Shown here piece by piece: positions 1-64,000 of a stretch of 64,000 nt of DNA (positions are counted from its first letter, which is position 1; every line of letters starts with the position of its first letter). The DNA is from Prosopocoilus inquinatus (Eukaryota > Arthropoda > Insecta > Coleoptera > Lucanidae). Location of the stretch: assembly GCA_036172665.1 (NCBI GenBank), contig CM069872.1, positions 24,742,001 through 24,806,000 of the forward strand. Reading direction: 5' to 3'. Below the pieces are notes generated by a model that was given only the letters and a program-made list of their open reading frames with translations, searched no databases and was not told the origin of the DNA. The position numbers were made by a program, and so were the translations under genes.

Positions 1-98
1 TCGAATTGGTCCCTTTAACTTTTGTATTAAGCATTTTTTCCTAAAATCAAAAATAAAAGAGTTAAAGGAGGTAAGAATTCTTGCGTAGTCATCTTGTA
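1..98 (-). mobile_element. Truncated copy of a short TIR element
   Basis: This stretch is the reverse complement, with scattered mismatches, of about 63297-63400 at the other end of the window. There the full element runs between TACAGGGTG and CACCCTGTA ends. Here only one end is present because the window begins inside the copy. No coding capacity is visible. It directly abuts the TIR element that starts at 99. Confidence 0.6.
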
Positions 99-1004
99 CA
101 GTGCTCGAAAAAAGGAATGTCTCCCCCATAGAATGCAAATGTTCGGGTTAAGCTGTCGAGACCCACATTACAGGGAGGCGGCCAAGCATTGCGAGCAGGT
201 AATCCCGCTTGCGAAATGTGTCCGAGAGGTATTCGAAACGTTAGACTGCCCGCTTCCGTAAATATAATTATAAAACAAAGCGTTGTACTGTAACAATTTT
301 ATCGAACCACATTTTTCGTTTTTAATTCCGAGATAAAAATATAAATACGCATGATGGCCATAATCAGAAACAGCTACAGTACAGGATTCCAGAGAAAAAT
401 TGTATTATTGGTTTTAAAAATTATCGATGATGTCACATCAACTTATTCTATTTAGTATTGTGTATCCCTAATTTAAAATAATTTAACTCAGTATTTCATT
501 TGCTCCTGGCAAAATAAAATTCACAAAACGAACTATGACACAATCTAAAACAACTTATATTTGAAATGAACACTGAACCTTTACAATTTAAAAATAAAAC
601 GAATAACAATAAAATATTAAATGAATATTACTCCTTAAAAACAAGTTAAAGGCCGAAATAAATCTTTGAAGAATTCTAATTCTCTAATATTGAAATAATT
701 TTTAATTAATAATTAATTACCATATGAGAATCGTTTTGTTAAACTTAATTTTTATAAAATCATTAAATTTACTTTTATTGTGCATGTATGCATAGTATGA
801 CTTTACCAAACAAATAACACTTTGTTTTATAATTATATTTACAGAATTTTGAACGCTTCGAATTTATCTCAGGCAGATTAAATACATTTCGCAAGCGGGA
901 TTACCTGCTCGCAATGCTTGGCCGCCTCCCTGTAATGTAGGGCTCGACAGCTTAGCCCAAACATTTGCATTTTATGGAGGAGACATTACTTTTTTCGGGT
1001 ACTG
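99..1004. mobile_element. Non-autonomous Tc1/mariner-type element with ~124-bp TIRs
   Basis: Positions 99-222 and 881-1004 are inverted copies of each other with about ten mismatches. The ends read CAGTGCTCG and, on the other strand, CAGTACCCG, and both sides are flanked by TA (97-98 and 1005-1006). CAGT ends and a TA duplication fit the Tc1/mariner superfamily. The AT-rich 660-bp interior has no transposase-like reading frame, so it depends on an enzyme supplied in trans. Confidence 0.75.
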
Positions 1005-1006
1005 TA

Positions 1007-3458
1007 CTTTCGAGTTGGAATTCGTGAACATTTTCCTACAAAATATATTAAACATTCTTTATTCCAATTCACACATAAATAACTTATATAAAAATAGAAA
1101 TTTAATTAAATTCTATAATAAATTTGACTATATTAATTTATTAAAACTGTCCAACTCATCTTAAACAAGTTATGTCTTCATCATTATTATTTTAAAATTC
1201 CCTCCCAAGGATCGTGAATTATCGTGTGCTGGGGCCCGTTCAGGAATAAGAAAGAGCGCGCTCCGGGTTATATACTTTCTCTGTCATGTAAATTATTTTG
1301 CGCGTTTTGCTTTCCATTTTAAACGCCCAAAGTGCAATCGCAATGCAGTTTCTGAACGCGCCTCAGATGCCTCTCGAATCGTCATGAGTAAGGCCTCGAA
1401 TCTGAGGGTCCAAACTCAGAGGCATTGTATTCCGCGAGCGGCGAGGTTCGATTTCTCGCTGCATTTCCGATAGGCACGATAGGACGAATTCTGCGTCTCA
1501 TTAATTTAGATTTCGACCATTCGACATTTATTTGATTGCTCAGTCTCTCCGTAAATATTGAAGAGTTCAAAATTTACCTAGAGAAAGCGTCTCTCACAAC
1601 CTGTTATGTTCAGAGATCATTTTCTCGCTTTAAAAGATAAGCATTCTCACGGCAAATCGAAACGAACGAACGAACGAAAATTTGGAATGTTATTTAATAA
1701 TTAATTTTAATAACATTTAATAGCTAAGAAATTTTAGTATTTTCTTTCCTATTCGAATTTCGAATACCTGAGAGTACTCAACAACGCGCGTCTCTGTTAA
1801 ACCGGGCAATCGAACGATTCAGATCTGCGCTACACCGGGGGTGTTACGATGCGTAATCGACATCTGGGAGACTGGACGGGCTATTTTCCTCGATCCTTTA
1901 GTCATGAGCGACTCGGATTTCATCGATCAGCCAGCCTGCTGCGCCCACATTATTTACAGTAGATATTTGTAATTGTAAAAATATTGTGAACATGCTGATA
2001 CTGCCGAAGATTATTTCTTACAATTTGTATGTGGAGCTTATTTCTGCTACAAAAATTTAAATTTCGTTGAAGCCGACGGACAATACAACAACATACTAAA
2101 GGGTAATCAATGAAATGTTTGGAGCGCACCTGCAGCCAAGTTCAACCAATCATAAAATTGGAAACATTTCCCCTTAAATGTCATAGTGTTGGGGATTAAC
2201 AAGCAAGTAAAATACCAACCCGAGAGGGGTACCTTCACAAGGATTCCTCTTAAATCATATTACATTCCATTCTACACAAGTGAAAAAATTAAAAAAAAAT
2301 TAAAGTAAAAGAAAATGTTACACTTTTATACACTGTGTCCACGGATTGGGTTCACAATAGAAAAGTTTTTTATTTTTGTGTTTATGAAAAAAAATCATTC
2401 CGTTTTTCTTAGTACAATCGGGTCAGCCGATATTGCTTGTGTTATGAATTAAATTGTATCTTCTTACAACATCAAACATGCAGATATTTCAGTTAAAAAA
2501 AATTCTGTCCTTATGAAAAGTTTGGAATAAATGTTTAAATCGGCGTTTCTTTATTGAAAAGACAAGCGAGGTGCTATGTAAACCATTGGCAAAATAGTAG
2601 CGTTATCCTTAACATAAACTTTGATCAGTTTCTTCTAACAGCGGTCTTAAAATAAAATTTCTCGAATTAATTTTTTAGTTATCCACACACCGGAGTTTTT
2701 TTTAAATCATGTCAATTAGTATTTTATGACAAATAGTTCGAAGTTCCCTAACTTTGAATGAAATAAATACGCTCTAGGATTAATATTCTGCCTGAATAAG
2801 TTATTTCACACAAATTAGTAACTTTAACTGACAACAACGGCTAATCTGATTTTCCTCGAAATTTTTGGACATTGCCACATTTGATGAAAATCGAAATAGA
2901 ATTTTCAAATTTTAAAATTTTAAAATTACAGATTACAGATTGATCTTGAATAATTCCGAATTAGATAATTTCATGCCCAAAAGAAATCTGAACTTTCAAG
3001 TCCTTGAAATTTGCAGTCCGACTGTCAAAAAGAAAAAGAAACGCGAAAACGTAAAACATTTCTTACTGACGTCACACCTAAAAAAAGAAGTAACATATAC
3101 TGTGGTACACTGAACCAGATGTAAATTGTAAACATTAGGATGTTCGGTATCGCATTCCGGTCCCGCCGTAAATTATATCTTTTCAAGAATGGGAAGGACC
3201 GTATTGCATTTCTACTTCACTGATTTGACAAGTGGGTCGGTGATTTATTTTGTTGTCTGCTGGAAGAAAAAAGAACACATTTGGATATGAGTGCTTTTTA
3301 GAAGAAAGAGAGGATATTTACTCAAATTCTAAAAGCAATATGTTATGTTTATGTTATTTAAAATATTAAAGTAAGTATTAATTTTAAACTTATTAGGAGT
3401 ATCATTTATGTAAGAAAAATATGTAAACAATAATAATTTTTTTTAACTTTACTGTCTT
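1007..3458. other. Intergenic, no gene seen
   Basis: AT-rich sequence without a convincing reading frame. It holds a short CGAA tetranucleotide run near 1660-1680, and 1210-1480 is more GC-rich than its surroundings. I recognise no domain, RNA gene or complete mobile element. The last four bases (3459-3462, GTTT) are the left target duplication of Gypsy-A. Confidence 0.5.
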
Positions 3459-3462
3459 GTTT

Positions 3463-4822
3463 TGTCACGTCTGTGATTCCCCATAAATTCTATGCAAATG
3501 GAATATAGAACCGACCCTGTAGATCTTGTAGGGTACCGAGGCAGACGAGATACATACCCAGAAAAATCTAGCTGGTATGGCCGCTAGCTCAAAGTCGGCG
3601 AGGGGAGGTTCGCACAAAGTATTCGAACAAAAAAATGATGTAAACAAAAAAAAGGAATTGGGCGCCACACCGTTTATTTAAAACCCCAGAAGTAAAAAAA
3701 ATTACCAGCTTCACAAAGAAAACGGTGAAAATAATTAGATTTTACAGTTAAATGCATCTCTCAAAACTCCAAATCGGTTCACGCAGGTTAATGCCATATC
3801 AAAAAGTTGTACACCAAAAAGATCGATTCAATATTACTTTATTAAGTCCAAAAAGTTAAATCCACAAATAACTGGTGGAACAAACAGATCAATTAAATGC
3901 AAATATGTAATTAGTATATCATGACCTTTTGAGATAGATACGGTAACTACCCTATGGCCCAAAATAGTACTATTTTTGTTTTAAGGCAAATGTCGAAGCA
4001 CGCGATAAATTCAACAAAAAAACCAAAATGTTGGTAATTGCGCTCGACAACCCTAACAGCTTTCACTTCTAGCTAATTAACTAAAAAAGAACTAATTCTA
4101 CTGAATATAAGTGTTTTCTTAGTTACTATAAACATGTATCTACATTAAACCTCCAACTTTAACTTTCCGATATCGGCAATTTCCAATAATTAATAATAAA
4201 AAATAAAAACTGTAACTCACGGACCGCTTCCGGTAGGTAATTTTTCCTATCTCTTGCGCGAATTCCCTGTGTTGTAAGAAAGCGAAGAAATGTGGGCTTC
4301 GAAGGGTGTGAATTTGTTATTCACGTGGCGGAGTCCAAAGTCCAAGAGAAATTTCCGGAATGTGCACGTAAATCACCAGGAAAATCAAACAACAAAAGAA
4401 AAACCTCCTAAAGAAGAGATTAAGATATTAGAAAATGCCGTCGGTAATTTGGTAAATACTTACGATTAATTAATCGAGGTTTTGTCGGAAGAAAAGAATG
4501 AGCACCACGTGCGATGAAAGTTTTTCCACTCGAAGTGACGAAAACCAGTCCGAGGACCAAATAACAACAAAACCCACGAAAATTTGGCTGGTTTTTAATG
4601 CTCTTGATAGTTGCTTTTAATTCCACACAATTCGTGGCCAATTTATTTTAAAATTTCGCAACTTATCCGATGAGTTTCACCTCGTGATTTTTCAGTGATA
4701 GTTAAAAATGGTAGAATAAAATTTTTAAGCAGGACATGCGCAAATTCATGGAAAAATTTAAACGATTGACCAGAGAGGGCGATACCTATATTTGCAATGT
4801 TTAATTAAATGAAAACGTGACA
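3463..4822 (-). repeat. Complete LTR of Gypsy-A (left copy, solo-like)
   Basis: This 1360-bp LTR begins TGTCACG and ends CGTGACA, a perfect 7-bp inverted terminus. It is flanked on both sides by GTTT (3459-3462 and 4823-4826), so by itself it has the signature of a solo LTR. It matches 13396-14755 along its whole length, and I saw no difference. An AATAAA signal is readable on the minus strand near 3675, as expected for the R region. The small frames inside it recur identically in every LTR copy and are not treated as genes. Confidence 0.85.
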
Positions 4823-5859
4823 GTTTATCAACAAACGATAATCGGGATCGGGTCTGTGGTCTCTCAATGCCCCTTCAACTGTTTCATACATTTATTTATT
4901 AATTCATTATAAAGCAGGTTTCGGAATTAAGAAGTGTGCGAGTATAATATTCTTTCAAGTGTTGTAGTTATTTACTTTAGAAGTTTAGAATTTAAGAAAG
5001 CTTATGTATTTTCGAAATATCTGTGAAGCACTAGCATGTTTGTTTACGTTATTAGTTTGGTAATATTATTTAGTTTATTTATTTAGTTTAGCAAAGAAAC
5101 GGAAATACGACAGTCTCCCGAGGGATGACGCGGACGGTGAACGTAAGTCGGGCTCGCGGAGGTGATTAAGATACAGTCGGGGACGAAATTGTGGGTACGG
5201 CAAATAGTTATATTCTGCGTTCATTTAGTGAGTGGGAATTCAGTTGATTGCATTCCTGACCAGGTGATAGCATTGAGCTATCCAGAAAGGTCTGACATGA
5301 TAATATCATTGGACCGGTACGGAGTCGTGCTTAACACTCACGCAGTCGGTGACACCGAATAATTCCGAGAACGTATGCTCGGGAGACAAGGTATATTAAT
5401 ATCCATCGGGAGGGGAGGGTTTCATATCCACAGGTGAATGTGGGGGTTAACGCATGCGAAGATAAGGAGTCACCCTGCGAGGACGACTTCCCCAGTGTCC
5501 AATGTCATTGTGAGGGAGTTGCAGTTTCTAGAATATCTGCTGGAGTGGGTGAGGCCGGGAAACGGTCCCGGCAAGTGCAATGTTCCAGTTTACTGAATAT
5601 AGATACTCGTAAATAATTATAAATTATAATTTGCATGGTCCTTATCGAATTGGAATGCGATGCCCGGAATCTAAGACGTTTACCCTCAGCGCCTGTTGCG
5701 GTCAGGGAAGCGAGAAAGAAAGAACATTAGGAATGAGAGACCTAACCAATGGTGAGTGAATGTTTATTGTAACTCCGTCCTCAGATAGTATTGTTTGTCT
5801 ATAATATTTAAACAAAAAAAAATCTAGTCAACACAAGACCTTTTGCCTTTCAGAGGAGG
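4823..5859. repeat. Flank segment X, copy 1 (duplicate of 14756-15792)
   Basis: This 1037-bp segment has the same length as 14756-15792 and differs at only about two positions (near 5304 and 5493). In both places it directly follows a complete LTR and begins with the GTTT target site. It is probably genomic DNA that flanked the insertion site, not part of the retroelement. It holds a well-formed intron (donor GTGAGT near 5752, acceptor TTTCAG ending near 5853), and the duplicate stops six bases after that acceptor. Confidence 0.75.
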
Positions 5860-6473
5860 ACTGTAACTCACGGACCGCTTCCGGTAGGTAATTTTTCCTA
5901 TCTCTTGCGCGAATTCCCTGTGTTGTAAGAAAGCGAAGAAATGTGGGCTTCGAAGGGTGTGAATTTGTTATTCACGTGGCGGAGTCCAAAGTCCAAGAGA
6001 AATTTCCGGAATGTGCACGTAAATCACCAGGAAAATCAAACAACAAAAGAAAAACCTCCTAAAGAAGAGATTAAGATATTAGAAAATGCCGTCGGTAATT
6101 TGGTAAATACTTACGATTAATTAATCGAGGTTTTGTCGGAAGAAAAGAATGAGCACCACGTGCGATGAAAGTTTTTCCACTCGAAGTGACGAAAACCAGT
6201 CCGAGGACCAAATAACAACAAAACCCACGAAAATTTGGCTGGTTTTTAATGCTCTTGATAGTTGCTTTTAATTCCACACAATTCGTGGCCAATTTATTTT
6301 AAAATTTCGCAACTTATCCGATGAGTTTCACCTCGTGATTTTTCAGTGATAGTTAAAAATGGTAGAATAAAATTTTTAAGCAGGACATGCGCAAATTCAT
6401 GGAAAAATTTAAACGATTGACCAGAGAGGGCGATACCTATATTTGCAATGTTTAATTAAATGAAAACGTGACA
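5860..6473 (-). repeat. Partial Gypsy-A LTR (U3 side, 614 bp)
   Basis: Matches 4209-4822 and 14142-14755 base for base as far as I can see. It is the true start of the 3' LTR because it abuts the polypurine tract at 6474. The remaining 746 bp of the LTR are missing at this junction and are replaced by segment X. Confidence 0.8.
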
Positions 6474-6495
6474 ACTACCCCTCTTCTTTCAGGAA
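6474..6495 (-). promoter_or_regulatory. Polypurine tract of Gypsy-A
   Basis: On the minus strand this reads as a purine-rich run including AAGAAGAGGGG directly before the TGTCACG start of the 3' LTR. That is the expected position of the plus-strand primer in LTR retrotransposition. Confidence 0.65.
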
Positions 6496-6717
6496 GGAAA
6501 ATTTCAAAACATTTTCCGATGAAAACCTCGATAAAAAAAGGTTAAAACTAGCTTAACTATCTTGAACTTAGCTTAAATCTAATAACTGACATTTCCCAAC
6601 TGTACCTCAACAAACCACAACACTACCGAATGGAACCAGTAGTAATATCAACAAATCAGTATAATCAAGAAGAAGCATGAATCTTAAAAATGGGAAGCCA
6701 CTGATCAATAATTTCAA

Positions 6718-9700
6718 CTAATCTGTAGAACTAGGATCTGATTTAAGATCTTGAATATGCCAGACGCCTTTGGGCTCATCATTTTCATTTACTAGTTCGT
6801 AAGTTGTTCGTGACAATTTCTTCTTAATAGTGAAAGGTCCGATAAACTTAGGGGCAAACTTAGCCGCAAAATAATCAGCAGCGCTAGATAAAACAAAATT
6901 TTTCCTCCAAACCTTTTGCCCAACATTATATTCTAACGGACGTCTCCTCAAATTGTAAAGACAACTATTTTTCTGGTAAGCTTTCTCAAGGCGAACTCCT
7001 ACTTCAGAATAGATCTTTTCAAAACCTTTTGATCTCAGTCTAACACGATTCTCATTTCGATCGAACTCTAGATCATTTAATTGACCTACATTCAATGACG
7101 CATACTCTTCCCCACTTAGAACATGTTCTCGACCAAAATTCAAGTAGTAAGGAGTATAGCCAGTGACCTCATGTTTCAATGTTCGAATTGCACAAGATAC
7201 GGAAGGTAAAAACTGATCCCAAAGTCTATGGTTATCCTTCACATATGCAGATAGCATAGTTTTTATAACACGGTTTACACGTTCAGTTGGATTATTCTGA
7301 GGGTGATACAAAGCATTGAACAACACTTTTACTTTATATTTCTGGATTAAGTTTAGAAAATCCTTGCTTTTGAACTGAACACCGTTATCACATATTAAGT
7401 ACTGAGGCACTCCAAATAAAAGAAAGACACTATTTTCGACATCCTGAGAAATTATTTTCGCAGTAGCAGATTTCAAAGCAAAAGTTAAAATGAACTTACT
7501 ATAATAATCGGAAATAACTAAAATAAAGCGATATCCCTTGGTGGACTTAGGAAGTGGACCTAAAATATCCATACTTATCATTTGAAAAGGCTGCGAAATT
7601 TTTGGACGTGAACCCATGAAATCCGGTTTTCGTTGCTGAAGAGGCTTTTGTTCAAGACAAACTTTACAACGTCGAACATAGTGCATAACATCGGCTTTCA
7701 TCCGTGGCCAATAATACCGCTGACAAAGTTTATGATAGGTCTTATACATTCCAGCATGACCTGTGGTTGGAGTTTCATGAGTATATTTGAAAAGTTCACT
7801 TCGATTATCTTTCGGAACAACTATTTACCAGTAATCTGATTCAGAAGCTAATTCTACAATTTTACATCGGACATATTTATGCAATACACCATTAACCACT
7901 CTCCAGTTAGAAAACTTTATAGGATCATCCAAAATTTTTGTTCGCATAGACAAATACCACTTATCGGAAGAATTCTCGAAATTTACAATAAAATTTGGAG
8001 TAGGATTATTAGCATCAATAACTGGGACGGATCTTGAAAGGAAATCTGGAACTACATTTTCTTTTCCTTTTCTGTGAACAATATCGAAACTGTATTGTTG
8101 TAGTTTTACAGCCCATCTACACAATCTACCCGAAGGATCTTTTAAATTTTTAAGCCAAATCAAGGAATGATGATCGGTTTCAACCGTGAAATGTGAGCCT
8201 TCTAAATATGGTCTGAGTTTATCAAGAGCCCACACTACCGCTAAACATTCGCGTTCTGTGGTCGAAAAATTTCTTTCAGCTTTACTTAAGGATCTACTTA
8301 GATAACTTATGACTCGTTCGCCTTCTAGTAATTTTTGCAACAGTACCGCACCCAAACCATAAGCACTAGCATCTGTTTGTACGTAAAAAGGATGACTAAA
8401 ATCAGGGCAATTGAGAATTGGAGCACTCACTAAAGACTCTTTAAGTAAATTAAAAGATTGGTCACATTCAGGTGTCCACAACCATTTATGTGTTTTATGT
8501 AACAATTTGGTAAGAGGCGCTATGACCATAGAAAAATTAGGAACGAACTTTCGGTACCATGAACACATACCAACAAATGAACGAATATCCGAAACACAAG
8601 TAGGTGTGGGTACATTAAGAATAGAGGTCACCTTATCGGGATCCACACATAAACCTTTTTGATTAACAATGTAACCGAGATATTTTAATTCAGAACGGCA
8701 AAATTGACATTTGTCTTGACTGACAGTTAAACCAGCTTCAACAAGGCGATTAAAAACCTTTTCGAGAATCTCTAGATGTTGTTCAAAGGTTTGTGAAATG
8801 ACGATAATGTCGTCAAGATAGACGAAAACGAAAGGTTCTAAATCGGCTCCGATAACGCGATCAATTAACCTCTGCCAAGTGGCGGGAGCATTGGTTAAAC
8901 CAAAAGGCATCCTCTTAAAGTGAAAAAGACCCCTACCTGGAATGGTAAAGGCAGTTAACTCACGACTACTTTCCTTCATAGGAATTTGCCAATGCGCACT
9001 TTTAACATCCAAAGAGCTTAAATACTTAGCACCACGTAATCGATCTAAAATGGAAGACATGTATGGAAGGGGGTACGCATCTTTTTTTGTCACTTTATTA
9101 ACTCTACGAAAATCTACACAGAAACGATGACCACCTTCTTTTTTTGGTACAAGTAATATGGGAGAAGACCATGCACTTTTAGATGGTTCCACTATATCGC
9201 TCGCTAACATATTATCTAACTCTTTGTTTATTTGTGCTTGGACAGCTGGAGAAACAGGATAATATCGTTGCTTTATGGGTTCAGAATCAGTTTTGATTTC
9301 ATGTTCAACAAGATGTGTACAACCCAAAGACTGACCCATTATATCCAATTTAGTTTTGAGAAAAGTATTAAGACATTCTTGTTCTAAAGAAGTTAGTTGG
9401 GAAGTTGGGATGACATTAACGCTGTTCAGCTTAACTGATGGTGAAAATTTCCATACACTTTTACTTAAATCTGGCACAATTCCTACAATTTTCCAAAAAT
9501 TGAGTCCCAAAATTATATATTCACAAACATCAGGTAATACCAGAAAATTAATCAATTTTATTGTATTTTCCAGCTTCACCGGCAATGTAACAGAACCTAT
9601 ACTTCTACATTTGTCACCATTTGCTACTGTACAATCAGGAGCATCTTCACTATTTAAGTAGCAACCGAATTTACCAATAATGGATCTGGTAGCACCAGAA

Positions 9701-9969
9701 TCTAATAACCCCAAAAATGATTTTCCAAAAATAGAAATCTCTAAGAATGGACGTTCATCTCCTTCTCTCTGTGCAAACAAGAAATCCAGAATGACTTTAT
9801 TTTTATTAAATCGTTCTTCCTGAACAAAATTTAAATTATTCAAATAATAGGTCGAATTGGAAATAACTCTGGAAGACACCACACGACCGTTTAATGTCTT
9901 CTGTTCACGTTTCCCGAACAACTGGGACAATTTCTTGTAATAACATTTGGCTTTCCGCATCGATAACAA
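6718..9969 (-). pseudogene. pol: Gypsy-A pol (protease-RT-RNase H-integrase), one in-frame stop
   Basis: This is the polyprotein that cuts Gag and copies and integrates the element. The first open part has 714 codons: protease with a DSG active site at residues 90-92, reverse transcriptase with YLDD at 384-387, and RNase H with TDAS at 532-535. A TAA at 7825-7827 interrupts the frame, and the same frame then continues to 6718. That second part carries the integrase HHCC finger (YYWPRMK followed by CKVC), a D,D35E core around SDYYSKF, CDNGVQF and TERVNR, and a chromatin-side C-terminus. The 5' end overlaps gag by 79 nt in another frame, which suggests frameshifted translation. Apart from the one stop the length is normal for Ty3/gypsy. 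Confidence 0.85.
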
Positions 9970-10966
9970 TGCATGCGTTTAGGTTGATGGTATCTAGATG
10001 AGACATGACCTATTTGATTACAATTCCAACATTTAACCCTGCTTAAACCAGAACTCGAAGAAGTACTGATCTCAGAGATTGGACAAGAATTAATACCAAT
10101 ATTCGCCAAATCAGGTTCTAAGTCACCACGACTTTTAGAAGGGGGTTTGTAATTATCTGCATTAAATTTACGAGTTTCTAAAATTCTACAATATGATTCC
10201 AACTGTTCTAATGAAGTAACTTCAGTTACTCCCAAATTTGCTTGAAGATAAGGAGAAAGATTGCGCAACACAAGTTTTAACTTCTGTTCCTCAGATAAGG
10301 GTTTCGATAATCTATTAAAAAGATTAGTTAAGACTGCTATATAAACTCCGATTGTTTCATCTGCACCCTGAGTTCTGCGTTTAATCTCATCAAGAAGCTT
10401 ATCGTCGTAATCGACCGGTTGAAATTCGAGTTTAAGAGCTTCAGCTAAAGATACCCAATCATAACATTTTGATTTTGCTGCACGAAACCACACTAAAGCT
10501 CTCCCTGTAAATAAGTCTAAAGCAGAATCAAATAATTCTTCCTCAGAAATGTGACGAGCAATTCGTAATTCCTGAACCCTTTCTAGAAAAGCACTCACCG
10601 ATAAATCTCTAGGATTTCCCGAAAATCTAAGTCCCCACTTTTGAACAGGTACAGGTTTAATATTGGATACTACACGAGTTGTTGCATCTAATTTATCGAT
10701 CAAGACGGAGTCAGTGTTTAAGGAACCAAAATCTTTTAACTTGGCTTCAAATAACGCAGGAAGATTGATAACTTCAGAAAATAATGCATTTTAACTCTTA
10801 GCTTGTTCATCATTAGAGGTCGGAATACGATCTACACGATTTATTAAATGAGCGAGACCTGTACTAATTTTAGAAATACTTGGTTTATCCTCTGACTTCA
10901 AAGAACTAATTAAAGCAGCGACCTGTTGAATTTTTTCTGAAACTGACTTAATTTCACTATCATGAC

Positions 10967-13110
10967 TAGAGACCGGATTTATAAGTTTTTACAAGTTTTT
11001 TACGCTAACATACCTAAACTTGGCGTTTTGTATTTATATGTTTGTCGATTAGAGAAGCCCAAAAATGGTAGTTTTATTTCGCATATAACTTAATATTTTA
11101 GACTTTTAGCGCATATTTATTTATTTATCCATATATTGATATAAATAACATTATAATTCCATATACGGTCAATATTCAAGTCTGCAGCTTTTCCAAGAAG
11201 TAATTTATTCTTCTCAACGTCTGGCCACTTTATTTTACGATTTCCCGGAATGTGATTTTCTGGGAATCTGTAGCGACCTGCACTTGCATTTTGCACTTAT
11301 GTTTTGCATTTCAGTTTGAGATAAGAACTCCGTGAATGTGTGTGACTAGTGACTAGTGTATTTATCAACGCGAATTAGTTGTTATTTTCTTATTTAATTT
11401 AAAGACGAAATAAATTCAGTGCTTATCTTTTCAAAATGCCGAAAGTAGCATCCTCTCGATCCGAGCTATTGAAAAAATGGATTAAAGCATCTAAACATCT
11501 AACTACAGATGGAAAAGTTATTTTTTGCAACGCATGCTCAAAACAGGTAGATACCTTACAAATTCTCTTAAAAATCACATTTTCATTTTGACAATATTTT
11601 AAGGTGTCGTCAGACCAAAAGTACCAGATTGATCAACATTTGGCTACAAACCTCCATAAGGAGTCGGAGAAAAGATGTGTGTCTAACTTTAAGCAATCTT
11701 TTATTTCTTCAACAGCCAGTAACTCACAGGGCAGTGACACAGGAAATGAATTCTTTTTAGACTTGTGCAGTGCTATGGCAGAGTCAAACATTCCTTGGCA
11801 TAAACTTGAACAAGCAAGTTTTCGAACTTTTTTGGAAAAATATTGCAATCGTCATATTCCAAATGAATCGACTTTGCGGAAAAACTATCTAAGTATATGC
11901 TACCAGCAACGGATGAAGAAAATAAGAGAGAAGCTTAGCGACAACAATATTTATATAGTAGTTGATGAAACGACAGATGCCTGCGGTCGTTATGTAGCAA
12001 ATATGTTAGCAGGAGTATTAAGCAACACAGTTGCACCAATATCTTATTTGGTAAATAGTGCAGTTTTGAAAAAAACAAATCATTCAACGATCGCACGTTT
12101 TATTAACGACAGCTTGACACTTTTATATGCACCTAATCAAGTTAAATCGGAAAATATATTACTAATGGTGTCTGATGCAGCAGCCTACATGATAAAAGCA
12201 GGACAGGCTTTACAGGTGTTTTACCCAAATCTGATGCACTTCACTTGTATGGCTCACACAATGAATAGGCTCGCTGAATTGGTGCGACTAGAATACCCAA
12301 CAGTAAATAAGTTGATCAATAACGGAAAAAAGGCGTTTCTTAAAGCCCCACAACACTATAAAGAATTAGCTGCTGACCTGCCATTACCACCAGAACCAAT
12401 AATTACGAGATGGGGTACGTGGCTTGAAGCAGCAAATTTTTACGCAGATAACTTTAAACAATTAAAGGAAATTTTCTTGGAATTGGATGATTCCAATTCA
12501 GCGGCTTTAAGAATTTGTAAGGAATGCATGTCGAACACAAACATCGGGAATCAATTAGCATTCATTAAAACTCATTTTTCGGTTTTAATATCCACCATTA
12601 AAAAGTTGGAATCATCCCAGACGGCTCTATTAGATTCTTTTGAAGTGGTCGATGATGCAATTGAAAGTATAAAATCAATTCCAGGGGAGATAGGAGAGAA
12701 GTTAATGGCAAAATTAGACAAGGTTCTATTACGTAATCCTGACTACAATAAAATGAGGAAAATCTGTTTAGTTTTAAAAGGTCAAAGTGAAGAGGATTTG
12801 GACATGGACCCCAAAGATGTAGCATCCATGAAATTTGAGCCCATTACTTCATGCGATGTCGAGCGTTCGTTTTCCTCTTATAAAAATATTTAAATAATTT
12901 AAATCAACTGTTGATTATATTTTGTAATCCTACTATTTAAGTGTTAAGTGTTAAAATTACTTATATGAAACAATTTATGTTTTTATTATTCTAAAGTATG
13001 TATAAGTAAAATAAAATTTTTATCGCATATAATATCCATATTTTGATCCATTTTAATCGCATAAAAAAACTTATTTTCCACTTTTTTAGCACATATAAAT
13101 CCGGACTTTA
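10967..13110 (+). mobile_element. hAT transposon, copy A (defective), inside Gypsy-A gag
   Basis: A 2144-bp element flanked by an exact 8-bp duplication ATCATGAC (10959-10966 and 13111-13118), the hallmark size for hAT. The ends are TAGAGACCGG and, on the other strand, TAAAGTCCGG, both followed by ATTTATA. It is a near-identical relative of 22095-24276 but 38 bp shorter. The difference is a 9-bp in-frame loss near 12348 and a 29-bp loss near 12890 that removes the end of the transposase. Confidence 0.9.
11436..12893 (+). pseudogene. hAT transposase, copy A, C-terminally truncated
   Basis: Exon 1 (11436-11546, 37 codons) starts at ATG and ends in frame. A 57-nt GT-AG intron (11547-11603) follows, and exon 2 runs from 11604. 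The first exon and the exon 2 start form one C2H2 finger (FCNAC, then two His spaced by five residues), resembling the CGGBP1-type finger. Next comes a DUF659-like block with VVDETTDACG and later VSDAA, which supply candidate catalytic aspartates. The C-terminal hAT dimerisation motif starts at CDVERSFSSY but is cut off by the 29-bp deletion, so about 28 residues are lost relative to the copy at 22266-23807. It probably cannot dimerise or transpose. Confidence 0.85.
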
Positions 13111-13369
13111 ATCATGACTTAAAGGGTATGGACTAATTACACGGCATTGACCATCTTGCTCTAACTGAAAAACTGTCCTCAAACGGGATCTCAAAATATC
13201 TGTGTTACCGTCAATATCAACACCTCGAATCTTTAGTTCGTATTGAATTTCACCTTTTGATAATCTATTGATTTCAATTTTGTGTTCCATATTTAACTAC
13301 TAAAAATATTTAGAAAAAACACACTAAGAAAATTAATAAGGCGCAAAATAAAAATCGGAGAAATCGAGG

Positions 13370-13387
13370 GCCCCACGTTGGGCGCCA
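13370..13387 (-). promoter_or_regulatory. tRNA-Lys primer-binding site of Gypsy-A
   Basis: On the minus strand, 8 nt inside the 5' LTR, lies TGGCGCCCAACGTGGGGC. All 18 bases are complementary to the 3' end of insect tRNA-Lys(CUU) including its CCA tail, as I know that sequence. This is the primer for minus-strand DNA synthesis and fixes the orientation of the element. Confidence 0.85.
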
Positions 13388-13395
13388 AAATTATT

Positions 13396-14755
13396 TGTCA
13401 CGTCTGTGATTCCCCATAAATTCTATGCAAATGGAATATAGAACCGACCCTGTAGATCTTGTAGGGTACCGAGGCAGACGAGATACATACCCAGAAAAAT
13501 CTAGCTGGTATGGCCGCTAGCTCAAAGTCGGCGAGGGGAGGTTCGCACAAAGTATTCGAACAAAAAAATGATGTAAACAAAAAAAAGGAATTGGGCGCCA
13601 CACCGTTTATTTAAAACCCCAGAAGTAAAAAAAATTACCAGCTTCACAAAGAAAACGGTGAAAATAATTAGATTTTACAGTTAAATGCATCTCTCAAAAC
13701 TCCAAATCGGTTCACGCAGGTTAATGCCATATCAAAAAGTTGTACACCAAAAAGATCGATTCAATATTACTTTATTAAGTCCAAAAAGTTAAATCCACAA
13801 ATAACTGGTGGAACAAACAGATCAATTAAATGCAAATATGTAATTAGTATATCATGACCTTTTGAGATAGATACGGTAACTACCCTATGGCCCAAAATAG
13901 TACTATTTTTGTTTTAAGGCAAATGTCGAAGCACGCGATAAATTCAACAAAAAAACCAAAATGTTGGTAATTGCGCTCGACAACCCTAACAGCTTTCACT
14001 TCTAGCTAATTAACTAAAAAAGAACTAATTCTACTGAATATAAGTGTTTTCTTAGTTACTATAAACATGTATCTACATTAAACCTCCAACTTTAACTTTC
14101 CGATATCGGCAATTTCCAATAATTAATAATAAAAAATAAAAACTGTAACTCACGGACCGCTTCCGGTAGGTAATTTTTCCTATCTCTTGCGCGAATTCCC
14201 TGTGTTGTAAGAAAGCGAAGAAATGTGGGCTTCGAAGGGTGTGAATTTGTTATTCACGTGGCGGAGTCCAAAGTCCAAGAGAAATTTCCGGAATGTGCAC
14301 GTAAATCACCAGGAAAATCAAACAACAAAAGAAAAACCTCCTAAAGAAGAGATTAAGATATTAGAAAATGCCGTCGGTAATTTGGTAAATACTTACGATT
14401 AATTAATCGAGGTTTTGTCGGAAGAAAAGAATGAGCACCACGTGCGATGAAAGTTTTTCCACTCGAAGTGACGAAAACCAGTCCGAGGACCAAATAACAA
14501 CAAAACCCACGAAAATTTGGCTGGTTTTTAATGCTCTTGATAGTTGCTTTTAATTCCACACAATTCGTGGCCAATTTATTTTAAAATTTCGCAACTTATC
14601 CGATGAGTTTCACCTCGTGATTTTTCAGTGATAGTTAAAAATGGTAGAATAAAATTTTTAAGCAGGACATGCGCAAATTCATGGAAAAATTTAAACGATT
14701 GACCAGAGAGGGCGATACCTATATTTGCAATGTTTAATTAAATGAAAACGTGACA
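13396..14755 (-). repeat. 5' LTR of Gypsy-A
   Basis: A 1360-bp LTR with TGTCACG/CGTGACA termini, flanked on the outer side by GTTT (14756-14759) and on the inner side by the leader and PBS. It matches the left copy at 3463-4822 with no difference that I could see. Confidence 0.85.
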
Positions 14756-15792
14756 GTTTATCAACAAACGATAATCGGGATCGGGTCTGTGGTCTCTCAA
14801 TGCCCCTTCAACTGTTTCATACATTTATTTATTAATTCATTATAAAGCAGGTTTCGGAATTAAGAAGTGTGCGAGTATAATATTCTTTCAAGTGTTGTAG
14901 TTATTTACTTTAGAAGTTTAGAATTTAAGAAAGCTTATGTATTTTCGAAATATCTGTGAAGCACTAGCATGTTTGTTTACGTTATTAGTTTGGTAATATT
15001 ATTTAGTTTATTTATTTAGTTTAGCAAAGAAACGGAAATACGACAGTCTCCCGAGGGATGACGCGGACGGTGAACGTAAGTCGGGCTCGCGGAGGTGATT
15101 AAGATACAGTCGGGGACGAAATTGTGGGTACGGCAAATAGTTATATTCTGCGTTCATTTAGTGAGTGGGAATTCAGTTGATTGCATTCCTGACCAGGTGA
15201 TAGCATTGAGCTATCCAGAAAGGTCTGACATGATAATGTCATTGGACCGGTACGGAGTCGTGCTTAACACTCACGCAGTCGGTGACACCGAATAATTCCG
15301 AGAACGTATGCTCGGGAGACAAGGTATATTAATATCCATCGGGAGGGGAGGGTTTCATATCCACAGGTGAATGTGGGGGTTAACGCATGCGAAGATAAGG
15401 AGTCACCCTGCGAGGACGACTTCCCCTGTGTCCAATGTCATTGTGAGGGAGTTGCAGTTTCTAGAATATCTGCTGGAGTGGGTGAGGCCGGGAAACGGTC
15501 CCGGCAAGTGCAATGTTCCAGTTTACTGAATATAGATACTCGTAAATAATTATAAATTATAATTTGCATGGTCCTTATCGAATTGGAATGCGATGCCCGG
15601 AATCTAAGACGTTTACCCTCAGCGCCTGTTGCGGTCAGGGAAGCGAGAAAGAAAGAACATTAGGAATGAGAGACCTAACCAATGGTGAGTGAATGTTTAT
15701 TGTAACTCCGTCCTCAGATAGTATTGTTTGTCTATAATATTTAAACAAAAAAAAATCTAGTCAACACAAGACCTTTTGCCTTTCAGAGGAGG
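14756..15792. repeat. Flank segment X, copy 2 (original flank)
   Basis: Probably the native right flank of the Gypsy-A insertion, since here it continues smoothly into further sequence beyond 15792. It differs from copy 1 at about two positions in 1037 bp. It includes the candidate exon and intron described under 15666-15887. Confidence 0.7.
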
Positions 15793-15887
15793 CCGTGTTA
15801 GGGTTACCATTTCTGCTGATATCACTAAAAACAATGGACATCGGAAAATTAGGTTATAATTTCACGATTATTGTAAAATTGGATTGA
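15666..15887 (+). CDS. Candidate small spliced gene of unknown function
   Basis: An ATG at 15666 opens a frame of six codons that ends at a strong donor (G then GTGAGT at 15785 minus 100, i.e. 15685-15690). A 102-nt intron has a pyrimidine-rich acceptor ending CAG at 15786. Joined, the frame reads 39 codons and stops at TGA 15885-15887, with a hydrophobic middle (GLPFLLISL). I do not recognise the product. The well-formed intron argues that the region is transcribed; the coding call is weak because so short a frame can arise by chance. The first exon and intron also occur in the duplicate at 4823-5859, but exon 2 does not. Confidence 0.25.
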
Positions 15888-15988
15888 ATCTCCTTAAAAG
15901 TTTTTTAATACTATACAGGGATATTAAATTTTGAAAAACTTGGTAATTGATCGGGTTTTTAAGACAAAAAAAGGATTCTAAATCATTC

Positions 15989-16031
15989 AGCTGACCAGTT
16001 TCGGTTTTATTTCAAAACCTTCCTCAGAGCC
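15989..16031 (-). ncRNA. Hammerhead-like motif of the Penelope-like element
   Basis: On the minus strand the core CUGAGGA (16027-16021) is followed, after one extra A, by a hairpin with GGUUUU and AAAACC arms. Then come GAAA, a short segment ACUGGU that can self-pair, and a C before AGCUG. Four pairs (GGCU with AGCU) can close stem I. This matches the hammerhead layout reported for Penelope-like elements except for the extra base before stem II, so activity is uncertain. It lies just downstream of the endonuclease, where such motifs are expected. Confidence 0.5.
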
Positions 16032-16440
16032 TAAAAGGTATACAGTGAGATTCTATCAACTAACAATTAAAGAAAGTATTACCTCTGAATAACACAAAAC
16101 GATAAATTACAAACCATCGTACGATTTGGGGTGATATTTACATGTTAAAAGTCGCTGTAAAAAAGAAAAAAACAACAGTTAGTCTAAGACAGGTAGATAA
16201 AAAAATGTAAACACTTACGGTTTCATTAAAACATGTTTAAAGCAAAGTTCATCAAAAATGGGATGTTTTTTTAACAATTAACAATAAATGATTAAGAATA
16301 AAACAAAGTTAAAAATAACGTTAGAAAACGTACGCCAAATGACAGACTGAAGCTGGTTTTTACTCAGCAATGCGACATGTTAACCAACTTACAGGTTAGA
16401 GTGAAATTACCCAAGTATTGGCCAAGCTAAGAAAATTAAC

Positions 16441-16837
16441 CTACAAACGATTGACAGTGTGATATTTGATAAGGTTATGGTAAATGACACTTAAATTTTC
16501 TGTATCCGTTCTTAAATTTATAGAATTTTTATTATTCTTTATATGAATCATTTCGGAAATTAATCTTTTTGTAAAGACCGGTTCATAATCTAAAATCTTA
16601 ACATTATTAAAATCGAACGTATGTCCTGCGGAAAAATGGTGCATAGAAAGAGCAGTTTTTTTCGGATTTGGATTGTTGAGATGGATTACAATCTTATTTA
16701 TGATTTCTCATTCTATGGCATAGTTTCTGTTTAGTTTGGCCAATATAAGAGGAATCACACCCCATACAATCTATTTTATAAACAACTTTGCATTGATCAA
16801 GCAAAGGGGTTTTTGACTTAAGTTTTGAGCATAAGCT
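16441..16837 (-). pseudogene. GIY-YIG endonuclease domain of the Penelope-like element
   Basis: Reading leftward from 16837, the protein shows VVYKIDCMGCDSSYIGQTKQ, the cysteine-preceded GIY-YIG signature of Penelope-type endonucleases. A stop follows RMRNHK, then comes a continuation with HHFSAGHTFDFNNVKIL and EMIHIKN, the usual end of the domain. The Penelope endonuclease nicks the target for reverse transcription. The stop and the upstream insertion make it non-functional. Confidence 0.75.
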
Positions 16838-16885
16838 CTTGTTAGAAAAATTTTGTGCAAATCGTTTTTGATTGCAGTGAAAACC

Positions 16886-16950
16886 TCGAGCAGCCTCTGG
16901 ACAGCTGTTTCAGCCCTGCTTGGGGCTTCTTCAGCAGAGACGTAGCTCGA
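16886..16950 (-). ncRNA. Type I hammerhead ribozyme (retrozyme copy a, left)
   Basis: A 65-nt motif on the minus strand with the invariant core CUGAAGA then GAAA, stem II AGCCC/GGGCU with a six-base loop, and stem I UCGAGC/GCUCGA plus GUCUCUG/CAGAGGC separated by a small internal loop. Stem III is the perfect palindrome ACAGCUGU. Predicted cleavage follows GUC, between 16899 and 16900. The palindrome means that two molecules probably pair to form the active fold, as known for Penelope-type hammerheads. Confidence 0.85.
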
Positions 16951-17143
16951 CATTACCACTGCAGACCAAAAACGACTTGCCCAATTTATTCGCAATTGCG
17001 ATGTAAGAATGATGAACAGATAAAATAGCGACATCTTACTATCGCTTTTTGACCTGACATTGTCGCTATTTTATCTGTTCATCATTCTTACATCGCAATT
17101 GCGAATAAATTGGGCAAGTCGTTTTTGGTCTGCAGTGGGAATG

Positions 17144-17208
17144 TCGAGCTACGTCTCTGCTGAAGAAGCCCCAAGCAGGGCTGAAACAGCTGTCCAGAGG
17201 CTGCTCGA
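17144..17208 (+). ncRNA. Type I hammerhead ribozyme (retrozyme copy a, right)
   Basis: Same 65-nt architecture on the plus strand, all core positions intact (CUGAAGA, GAAA, cleavage triplet GUC). Predicted cleavage is after 17194. It faces the copy at 16886-16950, so transcription through the locus in either direction yields one sense ribozyme and one antisense copy. Confidence 0.85.
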
Positions 17209-17394
17209 GGTTTTCACTGCAATCAAAAACGATTTGCACAAAATTTTTCTAAAAACTTTCATTATGCTTTGACAGCAAGCATGGCCGCCTTGCATGGGGG
17301 ACTTATTAGGAGCAAATCCCGCTTCAATTTGTCTATCCTACTGCAATGTCAGGTCAAAAAGCGATAGTAAGATGTCGCTATTTTATCTGTTCAT

Positions 17395-17666
17395 CATAAG
17401 CTGTTGGTTGATTTTAAGGAATAAAAAGCTATTTTTGTTTGATTATTATTTAAGATTCTGGCAATGTTATAATATAAGTTAGGCAAAAATGGAATTTTGA
17501 AATGTTTGGCTTGGTTTTGATACTCTATTGTTTGTAATTGTGAAATATTGGGTCTGTCACTCAACAGATGGGCAATGAGATTTTTTGGATAGCCATTGTT
17601 TATGTTTGATTGTACTTTTCTTTGTTGTTGATTGTCATGCGTTCGGGTGTTTTTGTGAATTATCAA
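17395..17666 (-). pseudogene. Penelope-like RT/endonuclease linker fragment
   Basis: About 90 codons including NGYPKNLIAHLL and then IPFLPNLYYNIARILN and IAFYSLKSTNSL. This is the conserved region between the thumb of the Penelope reverse transcriptase and its GIY-YIG endonuclease. The frame ends at the retrozyme insertion. Confidence 0.65.
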
Positions 17667-17818
17667 TTTGTTTTAATGATTAAACACGTGCACGTTTTTT
17701 ACTGCCCTTTATTGTTCGCCATCTTGCTGGCCACACACATGAAGTTTTTTTTGTCAACGCTACTTAAAGCATTGCTACCAACTTAAACATCTGTACAGTC
17801 CTACATTCTAAATAAATC

Positions 17819-18340
17819 TCAAACAGCCATTTTGTATAGCAAGTTTTTGAATGATAATAAAATTCTTTTTCCACAAATTGGGATCATACCAGAAATTTGT
17901 GGGTAAAATTTATTGTCAAAAATGAAACAGCTGCTGTCAAACAAGAACTCGACCATGTTGACAAAAATTGCCCTAGGTATGGTTCTGTGTAATTGTATTT
18001 GGTCCCAATCATCATTCATAATTTTGAGTACTAATTGCTTTGAAATGTTGGTGAATAACGAAGTTACATCTAACGAAATTAAAATATAGTTATCAGGAAT
18101 TGTTCTTTTTAATTTTTTGTACAAATGTAAAAGAATTTTTAATGTTGAAATTAAAATTCTGATTTAAGTTGGAAAGAATTTTGGTAATAAATTTTGACAA
18201 TTGAAAGGAGGGAGCACCAATACAAGATACTATGGGACGAAGTGGATGGTTCTGTTTATTATGGGAACGCCATAAATTTTTGGGGGGATAGCAGTGTATG
18301 TGGTGAGCTGTTTTGCTGTAGCGTTGTCAGAACCATCCAC
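17819..18340 (-). pseudogene. Penelope-like reverse transcriptase fragment
   Basis: The right part encodes PPKIYGVPIINRTIHFVP with a following stop, the fingers motif in which Penelope RTs usually read PKIYGLPKIHK. The left part (18124-17819) carries LDVTSLFTNI, the catalytic motif A, and a FYPQISGMIPICG segment corresponding to the template-grip motif. The catalytic DD motif is not found because the sequence stops making sense beyond 17819. Confidence 0.7.
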
Positions 18341-18444
18341 TTTAAAAGTAAACTTTTAAAGAAGGACAAATTGACATTAAAAGTGTCTGCAGAAAAAGTA
18401 GCGGTAAAAACAAAGGCTGTAGGAAAAATAGTAAACATTTTTAC

Positions 18445-18780
18445 GTGAATCAGGATAGCAATTCAGATTCAGATTATAATTTATTTAATTTTACATCTAA
18501 AACTAAACCAATTAAATTGATTCTTAAAATTGAAGATGTAAAATTATTAATGGAAATCGATACCGGTTCAGAGATATCTGTAATTAATTTAGATGCGTAT
18601 CAGAAATATTTTTCTTTTAAGAAGTTAAATGAAACGAATATAAAATTAAAAACTTATACTGGACAAATTATTAGACCTTGCGGATTTATTAATGTTAACG
18701 TAAACTATAAGCAAAATGTCAATAGTTTAGAATTGTATGTTATTCAAGGAGGCGACCCACCTCTGATTGGTAGATCTTGA
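18445..18780 (+). pseudogene. Gypsy-B protease
   Basis: About 111 codons with the aspartic protease core LLMEIDTGSEISVIN and a distal GGDPPLIGRS. The protease releases the Gag and Pol proteins during particle maturation. Just upstream, another frame reads CRKNSKHFYVNQDS, probably the end of the gag zinc-knuckle region, so gag and protease were once continuous. Confidence 0.7.
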
Positions 18781-19046
18781 ATCAAAGATTTAAATATTAA
18801 TGTAACCGAGTATTTAGACATTAATTTCTTAAGTAGGAGCATGTTTTCGATCTCGGATCAGTTACTTTAAGAATTTCCGGAAGTATTTTCTACATCACTT
18901 GGTATTTTTAAAGAAAAGAAAGATACATTACATTTATGTAATACTGTAATAATAAGTACCTGTATTCTGTAAAGCTAGAGCTTTGCCGTTTGCATTAAAA
19001 GAAAAGGTTGAAAATGAAATCGATGAACTTATTAAAAACAAAATAT

Positions 19047-19730
19047 GAACACCGGTGGATTTCGGTGATTGGGCTACACCAATCGTTCCCGTTATTAAGA
19101 AAAATGGCCGAATCAGAATTTGTGGGGATTTTAAAATCACGGTTAACCCAAATCTACTTATCGATCGTTACCCTTTACCACGAATTGACGATTTGTTTGC
19201 TAAGTTACAAAATGGTTAACTATTTAGCCTACGCTCAAGTAGAGCTTGATGATGACTCAAAGAAAATTGTTACGATTAATACGCACAAAGGTTTGTTTAC
19301 ATTTAATCGTTTACCTTACGGTATAGCTTCCGCTACCGGAATTTTTCAAAGATTGATGCAGCAGCTATTTTCAAAAATGGAAGGGGTAGTACTTTTCTTA
19401 GACGATATTTTAATAACGGACCCAGATGAGCACCAGCATTTACATCGATTACACGATGTTTTAGCCAAGTTACAGACGAGTGGTCTTCATGTAGAAATTA
19501 GCAAATGTGCTTTTTTCCAGAAGGAAATTTCATATTTAGGGTATGTTATAAACGCCCAGGGTTTACACACTTCACAAGATAAGGTTGATGCAAAATTAAA
19601 TGCGAAGGCTCCTACCAATGTCACTCGATTAAAGGCATTTTTAGGTCTCATAAATTATTACTCAAAATTTTTACCAAATTTGAGTACTTTATTGCATCCA
19701 TTTTATATTTTGTTATAAAAAAGTAGTGAA
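19047..19730 (+). pseudogene. Gypsy-B reverse transcriptase
   Basis: Two overlapping frames give the domain: first TPIVPVIKKNGRIRICGDFK with RYPLPRIDDLF, then from 19208 a frame with FNRLPYGIASATGIFQRLM and the catalytic FLDDILI (Phe replacing the usual Tyr), followed by the thumb motif LGLINYYSKFLPN. A frameshift near 19220 and a stop near 19718 break it. Confidence 0.75.
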
Positions 19731-19789
19731 TGGAGCTGGGATGACAGATCTCAAAAGGCTTTTAATACAGTCAATTAGCAGGTAGCTTC

Positions 19790-20183
19790 CGCTGATTTTT
19801 TAGCACACTATGATGCAAATTTACCTTTAACATTAGCAGCTGATGCTAGCGAATATGGAATTGGAGCGGTAATTTCACACCAATTTCCAAATGGTGAATC
19901 TAGACCAATAGCGTACGCTTCACGTACTTTAAATAAAGCCGAGAGATCATATTCTCAAATTGATAAAGAGGCTTTGGCTACTATATTTGGAATTAAAAAA
20001 TTTCACCAATATTTGTATGGTAGATTTTTCACTCTAATCACGAATCATAAGCCTTTAGTTAGTATATTTGGAAATAAGAAAGGTATTCCTCTGATGGCCG
20101 CTAGCCGTCTTCAAAGATGGTCAGTAATTTTGTCTAGTTACACTTATGACATTAAATATGTTAGTTCTAAAGATTGCCATTAG
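19790..20183 (+). pseudogene. Gypsy-B RNase H
   Basis: The readable part has AADASEYGIGAVI, then AYASRTLNKAERSYSQIDKEALA, and then ITNHKPL where the functional enzyme has TDHKPL. The Asp-to-Asn change removes a catalytic aspartate. It ends with SAR-like LQRWSVILSSY. Confidence 0.7.
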
Positions 20184-20356
20184 AGTCCAAATCTCGGAAT
20201 AAATCTTTAGATTTTGGTCACATTTACTATTTAAATGATATGATTCCAGTGATTATAAAAAAAAAACGCACAAGAAACACGTTGTGATACGGAATTGTCT
20301 AAAATTTATGATTTTTGCTTGAGCAAATGGCCTGCTAATAAAGAAGAAATCGAAAA

Positions 20357-21088
20357 ATGTATGTAAGAAGAGATCAGTTACATATACAACACGGATGTTT
20401 AATGTGGGGTTATCGGGTAATTATTCCAGAGTCTTTAAGAAAGATTATGTTGGAAGAGTTACATATTTCACATTTGGGAATGAACAGACTAAAATCAATA
20501 GCTCGTTCATATTTTTGGTGGCCGTGTCTAGATAAAAGCATTGAAGATAAAGTTAAAAATTGCAGTATTTGTTCATTTGTTCGTTCAGATCCAAATCAAG
20601 TTAGCTTTAGTCCATGGCCTCGACCAAACTCGCCTTGGTCACGTTTACATGTAGATTTTCTCGGACCGATATATGATCGTAAATATTTTGTAATTGTTGA
20701 TGCTTATACCAAGTGGTTAGAAGTTTTTAAAATGAAAACTACTACAGCTGAGAAAACAATAACTATTTTACGTACTGTATTTTCGCGTTTTGGCTTGTCT
20801 GAATTACTTGTGTCTGATAATGGTCCTCCATTTACGTCTGCGGAATTTGAGATTAAAAAAAAAAATGGTATTAAACATACATTTGCAGCACCTTGTCATC
20901 CTGCAAGTAATGGGGCAGCCGAAAATGCGGTAAAAACTATAAAACTGGTACTAAAGAATGCTCATTTAGGCAAAGAAAATTTAGACACTGCTTTGACTAG
21001 GTATTTGATTATCGAAGATCCAAACACGCTACTACTGAGGAGAGCTCTGCTAAACTCATGTTTGCCAGAGAACTTCGATCACGTTTAG
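20357..21088 (+). pseudogene. Gypsy-B integrase
   Basis: About 243 codons: HHCC zinc finger (HISHLGMNR, then CSICSFV), catalytic core with HVDFLGP, VSDNGPPF and NGAAENAV supplying D, D and E, then divergent sequence. The first codon is only the first ATG left open by a stop. A further C-terminal fragment with NWRRHANQFH-like sequence in another frame lies around 21240-21300, and its end is at 21457. Confidence 0.75.
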
Positions 21089-21491
21089 ATTTGATTATTC
21101 CAAGAACAGATAGAATTTAGAGACATTGAAGTAGGCGATCAGGTACTTGTCAGACTACTGCGTCAGAAAAGAAATGGAGACCTGGTAAAGTTATTCAAAA
21201 ATTAGGCTCGGTTATGTTTGATGTTAACGTAGGAGAAGGTAAGAACTGGCGACGTCATGCAAATCAATTTCATGTTACGTCAAAATCTCCTTGTCATTTC
21301 TTACCCGCTGCGATCTGATCCAGTTAGTTGTAGTGTAGTGAAAGATCAAAATGTTCATTTAGAAAATGAAACAACTAAAACAACTGAATCTTCTGTACCT
21401 AGCAATATTGTGCATGCATCGAATGAGAGACGCTATAATTTAAGACCGAGAAAATGATTAATTCACATTCCTTAATTTAAGTGTTATATTT

Positions 21492-21621
21492 AAGGAGGAA
21501 GGTGTTAGGTACTGTTACTGATATATATAAACCACATGTTCTAATTACCCGTTTCCGATTGTATTTATTATAAGTAAATAAACTACTTGACAACCAGTCT
21601 TACGCTTCCCAATACGTTACA
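21492..21621 (+). repeat. Polypurine tract and short 3' LTR of Gypsy-B
   Basis: AAGGAGGAAGG (21492-21502) precedes TGTTAGGTACTG at 21503. The putative LTR ends TACGTTACA at 21621, contains a TATATATAAA box near 21522 and an AAATAAA signal, and is about 119 bp. No matching 5' LTR exists in the window, so the right end rests only on the terminal CA. Confidence 0.5.
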
Positions 21622-21729
21622 ATTACTAAAACCGTTGTAGGGGTTAAAACAATCTGGCTGTGAATGGTATAAAAAACTCGATAGTTTTATTACGACTAAA
21701 GATGGTTCCACTCTTCAGCTACTCTTACC

Positions 21730-22086
21730 GCGAATTGACTTAAAGCTATTGCTGAAGACTGAGAGAACCCGATATGATCCTTCCAATCCCATTTCGATTT
21801 GGGATTCCAGCTGACAGACCTGCGTTATTTTGCATTAATAGGAAGCCTGAGCCAATGAATGGCGCATGGGGTACAACATCTGGTACAGAAACCTCCCTGA
21901 TGTACCTATCAGCAATCACAGTACCATTATTCATAACCACTAACTCTGTATGCACCTCTAAAAATATCCTACCCCAGGCCATAATGGAGCCGTCCCCGAA
22001 ATTTGATGTATTTCTAAAATTGCATTCACATCTACCTGAACTAAACAAACAGAACTGTGATTCATCTGTAACCAATTTTTTGCTCA
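21730..22086 (-). pseudogene. Tc1-like transposase relic, C-terminal part
   Basis: The minus frame reads VTDESQFCLFSSGR, GDGSIMAWGRIFLE, VVPHAPFIGSGFLLMQ and then NNAGL where active Tc1 transposases have DNARPH. The second catalytic Asp is thus replaced. The frame is cut at the hAT insertion at 22087. Its N-terminal half reappears beyond it at 24285-24420. Confidence 0.75.
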
Positions 22087-22094
22087 GTTATAAG

Positions 22095-24276
22095 TAAAGT
22101 CCGGATTTATATGTGCTAAAAAAGTGGAAAATAAGTTTTTTTTATGCGATTAAAATGAATCAAAATATGGATATTATATGCGATAAAAATTTTATTTTAC
22201 TTATACATACTTTAGAATAATAAAAACATAAATTGTTTCATATAAGTAATTTTAACACTTAACACTTAAATAGTAGGATTACAAAATATAATCAACAGTT
22301 GATTTAAATTATTTGGGGTAAAATTTTGTCGTCTGTCTGTCAAAATATTTTTATAAGAGGAAAACGAACGCTCGACATCGCATGAAGTAATGGGCGCAAA
22401 TTTCATGGATGCTACATCTTTGGGGTCCATGTCCAAATCCTCTTCACTTTGACCTTTTAAAACTAAACAGATTTTCCTCATTTTATTGTAGTCAGGATTA
22501 CGTAATAGAACCTTGTCTAATTCTACCATTAACTTCTCTCCTATCTCCCCTGGAATTGATTTTACACTTTCAATTGCATCATCGACCACTTCAAAAGAAT
22601 CTAATAGAGCCGTCTGGAATGATTCCAACTTTTTAATGGTGGATATTAAAACCGAAAAATGAGTTTTAATGAATGCTAATTGATTCCCGATGTTTGTGTT
22701 CGACATGCATTCCTTACAAATTCTTAAAGCCGCTGAATTGGAATCATCCAATTCTAAGAAAATTTCCTTTAATTGTTTAAAGTTATCTGCGTAAAAATTT
22801 GCTGCTTCAAGCCACGTACCCCATCTCGTAATTATTGGTTCTGCTGGTAATGGCAGGTCAGCAGCTAATTCTTTATAGTGTTGTATACGCAGTGGGGCTT
22901 TAAGAAACGCCTTTTTTCCGTTATTGATCAACTTATTTACTGTTGGGTATTCTAGTCGCACCAATTCAGCGAGCCTATTCATTGCGTGAGCCATACAAGT
23001 GAAGTGCATCAGATTTGGGTAAAACACCTGTAAAGCCTGTCCTGCTTTTATCATGTAGGCTGCTGCATCAGACACCATTAGTAATATATTTTCCGATTTA
23101 ACTTGATTAGGTGCATATAAAAGTGTCAAGCTGTCGTTAATAAAACGTGCGATCGTTGAATGATTTGTTTTTTCCAAAACTGCACTATTTACCAAATAAG
23201 ATATTGGTGCAACTGTGTTGCTTAATACTCCTGCTAACATATTTGCTACATAACGACCGCAGGCATCTGTCGTTTCATCAACTACTATATAAATATTGTT
23301 GTCGCTAAGCTTCTCTCTTATTTTCTTCATCCGTTGCTGGTAGCATATACTTAGATAGTTTTTCCGCAAAGTCGATTCATTTGGAATATGACGATTGCAA
23401 TATTTTTCCAAAAAAGTTCGAAAACTTGCTTGTTCAAGTTTATGCCAAGGAATGTTTGACTCTTCCATAGCACTGCACAAGTCTAAAAAGAATTCATTTC
23501 CTGTGTCACTGCCCTGTGAGTTACTGGCTGTTGAAGAAATAAAAGACTGCTTAAAGTTAGACACACATCTTTTCTCCGACTCCTTATGGAGGTTTGTAGC
23601 CAAATATTGATCAATCTGGTACTTTTGGTCTGACGACACCTTAAAATATTGTCAAAATGAAAATGTGATTTTTAAGAGAATTTGTAAGGTATCTACCTGT
23701 TTTGAGCATGCGTTGCAAAAAATAACTTTTCCATCTGTAGTTAGATGTTTAGATGCTTTAATCCATTTTTTCAATAGCTCGGATCGAGAGGATGCTACTT
23801 TCGGCATTTTGAAAAGATAAGCACTGAATTTATTTCGTCTTTAAATTAAATAAGAAAATAACAACTAATTCGCGTTGATAAATACACTAGTCACTAGTCA
23901 CACACATTCACGGAGTTCTTATCTCAAACTGAAATGCAAAACATAAGTGCAAAATGCAAGTGCAAGTCGCTACAGATTCCCAGAAAATCACATTCCGGGA
24001 AATCGTAAAATAAAGTGGCCAGACGTTGAGAAGAATAAATTACTTCTTGGAAAAGCTGCAGACTTGAATATTGACCGTATATGGAATTATAATGTTATTT
24101 ATATCAATATATGGATAAATAAATAAATATGCGCTAAAAGTCTAAAATATTAAGTTATATGCGAAATAAAACTACCATTTTTGGGCTTCTCTAATCGACA
24201 AACATATAAATACAAAACGCCAAGTTTAGGTATGTTAGCGTAAAAAACTTGTAAAAACTTATAAATCCGGTCTCTA
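22095..24276 (-). mobile_element. hAT transposon, copy B (apparently complete), inside a Tc1 relic
   Basis: A 2182-bp element flanked by an exact 8-bp duplication GTTATAAG (22087-22094 and 24277-24284). Ends are TAAAGTCCGG (left) and TAGAGACCGG (read from the right). It is the fuller relative of the copy at 10967-13110, in the opposite orientation. The joined flanks restore a Tc1 transposase reading, confirming the insertion point. It is a plausible autonomous source. Confidence 0.9.
22266..23807 (-). CDS. hAT transposase with CGGBP1-like N-terminal zinc finger
   Basis: It would cut and paste the element by recognising the terminal repeats. Exon 1 is 23807-23697 (37 codons), the intron 23696-23640 is 57 nt with GT-AG ends, and exon 2 is 23639-22266, together 494 codons. 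Visible in order: a C2H2 finger formed across the splice (FCNAC plus HLATNLH), a DUF659-like block (VVDETTDACG), VSDAAAYMIKAGQAL, a conserved MHFTCMAHAMNRLAELV, an RWGTWLEA motif, and the C-terminal dimerisation segment with CDVERSFSSYKN and LNQLLIIFCN. No stop or frameshift is visible. The CGGBP1 link rests on the finger spacing only; the hAT assignment is firm from the dimerisation motif and 8-bp duplication. Confidence 0.8.
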
Positions 24277-24284
24277 GTTATAAG

Positions 24285-24420
24285 CATTGCAATCTTGTCA
24301 TTTAAAGGACCTTGGTGGTTAAGGGACATTTATAAGGTACTCTAGCGTGATTACCCAAATCACGAAGACGATTTCTTATGGTTTGTGTGGTAATTTGGAC
24401 ATTCATTGCATTGTATAATT
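24285..24420 (-). pseudogene. Tc1-like transposase relic, N-terminal part
   Basis: The minus frame reads ITTQTIRNRLRDLGNHARVP and LTTKVL, the linker after the helix-turn-helix of Tc1 transposases (usually TVRNRL followed by two Arg-rich segments). Stops are present. It is the missing partner of 21730-22086, separated by the hAT. Confidence 0.65.
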
Positions 24421-25084
24421 AAATTTTCAGCATTTTTGTCATGCAATGTCGAGTAGGCAGGGCACTTAAATGTAAAAATTGGCCGTTTAAGGCGCTTGTT
24501 TACCCTTTTATGAACTTGCCTTGTTCTATTCCTTAATCCTCGCTTTCCCTAAACCGACTGGAATTCTTGAAATTGTCAACTGTTCAGCTTCGTTGGTTGT
24601 GGCTACATATCTTTGGCTTCATTCTATACAATGGTTTTAACAGTTTGATCACGACTTAAATTTCTAGAATTGCGAACAGGGACTTCAATTTTCATATTTG
24701 AAAACATAACTAAAATTTTCAGAAAAATGGTTTGTTAAAAACATTTTACAATATGGCGAATTTGCCTTTACTACAAATTCTGGCAAACAGAAAGGATATT
24801 TAAGAGTTCTAGTTTAGTTAATCAAATTAATTAATTTCTCGGATCTGTAACCTGTCACCATTTATAAAAACAGAGACAAATTAAACAAATATAAAAATTT
24901 TAAACGCAACAAAATAGCTGAGATTAGTGGCGACTGGTTTTGGTGGTAGCCTGGTAAAGATCAGTAAAATTGCTCTTTAGAAATTCGTTTTATTCAATCG
25001 GGGCCAAATTTATTAGATAATTTTTCAAAGTAAGCTTGAAATTGCCTAATGATAATTTTTTTTGTATTATCTGAAGTACATTAT
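24421..25084. other. Intergenic, nothing recognised
   Basis: AT-rich sequence between the Tc1 relic and the non-LTR fragment. No convincing reading frame, RNA or repeat boundary was seen; some of it may be decayed DNA of either neighbour. Confidence 0.4.
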
Positions 25085-25800
25085 AATATTTAATTGCAAA
25101 AAATTATGTCAGTTTTTAGTACGGTGAAGTCTGTGATGTGGTGTATATAAATTGCCAGTGGATCTAGTGTTGTGACAGTGGGTGTCTTGTATATTGACAT
25201 AATACTCTTCTTCATTCCTTTTGATACATTCTAAGCACCTGAGTATGTAAAGAGCGGGAATGGTTAAAATGCCCAAAGATCTAAATAAAAATTTAGAGGG
25301 TTCTCTGAAATGTTTGCCAGAGATTATTCTTGCCACTTTCCTCTGAAGACCAAAGATACGCTTTAAGAATTGAGAATGTCCCCAAAGAAGAATGCCATAC
25401 GAAAGCAGAGGTACAAATAATCTATGATATATGTGTAGAGAATACTCTCTAGATTTTTTATTTTGAAAATTTCTAAACAAATATATAATATAATAACTTA
25501 TTTGCTACATAATCACAATGGCTATGCCATGTAAGAGTAGGATCGAAGTAAACTCAAAGCAGTTTAACTGAAGCAGGATTATTAAAATCGTCAATAGGAC
25601 GTGTTGAAAAGATCATATGTTTGGTTTTCGATTCGTTTAAACACAGTTTGTTAGCTAGGAACCATCTCTGACACGAGGATTTTGTAATTTCTGAGAGAGA
25701 CAGCACTTCTTTCAAATTGCTATTTGAAACCGAAATGGTGGTATCGTCAGCATAAAGTGTTAGATTGGCATTATGCAAATGATATGACAAGCCATTGATA
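25085..25800 (-). pseudogene. 5'-truncated non-LTR retrotransposon (LINE) RT fragment
   Basis: The minus strand starts abruptly at about 25800, then gives LTLYADDTTISVSN, the YADD catalytic motif of a non-LTR reverse transcriptase, and NKLCLNESKTKHMIF. A second frame (25480-25109) has LLSYGILLWGHS, LQRKVARIISG and a terminal CHNTRST motif, typical of Jockey-like C-termini. A frame change lies between 25554 and 25480. Truncation at the 5' side and presence of the C-terminus is the normal outcome of target-primed reverse transcription. A TA-rich run (25797-25820) marks the left border of the truncated end. Confidence 0.75.
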
Positions 25801-26357
25801 TATATCTATATATATGTATAAATTATCTGAGTTTTAGATCTTAACACTCACCTTTGTCTTCCAGATAATTTGGTTTTTTGATTAAACGATTCCAGACAAG
25901 TCTTCATAGTCAATTAAATAACTTAAAAGTAAGAAAACATGTTTTTCTCATTCTTTCGTTTTAACTTAGATCACATACAAAATCTCTACTTATTCTGAAT
26001 CACCCTGTATATTAACTTACATTTCTTTAAGCATTTTAAAATTATGTTTATACTACTCTAATAGATATATAAGAAACAATAAATATTGTGATTTCTTTCC
26101 CTTTCTAAACCAATTTTCGACGATCAATTTTCATAACTATTTGAATTTCCGGGACTGAAGTGTATTTTGATTTTATCGACTATCTACGAACGATAGAAAG
26201 TCCTATTTACTGTCATTTAAAGCACTGATATTTTACTGAAATCCAATATAATTACTTGCTGTTGTTACTCGTTTACCAACGATTTAGACGTTATCAATTA
26301 GTTATGAACAATTTTGTATAAGTTTAGTTTTTCCTTAATTAATTTAAATTTAATTTT
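25801..26357. other. Intergenic, AT-rich
   Basis: No gene or repeat recognised. It would be the 3' untranslated region of the candidate exon at 26358-26573 if that exon is real, but no clear AATAAA signal close to the stop was found. Confidence 0.4.
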
Positions 26358-26573
26358 TTATTTAATTTCTATCCCTGTAAACAAAATACTACCTAGCAAA
26401 CTCGGATCTCCAAGATAGTTTTCTGACCCCAGTGGTTCCTCAAACAGTGGCACATTTTTTACTAAATCTGCGGTTGTGAGCTGATTTAATCCAACTTTCA
26501 GTTTCTTCATCGAACTTGCAATGTCTCGGTGAAGATAAAGACTTTCCTGCTGAAGCGACTGTATCGTCAAGCC
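26358..26573 (-). CDS. Candidate terminal coding exon of an unrecognised host gene
   Basis: On the minus strand a pyrimidine-rich run ending TTTCAG (acceptor, 26574-26579) precedes 72 codons open to a stop at 26358. The composition is protein-like and unlike any transposon domain here: helical N-half (SLQQESLYLHRDIASSMKKL), then acidic and proline-containing SENYLGDPSLLGSILF. I do not recognise the family. There is no convincing upstream exon in the window in a compatible phase. It could be a real last exon, a retained fragment of a pseudogene, or chance. Confidence 0.35.
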   Translation of the reverse strand, partial: GLTIQSLQQESLYLHRDIASSMKKLKVGLNQLTTADLVKNVPLFEEPLGSENYLGDPSLLGSILFTGIEIK

Positions 26574-26579
26574 CTGAAA

Positions 26580-27449
26580 GAAAAATTTTTGTCTTCAAAT
26601 TATGTAAAAATAATATTCACGAAGATAAGATTAACAAACATCATGTTTAACTTGCATAAACACGCAAGATTTAAATATAACAATTATCGATATCGGAGAA
26701 AACGTATGACATGACATACGTAGGAGTTCTAATCTGCTGCTTCTGGAGTTTCAAGAACATCTGCGTTTTGTACTTAATTTTAATTGACCAGACATAAAAA
26801 ATGACCTTGCGTGTTTGCATGCTTTTGTGAGTAGATTTACAGTTCAATTACATCATTCTAAATTTAATAGCGGATATACATAGTAACTGGTGCGCGTACG
26901 ATGATTAAAATAACGCCGCACTGAATATATCATCACATAAAATACAGGGGAGTCTGGAAATTGCTAGTACAAAAAAAACTGTAGCATCTGGAAGTCCTAA
27001 GAAATCCAAGAAAATCATTTTTTTCCATAAAATAACACCATGTTCGTCAACTCATTATTTGCGTAAGTGAACCGAATTGTGACTGTTGTGACAGCTTGAT
27101 ACCTTAATTCAGAAGCGCAACAACAATTTTGGCCAAATTTTTTGTGATTTTTATCTCGAAAACTAAAGGACTTTTATTAGAATTTTTTGCCGATGACTTC
27201 AAGTCAACATCACCAATTACCAATTTGTTTTGTACTAGCTACATCCTGCATTGTTAGGAATTTACTGTTCGTTTAAATTTATGTTGGAATGTGAATAATT
27301 CACGTGCGAGTACTGCGAGTTACAGTCGTACAGGGCCTACTAAAGTACACACATAAAACAATAGTTGTTCATAATATAAGTTTTGTACATACATCAATGC
27401 TGTATCTTTTGTGATTGAATAAATTTCAAAGTTTGTGAAGAATAGTCGC
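26580..27449. other. Intergenic; may include remains of a Copia 5' LTR
   Basis: AT-rich. A TGTTAGGAAT stretch at 27252 and an AATAAA near 27418 shortly before the Copia gag start are compatible with a decayed LTR and leader, but no second LTR copy was found to confirm it. Confidence 0.3.
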
Positions 27450-27453
27450 CGAC

Positions 27454-27740
27454 ATGAAGACTGCAAGTTCATCGAGAATTGAACTTCTCGGAAAGGATAA
27501 CTACGATACGTGAAGGCCATATTAATCAAAAACGATTTATGGGAGTGTGCGAATGGAACTGCAGTAAAGCCCGATTTGGAAAAAGTGACTGACGTTTTGG
27601 CTTGGGAGCGAAACGATTTGAAAGCAAGGTCGGACATAATTTTGTCGATAAGCTCAAGCGAATTGAAGCAAGTCAAAAATTGCGTGACTTCGCGTGAGAT
27701 GTGGCCAAAGATAAAGGATCTAAGAAGATTCGGCAGAATC
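27454..27740 (+). pseudogene. Copia gag, N-terminal piece
   Basis: Starts MKTASSSRIELLGKDNYDT, the usual opening of insect Copia Gag. A one-base loss near 27512 (a Trp codon is expected there) shifts the frame, after which KAILIKNDLWECANG and KARSDIILSISSSELKQVK follow. This is the UBN2-type capsid region. It breaks off after EMWPKIKDL. Confidence 0.75.
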
Positions 27741-28226
27741 TTGGAGCATTGTAATGAATTCATATCTGTGCCCAAAACCCAGCTGGCGCTAGTGTTCTAC
27801 TAACAACCAATCAAATAAATCCATGTTTGACTGAAAATACGAAAAAATTTAAGGACATTTATGTTTGACCTAGTCTGAATATTTCCACCTTTTTTGATAT
27901 GAATTTGCATAAATCCTTTTAGTGCGTTTCGTGTTTAGTTTGCTTTCATAATTTGCTTTACAGCTGTTAGTGTAATTCGTAATTAATTTAATGCTTAAAT
28001 TTGTATCGGGTATCGCTGCATGGACAAAATTTGACACCCAGTTACTGCACCGAAAAATTGTCAACGTGCCCGGGCACAGGTAAAAATATTTTATTTCTAT
28101 TAAAATGTACGCAGTAACTGTGATACTTTTAAAAAAAGGTGCAAATGCTGACAATGATGAAGAATTAATGACAATTCAAAGATACCGGCACATATTCCGA
28201 TTAACATCGTAGCTGCATATAAATAT

Positions 28227-29096
28227 TGTCACGCTAAGGGTGGTACCCCCACCCTGTCGCGGTAAGGGGGTAGCGGAGGGGTTCAGAAGGTAGAGCTTGA
28301 AACACAGTTATTTTATAAAAGTGGATACCTTTTATTAATGTAAAATTTAATATGATATGGTTTGTTCGTAATTCAAGACGGGTGGCTGCGATTCGGGTCA
28401 TTTGTCTGGCGGCTGGCTTGGTCTGGTGGCGACGGGATTCGACGGGCGGTATGTTGTGGCGATGTCAAGGTCGGCTAAGGAACGGATGACCACGGTCTTC
28501 TTCTGGCTCTGGATTTTAAGCGCCTTCACCATGTTACACTAAGGGTGGTCGATTCCGGCATCTAGGCGCCTGCGATGGCTTCGGCGCAGTAGATGCTAAA
28601 TCTAGGGGGCAGCAGCGACGACCATTGTGAGGCCAGATAAGGTGGCGACGGCAAGCAGGAGTGCGGCGATGGCTTCAGCTGGCCGGCTGGTACGGCTCCC
28701 CGGAACTGGAGTTGACTTCTTCGAAATGGCAGGAGGATGCCAATTCGGAGTCGTTCCTAAGACGACTGCGAGGGCGGCTAGGTACTAAGCCTACCGGTGT
28801 CGGATTCGATTGCCTATCTAAATTTTAATTCGCACATTTTATATGCAATTTTTGTTGAATCGCGCTTTGCGTTATTCGCAATATGCCCGGCGTTCAATTG
28901 TATTGCCTACTTGCAGAAATCGTTTGCCCTAGTTGTCGCGATTCTGCCGATGTTTTGTTTTGAAACAAGAACCGTGTTATATCGGGTTACCATACGCATT
29001 GTTATGACACTGTTGCCCTCGATTTCACAAGCCCCTGCTTTAATAATTTCTTTATATTATTTTTTATGAAAAACTCGAAAAACTCCCATCGTGACA
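28227..29096 (-). repeat. Solo LTR of a gypsy-type element (870 bp)
   Basis: Starts TGTCACG, ends CGTGACA and is flanked by ATAT on both sides (28223-28226 and 29097-29100). These are the same seven terminal bases and the same duplication length as Gypsy-A, so it belongs to a related family, though the interiors differ. It is much richer in G and C than its surroundings (28380-28790). The minus orientation is inferred from an AATAAAAGG signal readable on that strand near 28330. No internal region remains, consistent with LTR-LTR recombination. Confidence 0.8.
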
Positions 29097-29511
29097 ATAT
29101 CCAGATCCAAGAAACTTCGCTGTTCAGTGATTGTTGCAGCAACAACAAATATAAAAGAGAAGGAATCATTTAGAGTGTGATGATTATCAAGGCGAATCCT
29201 CTCGAAAATCACAGAATAATTATTAAACCTGATTTATGTAGTGCGTTAATCGTATTTTTTAAGAAAATTTGCCTCTCGTTTTTGTATCTGTCAATTTCTT
29301 AAGTTGAAATAAAGTGTGAATATTTAAAACGCATATTATTGCTTTATAACTTTTGAAACACGTATTTATTTAAAACGTTATTTAAAAAGTTTAAAATTCC
29401 CGCCCTTGCTGTGCCCAAAATCCAGGTGGAGCCACTTTTGCGAACTAAATTTCGTTTCACTTTTATTTTATTAAGTGTCATATTTTCCTAGATCCTTTAT
29501 TTTTGGATGTG

Positions 29512-29890
29512 GCCAAGGCTGAAAGAAATATAACAATTCAAAGGCCCGACTAGAAAAACGATACTTTTGAAACAGCTGACGCTACATAAAATGACAGATG
29601 ATGGTGACATACGAACTGATTTGAACAGTTTCTTTGATTCTGTGGATAAACTAAACGACAAGTCGAAATTAACGCGGACTTATTAACAATTTTATTATTA
29701 TAGTTTGCCCGCTGCCTATGAAAATTTTAGATGCGCCATTGAGTCGCGCGATGAGTTGCCCGCACCGGAAACGCTCCGGATAAAAATCATTGAAGAAAGC
29801 GATGCTCGCAAGAATGAAGAACGAAGCATGCTATGTATACTGGGTCTCTCACAGCGTGCGGAGAAGACTGAAAGGGCAGCTGTAGGACAT
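29512..29890 (+). pseudogene. Copia gag, middle piece
   Basis: Reads WPRLKE, a break, then KGPTRKTILLKQLTLHKM and DGDIRTDLNSFFDSVDKL, followed after a stop near 29685 by SLPAAYENFRCAIESRDELP and LRIKIIEES. These are consecutive conserved parts of Copia Gag that normally follow the piece at 27454-27740. Confidence 0.75.
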
Positions 29891-30185
29891 AAAAATAAAG
29901 CTTTTATCTTTAACTTTCTTAATTTTTTCTTTAATTTACACCTATAGCTTCTTAATTAATCAAAATTATTTCACAAAATGCAACATTATTATTAAATAAA
30001 CTCTAAATTTATCAAAACCACCATTCATAAAATGTCTATGTTAATTTGTTTCCTAGTTTTGTTCTTAGTAGGCGGTGTACAGCGAGATGAAAACTCGTTT
30101 TTGGGCATTAAAAGAAAAAATTAAATAGCCGTTACTTTAAGGTGACTACATTTTTTAAAATAGTTGTTTATTGTAAAACATAAAA

Positions 30186-30345
30186 TATTACTAGAGGGAG
30201 TAACTTTTGCTTATTAATTAATTTCACTTTAAACTTTTGTAACTCTTTTGTTATTTTTTCACCAAAAAATTATTAAGAAAAAATCTTTTATTTGATCTCC
30301 CCTAGCTACCCTTTTAATCTCTTCCGTAGGTTATGAGACCCCAGT
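30186..30345. repeat. Dispersed repeat, copy 1 (partner at 61165-61335)
   Basis: About 160 bp that align with 61165-61335 through shared blocks (AGTAACTTTTGCTTATTAAT against AGTAACTTTCGCTTGTTAAT, then TTTTTATCAAAA-like and TAGCTACCC blocks). Divergence is considerable. It separates the Copia gag middle piece from the zinc-knuckle piece and is probably part of an inserted element whose ends I could not define. Confidence 0.5.
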
Positions 30346-30381
30346 ATAAAGAAACAGGGTAGTTGGAATGACAGAAAAGAA

Positions 30382-30666
30382 ATGAATAAAAGTAACGTTG
30401 GAAAACGAAAAAGTGACAACTCGATTCGATGTTTTAAGTGTAAAAAGCTCGGACATAAAGCGAATGAGTGTCGAAGCAAAAGTAAAAAGGAATATGCAAG
30501 ACAAGCGGACAATGCGTCTTTAAATATTTCGAGATACAAGACAAACGATCCGAATCGAAAGTGGTGCATGGATAGTGCCGCGATATCGCATATGTGCAAC
30601 AAAATAGAACATTTTTGCAAAGTGTACAATTCTAAGAGCGGTATTCATAGTCGAGCAATTGCTTAA
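30382..30666 (+). pseudogene. Copia gag zinc knuckle and protease start
   Basis: An intact CCHC knuckle (CFKCKKLGHKANEC) is followed by RKWCMDSAAISHMC, the start of the Copia protease. The active site normally reads DSGA; here Gly is replaced by Ala (DSAA), which should inactivate it. The frame ends at 30666. Confidence 0.75.
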
Positions 30667-30939
30667 GACTGTATTATGCCTTTTAATGATTTGGATGATA
30701 ATGAATTTAACGTTTCGCTTTTCCAAAGGAGTTATGGAACTCTTTGGTCCCGCACTAGAATCTGCAACAAGCAAAAAAAAAAATTATTTTATGCTATAAA
30801 TCATGTTGCTGACAATCTTACGTTATTATCCACTGAAATATTTCAACAGCCGACTCCTGATACTTTCAGAAACCATCGATACGTAGAATAATTAATCGTG
30901 TCACTCATCTTATTGCAAGGCAAAGCAAACAGTTAATTA

Positions 30940-31115
30940 AATTGCCAATAGAAGAAGCTCCACAAGGCTTTTTCTCATGTCATTGGCACCACAGATTGTA
31001 CTCCATGTTAAAATTATTTCACCTGGTGTTAATCCTGCTGAGCTGTATCGCAACAGAAACTGTCTGCCAAATGTGTTCAAGTAATTCAACTGCACTAAAG
31101 TTTGTCGCCTCCCTT
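30940..31115 (+). pseudogene. PIF/Harbinger (HARBI1-like) nuclease relic
   Basis: One frame reads KAFSHVIGTTDCTP, matching the GVIGxIDGTH block that holds the first catalytic Asp. A frameshift follows, and the next frame gives VKIISPGVNPAELYRNRNC, the segment that normally comes directly after it. The rest is unreadable. It is a small decayed piece of a DDE nuclease. Confidence 0.7.
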
Positions 31116-31149
31116 TCTTTTTTCCTTTTTCATTTTTAAAAATCACTAA

Positions 31150-32030
31150 CTGTACTAATACGAAGAATTTAAGATGTATTTATTTTGAGTTTCTAACCTC
31201 ACACTACTTGACCGCAGGCCTGACGCCATACCTGACACTAATAACAGTTGTTTACGATAATTGGAGCGGTATATACCGGTTAATCATAAAAAAAAAAGCA
31301 AAATGATAACTAACACAACCACTTTTGCTCGTAATAATCCTAATTTACAAGGCAAGCAAAATGCAGTGGTGCACGAATGACATGTATAGTTTTAGCAAGT
31401 TTTACATTCGGGATCGTTACAATTTTTTGTGAATCCCGAACGTTTTTTAATAAACCACGCCCGTTCGAAGCGATCTCTCGCGTTAGGGGCTCTAGCCACT
31501 TCTAAAAAAAAAAAAAATAGAAAGATGTTATAAACACACTCTATTTGATTAGAGAATTTGTGTATAAGTTTGAAAATATTTGCAAATTTAACAAGTTAGG
31601 GAACATTTTGTAACTTCGTTTTATAATGTCTTGAAAGAAAAAAACCTGTTTGATACTAATTAGTGTTACAGTTTTGATTCAAATATCATCGACTTTGAAC
31701 CTTACATTGTACTACAAGCGTTCACCATCCTTTACTCTCTTTCTCCCTCAGTCTTGATGCGGGTGCGGCGGGTAGAATAGTCAGATTCAGCCGGACAGAG
31801 TTGTCGGATTTTATGACATATTTATTGTTTTATTGATATATTTGGTTTCGCTCAACTCGTGAAAACTAGTCAGTAACAATATTCAATTCGTTTTGTAATT
31901 AGTGCATTTTAGTTATAATTGTGTAAATAAATTCTTTAAATCAAAACGAAATATATAATTTAGACTGTCTCGTTTGACTTGTTTTGTTTCGGACAACACA
32001 ATTATAAAAACTTATTTAATAATAGGAAAA
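31150..32030. other. Intergenic, nothing recognised
   Basis: AT-rich with a poly-A run at about 31505-31517. No supported gene, RNA or element boundary. Confidence 0.4.
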
Positions 32031-32047
32031 AAATCAAAAATTCCACT

Positions 32048-32400
32048 TTCAAAACCACGAAAAACGACTTATAGCTCCGTCATTTGGAAAAATATGTAAA
32101 CTGAGAACAACAATTGATCCAAAAAAAGTGTGTAAATCGATGTTACAATCTGCATTCACAGGAAATAAATACACCAATTATGGCAAAGATCATGAACCAA
32201 TAGTATGGACGGGATTTGCGGAATTGATTAAGAAAGAAATTAGTGAATACGGTTTCTTTGTTGGAAAAAACGAAGAATTTTGGATAGAGCCACCTCTAAT
32301 GGACTAGTGGGAGACGATGCATTAGTCGAAATTAAGTGTCACACGCGAACAAACACCACTGGACGCAATTTTTCAAAGAAAAGTAAAATTTGCGACTTCA
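32048..32400 (+). pseudogene. YqaJ-type exonuclease domain relic
   Basis: A frame of about 85 codons reads RLIAPSFGKICKLRTT, NYGKDHEPIVW and EYGFFVGKNEEFW, followed after a one-base shift by ATSNGLVGDDALVEIKC. The order (a fold-start with SxFGxICK, a YGxxxE block, then GLVGDDxLVEIKC) matches the YqaJ/lambda-exonuclease fold, in which the acidic residues and EIK hold the metal ions. Such domains in insect genomes mostly belong to mobile or virus-derived elements. The frameshift makes this copy inactive, and the parent element is unknown. Confidence 0.6.
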
Positions 32401-33145
32401 GTTGATAATTTGTTTCAGCTGAAGCGAATTAAATCGAACGGATGCGGAAAACACTTTTTAAAAACTAATTTATTTCACTTTTTACGAGTACAAAGTATAC
32501 TTAATAAATAAAAGAGATCAAACTTCAGTCCGACAGTCTGACAAGTTGACCGAGACTATTCAATTCTGATTCTAATTTGCTTACAATACAATATATAGGT
32601 CAAGTGTATAATTAGCGAATAATTAACTAAATGTTTACTTTCTAAAACTAATCTTTTTTAAATAAACTTAAGGAATTTCTTTTCACATAACTAGCGAAAT
32701 CATGACTACTTTCATCAAATGCAAAGGCAACTTTACATCACAAAACGTGATTACTGTTATTTTATATTTTGGACGCCAAAAAGAATGTTATTTGAAAAAA
32801 TTCTTCGGAATGAACAATTTTTTGATAACTAAATGAAAAAGCAATTGCATAATTTTTATCAAAATTTTTACGTTGATTTTTAAAATTACAGTTAAAAAAT
32901 TAGAGAGCTGAAATTTAAGTCCCATTTAGATTAAGTGAGAAAAAGTCCTGTTTTACTTTTTTTCTCAATTAGAATACAATTGAATTATGTAATTATTATT
33001 ATTAATTTCTAAAAAAAAGACCATTCATGTGGACTGGATTTATTAATTGTAGTGCATTGTAATTGATGTATTAATAAGAATTTACTGTATTATTTTCGTT
33101 ATTATTATTGTGGTCATATAATTTATTAATCATTAATATTATTAA
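32401..33145. other. Intergenic, very AT-rich
   Basis: No gene recognised. The last eight bases of its right border (33146-33153) form the target duplication of the ribozyme repeat. Confidence 0.4.
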
Positions 33146-33153
33146 TAATTTTA

Positions 33154-33461
33154 ACATTATGCTTTGACAGCAAGCATGGCCGCCTTGCATGGGGGACTCA
33201 TTAGGAGCAAATCCCGCTTCAATTTGTCTATCCTACTGCAATGTTAGGTCAAAAAGCGATAGTAAGATGTCGCTATTTTATATGTTCATCATTCTTACAT
33301 CGCATTTGCGAATAAATTGGGCAAGTCGTTTTTGGTCTGCAGTGGGAATGTCGAGCTACGTTTCTGCTGAAGAAGCCCCAAGCAGGGCTGAAACAGCTGT
33401 CCAGAGGCTGCTCGAGGTTCTCACTGCAACCAAAAACGATTTGCACAAAATTTTTCTAAAA
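33154..33461 (+). mobile_element. Retrozyme-like repeat, single 308-bp monomer
   Basis: One unit of the family flanked by TAATTTTA on both sides (33146-33153 and 33462-33469). It starts ACATTATGCTTTGACAGC and ends CACAAAATTTTTCTAAAA. Its length is close to the 312-bp tandem period at 54818-55660. A single, cleanly bordered monomer is what reverse transcription of a self-cleaved RNA would leave. Confidence 0.8.
33351..33415 (+). ncRNA. Type I hammerhead ribozyme (retrozyme copy b)
   Basis: Core CUGAAGA and GAAA intact, stem II AGCCC/GGGCU, palindromic stem III ACAGCUGU, cleavage expected after GUC at 33401. One change in stem I (GUUUCUG against CAGAGGC) only turns a C-G pair into a G-U wobble. 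Confidence 0.85.
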
Positions 33462-33469
33462 TAATTTTA

Positions 33470-33837
33470 TAGTTTGTTACTCTTCTTAATGAATTACGTA
33501 AATACATTCATACGTAATATTCTTTTCTTATTTCTTCCAAATTATAAATTATATTTACAACTTTTAAAATACGTCGTTGTTTAATATTTTACAATACGAT
33601 AAATAAAATGTCCCAGTTATTAGTTTACGGTTTTATTGCCTGTTTCACAGCTAAGTAGGGTTGTCGGCAACTCTCAATCAAACCTCTATTTAGGTAGGTT
33701 TTTTCCCTACGCTGCCCGTTCTTATACTTCAGTACAGAGGATTGTCGCATGAAAATTAAAAACTCTGTCTTTTTCAAACGAAGAACATCCCCTTAACTTA
33801 TTTCTCCCTCAGTAAGAGGCCGACACTGCATGGCGTG
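33470..33837. other. Intergenic; possible 3' end of Gypsy-C
   Basis: The minus strand has a purine-rich AAGTTAAGGGGA before TGTTC near 33788, a possible polypurine tract and LTR start. No matching LTR was found near the 5' end of Gypsy-C, so the call stays tentative. Confidence 0.3.
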
Positions 33838-34450
33838 CTATACACTCCCCCTGTGGCTTCGAAGGCGTCTCGACAAGGAAGCCAGTCGATTTGTCTTCGG
33901 AGGTCGTCCACCTTTCCTTCGTGGGAGTACTGCTTCGACCGGAGTATAGTCTTCCCTGAAAATTCGTAGGTCCCTGATATGGAATTTTCCCAATAATTCC
34001 CTGTTTTCACTCACAATTTCGTAGGTGGTTGGACCACTTCGTCGATTGATCGATCCGATAAGGACCGTAACGTTTGGATGCAAATTTAGAAGAAAAGCTC
34101 TTCTTGGCATTACTTAGCGGACAAGAGGTCACTAAAACCTGATCGTCAACTCGAAATAGAGCACTGGGTCTACATTTTCCCTCGGCTTGATCGTTTCGGA
34201 GGTCTTGACGCTTTTCCCAAGTTTTTCTCACCTCCCGTAGCACTCGGGAAAAATCACGTAGATAGGGAGTGATTTCGGGGATGAAATTGTCGTTGTGTAT
34301 TATCGCCCTCAGGTCACGTGTCACACTATTTGGAGTTCGAAGCTGCTGGCCAAACGTTTACTAGGCTGGTGTGAGACCCTGTTGACTTACACAAGGCCGT
34401 ATTAATGGAGAACCGTACCGCGGCGATATGCTCGTCCCACACGTCGCTGG
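33838..34450 (-). pseudogene. Gypsy-C integrase, C-terminal half
   Basis: Reading leftward from 34450: WDEHIAAVRFSINTAL, a frameshift, then SVTRDLRAIIHNDNFIP and RKTWEKRQDLRND, then the C-terminal domain in a further frame with HIRDLRIFREDYTP. Domains upstream (HHCC finger and catalytic triad) are absent because of the 34450-34955 replacement. Confidence 0.65.
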
Positions 34451-34955
34451 AACAATCTGTTCAAGTTCTCAAACAATACATGTTCCAAAGAACAATCTGG
34501 AACAAGTTTTGTGGAAAATTACACTGCTCCGAGCAAGTGAGCAAGTGATTCATTATCCTTATTCTGTATTATCTGCATAGTGTTATGAACAGGGATGTGG
34601 ACGGATATAGTTTTAGACGACTAGCTCGGACAGGAGCATAAAATTACCTATATAATTAAATTTATAATGCGGATGTTAAGGCTTATGAGTACATATTATC
34701 GATGAACAAGACTGTTTCTTGTTAGAGATCTAAAGTAATAAGCTGGAATTGTTCCAGTCCAGTAAAAGAATAGTATTGCGTGTCCCTAAAGTTTCGGGTT
34801 TCGGGTGTCGACTCGGTATTCTACGTGCTACTCCGAACTCCGTAACTCCGACCACCAATACTCCGACACTCCGTTCAGTTCCGATCTGTACCTATTATTT
34901 TTGTAAGTGTTCTAGAAAAAGAACAGGTTTCAAAAGAACAACCCATCACTATTTT
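34450..34955. other. Foreign filler within Gypsy-C pol
   Basis: About 500 bp that cannot be read as pol. It includes a degenerate ACTCCG-rich stretch (34827-34882) and, at both ends, GGAACAATCTG- and GGAATTGTTCCAG-like sequence that could be decayed terminal repeats. No coding capacity. Confidence 0.4.
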
Positions 34956-34959
34956 AGAT

Positions 34960-35904
34960 GGTCAAAGGCGTTGATCCTCTTCTTCCCAACGCCACACGGC
35001 TTTCTTTTTAGTGAGCGCGGAAAGCGATCTTGCTACTTCTTCTGTACCACGGACACATTTGGTAAAAGCTTAGTACACCTTTGACGTTCTTTGGCGGCGC
35101 GATATTTACGATAGCGTCCACCTTGCTTTTATCGACTTGAACGCCGTCTGCCAAGATTACATGTCCTAAGCACTTCGCCGCACCACCGGCGAAAACGCAC
35201 TTTTCGTGGCGAGCACACAATTTAAAAGTGGTCAGTCTGTAAAATATCGCACGTAAGTCTTCTAAGTGGTGTTTATCGAAGGTGCTCGAAATCACTATCA
35301 AAATCCTTTCATGATCCTTTAATCCCGCACGAAACCTATCCATTAAACGCTGAAAAGTCATTGGCGCATTAGATAGGCCAAACGGCATTCGCATGAAACT
35401 GTACGCTCCTAGAGGTCAGATAAAATAGGTTTTGTCACGGTCTTCTTCGCGAACCCGTACCTGCCAGTATCCCGACTGTAGATGCATGGTGGTGATGAAG
35501 TTGGTAGCTTTATTTGCGTGCGGAAGATCATCCAACAAAGGCATGGGATAACTATCCCTCTTAGTAATAGTACTCAGACGTCTGAAATCCACACAAGTAC
35601 GAACGGCTCCGTTTTTCTTGGGGACCATCACGAGTGGCGCAGACCATGGTGATTCACACTCTTCAATTATACCATCAGAAAGCATCGTATCTAACTCCTT
35701 CCGCAATAGCTCCTTCTTTGTGGGGCTCATACAGTATGGTGGCACGGAAATTGGTGCGTTATCTCCGGTATCAATTTTATGTTCTGCGTTTGGAGTAGGT
35801 TCGTTGTTCTTTTGGAAGATGTGCGACTGAGCTTCCAACAACTCGTTCAGCTGCTTGCGTTGCTCTGTAGTGAGAGTTTGTCCTTCATCCGTACGAAGGT
35901 GCAC
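34960..35904 (-). pseudogene. Gypsy-C reverse transcriptase
   Basis: The first frame (35904-35416) has SPWSAPLVMVPKKNGAVRTC and VDFRRLSTITKRDSYPMPLLDDL, but motif A reads ITTMHLQSGYWQV where the catalytic Asp is expected (TMH in place of TLD). The second frame (35394-35008) has MRMPFGLSNAPMTFQRLMD, and the YxDD motif is lost (RILIVISS). A third piece to 34960 reads ALTKKKAVWRWEEEDQR. The enzyme is clearly dead. Confidence 0.75.
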
Positions 35905-35974
35905 TTCAACCGTCTTGCTTTTTGTAGAGCCGTCACATCAGCAGTTACAGGTACGTCGTCCATGAATTGCTACT

Positions 35975-37299
35975 TTACCTTCGGTTGGTCCGCGAAATTC
36001 CAGGTATTATCGCTGTAATTTGCAACTGGCGAAAATCCATACCAAAGAGGGTCCTGTTGTTTTCAATGACAACCATGACATCTGCCGTCAGAACGTTCTG
36101 TTTTTCAGGCACTCTGTCCGCATACGCAATCGTCATCGTTGAAGTTTCGAATGGGTGATCTCTCATTTTTAAGAACTCATACACGCGTTGGCCACCGATA
36201 CTTTCCGGCGTCCCTGAATCAGCGAATACAATTCCGTTGCATCCGAATAGGTGAAATGGTAACAATGACTTTGTACTGGCCGTGTCTGAATATGTTTTGA
36301 GGATGTCCGCATAGTTTAATACCCCCTGAGAGCCATCGCTTGTACGGCGCTCAGTCAGGGCCGGACATTTTACTCGGATTCTACCCGGGGTTCCACAACC
36401 GTAGCATTGTAGTTGTGAACCGGTTGACGCAGAGGGTGTCAGAATTAATTTGTTTCGCCGTTTTTCGCAGTTTAGTTTGGCACTCATCCGTGGTGTGACC
36501 AAAATTACGATAAAATGCGCACCGCGGTCGAAATTTATTCTGGGTTTCGAAAGGTTTTTGTTTCAATGGTTTTTGTTTTGAATCATGCACTTTGTTTAAC
36601 TGCTGTTCTGTTTCGCGAGCGAGTTGTAAAAAGTCTTCAAACGTTTTTGCTTCTTCTCGTTTTAGACACTTTCTAATTTTTCTGTTCAGCAAGCCGTAAA
36701 TCATATCCAACTGAATATCGGCAGAGGGCGGATCTTTTAAACGCGCTAATAGCCCTCTCGCTTTACTAACAAAAATGTCTGTCGTCGTATTTTCATCTTC
36801 TTCTACCGCGAAAAGTTCCCGATAGATTTGGTGCGCGGGTTTCTCCGGACCGAAAGAGTTCTTCAGCGCACCAGTTACAATTTGCCAGTCCGGAACGCTA
36901 GCTTTAAAATCTAGCCACCACGTGGCGGCATTTCCCGTCAGTAACATTGAGAGTTCTCGAATAGTGTTCTCGTCCGTAACGCCGACACAATCCTTGTAGG
37001 TGATAATTGCATCGATGAACACTTCTACGCGGGACGAACACTGTAAAATTTCCTTGCGATCCTGTGATTGTCGAGACCGGTGTAGCGCTGCGGTCCTCTA
37101 ATTCTGTACGGATACTAGTTTGCATATTCTGCAATTGTTGCTTCACTTGCGCACGTACGCCTGCTAACAACTGTTGAAGTTGTTGTGTCGTCATTTGTAC
37201 GACTGCGGACGCGGGATCAATAATTTCTGATTCTCGATTTAAATTATCCGAAAGTACCTGATGCTTTATTCTTTCGCTCCGGCGAGGGTTCAACGACAT
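35975..37299 (-). pseudogene. Gypsy-C gag and protease
   Basis: Three overlapping frames. 37299-36904 starts MSLNPRRSERIKHQ and is rich in Gln (QMTTQQLQQLLAG). 37022-36381 carries the capsid (MLTGNAATWWLDFKA) and a knuckle with the second Cys replaced by Tyr (CAFYRNFGHTTDEC). 36502-35975 has a second knuckle with His replaced by Arg (CYGCGTPGRIRVKC) and the protease with ADSGTPESIGG. Both knuckles should be unable to bind zinc normally. Confidence 0.7.
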
Positions 37300-37607
37300 T
37301 CACGAAATGTGCGTTTTTCGTGTCGCGCGAAGTAGTAACTGAGTGAATTGCCTTACCTTTCAACCGGTGTGTGTCAATTTACAAATGCTTAGGCGAATAT
37401 TCTCGGAAATTATGAGCGGTTTGGTTGTAATATAATTGCCTTCCGTCAGGATGGCGTTGGCGTGGTACACAACGCTTCTTGTCCTCGAGGTGTTGGGCTC
37501 CCACGTTGTGTCTTACACCGGCTGATTTTCCAGATAATTCGTGATCATCCGATATTTTTCCCCTATCTGATGCTGTCGGAAACACTTTCACTTGTTTATT
37601 AAATTGG

Positions 37608-37628
37608 GCCCCACGAGGTTGGGCGCCA
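37608..37628 (-). promoter_or_regulatory. Primer-binding site of Gypsy-C (altered tRNA-Lys type)
   Basis: The minus strand begins TGGCGCCCAACC and resumes as CGTGGGGC, the same tRNA-Lys match as in Gypsy-A but with three extra bases in the middle. It sits just inside TGTAGCGTGGG at 37631, the presumed inner end of the 5' LTR. Confidence 0.6.
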
Positions 37629-37630
37629 TA

Positions 37631-38384
37631 TGTAGCGTGGGTTTTTGTTTTATTATCCAAAAAAAAGATTCGTGGTTTATAGAAATATCTATACAGGTGA
37701 TTTTTTTTTCGATGTTCAGCATGGGGATCTTGGAACCCAGCATAGCTAAAGAGACGGTTAAATGGGGCAAACTTTGTAGTCTTAGGTGGTCAGTTTAATG
37801 GAGCTTTTGTTTCTTACTTAAAGTTCATGGCTGGCTAGATATTTCGAAAAAACCTAATCTTTTATCATTTCTTTAAATGCATATAGCTCGGTTATTCTTG
37901 ATTTTAGACAAAAGTTGTAAAGGCAAAAGTTGTACAGAATTATGTTCTTAATTAAATAGTAATTTTCCTTGTTACTTCCCATTTTTGAGTTATAACATAA
38001 ACATCGTTTTTTTTTTAATGGAAACCCTCATGATCTGAAAAAAGTGGCATTCTTTTACCTATCCAACGATATAACATTCGATATGTTTATTTAAAAAAAA
38101 AAACGATGGAAATTCGGCAGTTTTTCTCTTTCGAAATTGTTGACAGTGGAAGCATATGTTTATTTGTATGTATAAATTACTTTGTGTGAGTAGATTAGAA
38201 ATACGATGCAGCGAAACCTTGGAAGACCATTCTTGTGGTTCTGAGAAGAATCTTTCAAAATTCACCGGATGAACAACTGCAAGTACCGGGTAGGAGAAGA
38301 GAACTTTATTAATATTTTTAGTTTATTTTTGTTCTTCATAGTTTACATTTGTAACTATGAACTAAAATAGATTTTATTTTTCAG
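37631..38384. other. Presumed remains of Gypsy-C 5' LTR and AT-rich spacer
   Basis: The TGTAGCGTGGG at 37631 is a plausible LTR terminus, but no second copy or outer end was found. The rest is AT-rich with no supported gene. Confidence 0.3.
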
Positions 38385-38788
38385 GATTTTTAAGTATCAA
38401 ATAACAGGGAATTATATACATATTCATTCGTTAGAATAAGAAGTTTGTTCGGGTCTTTGGACTATTTATCTCCCATTTCCGTGTTGTTTGGTTAGCTCTT
38501 ATTTGTAAGGTTTTTTGACGGTTAATTTTAGGTGTTTACGTATTAATTTATTAATTTTTTTTCGATTTATACATAACATATATATTTTATTTTCAGTATT
38601 TTTAGGTATCAAATAACAGGGAATTATATACTTATTTATTCGTTAGAATAAGAAGTTTTTTTCGAGTCTTTGGACTATTTATTTCCCTATTTCCGTGTTG
38701 TTTGGTTAGCTCTTATTTGTAAGGTTTTTGTGACGGTTAATTTTTGATATTTACATATTAATTTATATTTACTTACATTTAGACATAC
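38385..38788 (+). repeat. P2 repeat copy a, left part, with internal tandem duplication
   Basis: Two tandem blocks (about 38390-38570 and 38590-38770) of the same sequence, which includes TATCAAATAACAGGGAATTA and TTTCCGTGTTGTTTGGTTAG. The blocks match the reverse complement of 60575-60815. Gypsy-D is inserted at 38789. Beyond Gypsy-D, 44911-44926 continues the P2 sequence (ATATATATCTTTTAGGAT), so the repeat predates Gypsy-D. Confidence 0.7.
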
Positions 38789-39033
38789 TGTGGCGCGCCA
38801 CCCAGCTCACTACGTCAAACTGAAGGCGTCAAGAAGTCGGTTCGTTATGCGTCATTGGCTGCCACGCCTCCGGGGTCTATACCGAACAAACTAGACTTTT
38901 CCAGCGATGGAACAGACGAGAAGGCAGCGTAGAATATAAAATCGGCCGGGGTGGACTCAGGAGTCAGTCGAGTTCTAATTAGCGATCGTCGAAGTTGGAT
39001 TTAGTGTGTAAATAAATTGTTGCAAATAAATTA
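38789..39033 (+). repeat. 5' LTR of Gypsy-D, truncated
   Basis: Begins TGTGGCGCGCC. It contains a TATAAAA box near 38937 and AATAAA near 39011. It matches 44583-44827 and then stops, although the 3' LTR goes on for another 83 bp. The missing piece would include the LTR end, and the PBS is absent too, so a deletion joins the LTR directly to gag coding sequence. Confidence 0.75.
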
Positions 39034-39035
39034 AA

Positions 39036-40334
39036 AATTTGGACGAGAAGTTTCAAGAACACTCTGGAAATTTAGAGAAAAAGCTTCTAGAACAATCTGG
39101 AAATTTCAAGGACGAACTTCGAGAACAATCCAGAAATTTGGACCAGAAGTTTCAAGAACAGTCTGGAAATTTAGAGAAGCTTCGAGAACAATCCAGAAAT
39201 TTAGAAGAAAAGCTTCTAGAACAATCTGGAAATTTCGACAAATTACAAAATAAATTGTTGGAACAATCTAGAGACTTAGACGAGAAATTTAGAGAGCAAT
39301 CCAGAAATTTCGACGAAAAACTTCTAGAACAGTCCGGAAATTTGAAGGGTGAATTTCTAGAACAAACGAAAGGACTCTAAGATAAACTAGTAGTAAAAAT
39401 ATTGGAAGAAACAAGAAACCTGCAAGGAAATGTGGAGGAAATAATATTCCAGCAGGATAACAAAATCAAGAATCTGGAACAAATCATGGCGGGGTTGCGA
39501 GTGTTCGGGGATCAGCCAACAGTAGAAACACTAGAAGATAATGAAACCCGAACTGTGGAAGGACCAGCAGAAAATTCGAAATTGAAAATAAAACCACTAA
39601 CATTCGATGGAAAGTCTTCTTGGCCCAACTACTTCAAACAGTTCGAAGCAGCAGCAAAGGCGAACAGATGGACGGCCAGCGAAAAAGCCACTTCGTTAAT
39701 TGTGGCCTTGAGAGGGGACGCTATCGATGTGCTACAGACGATGCCGCCAGAGGAACAAGAAGACTTCGACAAGCTGGTGAATAGGATAGAAATGCGTTAC
39801 GGACAGGCCCATCTGACCGAGGTATACCATGCGCAGTTGAGGAATCGCTGTCAGAAATCCGGAGAAAGTCTTCAGGAATTCGAAGCGGACGTAGCGCGTC
39901 TGGCCCAGTTGGCATATTCCACAGCTCCTGTAGAATTCCTCAAATGTTTGACGGCGCAGACCTTCATAGATGGAATCCGTGACCCAGACAACCAGCAGGC
40001 ATTGACAATGACCCATCCGAAGACGTCCAAGAACGCATTGGCTTATGCCTTGGAATTTGAAGCGGCCAGACGAGTTTAAAGAGGGCATGTCAATGTGCGA
40101 GCGGCTATGAACTTCCAAGAGGAAGAAGAGGAAGAATTCGCTAACTCCAAGGTGGGATCTGCTATAAAGGAGCGACCCAGGGAATATGCCACCGCCGACG
40201 ATGTTCGCCGCATTGTGGAACAGGTCTTCAAGCAGAAGAAGCCGCTGGTGTGTTGGAATTGCCAGGAGGAAGAACATGTTCGCAGGCGATGTCCAAAGCC
40301 CAGACAGGATCCAAGGAATCCACAGTTAAACTAA
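39036..40334 (+). pseudogene. gag: Gypsy-D gag with hendecad coiled-coil repeat
   Basis: One reading frame with two nonsense codons (TAA at 39378-39380 and 40077-40079). Residues 1-114 are about ten repeats, mostly 11 residues long, of the pattern xEKLLEQSGNL (variants LREQSRNL, FQEQSGNL), predicted to form a long coiled coil. The DNA beneath is a 33-bp minisatellite (39036-39377). The capsid follows (LTFDGKSSWPNYFKQFEAAA, then LRNRCQKSGESLQEFEADV), and last a CCHC knuckle, CWNCQEEEHVRRRC at about 40252-40293. The start codon is lost in the 5' deletion; the first visible codons are LDEKF. Confidence 0.8.
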
Positions 40335-40961
40335 GCCGGGTCGGTGCAGAGGGGCGAACGATGATCCGTATTCAAAGGCCCCCAAAGACGAAATCCAAAC
40401 AAGTAATATCCCTACGGCAGTTAACCAGCAGTGTCTTCGTGGATGTTACCATTGATGACATTCCTTACACCATGTTATTGGATACGGGTGCGACAAAGAC
40501 CATCCTAAGACCAGACGTCATTAAGTCATCTGGACGCACCGAGCCGACCAAGTGAAGACTGAAAACTGCAACTCGGACATCAGCAACTGTCCACGGTGAA
40601 GTAGAGGTTATCATCAGCATTGGTTCAACTCCAATGCACAACACAATGCAAACACCGTGCACTAGTGACAGACATAGAGGACGAGGCAATTTTGGGGATG
40701 GACGTCATGTGTGCCCACGGGTTCCAATTGGACTTAAAGCGTGGCGTGATGGCGGTCAATAATGAGGAGTTGGTTCTACATCAACGAGGAGACGTGGCCG
40801 CTCGAGTAGTCCTCGCTGAAGACGTATTACCCAGCAGGACTGGGTTATCGTCGACGCAAAACTGGACGGTGTTTTTCAAGATGGGCAAGTCATTATGGTT
40901 GAACCTAATACTGATGATCAAAGGATTGGAAGAGGAGTCCTCGTTGGGAAAATGTTGTTGA
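40250..40961 (+). pseudogene. Gypsy-D protease region
   Basis: A frame overlapping the end of gag reads TSSVFVDVTIDDIPYTMLLD followed by TGATKTILR, the aspartic protease active site (DTG). A stop at 40553-40555 and a frame change follow. 40620-40961 then reads DIEDEAILGMDVMCAHGFQL, the distal ILGMD strand of the same fold. Confidence 0.75.
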
Positions 40962-40990
40962 CGGCGAAGTAGGAAGTACCTGTCCGCCTG

Positions 40991-42760
40991 ATGAACGTCA
41001 ATTGTTTCTCTGTCAATATCAAGAAAGGAACAATCTTGGGAAGCTGCACCATGGTGTCCTCCATCTCCCGCCAACTTGAAGCAAACGTGCCAGAAGCAAA
41101 AGTCCAAACGAAATTATGGGAGATGGTTATGTCAACAACCCAGGAATTGACTCCAGACCAGAAGACAAAAGCAAAGAATCTGATCGACCGCTATCAAGAT
41201 GTATTCGAGGTAGAAAATGGATCCAAGGGAAGAACTGATGTCGTGAAACACAAAACAGAGACTGGAGAAGAAAGATCTATCCGTCAAGCTCCAAGGCGAT
41301 TACCGTTGGCGAAGCGTGAGGAAGCGGAACGCATTATTCGCGAGATGGAAAAGGATAATGTAATAGAACCATCAAGCAGCCTTTGGGCGTCACCAGTAGT
41401 GCTTGTGAAGAGGAAGGATGGGTCCACCAGGTTCTGTGTAGACTACCGGTTATTCAACAATGTCACCAAGAAGGACAGCTATCCCCTGCCACGGATTGAT
41501 GATACCCAGGACACCCTGGCCGGCTCAAAGATATTCTCAACTTTGGACTTAAAGAGTGGATATTGGCAAGTGGAGCTGGTGCCTGAAGATCGAGAAAAGA
41601 CGGCGTTTTCCATTGGTATGGGTCTGTGGCAATTCACAGTGATGCCATTCGGGTTATGTAATGCCCCAGCGACATTCGAGAGGTTAATGGAGACGGTTCT
41701 GAAAAGTCTGTCCTGGACAACGTGCATGGTGTACCTTGACGACATAATTGTCGTGTGAAAGACGTTCGACGACCACCTAAGGAACCTGGACGGAGTGTTC
41801 CAGCGGCTTTGCGGAGCTGAACTAAAGCTTAGCCTCAAGAAGTGTCACCTGTTCCAGAAGGAAGTGAATTACCTGGGGCACATTGTTAATGGAAATGGAA
41901 TCGCCGTGGACCCTGTGAAGATTCAGGTGGTGAAAGACTGGCCAACTCCCAGAAATAAACACCAAATAAGGAGTTTCCTTGACCTGTGCACTTACTATCG
42001 GCGCTACGTTCCTGGATTTGCAGACATTGCTAAGCCGTTAACAAAACTCACTGAAGAAGGTCGTCCATTTGAATGGGACCAACAGTGTCAAATTGGCTTT
42101 GAACAACTAAAGCAATACTTGATTAGTGCTCCTATTCTGAGTTATCCTCTTCCGGAAGGCAAATTCGTCGTGGACACAGATGCTAGCAACGTTGGGATTG
42201 GTGGCGTACTCTCCCAGATACAAGAGGGGCAAGAGAAGGTGATCGGCTACTTCAGTAAAGTCCTATCAAAGCCGGAACGAAACTATTGCGTCACAAGAAG
42301 GGAATTGCTAGCCGTCGTAAAAACGATAGAACACTTCTACAAGTACTTGTATGGTAGACGCTTCCTGCTGAGGACCGACCATGCCGCTCTAAAATGGCTT
42401 CTCCGTTTCAAGAACCCAGAAGGGCAAGTTGCACGATGGATCGAACGACTTCAGGAGTACGATTTTGAAATTCAGCATCGGGCAGGAACTAGCCATCGAA
42501 ATGCCGATGCTCTGTCGAGAAGACTCTGTGTCAAAGACTGTAAGCACTGTAGTCGTTTGGACGAGAAAGTAGCCACGACTGCGAGGACAGCCATTGTTGA
42601 CGACAAATGGCAAGGCGAAGAACTGCGAAGAGACCAGGAGAACGACCCGGATTTGAAATTAGTGCTAGAATGGAAAAACAGGGATGCGAGACCTACCTGA
42701 GAACAGGTAGCACCATGTGCACCGTCCGTAAAATCATACTGAGCGCAGTGGGACTCCATA
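40991..42760 (+). pseudogene. Gypsy-D reverse transcriptase and RNase H
   Basis: The RT shows SSSLWASPVVLVKRKDGSTR, FCVDYRLFNNVTKKDSYPLP, motif A TLDLKSGYWQV, MPFGLCNAPATFERLM and the catalytic VYLDDIIVV. A TGA at 41756-41758 directly follows that motif, and the same frame resumes to 42700. The continuation has the connection LDLCTYYRRYVPGF and the RNase H with VDTDASNVGIGGVLS, YCVTRRELLAVV and RTDHAALKWL. Further in-frame stops at 42698-42700 and about 42738 precede the integrase. Confidence 0.85.
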
Positions 42761-43982
42761 GTGTTGGATCGTGGTCTTCTGAGACGAAGCGTAGAGAATC
42801 AGGAAGGCATGGAACAGAAGACACAGCTACTAATCCCCAAGAATAGGGTGCCAGAAGTTCTGAGGGAACTTCACGATGGAACTTCGGGTGGGCATCTGGG
42901 AATTAAGAAGACTATGGAGAAGGTGCGCGAAAGATTTTACTGGGTGAACTGCAAGGAAGACGCGAAGGATTGGTACAGAAAGTGTGCGGTCTGAGCAGCC
43001 AGTAACGGTCCCCACAGGCGGGGCAAGGCCCCCATGAAAAGTACAACGTTGGAAGTCGTTTTAGAGAGTTGCCATCGATGTAGCCGGTCCGTTTCCAGAA
43101 ACGAATGGTGGAAACAAGTACATCGTCGTGGCAATGGACTACTTTAGCAAGTGGGTTGAAGCTTACGCCCTACCTAACCAAGAGGCAGTCACTATTGCGG
43201 AGGTCCTTGTCAGGGAATGGATCAGTCGGTATGGTGCACCTATGGAACTGCATTCAGACCAAGGAAGGAACTTTGAATCGGCATTGTTCAAGAACTTATG
43301 TACTCTGCTCGGCGTACGAAAAACTAGAACAACTGCACTCCACCCACAGTCGGACGGAATGGTGGAAAGGTTCAATAGAACCATCAACCGACATTTGTCC
43401 AAGGTCGTTTCCGATCATCAGAGGGATTGGGACAGGTACATTCCCCTGTTCCTAATGGCATACCGCTCGTCCGTTCATGAGACAACAGGGGAGACTCCAG
43501 CGAAAGTGGTATTTGGGCGAGAGCCGAGACTGCCCTGCGACCTGAAGTTTGGTGTGAAGCCTGGCGAAGTCTCTGCCGACGAAGATTACGTGAGCAACTT
43601 ACGCAGGAAAATGGACGACATCCACAACCAAGTGCGTCACAATATACAAACGGCCAGCGATCGGATGAAGGAGCACTATGACATCAACGCTCAACACGGG
43701 GGATACCAACCTGGAGCACTGGTCTGGCTTTATAACCCCCAAAGACGTCGAGGCCTCTCCCCAAAATTACAGACCTCTTGGGAAGGTCCTTACAAAGTGA
43801 TGAAACGGATCAACGACGTCGTTTACCGCATCAAGAAGGTCCCCCATGGCAAACCCAAAGTAATCCACTTCAACCGGATAGCCCCTTACCATGGAGAAGC
43901 AGATGAAGGGACAGTACAAAGGGCGCAAGTTTCCGAAGTGAACTTCGAAACCTTCATGTCTCATCACGCCGAAGGAAGCAAG
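42761..43982 (+). pseudogene. Gypsy-D integrase
   Basis: The HHCC finger has both His (LHDGTSGGHLG) and the first Cys, but the second Cys codon is TGA (42992-42994, KCAV then stop). A frame change follows near 43060-43128. The catalytic core in the open frame from 43128 has AMDYFSKWVEAY (Asp at residue 4), LHSDQGRNFE (Asp 44) and GMVERFN (Glu 80), exactly DD35E. The C-terminal domain contains GALVWLYNPQRRRGLSPKL and HFNRIAPYHG, ending about residue 256. The reading frame runs on without a break into the macro domain. Confidence 0.85.
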
Positions 43983-44435
43983 GCACGGTTTGGAGTGACC
44001 ACGGAGAAGCAACAAGATCTCTTTAAAGTGCCACTGCAGTACAGTCTGGCCCTCTGCGTAGCAGAAGACCTGAAAATGTCCAAAGGAATCGCTCAGTTGT
44101 TTAGGAAGAAATTTGGCCAAATCGAGGAGCTCCGAAGATAGCATCCCGTGGTAGGCAATAGTCTGCAGATCATCGATTCGACGGCAGATCGGAGACGCCA
44201 CGTGCATTATTTAGTCACTAAGAAGACATCAAGCGGTGAACCTGACTATCAAAGTATGTGGAGAGCCCTATATAGCCTGAGGAGACAGCTAATAGAGAAC
44301 CACCAGATGAAGTTAGCCATCCCCAAATTGGGCTGCGGATTGGACGGACTAGACTGGAGAATAATTCGAAGCATGCTGGAAGTCATCTTCCACAGAACGG
44401 GAATTGAAGTCCTAGTCTGCAGCCACCACCCATAG
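43983..44435 (+). pseudogene. TARG1/OARD1-like macro domain at the C-terminus of Gypsy-D Pol
   Basis: About 150 residues in the integrase frame, after a linker of about 30 residues. They begin ARFGVTTEKQQDLFK and continue LALCVAEDLKMSKGIAQLF, with the phosphate loop GIAxLFRKKFG. A TAG at 44139-44141 replaces one codon. The same frame continues with VHYLVTKK, then LAIPKLGCGLDGLDW and IEVLVCSHHP to a TAG at 44433-44435. The layout follows human TARG1 (OARD1, C6orf130), about 150 residues, which removes ADP-ribose from acidic side chains and from DNA. As I recall, its catalytic Lys lies in the TKK segment and its catalytic Asp in the GCGLD segment; both are kept here. Whether the domain was expressed fused to integrase or released is unknown. 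Confidence 0.8.
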
Positions 44436-44465
44436 GCAATAGTCAGCAACAGCAAAACCGTGGAC

Positions 44466-44522
44466 TGCTACTTCTTCCAGACGGGAAGTTGCAAGAATGG
44501 GCCAGCATGTAGATTCTGACAC
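44466..44522 (+). pseudogene. CCCH zinc finger after the macro domain
   Basis: Continuing the same frame past the TAG at 44433-44435, the sequence has Cys, seven residues, Cys, five residues, Cys, three positions, His (CYFFQTGSCKNGPAC, then R, F, a TGA codon at 44517-44519, and H). The spacing C-x7-C-x5-C-x3-H is that of RNA-binding CCCH fingers. The TGA falls at a non-ligand position and could be a CGA-to-TGA decay product. Because the finger is short, it could be chance, but the conserved aromatic and Gly-Pro positions (YFFQTGSCKNGPAC) fit the family well. Confidence 0.6.
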
Positions 44523-44582
44523 CCTCCTTCAAGACTATCACCAGGAACGTTTCGAGACGAAACGTTTTTAAGAAGGTGGCAG

Positions 44583-44910
44583 CGTGGCGCGCCACTCAGC
44601 TCACTACGTCAAACTGAAGGCGTGAAGAAGTCGTTTCGTTATTCGTCATTGGCTGCCACGCCACCGGGGCCTATACCGAACAAACTAGACTTTTCCAGCG
44701 ATGGAACAGACGAGAAGACAGCGTAGAGTATAAAATCAGCCGGGGTGGATTCAGGAGTCAGTCGAGTTCTAATTAGCGATCGTCGAAGTTGGATTTAGTG
44801 TGTAAATAAATTGTTGGAAATAAATTATATTGTAAGCATTTTTAAAATACTGTTAAGTTTGTTACTGAGTGTTTTACTCAATTAAATTAATTAATTTAAA
44901 CCATAGAACA
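44583..44910 (+). repeat. 3' LTR of Gypsy-D
   Basis: A 328-bp LTR from GTGGCGCGCC (first base mutated from T to C) to AGAACA. It is preceded by the purine-rich TTTAAGAAGGTGGCAG. The outer border is set by the P2 repeat that resumes at 44911. It keeps the same TATA box and polyadenylation signal as the truncated 5' LTR. Confidence 0.75.
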
Positions 44911-45340
44911 ATATATATCTTTTAGGATTTTTTTTTATATTTTTAATAGAAAACCGATATTACATTAATTACATAACCAACAAAAGTACAGTAAAGTCCG
45001 GTTATAACGAACCCGATTGGAATGAACTTCCGGCTATAACGTCCTATATTTCAAGCAACGAAAATTTTTCCATAAGCTCAATTTATTTTTTCCCGGTTAT
45101 AACGAACTCGCTTATAACGAACTCTCGGATATAGTGAACCAGATATGACTTAAAAGGAGATATAATTTTCCTTTTATAACGAAATTTGGAGGGGTTTTCC
45201 CGATTTACGCGCTATTCTCCGATTACTTGTTACGAGCAACGTGCATTTATAGGCCTTATAGCAGCCGACTCTTGATTTTTTATTCGAGTAGAACATTATA
45301 TCCAAAGTGCTGAATGAATTTAACTTTAAAGTATATATTT

Positions 45341-45832
45341 AGAAAAATTTTGTGCAAATCGTTTTTGATTGCAGTGAAAACCTCGAGCAGCCTCTGGATA
45401 GCTGTCTCAGCCCTGCTTGGGGCTTCTTCAGCAGAGACGTAGCTCGACATTTCCACTGCAAACAAAAACGACTTGTCTAATTTATTCGCAATTGCGATGT
45501 AAGAGTGATGAACAAATAAAATAGCGACATCTTACCATCGCTTTTTAACCTGACATTGCAGTAGGATAGACAAATTGAAGCGGGATTTGCTCCTAATAAG
45601 TCCCCCATGCAAGGCGGCCATGCTTGCTGTCAAAGCATAATGAAAATTTTTAGAAAAATTTGGGGCTTCGATTTGCACAAAATTTTTAGAAAAATTTTCA
45701 TTATGCTTTGACAGCAAGCATGGCCGCCTTGCATGGGGGACTTATTAGGAGCAAATCCCGCTTCAATTTGTCTATCCTACTGCAATGACAGGTCAAAAAG
45801 CGATAGTAAGATGTCGCTATTTTATTTAAAAT
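45341..45832. mobile_element. Retrozyme-like repeat copy c (two opposed fragments)
   Basis: 45341-45658 is a full-length monomer in minus orientation, and 45672-45826 is a partial one in plus orientation lacking the ribozyme. The junction holds a short scrambled piece of the unit end. Target duplication is unclear (AAAGTATAT against AAAATATAT). Confidence 0.65.
45383..45447 (-). ncRNA. Degenerate hammerhead ribozyme (copy c)
   Basis: Same 65-nt layout, but the core GAAA reads GAGA (third core purine A14 replaced by G) and stem III reads ACAGCUAU, which breaks the palindrome. Cleavage activity is not expected. Confidence 0.7.
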
Positions 45833-45970
45833 ATATGTTAGGGTTGATAATAACATAGCAGCATGAGCAGATTATTGAAACAGTGACTGAAACTCGCAAA
45901 TGTTTAGTCACATGCAATTTCAGAACATGTTTCGAATAGTTTCTGCGTTCTTCAAAACTATGTAAATAAA

Positions 45971-46136
45971 AACGATTTGCACAAAATTTTTTTCTAAAAT
46001 CTTTCATTATGCTTTGACAGCAAGCATGGCCGCCTTGCATGGGGGACTTATTAGGAGCAAATCCCGCTTCAATTTGTCTATCCTACTGCAATGTTAGGTC
46101 AAAAAGCGATAGTAAGATGTCGCTATTTTATATGTT
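45971..46136 (+). mobile_element. Retrozyme-like repeat copy d (partial, no ribozyme)
   Basis: Contains the non-ribozyme half of the monomer, from AACGATTTGCAC through the CATTATGCTTTGAC block to GATGTCGCTATTTTA. Flanked by TATGTAAATAA on both sides (about 45959-45969 and 46137-46147), which contains an 8-bp or longer target duplication. Confidence 0.65.
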
Positions 46137-46396
46137 TATGTAAATAACGTTAATTTTTCAAACAAAATTTACAAAAAACTGACCGATTTTATTATGCAGA
46201 CTTGTGTTTCTAATCATATGCATATAACAGTTTCGCAGAGGCTTCATGTTATTTTTTTACAATACTTATTGCATGTAAAATAAAAGAGTCACTATTAAAA
46301 ACACTTTGTTTTAAATTGCCTATTATAGCAAACTTCGTATATAACGAACGTATTTTGATACAATTTCAGGGTTCGTTATAACCGGACACTACTGTA

Positions 46397-46904
46397 TTAC
46401 ATTACATAATCAATAAAATGTATTACATAACATTTTTAGCTAACTAAAGAACAAAACACTTTTTACAAACAATTGTCTCGATAAAAATGTTAATTGACAA
46501 TAATTCCTTAAAACGAAACAGAGGAATAATAAGTAATAATAATCAACGTAATCAACAAAATGTTTTACATGACATTTTTAAACAGCATAAATAACTGAAA
46601 TATGATTTACGAAAAATATTTATTTAACTAAAGAACAAAAACAATTTTTTCAAACAATAGGGTACATGAACACTTTTTTTAAGATTTTATTTGAAAGTAG
46701 GTAAAAATACGATAATTTAGATATATTTCTTTTCTTTGATAAATGAATATTAAAGTCGTAAAAAATTAAAGAAATTTGAATTGATTAAATTCCCGCCAAA
46801 ACGCACCTTCTGACCGTGTGACGTCAATGTTTATATCTTGTCAAATCGCAATAAATGAATATCAATACGAACACATAAAACTTATTACAATAAGTAGTAA
46901 AACA
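46397..46904. other. Intergenic, AT-rich
   Basis: Contains TGACGTCA (about 46820), a CRE-like palindrome a short way upstream of the THAP-like frame. No gene otherwise. Confidence 0.35.
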
Positions 46905-47055
46905 TATTATCAGTATTGTGCTGTGCTACAATGTAAAAATACCTGTGTAAGAACTCCGAACAAATTATTTATAAGCGTTTCACAAAATTTAGTGTTACCA
47001 ACCTTGTCAATGGCGAAAAGTTCCCGTTTCCACCACAAATTTCTCACCAACAAAG
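46905..47055 (+). pseudogene. THAP zinc-finger exon relic
   Basis: The plus frame reads YCAVLQCKNTCVRTPNKLFI, a close fit to the start of insect THAP DNA-binding domains (two Cys spaced by five residues, then TPNKLFI). The later parts of the domain (Trp, Pro, and the distal Cys/His) are missing and the frame ends at 47069. It is likely a fragment of a P-element-like transposase or a THAP gene. Confidence 0.55.
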
Positions 47056-47464
47056 TAAAAAAAATATAATAATTTTTTTAAGATATTCGCTTCGTAATTG
47101 TTGCTTAAATTAAAACTATATTTTTCAGCACATATTAAGAGCAAACATTCAAACACTGTCGTCACAACGAATGGGAAGCCTTTCGAAATCACGTGATTTA
47201 TATTTGAATATTTTCGATTTTATTTATTAATTTAAGAGAATAATAAATACAAACAGCGTACAAATTTGGTGTTTTCGCGTGTGTTATTGACTATAGTCTC
47301 GATTAGAGAGCTATAAATAATTTTATATTATTCTCATGGACCCTATTGCTTCAAAGAATGTTAAATAATAATAAATTGTTAAACAGACAAAACATAGAAA
47401 AAAAAACAGAAAAACGGAATAGTAAATTAACCAGATAGATATTGCCACTAAGTCAAATTGACTT
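47056..47464. other. Intergenic, AT-rich
   Basis: No gene or repeat recognised. Confidence 0.4.
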
Positions 47465-47499
47465 ATCAGTGGCTAACAATAGTAGTGAGCTTAATACTA

Positions 47500-47775
47500 C
47501 GTGTATTATGATTAGGTTGTTTTTAGATCTTTTTAAGTGCTTTTAAATTGGTAGCGTACTGAAGATGGCAGCTTAGCTACCGAAATACGTATTTACGGAT
47601 ATAAAATTATTGTGGGCGGAGATTAATTTCAATTATTTTTTAATTCACAGTCTTCTTTACTATTTTAGTTAATTAGATTGTTGTTAGTTTTTACAGTTTT
47701 ATGATTTTATAGCTGCCGAAATACGTATCTACGGATATAAAATTGTTGTAGGGGGAGATTAATTTCAATTACATT
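47500..47775 (+). repeat. P2 repeat, copy b and partial copy c
   Basis: 47500-47680 carries GATTAGGTTGTTTTTAGATC, the hammerhead-like motif and the GTGGGCGGAGATTAATTTC end of the P2 family. 47660-47775 repeats part of it (ATTAGATTGTTGTTAGTTTT, then only the right half of the hairpin). The two are in tandem, same orientation, with an internal deletion in the second. Confidence 0.7.
47555..47597 (+). ncRNA. Hammerhead-like motif of P2, copy b
   Basis: CUGAAGA, one extra U, an imperfect GGCAGC/GCUACC hairpin with a UUA loop, GAAA, the palindrome AUACGUAU, then U. Stem I is CGUA/UACG. The layout is that of a hammerhead with self-complementary stem III, but the extra base before stem II is unusual and the hairpin has one mismatch. 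Confidence 0.45.
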
Positions 47776-48689
47776 TTTTTCGTCAAAAGGGGAAATGTTT
47801 TTTTGAAATAATTTTTCTCCTGTATTCTTTCTTTTTAATAAATGAATTGCTACATATGAGTGAATTTGCTTATTCGGCAACAAAAAAAAAAAAGGCGAGG
47901 GGGATGTGGTGTTCGTTTTCAAGGACATGGACAGTAAAAAGTTGATTAAAAACTTTGCTGCACATTTAAATGTTCCATCAACGTAGATCGTTGATACCTT
48001 ATTTAAATTTTTTTAACTATTTTCGCACGAACAAGCCACAAAATTATTATCTACATAATTTTTACCAAGAAATATTTCTCCCTTATTTGTTTTAATATCG
48101 ATGCTATTCATATATCGGTAGCTGCTTTTCTCTTAACCGAATTGCTTAATTTTTGTCTGTTTAAAGATTTGCAGACACACTAGACTGTTATGTACTATCA
48201 ACCTTTTTTGACTGCAGCCCAGTTATAGAATTGATTCGTTATGTTTTATTATATTATCATTTGAACCGTGAGTTTGAAGGAATGACTTATACCCACGTTT
48301 TGCACATTGCTCTTTTTGCACATTATCACATAATATCTTGTGAAAATTTTATTTAAAATTATTCAAAACAATTACAGGTTTCCCTTTTTCACTCAAAATT
48401 TTTTCGACAAGTTCCATTGTGAATGTCCAAGTTAACTAATTATCATTGTGTTTATTTTCAAGTTATATTAGCGAAAATTTCGCCGGAAAAACTTATCTAC
48501 CGGGATATTTTAATTACTCATTCTTACTGAGAGAATTTATAATAATAAAAATTTCTGGAAGGTTTTAGAATGTAAATACTGGGAACTAACGCAAATCTTC
48601 AGAGCCAATTAGCACACGTCTTCGGAGCCAACTTACCTGTAACCTTTTTCTATGGGAAGATTAAAAATTGACCACCGGAGCCAACTAGT
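47776..48689. other. Intergenic, AT-rich
   Basis: Poly-A/poly-T runs and no supported gene. A degenerate pair AGAGCCAATTAGCACACG / GGAGCCAACT recurs between 48600 and 48690. Confidence 0.35.
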
Positions 48690-49083
48690 ATGTAGCCCCC
48701 CATAGATAGTAATCCAAAGGATTTAGATCAGGTCAACGTGCAGGCCACCTAATCGCCCTTTTCTTCTAATCAAGAAGTTCCCGTAGACTAGTTCGCAGAA
48801 AATTTATGTGTTGGAGACCATCTAAACGGTTTGGCAAGACGAACGGGCCGATTAAATTGCCATTTAGAATACCTGTCCAGAAAATCGTTGTTGAAAATGA
48901 TCGCGACGAATTGTGTGAGGGTTCTCCTCAGTTCACAAATGCATGTTGCAAAACCCGTCTTTGGTAAAATGTCGGTTTGGAAAACGCTGTGCGTACAAAC
49001 ACCTTGCAGCTAAGGCATTTTGACCACTTTCACCGTACACTAAAATCACGTCAACAATTTCACTATTTGTAAATTCTGTCATT
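48690..49083 (-). pseudogene. Mariner/Tc1-superfamily transposase relic with internal deletion
   Basis: The minus frame starts at ATG 49083 with MTEFTNSEIVDVILVYGESG and LAARCLYAQRFPNRHF, the N-terminal helix-turn-helix of an insect IS630-type transposase. After a stop, the sequence jumps to NGNLIGPFVLPNRLDGLQHI and then RWPAR followed by PDLNPLDYYLWG, the end of the catalytic domain. The central part with two of the catalytic residues is missing. Confidence 0.75.
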
Positions 49084-49275
49084 GTTTAAGGTCGCACTTC
49101 GGTGCAACCACCCTAACGTATAACTAACTTCCCGGTCCGGCCGGCGATGATTGACAATACATTACATCACTCATATTCTTCGTAAACATTATAAACTTAA
49201 ACCAGAGTCGCTCAAACGGTTTACCCGTTCGACAAAAACATTTATTTTTTGAAAATTTAATAATACTTTGTTTAA
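49084..49275. other. Short intergenic stretch
   Basis: Contains CGGTCCGGCCGG near 49132. No gene. Confidence 0.3.
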
Positions 49276-49793
49276 ACTAAAATACTAAAGGAGACTGTGG
49301 TTTAAGAAATAATTGAAATTAATACTTTGTTTAACAAAAAATGGTTCATTCTATTCATTTTCAGGCAAACTTTCGTCGCTTAATTTATGTTCATGAAGTT
49401 ATGAAACACCCCGTATATTATGTATAAATCGTCAAAAAACAACCAAATATAGATTAATATATAAACACTTAAAATTCTGCTGTAAAATAATTAGGAAAGC
49501 CAATACTCGAGCACCTTTAAATTAACATCGGATTTCCTCTGTTGTGTTTCAAAACGCAGCACCCTGTATATCTTTTTGGGTTGATTAGATTGTTGTTAGT
49601 TTTAACATTTTTATGATTTTATTAGGATGATTAGGTTGTTTTTAGATCTTTTTAAGTGCTTTTAAGTTGGTAGCGTACTGAAGATGGCGGCTTAGCTGCC
49701 AAAATACGTATCTACGGATATAAAATTATTGTGGGCGGAGATTAATTTCAATTATTTCTTAAACCACAGTCTCCTTTACTATTTTAGTTTAAA
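49276..49793 (+). repeat. P2 repeat, copy d, with inverted 3' end at its left
   Basis: The right part (49575-49793) is a P2 copy ending TTAAACCACAGTCTCCTTTA. Its last 50 bases recur inverted at 49276-49323, so the locus looks like a partial head-to-head pair. In between lie two CACCCTGTATAT-type ends of other short elements (near 49407 and 49560). Confidence 0.6.
49674..49716 (+). ncRNA. Hammerhead-like motif of P2, copy d (degenerate)
   Basis: Same layout as at 47555, stem II GGCGGC/GCUGCC, palindrome AUACGUAU intact, but the GAAA reads AAAA, replacing the core G12. Activity is not expected. Confidence 0.4.
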
Positions 49794-50016
49794 AAAATAT
49801 CATACTGCGTGTTTAAAACAATCGTGAACTGTGTATTACATCTAAATATAGCGTGGATAAAAATCTGGAACATTGTACACTGACTGGCAGAAAGAACCGG
49901 CTACCCTTAAATATTTTGTAACAGGGATTTTAATAGCTTAAATTTTACCTGAACAGAAAGTGGCTTAATTTTAATGAATGAGAATACCGGGCCACACGTT
50001 GGATGAGATGCAACCG
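49794..50016. other. Intergenic
   Basis: No gene or repeat recognised. Confidence 0.35.
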
Positions 50017-50024
50017 AATATTTT

Positions 50025-50429
50025 TAGTGTCCGACCGAAACCGATGCTCTCGCCGAAACCGAAACCAAATTTTGGCCAATGTCTCAGTTTCGGCCGAAAC
50101 CGAAACTTATTCGAAGGTCAGAAATAGTTTTACTAAAGTCTAAATTAATTAACTGAAATTAAATAAATTTATATTGTAAGACAGAAACAAAAACAATTTT
50201 AAGTTAGTTTTATTTATCAGTAACTGAAATCAAACAAACTCATATTGTTAGACAAACACAAAACACAAAATTTTTGTCTCTTACTATATTTTGCAAAAGT
50301 CAAAAGAGAATTTTTTTTTCAGCTATTGCTAGACAAAAATCAAATATGTATCTCATTAAAATTGAATTTAGGTCACAAAATTGTGGCCGAAACCGGCCGG
50401 AACCGAAACCGAATATTCGGTCGGACACA
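50025..50429. mobile_element. hAT-type non-autonomous element rich in CCGAAACCGAAACC
   Basis: 405 bp flanked by AATATTTT (50017-50024 and 50430-50437). Left end TAGTGTCCGACCGAA, right end (other strand) TGTGTCCGACCGAA. The inner parts next to both ends hold CCGAAACCGAAACC clusters, a likely transposase-binding array. An 8-bp duplication and these ends fit hAT. Confidence 0.65.
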
Positions 50430-50603
50430 AATATTTTATAGCTCTTAGTCTAGCCTTGTCCGAGAATCTCCAAATCTGCAATTTGTTTTCAAGAAGAATT
50501 TCAAACAAGTTTTCAAACTTTCTAATGAATTTGATTTCATGCGATTGCTCAACTGTTAAATGAAGTAATTTCAGCACTTGAACTGCATACCTACCATAAA
50601 CAG

Positions 50604-50792
50604 GATGTCGCTGGTTTATCTATTCACCACTATTATACCGTATTTGCGAATAAATTGATCAAGTCGTTTTTGATTTGCAGTGGAAATTTCGAGGTACGTT
50701 TCTGCTGACGAAGCCCCAAGCAGGGCTGAAACAGCTGTACAGAGGCTGCTCGAGGTTTTCACTGCAATCAAAAACGATTTGCAACAAAATTT
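50604..50792 (+). mobile_element. Retrozyme-like repeat copy e (partial unit with ribozyme)
   Basis: A 189-bp piece from GATGTCGCTGGTTTATC to AACAAAATTT, flanked by CATAAACAG on both sides (50595-50603 and 50793-50801). It contains the ribozyme half of the monomer only and is more diverged than the other copies. Confidence 0.75.
50689..50753 (+). ncRNA. Type I hammerhead ribozyme (retrozyme copy e)
   Basis: Core CUGACGA (the seventh position is free) and GAAA intact, stem II AGCCC/GGGCU intact. The cleavage triplet is GUA in place of GUC, which the hammerhead rule (any base but G at position 17) allows. Stem III ACAGCUGU is intact; stem I has one mismatch in its outer part. Expected cleavage follows 50739. 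Confidence 0.75.
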
Positions 50793-51041
50793 CATAAACA
50801 GAAAGTTCATAAGAACTGTAAACCCTAATTTTTATATCGAATAAAAATTTGTTTTTACTGCAGCTGTTACTTTTTTCAAATTAAATTTTTGTAATCGTCT
50901 TCTTAACTAATTCGTATATCCCATTTCTGCATTGAATGATATTATTATCCAATACCATTCTTTGGTTAAATTAAAACGTTTTATTAGTTTAGTGAAAGAA
51001 ATTTACAGTGCCCGTTTTTTTGCCGGTGAATGTATTTCTTA

Positions 51042-51875
51042 AGGTGCGTTTAGACTTGAGCACGCGCGCACTGATCCTCTGCGAACGCTCAAGTGTAAAC
51101 GGCTATGCGCGCACGCTCACGTTGTGTTTTCCTGTGCACGATCAAACGCCAGCTCGAATAGCCGTAAATATGATCGTCTTTGGTGTAGTTAGATGCTCAA
51201 GTGTGTTCATCTATGCGCGAATAGCTGGTAGTGCGATCCGCTTTGTGTCGGTCTCGGTCTCGGGTACAAGCTTAAACGAATTAATACAAGCTCAAATGAA
51301 TGAATGCTTAGTTTGAAAGAGAAAAAAGTATCATATTGAAAGCCACGCGACACAGCCCTCGTAGAAAAACGTTTTTGAATTTTCAGTTAGCCATGGAGTG
51401 GACCAATGAAACAGCTTTTTTGCTTAGCAAGATTATGAAAAACTGCCTATTTTATGGAATGTGAAGCAAGCACAATATTATTTTTAAAAAATGACCTACC
51501 AGTGAACAAATTAAATATTGAAAATTTAGACAGTGCGGAAGCGCAAAAAAAGATAAAATGTTTCTTGGGGCGGTTTTAGTGATTGTAATAAAATTTTTGA
51601 ATTAGTTATGACAACTCCCTGACACTAAATAATAAGTAGAATAATTCATTTTGTCTCTTACAAAAAGAAGGCGCCAAAAAATCGATGTCTACGTTCGAAT
51701 TTCTTTTCTTTTAATTAAAATATGAATCACAATTGTACAGCCGCTGCTATTTTGTCGTTCATTGTGTGCGCGAACGACTGAATCAGCCTATGCGCCAGAA
51801 AATAAATGCTCGTGAGCGCGAACGAATGCCGTGCGCGTATGCTCAGCTCATTCGTGCTCAAGTCTAAACGTACCT
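51042..51875. mobile_element. PIF/Harbinger-type element with MADF remnant
   Basis: Left end AGGTGCGTTTAGACTTGAGC and right end, on the other strand, AGGTACGTTTAGACTTGAGC. TTA lies on both sides (51039-51041 and 51876-51878), the 3-bp duplication of PIF/Harbinger. The interior (51392-51590) encodes short pieces of the Myb/MADF accessory protein (MEWTNETAFLLSKI, then in another frame YEKLPILWNVKQAQYYF). No nuclease gene remains. GC-rich CGCGCAC clusters sit near both ends. Confidence 0.65.
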
Positions 51876-51878
51876 TTA

Positions 51879-54696
51879 TAAATACTTCCTTAAAAACGCT
51901 CGGATTGGTCAATTATTACTATTTAATCTTCTATATTTTAGAGTGGTTCATTTGTAATATTTGTACAGTGACGTACTTTCGGAATACATTGATAATAATA
52001 ATAATTTTATTCTTTTTATTACGAATTCCAAAAGAACTACGTACAGTCGCGAGCAATAAATTTTGGTCGTCACTGATTGTCAAAGATTTATTGTTGACTT
52101 ATATTTTATTAAATCTAGGAAGATTGATGTCTTGATTTTGAATGCTGCGAACGATGTCTTAAAATAATTATTTGTGTCACTAGACCAGAAACTACTTACT
52201 ACTACTCGTAAAAAGTTTCTGGACGCGTGATACACAAAATTTTTTCGGACGAAAACAGTTATTATTGTCAAAATAGCGTAGGTTAGGAAATTTATCTTTC
52301 TTATGTTAGCGGTACAATTCAACGTTGAATTACACGAATTGATTTACAAAAACAGAAAATTTTAGCCATAGAATATGTAGTTTAAAAATACGGAAATAAT
52401 AATTTTTCTTCAATTTGTGAGGTTCAACTTGACATTTCAATGTTACTCAGCGCTATCAATCTAAAAATCGTTCATGCAAAATCCCTGTTTTTATTTTCCT
52501 GCCTTGACATGCAAATGGCTGTTTTCAGAACAATTTAAACGAATGGAAAATCAATAATTTTAGACAAAAAGAGGCCCAAAAACGTAATTTATTTTGGACA
52601 CACTTTTTGGTAAGCGTTAGTAACGGGTCCTGTTTAAAATTTCTCCTCTTGCTTGGCCGTGAATTGTTAGTTGTGAAACAGCCTTGCTTGAAACGTAATC
52701 TGTCGGTCTGGTTCTGGCTCTGGTAAGACAACCATTTTAAATTGTTTTATTAGTATAAAAGTGGCCTTATGCTATTTTATACGTCAAAGCGGTTAAGGCT
52801 GGTTCATAACCAACAATGAGTCAACCACGTGGAGGAATTAAAAAAAAGTACCTTGCATTTATATGAAAATTAAAATTACATGACGATTACATAATTTTTT
52901 TTTGAAATTAACGCAGTGCAAAAAAACAAATAAAAAATTGTATCCAAACGGAACCAAATAGATGAAAAATACTGAAAGCAGATTTTCACGTCAACGTTCT
53001 TTATCCATAACATTCAGAACATTTTCACTGCCCTTTAAAAAAACAATACAAAACAAAAACAAACAAAAGCCGTACAGGTGCATTGTGGCTTAAAATAATA
53101 AATTTCCCAAAGTAAATACGATTTAAATGGTGTATCGATATTACTGTTATTAAATACTAACATCAGGTAAATCAATTAGGTAATCTCAAATTATTCCAGC
53201 AATTTCATTAAAAAAATAATAAAATAAACTGTATCAAAATGCTGTATCAAATGACAATTACAAATTATGAGGTGCAACCCTTGGTTTTAATTCTCTAATT
53301 ACAAATCAAAATTTCGTGAAAGGAAGTACATACACATAAAATTTACGAAAAACGGCCTACTGATTTAAAAAATCGTTCTAAATGTTTCCGCGCGCCGTAA
53401 GAGTACCATCGTAATTATAAAAACAAGCTACAGCGAAGTGAAACAGACGCTTCCATTTCCAAAAATTTTAGTTGTGTAACATCACCCATTTGTCAAAAAC
53501 GGTATAGGACTAATTACTGATTCAGTTGCAATACCTGCAATTGCTCGAAAGCTAATTCTCTTGCAATTACGTTTGAATTATCTCCTTCTGAATTGCATTT
53601 AAGTGCGGCATTTTTTATTTAGGTTGTCAAAATGAATTAACGTTAAAATGACAAAAGTTTCTTTTGAAGGACGCTTCAATCAACAACTATGTTGAGTGTA
53701 GTTGGTTTTCGTGATTACGATGGTACGTAAATAAATATGCCCTTTTGGATTTTCTAAAAAAAAGGAATGGAAGTTTCAATTAAAGAATAATAACATTTTT
53801 GTACCCCAACGGTACGCTACTATTATAAATGAATTATTCTAAACTTTTGCAAATTTATACTAATAATCGACATGTCCAAGCGTTTTTGCAAAAGGAAAAA
53901 AGTATTTAATGTTAATTAAATTATTTTTGAATTATGTTTAACTGCAGGTTGCTACATCATTGCTGATTCTTTTTAATTTGCCAAAAATGTGTCTATGAGT
54001 GTTTGACGTAACTGTGAGTGAATTAACTTGTGTATATGCTACAACAATAAAAACGATCAAACAATAATTACAAAAATTAATTAAAAAAAGTCTATGGTTT
54101 TAACACATTTTTATAAAAAGTATCAACTTTCAAGTACATAATTTCATTTCAAGTTCGGGACTCAACTAGCGTCAAATGAAAAAATCTAGCGGAATTTTAA
54201 GGCTTGCGTAGCTCGGGGTCGGGTGGCTTGCATCTGAGGTAAGAATCGCCTCGAAAAATACACACCGAAAATAAAACAAAATCAAAGTGATAAGAATGCA
54301 TTTATTAAAAGGCCATTAGTTATACGAAAAACTCCTAAAAAAATGCTAATTTTCTTTTAATCCAAGAAAACATATTAATGGATTACAAATGTTTAGTAAA
54401 GCACTACAAAACATACAAGCTGAAAAAATCCAACTTTATTTATTTGTACGGTAATAGCAATTCGTTTTTACATCCGGAAGGTCATATACAAACAGATGTT
54501 AAAATCCGAACTTCTTCGAACTTCTGGGTCGTACCAAGAAGCCGAAGCGATAGGTAATTTTGGGCTGATAATTTATTATCAACATATTGGCATTTCCTAC
54601 TCTGCCAGATTCCAACATATTTTCAGAAAACAATTTTTCTTTCCACGTAAGAAAACATTTGAAGTATTATGTGAAGTGAATAAATTTGATGTTAAA
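51879..54696. other. Long AT-rich region without recognised genes
   Basis: About 2.8 kb with short frames only, none with recognisable domains. I saw no RNA genes and no terminal repeats. Confidence 0.4.
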
Positions 54697-54781
54697 TTTG
54701 TTATTTGATGTTAAAAAATTTATTATTTGTTATTTGATGTTAAAAAATTTATTATTTGTTATTTGATGTTAAAAAATTTAC
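54697..54781 (+). repeat. 29-bp tandem repeat, three copies
   Basis: Unit TTTGTTATTTGATGTTAAAA followed by AATTTATTA, repeated three times almost perfectly, the last copy ending in ACTTC. It lies about 35 bp before the retrozyme array. No function is evident. Confidence 0.7.
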
Positions 54782-54861
54782 TTCTAACTACTGATGATTT
54801 TTTATTGTTCTACATTACTAGAAAAATTTTGTGCAAATCGTTTTTGATTGCAGTGAAAACC

Positions 54862-54926
54862 TCGAGCAGCCTCTGGACAGCTGTTTCAGCACTGCTTGGG
54901 GCTTATTCACCAGAGACGTAGCTCGA
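54862..54926 (-). ncRNA. Degenerate hammerhead ribozyme (array unit 1)
   Basis: The core reads GGUGAAUA in place of CUGAAGA (positions 3 and 8 changed), and stem II has a mismatch. Stem III ACAGCUGU and stem I are kept. Activity is not expected. Confidence 0.7.
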
Positions 54927-55173
54927 CAATCCCACTGCAGACCAAAAACGACTTGCCCAATTTATTCGCAATTGCGATGTAAGAATGATGAACAGACAAA
55001 ACAGCGACATCTTACTATCGCTTTTTGACCTGACATTGCAGTAGGATAGACAAATTGAAGCGGGATTTGCTCCTAATAAGTCCCCTATGCAAGGCGGCCA
55101 TGCTTGCTGTCAAAGCATAATGAAAGTTTTTAGAAAAATTTTGTGCAAATCGTTGTTGATTGCAGTGAAAACC

Positions 55174-55238
55174 TCGAGCAGCCTCTGGACAGCTGTTTCA
55201 GCCCTGCTTGGGGCTTCTTCAGCAGAGACGTAGCTCGA
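55174..55238 (-). ncRNA. Type I hammerhead ribozyme (array unit 2)
   Basis: All core positions, stem I, stem II and palindromic stem III intact. Cleavage expected between 55188 and 55187 on the minus strand, 312 nt from that of the next unit. Confidence 0.85.
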
Positions 55239-55485
55239 CATTCCCACTGCAGACCAAAAACGACTTGCCCAATTTATTCGCAATTGCGATGTAAGAATGA
55301 TGAACAGACAAAACAGCGACATCTTACTACCGCTTTTTGACCTGACATTGCAGTAGGATAGACAAATTGAAGCGGGATTTGCTCCTAATAAGTCCCCTAT
55401 GCAAGGCGGTCATGCTTGCTGTCAAAGCATAATGAAATTTTTTAGAAAAATTTTGTGTAAATCGTTTTTGATTGCAGTGAAAACC

Positions 55486-55550
55486 TCGAGCAGCCTCTGG
55501 ACAGCTGTTTCAGCCCTGCTTGGGGCTTCTTCAGCAGAGACGTAGCTCGA
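55486..55550 (-). ncRNA. Type I hammerhead ribozyme (array unit 3)
   Basis: Identical in all core and stem positions to unit 2. Cleavage expected between 55500 and 55499 on the minus strand. With unit 2 it would release a 312-nt RNA. Confidence 0.85.
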
Positions 55551-55676
55551 CATTCCCACTGCATAGGGGACTTATTAGGAGCAAATCCCGCTTCAATTTG
55601 TCTATCCTACTGCAATGTCAGGTCAAAAAGCGATAGTAAGATGTCGCTGTTTTGTCTGTTCTACATTACATTTGTA

Positions 55677-55716
55677 AATATACTAAAATAGTAAAGGAGA
55701 CTGTGGTTTAAGAGAT
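55677..55716 (-). repeat. P2 repeat copy e, right-end piece cut off by Gypsy-E
   Basis: ACTAAAATAGTAAAGGAGAC and the next bases are the inverted end of P2 as at 49754-49793. The rest of the copy continues beyond Gypsy-E at 60370. Confidence 0.7.
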
Positions 55717-56013
55717 TGTAGTTCTTTTCGTAAGTTAATTTTATTTACAACTATTTTACATTTTATTTACAAATTACACGGATTATGAGCATCGCTGTTG
55801 CGGCAGGTATCAGACCTATTCCCGAGAGCCTTCGTTGTCGACTGCCTTTGCTTCCTTCCTCTAGGTAGTTAGAAACCACGCTTAACGTGGTGGTCTCGTA
55901 CTTAGAAGGATGTCTCTCCGAATTCTAGAAGGAACATCGGGCAGTGCGTGATCGGTGTAACTGGAATGAAGCGAGTCACCGAGTCCAGGAATGGTCTGTT
56001 TTATGCCGCCACA
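55717..56013 (-). repeat. 3' LTR of Gypsy-E
   Basis: 297 bp from TGTAGTTC to GCCGCCACA. It differs from the 5' LTR at six positions, scattered along the length. Confidence 0.9.
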
Positions 56014-56026
56014 TCACCCCCTTGCC
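56014..56026 (-). promoter_or_regulatory. Polypurine tract of Gypsy-E
   Basis: The minus strand reads GGCAAGGGGGTGA directly before the TGTGGCGG start of the 3' LTR. Confidence 0.75.
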
Positions 56027-56073
56027 AGTGTAAACGCTATCTATATAAAAATAAACAGAGAAATATAATTTTT

Positions 56074-59000
56074 TTAAAATCCAGCTTGATATCGGTCGGT
56101 GAATCGAACACGACGGCCGGATCTTGTTGAGAATTTGTTTGGCGGCTCCTCTAAGTCTGGTGCGTTCGAGTCACTGCCCGCTGTCTTCGAGCAGGTAGCT
56201 GCGGGGTCTAATCTATCGGCCTCAATATAGGCTGGTTTTAAACGGTCAATGGAGACTCGTATTTCCTTATCATTTATCTTTAGTTTAAAATTTTTATCAT
56301 TTCGCTCAATAACTTTGTACGGCCCGTCATACGAGGGTTGCAGCGGTCGTCTTACAGCATCGTGTCGAACAAAGACATGCGATATAGTATGCAGATCTTT
56401 GAAAACAAATATTTTTCTATTTTCGTGACGTGTTCCGGGCGTTGGTCGTAGAGAACGTAAACGGTTTCTAAATTGCTGTCCGTAGTCTGCCGTCAACTGC
56501 GCGGACTGAGAGCCGAAAAATTCACCAGGAAGTCGCACCGTCGATCCATACACCAACTCCGTCGTAGAAGCATTCAGGTCTTCTTTATGAGCTGTTCTGA
56601 TGCCGAGTAAAACAATGGGTAACACGTCGACCCATTTTTCTGTCTCGTGGCATTTTATGGCGGTTTTGAGTTGGCGGTGAAATCTTTCTACCATTCCGTT
56701 TGCTGCCGGATGGTACGCTGTCGTTCGTATGTGAGTCGCGCCTATTAATTCATTTAATTCTTTAAATAAACGTGACTCGAATTGACGACTCTGGTCCGTT
56801 GTAATTCGCAGGGTTACGCCGAATCTGGCTACCCATTGTTCCACGAAGGCTCGCGCCACCGTTGCGGCTTCGATGTCAGGGAGCTGTATTGCTTCAGGCC
56901 ATCTGGTAAAACGGTCTACGCACGTTAGCATGTAGCGAAAACCCCTGGAAGAAGGGAGCGGTCCCACGATGTCGATATGGACGTGCTCGAAACGGCCTGC
57001 GTCGTTCGTAAATGAACTGATCGGCGCTACAACATGACGAGAAATTTTCGCTCGTTGGCACTGTACACAGGATCGTGCCCATCTGCGGCAATCCAGGTTT
57101 ATCTTTGGCCATACGTATCGCTGAGTCACTAGCTTCTGGGAAGCTCGTACACCAGGATGCGACAAACAGTGAAAGCTGTTGAAAACCTGTCTTCGCAAAG
57201 CTTCGACAACGTAAGGTCGAGCTGTACCCGTGGATATGTCGCAGTACAAATCAGCGATATCGTCGGTCAACCTAATTTTCTTCAGCTGTAATCCGCTGTG
57301 TTTATCCTGTAGTAACTGCTTCAGCTCCAGGTCGTTGCGCTGAGCCGCGGCTAACTCTGTGCTGTTAACGGCGGTTGAGATTTCTTCGATTCGGGAGAGG
57401 GCGTCAGCTGCATCATTTTCATTCCCTTTTACATGACGAATGTCTGTTGTAAATTGGCCTATGAAATCTAGGTATCGGAACTGCCTTGGTGTGCACTTGT
57501 CTGGCTTTTGTTGAAATGCGAATGTTAGTGGTTTATGGTCATTATAAACCGTGATCGGTCTTCCTTCGATAGCGTATCGAAACCGTTTGATCGCGGCGTA
57601 CACAGCCAGAAGTTCACGGTCATAAGCACTATATTTCTTCTCAGCCGAAGTTACAGTCTTTGTAAAATACGCCAACGGTTGCCACGCGCTACCATTACGT
57701 TGCTGAAGCGTTCCTCCGATTGCGTAATCGGACGCATCCACCATCATCGATAATTGTGCTCCAGAGATCGGGTGTGCCAATAAAGCGGCGTTGGCTAGAC
57801 TGTCTTTGACGGCCGTAAACGCGTTTTGTGCTTCTCTTGTCCACAATACCGGCGCGTCTTTTCTTAGCGACCCGTGTAATAACGCGTTAAGTGGCTGTTG
57901 TAAGCGCGCAGCTTCCGGAATGAAACGACGGTAAAAATTTATCATTCCTAGAAAACGACGAAGTTCTTTCACTGTCTTTGGTTGCGGAAATTTGGAAATA
58001 GCTTCCACCCGATCGGGTAGCGGTTTCGTGCCACTTCTATTCACTAGATATCCTAAGAAACGCACTTCTTTTCGCCCGAACACACATTTGTCCGTGTTAA
58101 TCACAACACCGTACTCAGCAAGACGCTGAAATAACTGACGTAAATGTTGTTTATGTTCTTCAGCGTTTTGCGATGTCACCAAAATATCGTCTAAGTACGC
58201 GTAACAAAAATCTAGTCCCCGCAACGTTTCGTCGATAAATCGCTGAAAAGTTTGTGCTGCGTTTCTTAAACCGAATGGCATACGTGGGAATTCGTACAGT
58301 CCAAAAGGTGTCGTGATGGCTGTCTTTTCCACATCTTTGCTTGCTACCGGTATTTGATTATAAGCTCGCACTGAGTCGATAGTGCTAAAAACTTCCATCC
58401 CAGCAAGTCTATGCGAAAAATCTTCGATATGTGGAATAGGATATCTATCGGGAATTGTCCGGTTATTAAGCGCACGATAATCACCACACGGTCGCATTTC
58501 GTTGTTTTTCTTCGGCACCAGGTGTAGTGCTGAAGCCCAAGAACTTTTGGATGGTTGTATGACACCTTCGTGTAGCATCATTTTAAATTCGTCTTTCGCT
58601 AGCTGCAATCGATCTGGTGCGAGTCTTCTGGGCCGACAAAATATCGGTGGACCAGGTGTTGTATTTATGTGATGCACGACATTGTGCTTCACCGTATTTC
58701 CAGCACCTGTTGGGCGTGTGATTTCAGGAAAATCGAGCAGAATACTTTCGTACTCCGATCCTATTCTAATTGTTCTGACAGAGTTAATTGTAGTCCTTAC
58801 TTCGGAGCCACGCGTTGCCAAGTGGGTGGTATTGTCGAGTATTCGCTTATTACGAACGTCCACTGACAATCCAAAATACGAAAGAAAGTCTACGCCGATG
58901 ATGGGTTTGTCCACGTCTGCCACTACGAAACGCCACACAAAATCACGTCGCAATCCTAAATTTAAATTTAATACAATAGTCCCGTAAGTCGTAATCATGG

Positions 59001-59172
59001 ATTTATTTGCCGCATATAACTTATAGTTAGTTTTAGTCCTATTGCCGTGTGTCTTTAACCGAGGAAATACGCACAGATCAGCACCAGTGTCTACTAGAAA
59101 CGCAATTTTTGTTTTCTTATCGGTGATGTAAAGGCGGCGTGGTTTCGGGCCATCACTGTCTACCGCCATCAA
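56074..59172 (-). CDS. pol: Gypsy-E Pol polyprotein (intact)
   Basis: 1032 codons without interruption. Order: protease with DTG at residues 28-30 (FLVDTGADLCVFP), reverse transcriptase with FSTIDSVRAYNQIP (motif A), MPFGLRNAAQTFQRF and YLDD at 326-329, RNase H with MMVDASDYAIGGTL and YSAYDRELLAVYAAI, integrase zinc finger (HCLSHPGVR, CVQCQRAK), DD35E core (HIDIVGPLPSS, ITTDQSRQFES, NGMVERFHR) and a C-terminal region ending GRRVRFTDRYQAGF. Its start overlaps the gag stop in a TGATG arrangement at about 59170, so expression may rely on reinitiation or on a frameshift. It is the only complete Pol in the window and a candidate helper for related defective elements. Confidence 0.9.
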   Translation of the reverse strand: MMAVDSDGPKPRRLYITDKKTKIAFLVDTGADLCVFPRLKTHGNRTKTNYKLYAANKSMITTYGTIVLNLNLGLRRDFVWRFVVADVDKPIIGVDFLSYFGLSVDVRNKRILDNTTHLATRGSEVRTTINSVRTIRIGSEYESILLDFPEITRPTGAGNTVKHNVVHHINTTPGPPIFCRPRRLAPDRLQLAKDEFKMMLHEGVIQPSKSSWASALHLVPKKNNEMRPCGDYRALNNRTIPDRYPIPHIEDFSHRLAGMEVFSTIDSVRAYNQIPVASKDVEKTAITTPFGLYEFPRMPFGLRNAAQTFQRFIDETLRGLDFCYAYLDDILVTSQNAEEHKQHLRQLFQRLAEYGVVINTDKCVFGRKEVRFLGYLVNRSGTKPLPDRVEAISKFPQPKTVKELRRFLGMINFYRRFIPEAARLQQPLNALLHGSLRKDAPVLWTREAQNAFTAVKDSLANAALLAHPISGAQLSMMVDASDYAIGGTLQQRNGSAWQPLAYFTKTVTSAEKKYSAYDRELLAVYAAIKRFRYAIEGRPITVYNDHKPLTFAFQQKPDKCTPRQFRYLDFIGQFTTDIRHVKGNENDAADALSRIEEISTAVNSTELAAAQRNDLELKQLLQDKHSGLQLKKIRLTDDIADLYCDISTGTARPYVVEALRRQVFNSFHCLSHPGVRASQKLVTQRYVWPKINLDCRRWARSCVQCQRAKISRHVVAPISSFTNDAGRFEHVHIDIVGPLPSSRGFRYMLTCVDRFTRWPEAIQLPDIEAATVARAFVEQWVARFGVTLRITTDQSRQFESRLFKELNELIGATHIRTTAYHPAANGMVERFHRQLKTAIKCHETEKWVDVLPIVLLGIRTAHKEDLNASTTELVYGSTVRLPGEFFGSQSAQLTADYGQQFRNRLRSLRPTPGTRHENRKIFVFKDLHTISHVFVRHDAVRRPLQPSYDGPYKVIERNDKNFKLKINDKEIRVSIDRLKPAYIEADRLDPAATCSKTAGSDSNAPDLEEPPNKFSTRSGRRVRFTDRYQAGF

Positions 59173-59999
59173 CGTGCGGCCCGAGCGTTTCCCGCAGATC
59201 GGCTACAAGGGGACCGACATCGCGTTGCAGTATCGCCGAATCTCTGCTGATGATACCAGCATTCATCCCCATTGTTTTCTGCCCGTTTACTAGACCTGAA
59301 GGGTTGCCTTTGGCGATGAGATGCGTGACGACTTCGTTCAGACTCTCTCTGCGCCGGCGAAGGTGATCGTTGTCTACGCGATTCTAGTTTATCTAAACGT
59401 TTAATTATTTCTTGCAGCGTAGAATGCAAACCTTGATCGCCCTTCGAGACTGCTGAGCATTAGCTTACCGGGGAAAGCGTTTCGTGAATTTTGTCCGCTG
59501 ATTCTGCCATTGTACTTAGCATAGCGTATGATTGCGCGACAAGAATGGCGCGCGTGTTTTCGGGTAGGCGTCGCAACCATATCGCTTTCACAAAATCTTC
59601 AGAAGCCGTAGAACCCGCTAACCTTCTAATATGTCGCAAGAACTGAGAAGGTGTACGGTCTCCGATCTCTTCACGTTCTAGCAACTGTTGGATTCGCTGG
59701 TCTTGTGATGCTGAGAGACGGTCAATTAGCGCTTTCTTAATGCTGTTGTACTTATTTTCTACCGGCGGATTTGTGAGTATGTCCTCTACCTCTTCTAGCT
59801 GCGTGGGATTCAAAGCTCCGATGACATGGAAGTATTTTGTAGAATCGGCGGTTATTCTGGCTTGTGCGAATTGTGCTTCCAACTGAATGAACCACAGATC
59901 CGGTTTGGCGGTCCAAAATGGAGGAATGCGAACCAGTACGCGCGCGATATCACTGCTTATCATTCCCGGTTGCTCTTCTGTATTGTTAGAGAGCGACAT
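59169..59999 (-). pseudogene. gag: Gypsy-E gag, one in-frame stop
   Basis: Starts MSLSNNTEEQ at 59999. The capsid part reads RIPPFWTAKPDLWFIQLEAQ, LIDRLSASQDQRIQQLLERE, GDRTPSQFLRHIRRLAG and FVKAIWLRRLPENTRAIL. A TAA at 59460-59462 stops it; the same frame continues to 59169 with a basic linker and a single knuckle-like motif CWYHQQRFGDTATRC, common in this branch. If the stop is a sequencing error or is read through, the element would be complete. Confidence 0.85.
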
Positions 60000-60053
60000 C
60001 GTTATAAAAAATCGGAGACTCGTTAAAATTTTTCACTAATTCACGGCGTAAAT

Positions 60054-60069
60054 CGCGTCGGAGTCACCA
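60054..60069 (-). promoter_or_regulatory. Primer-binding site of Gypsy-E
   Basis: The minus strand has TGGTGACTCCGACGCG three bases inside the 5' LTR. The TGG start and position fit a tRNA primer site; I do not assign the tRNA. Confidence 0.65.
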
Positions 60070-60072
60070 ATT

Positions 60073-60369
60073 TGTAGTTCTTTTCCTAAGTTAATTTTAT
60101 TTAGAACTATTTTACATTTTATTTACAAATTACACGGATTATGAGCATCACTGTTGCGGCAGGTATCAGACCTATTCCCGAGAGCCTTCGTTGTCGACTG
60201 CCTTTGCTTCCTTCCTCTAGGTAGTTAGAAACCACGCTTAACGTGGTGGTCTCGTACTTAGAAGGATGTCTCTCCGAATTCTAGAAGGAACATCGGGCGT
60301 TGCGTGATCGGTGTAACTGGAATGAAGCGAGTCACCGAGTCCAGGAATGATCTGTTTTATGCCGCCACA
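60073..60369 (-). repeat. 5' LTR of Gypsy-E
   Basis: 297 bp from TGTAGTTC to GCCGCCACA. The promoter for the genomic RNA should lie here on the minus strand; no clear TATA box was identified. Confidence 0.9.
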
Positions 60370-60815
60370 AGATAATTGAAACTAACCTCCGCCCACAATA
60401 ATTTTTATATCCGTAGATACGTATTTCGGCAGCTAAGCTGCCATCTTCAGTACGCTACCAACTTAAAAACTCTAAAAAAAAGGATCTAAAAACAACCTAA
60501 TCACACTGATAAAATCATAAAAATGTTAAACCTAACAACAATCTAATCATCCTAAAAGATATATATGTCGAAATGTAAGTAAATATAAATTAATATGTAA
60601 AAATCTAAAATAAACTATATATGTTAATGTATAACATCGGAAAAAAATTATGTGAACACCTAAAATTAACTGTCAGAAAACCTTACAAATAAGAAACAAC
60701 ACGGAAATGCGGAAATAAATAGTCCAAAGACGCGAAAAAACTTCTTATTCTAAGGAATAAATAAGTATATAATTCCCTGTTATTTGATACCTAAAAACCT
60801 AAAAATCCCGAGCTG
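60370..60815 (-). repeat. P2 repeat copy e, main part
   Basis: On the minus strand this is the longest P2 copy. It runs from TATCAAATAACAGGGAATTA (near 60785) through a TCTTATTTGTAAGG block and the ATTAGATTGTTGTTAG block (near 60545) to the hammerhead-like motif and the GTGGGCGGAGG end. Together with 55677-55716 it is about 485 bp. No reading frame; it is a non-autonomous element. Confidence 0.75.
60412..60454 (-). ncRNA. Hammerhead-like motif of P2, copy e (best preserved)
   Basis: Minus strand: CGUA, CUGAAGA, one extra U, perfect hairpin GGCAGC/GCUGCC with UUA loop, GAAA, palindrome AUACGUAU, C, then UACG closing stem I. Apart from the extra U all core positions are kept. The self-complementary stem III is the feature shared with the retrozyme and the Penelope-type motif. 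Confidence 0.5.
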
Positions 60816-61164
60816 TTTCTAACACCCCTTTATATGTGATTTAGGTCGCGACATCTAGCGGATGATTTCTGACATAACAAGTACGACATCTAGTGGCCAA
60901 TTTTTGACTTGAGATCTAGAAAATAATAATGATAATAATCATATATATCTAAATACGGAGCGTCAAATAACAACCTACAAATTAGAATAAATCAAATAAT
61001 ACGGAATTAGGTATGTGTAAATATGTGTAATTTGTGTATGTATTCATATGTCTAATTTTATTAAATTAAATTAAAATTAAATACTTTTTTCATGTAAAGC
61101 ACTATTCACCGAACTCTTAAGTACCCCTAATTTGAATTTAAAACGTAAAAAACATAAAAAACGT
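60816..61164. other. AT-rich spacer
   Basis: Contains two CGACATCTAG boxes about 40 bp apart (60848-60900). No gene. Confidence 0.35.
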
Positions 61165-61335
61165 AAAATATTACGGTAGATAGTAACTTTCGCTTGTTAA
61201 TCAATTTCACTTAACACTTTTGTAACTGTAGTTTTAGATTTTTTATCAAAAGTTTATTAAGAGAAAAGCTTTACTTTGATGTCCTGTAGCTACCCCGTTA
61301 ACCTTCTCCACACTTTATGATAAGACAACCAGTAT
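61165..61335. repeat. Dispersed repeat, copy 2 (partner at 30186-30345)
   Basis: Aligns with 30186-30345 over about 160 bp with many differences. Directly precedes the foldback element. Confidence 0.5.
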
Positions 61336-61336
61336 A

Positions 61337-62382
61337 CCGTCTGATTATAAAGGCCCAAAGCTGTAACTCCTTTATTTTTGTTTAAACATCCAATAGAGTA
61401 TATACAAATATTATTGAATGGGACGTTCTTTCTACAGAATGAAGAATCAAAAAAAAAAAAATTGGCTACACTGTATAGGAGTCATGATGTAACCGACAAT
61501 TTGTTCAAATGGCACGTTGAAATTCTTTTTGCAAAATATAACAGAACATCCTTTTTCCCTTTTCAACCATATAAAACTTTTATATTCTTACATAAAAAAA
61601 TTTTCGAGAGGAGATTCGGTCGGGCTGAAACTAACCGCGACTCTAACCAAAAGCGAAAAATTAAATGACCATGGTTTCCTAGACTTCGCTCGGTTTTTAT
61701 TGTTTTTATTTGGAGCGGACGTCGCGCAAAGTTAGTATCGAGGAAGTTGCCTCATGCAATATCGGACGGATTCGACATTTTTCGTATGGGTCTCAAGTCT
61801 ACGTCACTCGTAAAAGCTTCCATTTAAAATCATCAGAATAGTTGCGTTGTTATGGTAACGACACCGAACTTGCATGCGCCGTGGATCGCGACCAATCAAG
61901 TCGCCACAGTCTAGTCTGACGTCATCAGAGACCTTACGGATATCCCTATCCACGCAATTAGGCATTCGGCTTTATGCATGTAAATTGAAGCGTATGAGAT
62001 AACTTCTCATATATTAACTTTGGTCGTCGTCGTCGTCAGTCGCGCTTAGTTTCAGCCCGACCGAATCTCCTTGGAAACCACAGCGCTAATGGTAAGTTAT
62101 GTAGGTAGATTTTCTTGAATATTCTCGAAAATTTTCTTTTGTAAAAATTTAACAATTTTATTTGGTTAAAAAGGGAAAAGGATGTTCTGTCATATTTTAC
62201 AAAAAGAAATTTCATCGTGCCATTAAAAAAAATGTCGATGACATCATGACTCCTGTACAGTGTACAGTCATTCTTCATTCTGTAGAGAATAACGTCCCAT
62301 TCAAGAATACACAAACTTTATTTGATGTTTGAATAAAAATAAAGGAGTTACAGCTCGTGGCCTTTTTAATCAAACAGACGGT
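61337..62382. mobile_element. Foldback element with ~340-bp inverted arms
   Basis: 61337-61675 and 62042-62382 are inverted copies. The outer ends are ACCGTCTG and CAGACGGT; the inner arm ends include GGTCGGGCTGAAACTAA and its inverse. The arms have diverged by perhaps 15 percent. The middle (about 61680-62040) is GC-richer and contains a GTCGTC run near 62025. No transposase. Superfamily not assigned because no target duplication is clear. Confidence 0.7.
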
Positions 62383-62419
62383 GTGTTTAATTATAATAAA
62401 TGTATACTCGCCGTATGTA

Positions 62420-63158
62420 TGGAAAGTAAGTATGGAACCGGCTTAATATTTCGAAAACTGTTTGACGTATCTATTTAAAATTTGGCGTGTGATTCAGAGT
62501 CAATAAGACCTACATCATCAATTTATTTCAATTGTCTACCGGCTCTTGTTTCTGAGATCCAACGCCTATTTGATTTTTTTTTTTAAATGACAATCTGCTG
62601 ATTTTTTTGCCTTTATTTAATAGTTCGTTTAATTCTCTAAACGACCACATAAAAATAATTATCCATTACATAAGAGAATTTTCGAGAAAAAAACGTTTGA
62701 ATGAAAAAGTTAGGAAAAATGGTTTATTGTTTGATATTCGCCAAAAATTCTAGTTTTAACAAACAAACTGTAAAACCACAAGATTATGGGCTGTTTTTAA
62801 GATAGAACTAAAGAAAATTTTAATAAAAATTGCCTTAAAAACATAAAAACAAATAGTAATTATCAGCGTAAACCATTTTTTCTAACTTTTTCATTCAAAC
62901 ATTATTTTCTAGAAATTTTCTTATGCAATAGATAAATATTTTTATGTGGTCGTGTAAAGAATTAAACGAACTATTAAATAGAGGAAAAAAATCAGCAGGT
63001 TGTCATCTAAGAAAAATCAAGTAGGCATTGGATCTCAGAAACAAGCGCAGATAAACAATTGAAACAAATTGGTAATGTAGGTCCTATTGACTCTGAATCA
63101 CATTCCAAATTTCAAATAGATACGTCAAACAGTTTTCGGAATATTAAGCCGGTTTCAT
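62420..63158. mobile_element. Second foldback element with ~300-bp inverted arms
   Basis: 62420-62735 and 62865-63158 are inverted copies of each other (outer ends AGTATGGAACCGGCTTAATA and its inverse) with a spacer of about 130 bp. The element is AT-rich throughout, with no coding capacity. Its arms are unrelated to those of the neighbour at 61337-62382. Confidence 0.7.
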
Positions 63159-63296
63159 ACTTCTGCCCTACCCTGTACAATCCCTGACTCCGCCGCAATT
63201 TACAATCGCCGTCTTTTACACGGTTGATAACTAGTGTACATCTAAAAACAAACAAGGGATATCTTGATGATGATTTGATTTCTTTATAAGTGTAGG

Positions 63297-63485
63297 TACA
63301 GGGTGACTACGCGAGAATTCCTACCCCCCTTAACTCTTTTAGTTTTGATTTTAGGAAAAAATGTTTAATACTGAACCTAAAGGGACTAATTCAAAGTTTC
63401 TCTGTTTACCCACAGAGTAACAATTGTTGGTCGGATAAATAACATATATACTCAACTTAAGTTTTTTGAAATGGAACACCCTGTA
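63297..63485 (+). mobile_element. Short TIR element with ACAGGGTG/CACCCTGT ends
   Basis: About 188 bp between TACAGGGTGACT and GGAACACCCTGTA. Its left 100 bp match the inverse of 1-98. Only the terminal 9-10 bases are inverted repeats. CACCCTGTATAT-like ends also occur near 49407 and 49560, so the family, or one with similar ends, is common here. Confidence 0.55.
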
Positions 63486-64000
63486 TATTATTACTTTTTT
63501 AGATCCTAAATTAAATTCTAATGAGACCATATGTATAATAAAACGAATAATGTAAAAGGTGTCTATAAAATAATTCCTGCTATTTTTTTTATTTTACAAA
63601 GAAAAAAGATAAAAGAAGTTGTAGAATTTATTCAGTACTGCTACATATATTCACAGAAAACAATTGAGAGTTGGATGCCCAAAAAATAAACAAAGTTTTG
63701 GTTTTGAATAAAATAACATTAAATAAAATATAACCATTAACATATTAAATCGATTTAGATATTTTCTAAAACGTAACTTCTAAACTAGAATTGAACTTTA
63801 AAAAATGACTGAAAATTTAACATAAAACATATTCAAAGCGTTCTCAATATTTTTTTATGTAAAGTGTAAATCTTTTTAACATGTTTCGAATCATGTCTTT
63901 TAGTATAAAAGAATCATTATTCAAGTTTTCTGTTTCTAAAATTAAAAAATAAGAAAAATGAAATGGGAATTATTTCATAGACACTTTCTATATTATTAGT
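63486..64000. other. AT-rich end of window, no gene seen
   Basis: No supported gene, RNA or repeat. Confidence 0.4.

What the first reader, a model, noticed from the sequence alone, without database searches (positions are those of the whole stretch)
43983..44522. Ty3/gypsy element carrying a TARG1-like macro domain and a CCCH finger downstream of integrase
In the integrase frame, two nonsense codons (44139-44141, 44433-44435) split a continuous coding stretch. It resembles the OARD1/TARG1 ADP-ribose hydrolase (GIAQLFRKKFG, YLVTKK, PKLGCGLDGLDW) and ends with a C-x7-C-x5-C-x3-H finger. The residues I recall as catalytic in TARG1 (Lys in TKK, Asp in GCGLD) are kept. Hosts use ADP-ribosylation and CCCH proteins (PARP12, ZAP) against RNA invaders, and several RNA viruses carry macro domains that undo this. 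A retrotransposon with its own hydrolase plus an RNA-binding finger could be an analogous counter-defence, or could act on DNA-linked ADP-ribose during integration. The role is inference; the domain content is read from the sequence.
Basis: partly seen in the sequence, partly recalled or inferred. Interest (0 to 1): 0.92.

Follow-up and report, generated by a model that had tools for sequence, protein, structure and literature searches.

The report
Retrotransposon with captured ADP-ribose eraser
A Ty3/gypsy jumping gene, present in many copies in this genome and with relatives in several beetles, carries next to its integrase a captured copy of the cell's ADP-ribose-removing enzyme TARG1 and a zinc finger, and keeps both under selection, which suggests that the element itself uses them.

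Summary
Window 43983-44522 encodes, in the integrase frame, a TARG1/OARD1-type macro domain (human TARG1, E=6e-27) and a CCCH finger (Pfam zf-CCCH above cut-off), between integrase and 3' LTR. This copy has three in-frame stops, not two. It is not a one-off: in the window's own genome a DNA search had 1020 first-look candidates (40 scored) and a protein search 1436 (150 scored). All 150 span the macro domain; 146 lack an internal stop by my count; open frames reach 2230 codons. Over 181 codons pN/pS is 0.14-0.27, against 0.80-2.66 in control frames. Natural relatives, the named ones nearly all beetles, fuse integrase, macro and usually CCCH in one frame. Their macro domains form one clade and their integrases lie in one clade, which points to one capture. 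A natural homologue is predicted to fold like TARG1 (TM 0.96, 1.3 A). The catalytic Lys/Asp pair is kept in most families and lost in three. So the element carries a selected, probably active ADP-ribosyl hydrolase beside integrase; its substrate is inference. Macro-domain ORFs are reported from fish endogenous retroviruses; my searches showed no report for Ty3/gypsy elements.

The parts
38790..39033 (+). 5' LTR
   Evidence: 233/244 identical to 44584-44827; no clear target-site duplication in the flanks printed
39402..40079 (+). Gag-like ORF piece (weak Pfam PNMA match, E=0.0051, below cut-off)
40251..40292 (+). CCHC knuckle C-x2-C-x4-H-x4-C
   Evidence: pattern scan
40475..40492 (+). aspartic protease motif LLDTGA
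   Evidence: pattern scan; motif meaning recalled
40991..41758 (+). reverse transcriptase ORF piece
   Evidence: Pfam RVT_1 2e-23
41795..42700 (+). end of RT and RNase H
   Evidence: Pfam RT_RNaseH 2.8e-34
43128..43886 (+). integrase: core (partial) and C-terminal domain
   Evidence: Pfam rve 1.8e-8, Integrase_p58_C 8.5e-12
43887..44006 (+). linker with FxxFM...ARFGVT
   Evidence: alignments
44007..44417 (+). TARG1/OARD1-type macro domain, interrupted by a stop at 44139
   Evidence: human TARG1 E=6.2e-27; copies under purifying selection
44466..44522 (+). CCCH zinc finger C-x7-C-x5-C-x3-H; stops at 44433 (just upstream) and 44517 (inside)
   Evidence: Pfam zf-CCCH 4.7e-5
44550..44586 (+). C-terminal FRDETFLRRW..., coded by the polypurine tract and the LTR edge; matches FRDETxLRRGQC of relatives
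   Evidence: sequence; relatives; reading as polypurine tract is inference
44584..44827 (+). 3' LTR

Best explanation
A lineage of Ty3/gypsy retrotransposons of insects (relatives named so far: beetles and one leafhopper) acquired a host TARG1 coding sequence once, in frame at the end of pol, and in most branches a CCCH finger as well. The window holds a decayed copy of a high-copy family whose intact copies have long open frames ending in macro-CCCH. Most likely the macro domain is a working mono-ADP-ribosyl hydrolase delivered with integrase, as a fusion or as a protease product. It would remove ADP-ribose placed by host PARPs on the element's integrase or nucleic acids, or on chromatin at the integration site, while the CCCH finger holds it on the element's nucleic acid. 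Shown: domain identity, fusion in one frame, spread, relatedness to TARG1, purifying selection, retention of the catalytic pair in most families. Inferred: translation, enzyme activity, substrate, RNA binding, processing, benefit.
For: Human TARG1 match 6e-27. AlphaFold2 model of natural homologue P0001, mean pLDDT 87, matches TARG1 4j5s_C at TM 0.96 on the target (0.61 on the query), rmsd 1.3 A; an element-only alignment gave nearly the same order of strands and helices, pLDDT 81. Dereplicated element rows keep Lys in 26 of 27 and Asp in 25 of 28 readable rows; of 51 own-genome copies read (window included) all 51 have YLVTK and 50 have GCGLDGL. pN/pS 0.27, 0.19 and 0.14 over 181 codons against 0.80-2.66 in control frames. 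150 of 150 scored copies contain the region. P0159 joins RNase H, integrase, macro and CCCH uninterrupted. One integrase clade and one macro clade. PMC7050489 passages: TARG1 acts on ADP-ribosylated proteins and nucleic-acid ends and interacts with PARP1.
Against: No activity or expression data. Catalytic residues are lost in P0043 (both) and in P0077 and P0026 (Asp), so catalysis is not needed in every family. Pfam Macro is below cut-off for the window. Not all relatives have the finger: P0015 lacks it, P0023 and P0004 have degenerate ones. An earlier codon count gave weaker ratios (0.27, 0.33, 0.16; window against group A 0.39). No insect PARP pathway that restricts these elements was examined.
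Confidence: 0.5

Rival explanations
1. One reading: the macro domain at the integrase C-terminus works as chromodomains do in chromoviruses, tethering the complex to ADP-ribosylated (PARP-active or damaged) chromatin to choose or stabilise integration sites.
For: Position right after the integrase C-terminal domain; the chromovirus hallmark is a chromodomain at the same place (PMC3605345, abstract in listing); three dereplicated rows lost catalytic residues but kept the domain.
Against: The Lys/Asp pair is kept in most rows; the only site preference that I saw, RTAY in 20 of 27 readable copies, is a local sequence preference that the integrase alone could give.
Confidence: 0.2
2. Cytoplasmic counter-defence: the domain strips ADP-ribose from element RNA or Gag, placed by antiviral PARPs, as macro domains of RNA viruses do.
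For: The viral structure library gives Kadipiro virus VP8 as best fold match (38% identity) and RNA viruses named after thrips among the next; PMC7050489 passages describe viral macro domains working against antiviral PARPs and suggest that RNA ADP-ribosylation may help recognise transposon-derived RNAs.
Against: Fusion to integrase points to the integration complex; CCCH PARPs and ZAP are known to me from vertebrates (recalled), and no insect counterpart was examined.
Confidence: 0.2
3. Structural or nucleic-acid-chaperone role: the macro fold is a stable carrier and the CCCH finger, a nucleocapsid-like module, is the selected part.
For: The finger is present in 18 of 21 dereplicated proteins with enough tail; it resembles CPSF4 fingers.
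Against: Catalytic motifs are conserved; a CCHC knuckle is already present at 40251; P0014 and P0015 show integrase plus macro without the finger.
Confidence: 0.08
4. Passenger or artefact: read-through of flanking DNA or an unselected hitchhiker.
For: The window copy has three stops.
Against: 39 further copies at 96-97% DNA identity, 150 of 150 scored protein matches span it, relatives in several insect species; pN/pS 0.14-0.27.
Confidence: 0.02

Closest known systems
TARG1/OARD1 (C6orf130), ALC1-like macrodomain hydrolase
   Same: Sequence (E 6e-27), fold (TM 0.96), catalytic Lys84/Asp125 positions (numbering from PMC9411070 passages; the PMC7050489 passage writes Glu125)
   Different: Here fused behind integrase with a linker and usually a CCCH finger, in a mobile element; some families lack the catalytic residues
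Fish epsilon-like endogenous retroviruses with a macro-domain ORF (Basta 2009, as cited in PMC4977317; passages only)
   Same: An LTR retroelement carrying a macro domain
   Different: The passage calls them additional open reading frames in fish retroviruses; here the domain is in frame with pol in an insect-type Ty3/gypsy element, TARG1-type, with CCCH. The type of the fish macro domain was not tested
Chromoviruses (Ty3/gypsy with a chromodomain at the integrase C-terminus)
   Same: Extra domain at the same position of integrase
   Different: Macro plus CCCH in place of the chromodomain; no chromodomain among the Pfam hits of the window's integrase ORF
412-type Ty3/gypsy elements of arthropods
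   Same: Among the closest integrases outside the clade; many spider ones are annotated 'transposon 412'
   Different: No macro in any of the 65 rows outside the clade, though most of these proteins end soon after integrase

Membership tests
Ty3/gypsy LTR retrotransposon | paired LTRs around protease-RT-RNase H-integrase in this order | tested here: met
   LTRs; domains (protease by motif only)
Ty3/gypsy LTR retrotransposon | target-site duplication | tested here: inconclusive
   none clear at the window copy; 28 of 30 related copies share an LTR edge with RTAY-like next four bases; their 5' sides were not fetched
TARG1/ALC1-like macrodomain hydrolase | macro fold closest to TARG1 | tested here: met
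   window by sequence; natural homologue P0001 by fold
TARG1/ALC1-like macrodomain hydrolase | catalytic Lys and Asp | tested here: met
   window aligned; 26 of 27 and 25 of 28 readable dereplicated rows; not met in P0043, P0077, P0026
TARG1/ALC1-like macrodomain hydrolase | ADP-ribosyl hydrolase activity | not testable with these tools
   needs a biochemical assay
CCCH zinc finger | C-x7/8-C-x5-C-x3-H above the Pfam cut-off | tested here: met
   23.6 bits, cut-off 20.5; this copy has a stop inside the last spacer; P0039 scores 16.1, below cut-off
CCCH zinc finger | RNA binding | not testable with these tools
   needs a binding assay
Chromovirus | chromodomain at the integrase C-terminus | tested here: not met
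   no such match among the Pfam hits of the integrase ORF
Fish macro-domain ERV | shared ancestry of the macro domain or of pol | not tested
   no sequence of those elements was compared

The most novel reading that the evidence does not exclude
A retrotransposon integrase with its own covalently attached ADP-ribosyl hydrolase that clears PARP-made ADP-ribose from integrase, chromatin or the DNA ends at the integration site. This would be a branch of Ty3/gypsy defined by an eraser of ADP-ribosylation, as chromoviruses are defined by a chromodomain.
Probability: 0.3. Interest if true: 0.9.

Novelty: new variant of a known kind. Interest (0 to 1): 0.77.

Why it matters
It ties ADP-ribosylation, a host signalling and defence mark, directly to the integrase of a successful LTR retrotransposon. 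It gives a conserved, selected protein with which to ask whether PARPs act against, or are exploited by, mobile elements in insects. It may also explain some automatic 'OARD1-like' gene annotations in insects as retrotransposon pieces.

Tried and rejected
Rejected: chance resemblance (E-value, fold); one-off read-through; unselected passenger; chromodomain. Led nowhere: the viral-contig scan gave 73 loci with TARG1-like macro genes; a tblastn of P0039 (E up to 1e-4) found its integrase part in none of them and a match reaching into the finger region only in L016, at 35% identity. The genome-contig scan found no relative. No target-site duplication was seen at the window copy. The host donor gene remains open: P0021, P0025 and P0027 look like single exons of an intron-bearing gene and sit beside the element clade, but the search of the own genome for a host TARG1 gene did not complete. 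One search used a region border that is not in frame, so its stop counts for the macro part are an artefact; one search replaces it. One search handled codons differently: macro ratios 0.27 within group A, 0.33 within B, 0.16 between, 0.39 window against A; integrase ratios 0.23, 0.81, 0.29 and 0.15. For integrase it dropped pairs with more than 15% differences as frame slips and did not check the frame, so I do not rest on those, the 0.81 included. The second structure job had P0001 first again, with elements only, so it repeats rather than extends the first.

Full report
WHAT IS THERE. Window 43983-44522 continues the integrase frame (ORF 43128-44141, Pfam rve and Integrase_p58_C) into a macro domain and a CCCH finger. 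With X at the stops the stretch matches human OARD1/TARG1 at E=6.2e-27 (4j5r_A, query residues 9-145), 5m3i_A at 1.7e-4 (a bacterial DarG macro domain by its title) and a CPSF4 finger at 6.5e-4. Pfam zf-CCCH passes its cut-off (23.6 against 20.5 bits); Pfam Macro does not (17.7 against 22).

THE ELEMENT. LTRs at 38790-39033 and 44584-44827 are 233/244 identical. Between them lie a Gag-like piece (Pfam PNMA 0.0051, below cut-off), a CCHC knuckle at 40251, a protease motif at 40475, RT at 40991-41758, RNase H at 41795-42700 and integrase. The copy is decayed: pol is split over frames and no clear target-site duplication was seen. The macro-CCCH frame runs on, unshifted, to 44550-44586, where the polypurine tract and the LTR edge encode FRDETFLRRW. 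Several relatives end in FRDETxLRRGQC or close to it. So this shared C-terminal motif is probably the polypurine tract read as protein (my inference), which places the macro-CCCH part of these relatives just before their 3' LTR.

RELATIVES. Of 145 candidates, 38 proteins matched the macro-CCCH stretch. Hits with a species name include Aromia, Brassicogethes, Gonioctena and Acanthoscelides (beetles), Macrosteles (a leafhopper, annotated OARD1-like) and Contarinia (host-like OARD1); insect groups are recalled. A search with the integrase ORF gave 3067 hits of 3978 candidates, of which 120 were listed. Among these, proteins of Harmonia, Diabrotica, Callosobruchus and Aromia join integrase, macro and CCCH. 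A search with the macro-CCCH part of P0039 gave 20 hits of 345 candidates, 11 of them from Molorchus minor, and P0159 (782 aa), which joins RNase H, integrase, macro and CCCH in one uninterrupted protein. Of 173 proteins retrieved, 71 carry a macro domain by a profile made; I classed 54 as element, 14 as host-like and 3 as the trio below. Of the 54, 30 contain the integrase C-terminal motif in the same protein (12 of 29 after dereplication at 88%). The finger C-x7-C-x5-C-x3-H is present in 18 of 21 dereplicated proteins with enough tail, 8 more having too short a tail; the exceptions are P0004 (first Cys is Ser), P0015 and P0023. Before dereplication it is 30 of 39, with 15 too short; some of the further exceptions look like frame-shifted gene models.

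ONE ORIGIN. For a macro tree, 75 sequences of at least 112 residues, 9 of the 73 viral loci included, were reduced to 56 rows. There 31 element rows, the window included, form one clade (support 91/81, below the tool's star mark). With three further rows (P0021, P0025, P0027) the support is 96/92. Before the tree I had labelled two of the trio element and one host-like. They look like single exons of an intron-bearing gene and may be close to the host donor; their taxon is unknown and this is inference. For an integrase tree, 116 sequences with a match of 170-319 residues were reduced to 90 rows. All 16 macro-bearing rows, the window included, lie in one 25-row clade (98/96). The other nine rows of that clade have tails of 45 residues or fewer, except P0059 (91), whose tail starts the linker and macro before running elsewhere. 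P0049 ends in a polypurine-like tail without macro and may be a true macro-less member, so presence is not shown to be universal in the clade. None of the 65 rows outside has a macro domain, but most end soon after integrase: 11 have tails of 40 to 205 residues, which I printed, and the rest 27 or fewer.

COPIES IN THE WINDOW'S OWN GENOME. The window lies in a 650 Mb genome, unnamed here. The 540 bp stretch had 1020 first-look candidates, 40 scored: the window and 39 others, all full length or within two bases of it at 96-97% identity, plus one partial match. A protein search with P0001 had 1436 first-look candidates, 150 scored. All 150 span macro and finger, with open frames of 231 to 2230 codons. 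By my count of the table 146 of 150 have no stop, or a single TGA in an alignment that runs to residue 220-223; in 29 of the 30 fetched loci that TGA is at residue 219, past the finger, and the 30th has none in its aligned part. These 150 were the best scoring, so they lean towards intact copies. Of 20 copies chosen by DNA similarity (20 of 39), 17 have no stop and no gap over 181 codons; the window copy has three stops. Of the 30 other loci, 28 share the LTR edge, after which their sequences differ, so they are separate insertions.

SELECTION. Over 181 codons of linker, macro and finger, pN/pS is 0.27 within group A (21 copies including the window), 0.19 within group B (30 copies) and 0.14 between the groups (leaving out one copy at a time: 0.138-0.146). 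The four control frames give 0.80-1.23, 1.22-2.66 and 1.28-1.72 for the same three comparisons. A first count with other codon handling gave 0.27, 0.33 and 0.16, and 0.39 for the window against group A. Group B was picked by protein score and may be biased; group A was picked by DNA similarity. The copies are close relatives and the pairs are not independent, so these are family-level figures. Variable columns by codon position are 25, 22 and 37. For natural proteins, mean identity over 75 pairs is 0.66 for the integrase C-terminal domain, 0.52 for macro, 0.51 for the finger and 0.41 for the linker; the integrase core gave 0.51 over 35 pairs with a range of 0.10-0.86.

STRUCTURE AND ACTIVE SITE. 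The AlphaFold2 model of P0001 (mean pLDDT 87; finger and tail lower) matches TARG1 4j5s_C with TM 0.96 on the target and rmsd 1.3 A; all eight best matches are TARG1 structures, then DarG. PMC9411070 (passages) names Lys84 and Asp125 as the TARG1 catalytic dyad; by my count both align with the window (YLVTKK, GCGLD). Dereplicated element rows keep Lys in 26 of 27 and Asp in 25 of 28 readable rows; before dereplication 49 of 50 and 48 of 51. P0043 has lost both, and P0077 and P0026 the Asp. In the viral structure library the best match is Kadipiro virus VP8 (38% identity), with virga-, negev- and flavi-like viruses named after thrips among the next: other arthropod-linked agents also carry this type of fold.

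HOW IT MOST LIKELY WORKS. Position and frame put the domain on the integrase, so I favour an eraser delivered with the integration complex. TARG1 removes ADP-ribose from proteins and nucleic-acid ends and interacts with PARP1 (PMC7050489 passages), and integration makes DNA breaks that PARP1-type enzymes recognise (recalled). The finger would hold it on element nucleic acid. A reader role like that of chromodomains (PMC3605345, abstract in listing) and a cytoplasmic counter-defence role remain open. No step beyond sequence, predicted fold and selection was tested.

NOVELTY. Ten paper searches in open-access PMC text showed, in the titles and abstracts listed, no report of a macro domain in a Ty3/gypsy element; three listings were capped (20 of 35, 8 of 14 and 15 of 3,863 papers). 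The review PMC4977317 (passages) mentions macro-domain ORFs in fish epsilon-like retroviruses. Repeat libraries and subscription papers were not searched. I rate it a new variant of a known kind: an LTR retroelement with a captured host domain at the end of pol, here an ADP-ribose eraser with a CCCH finger.

Noticed in passing
L094-L123, just after the 3' LTR: The next four bases fit RTAY in 20 of 27 readable copies (3 of 30 unreadable), against a background rate of 0.023: a strong local target preference.
   Followed up: partly
window 39012-39343: 33-bp tandem repeat just inside the 5' LTR; in one frame it encodes an 11-residue repeat like LEEKLLEQSGN, coiled-coil-like, perhaps the start of Gag.
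   Followed up: partly
window 6718-10703 (-) and 56074-59172 (-): Two further Ty3/gypsy-type elements; their integrases match P0039 at 27% and 33% only, and tblastn with P0001 found no macro part there.
   Followed up: partly
window 11604-12893 (+) and 22266-23639 (-): Two ORFs with DUF659 at the same residues and profile range, perhaps copies of one DNA transposon (transposon nature recalled).
   Followed up: no
window 54819-55563: 312-bp tandem repeat, 2.4 copies, 97% matches.
   Followed up: no
P0135 (Araneus ventricosus): Integrase protein with a MOSC domain (PF03473) listed for it: another capture, or a gene-model fusion.
   Followed up: no
Viral-contig loci L001-L073: TARG1-like macro genes in 73 viral contigs, up to 42% identity among the full-length matches, 45% in two short ones.
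   Followed up: partly
P0012, P0013 (Macrosteles quadrilineatus): Database 'ADP-ribose glycohydrolase OARD1-like' proteins: P0013 falls inside the element clade and begins with what looks like the end of an integrase; P0012 is close to it. Probably misnamed retrotransposon pieces.
   Followed up: partly
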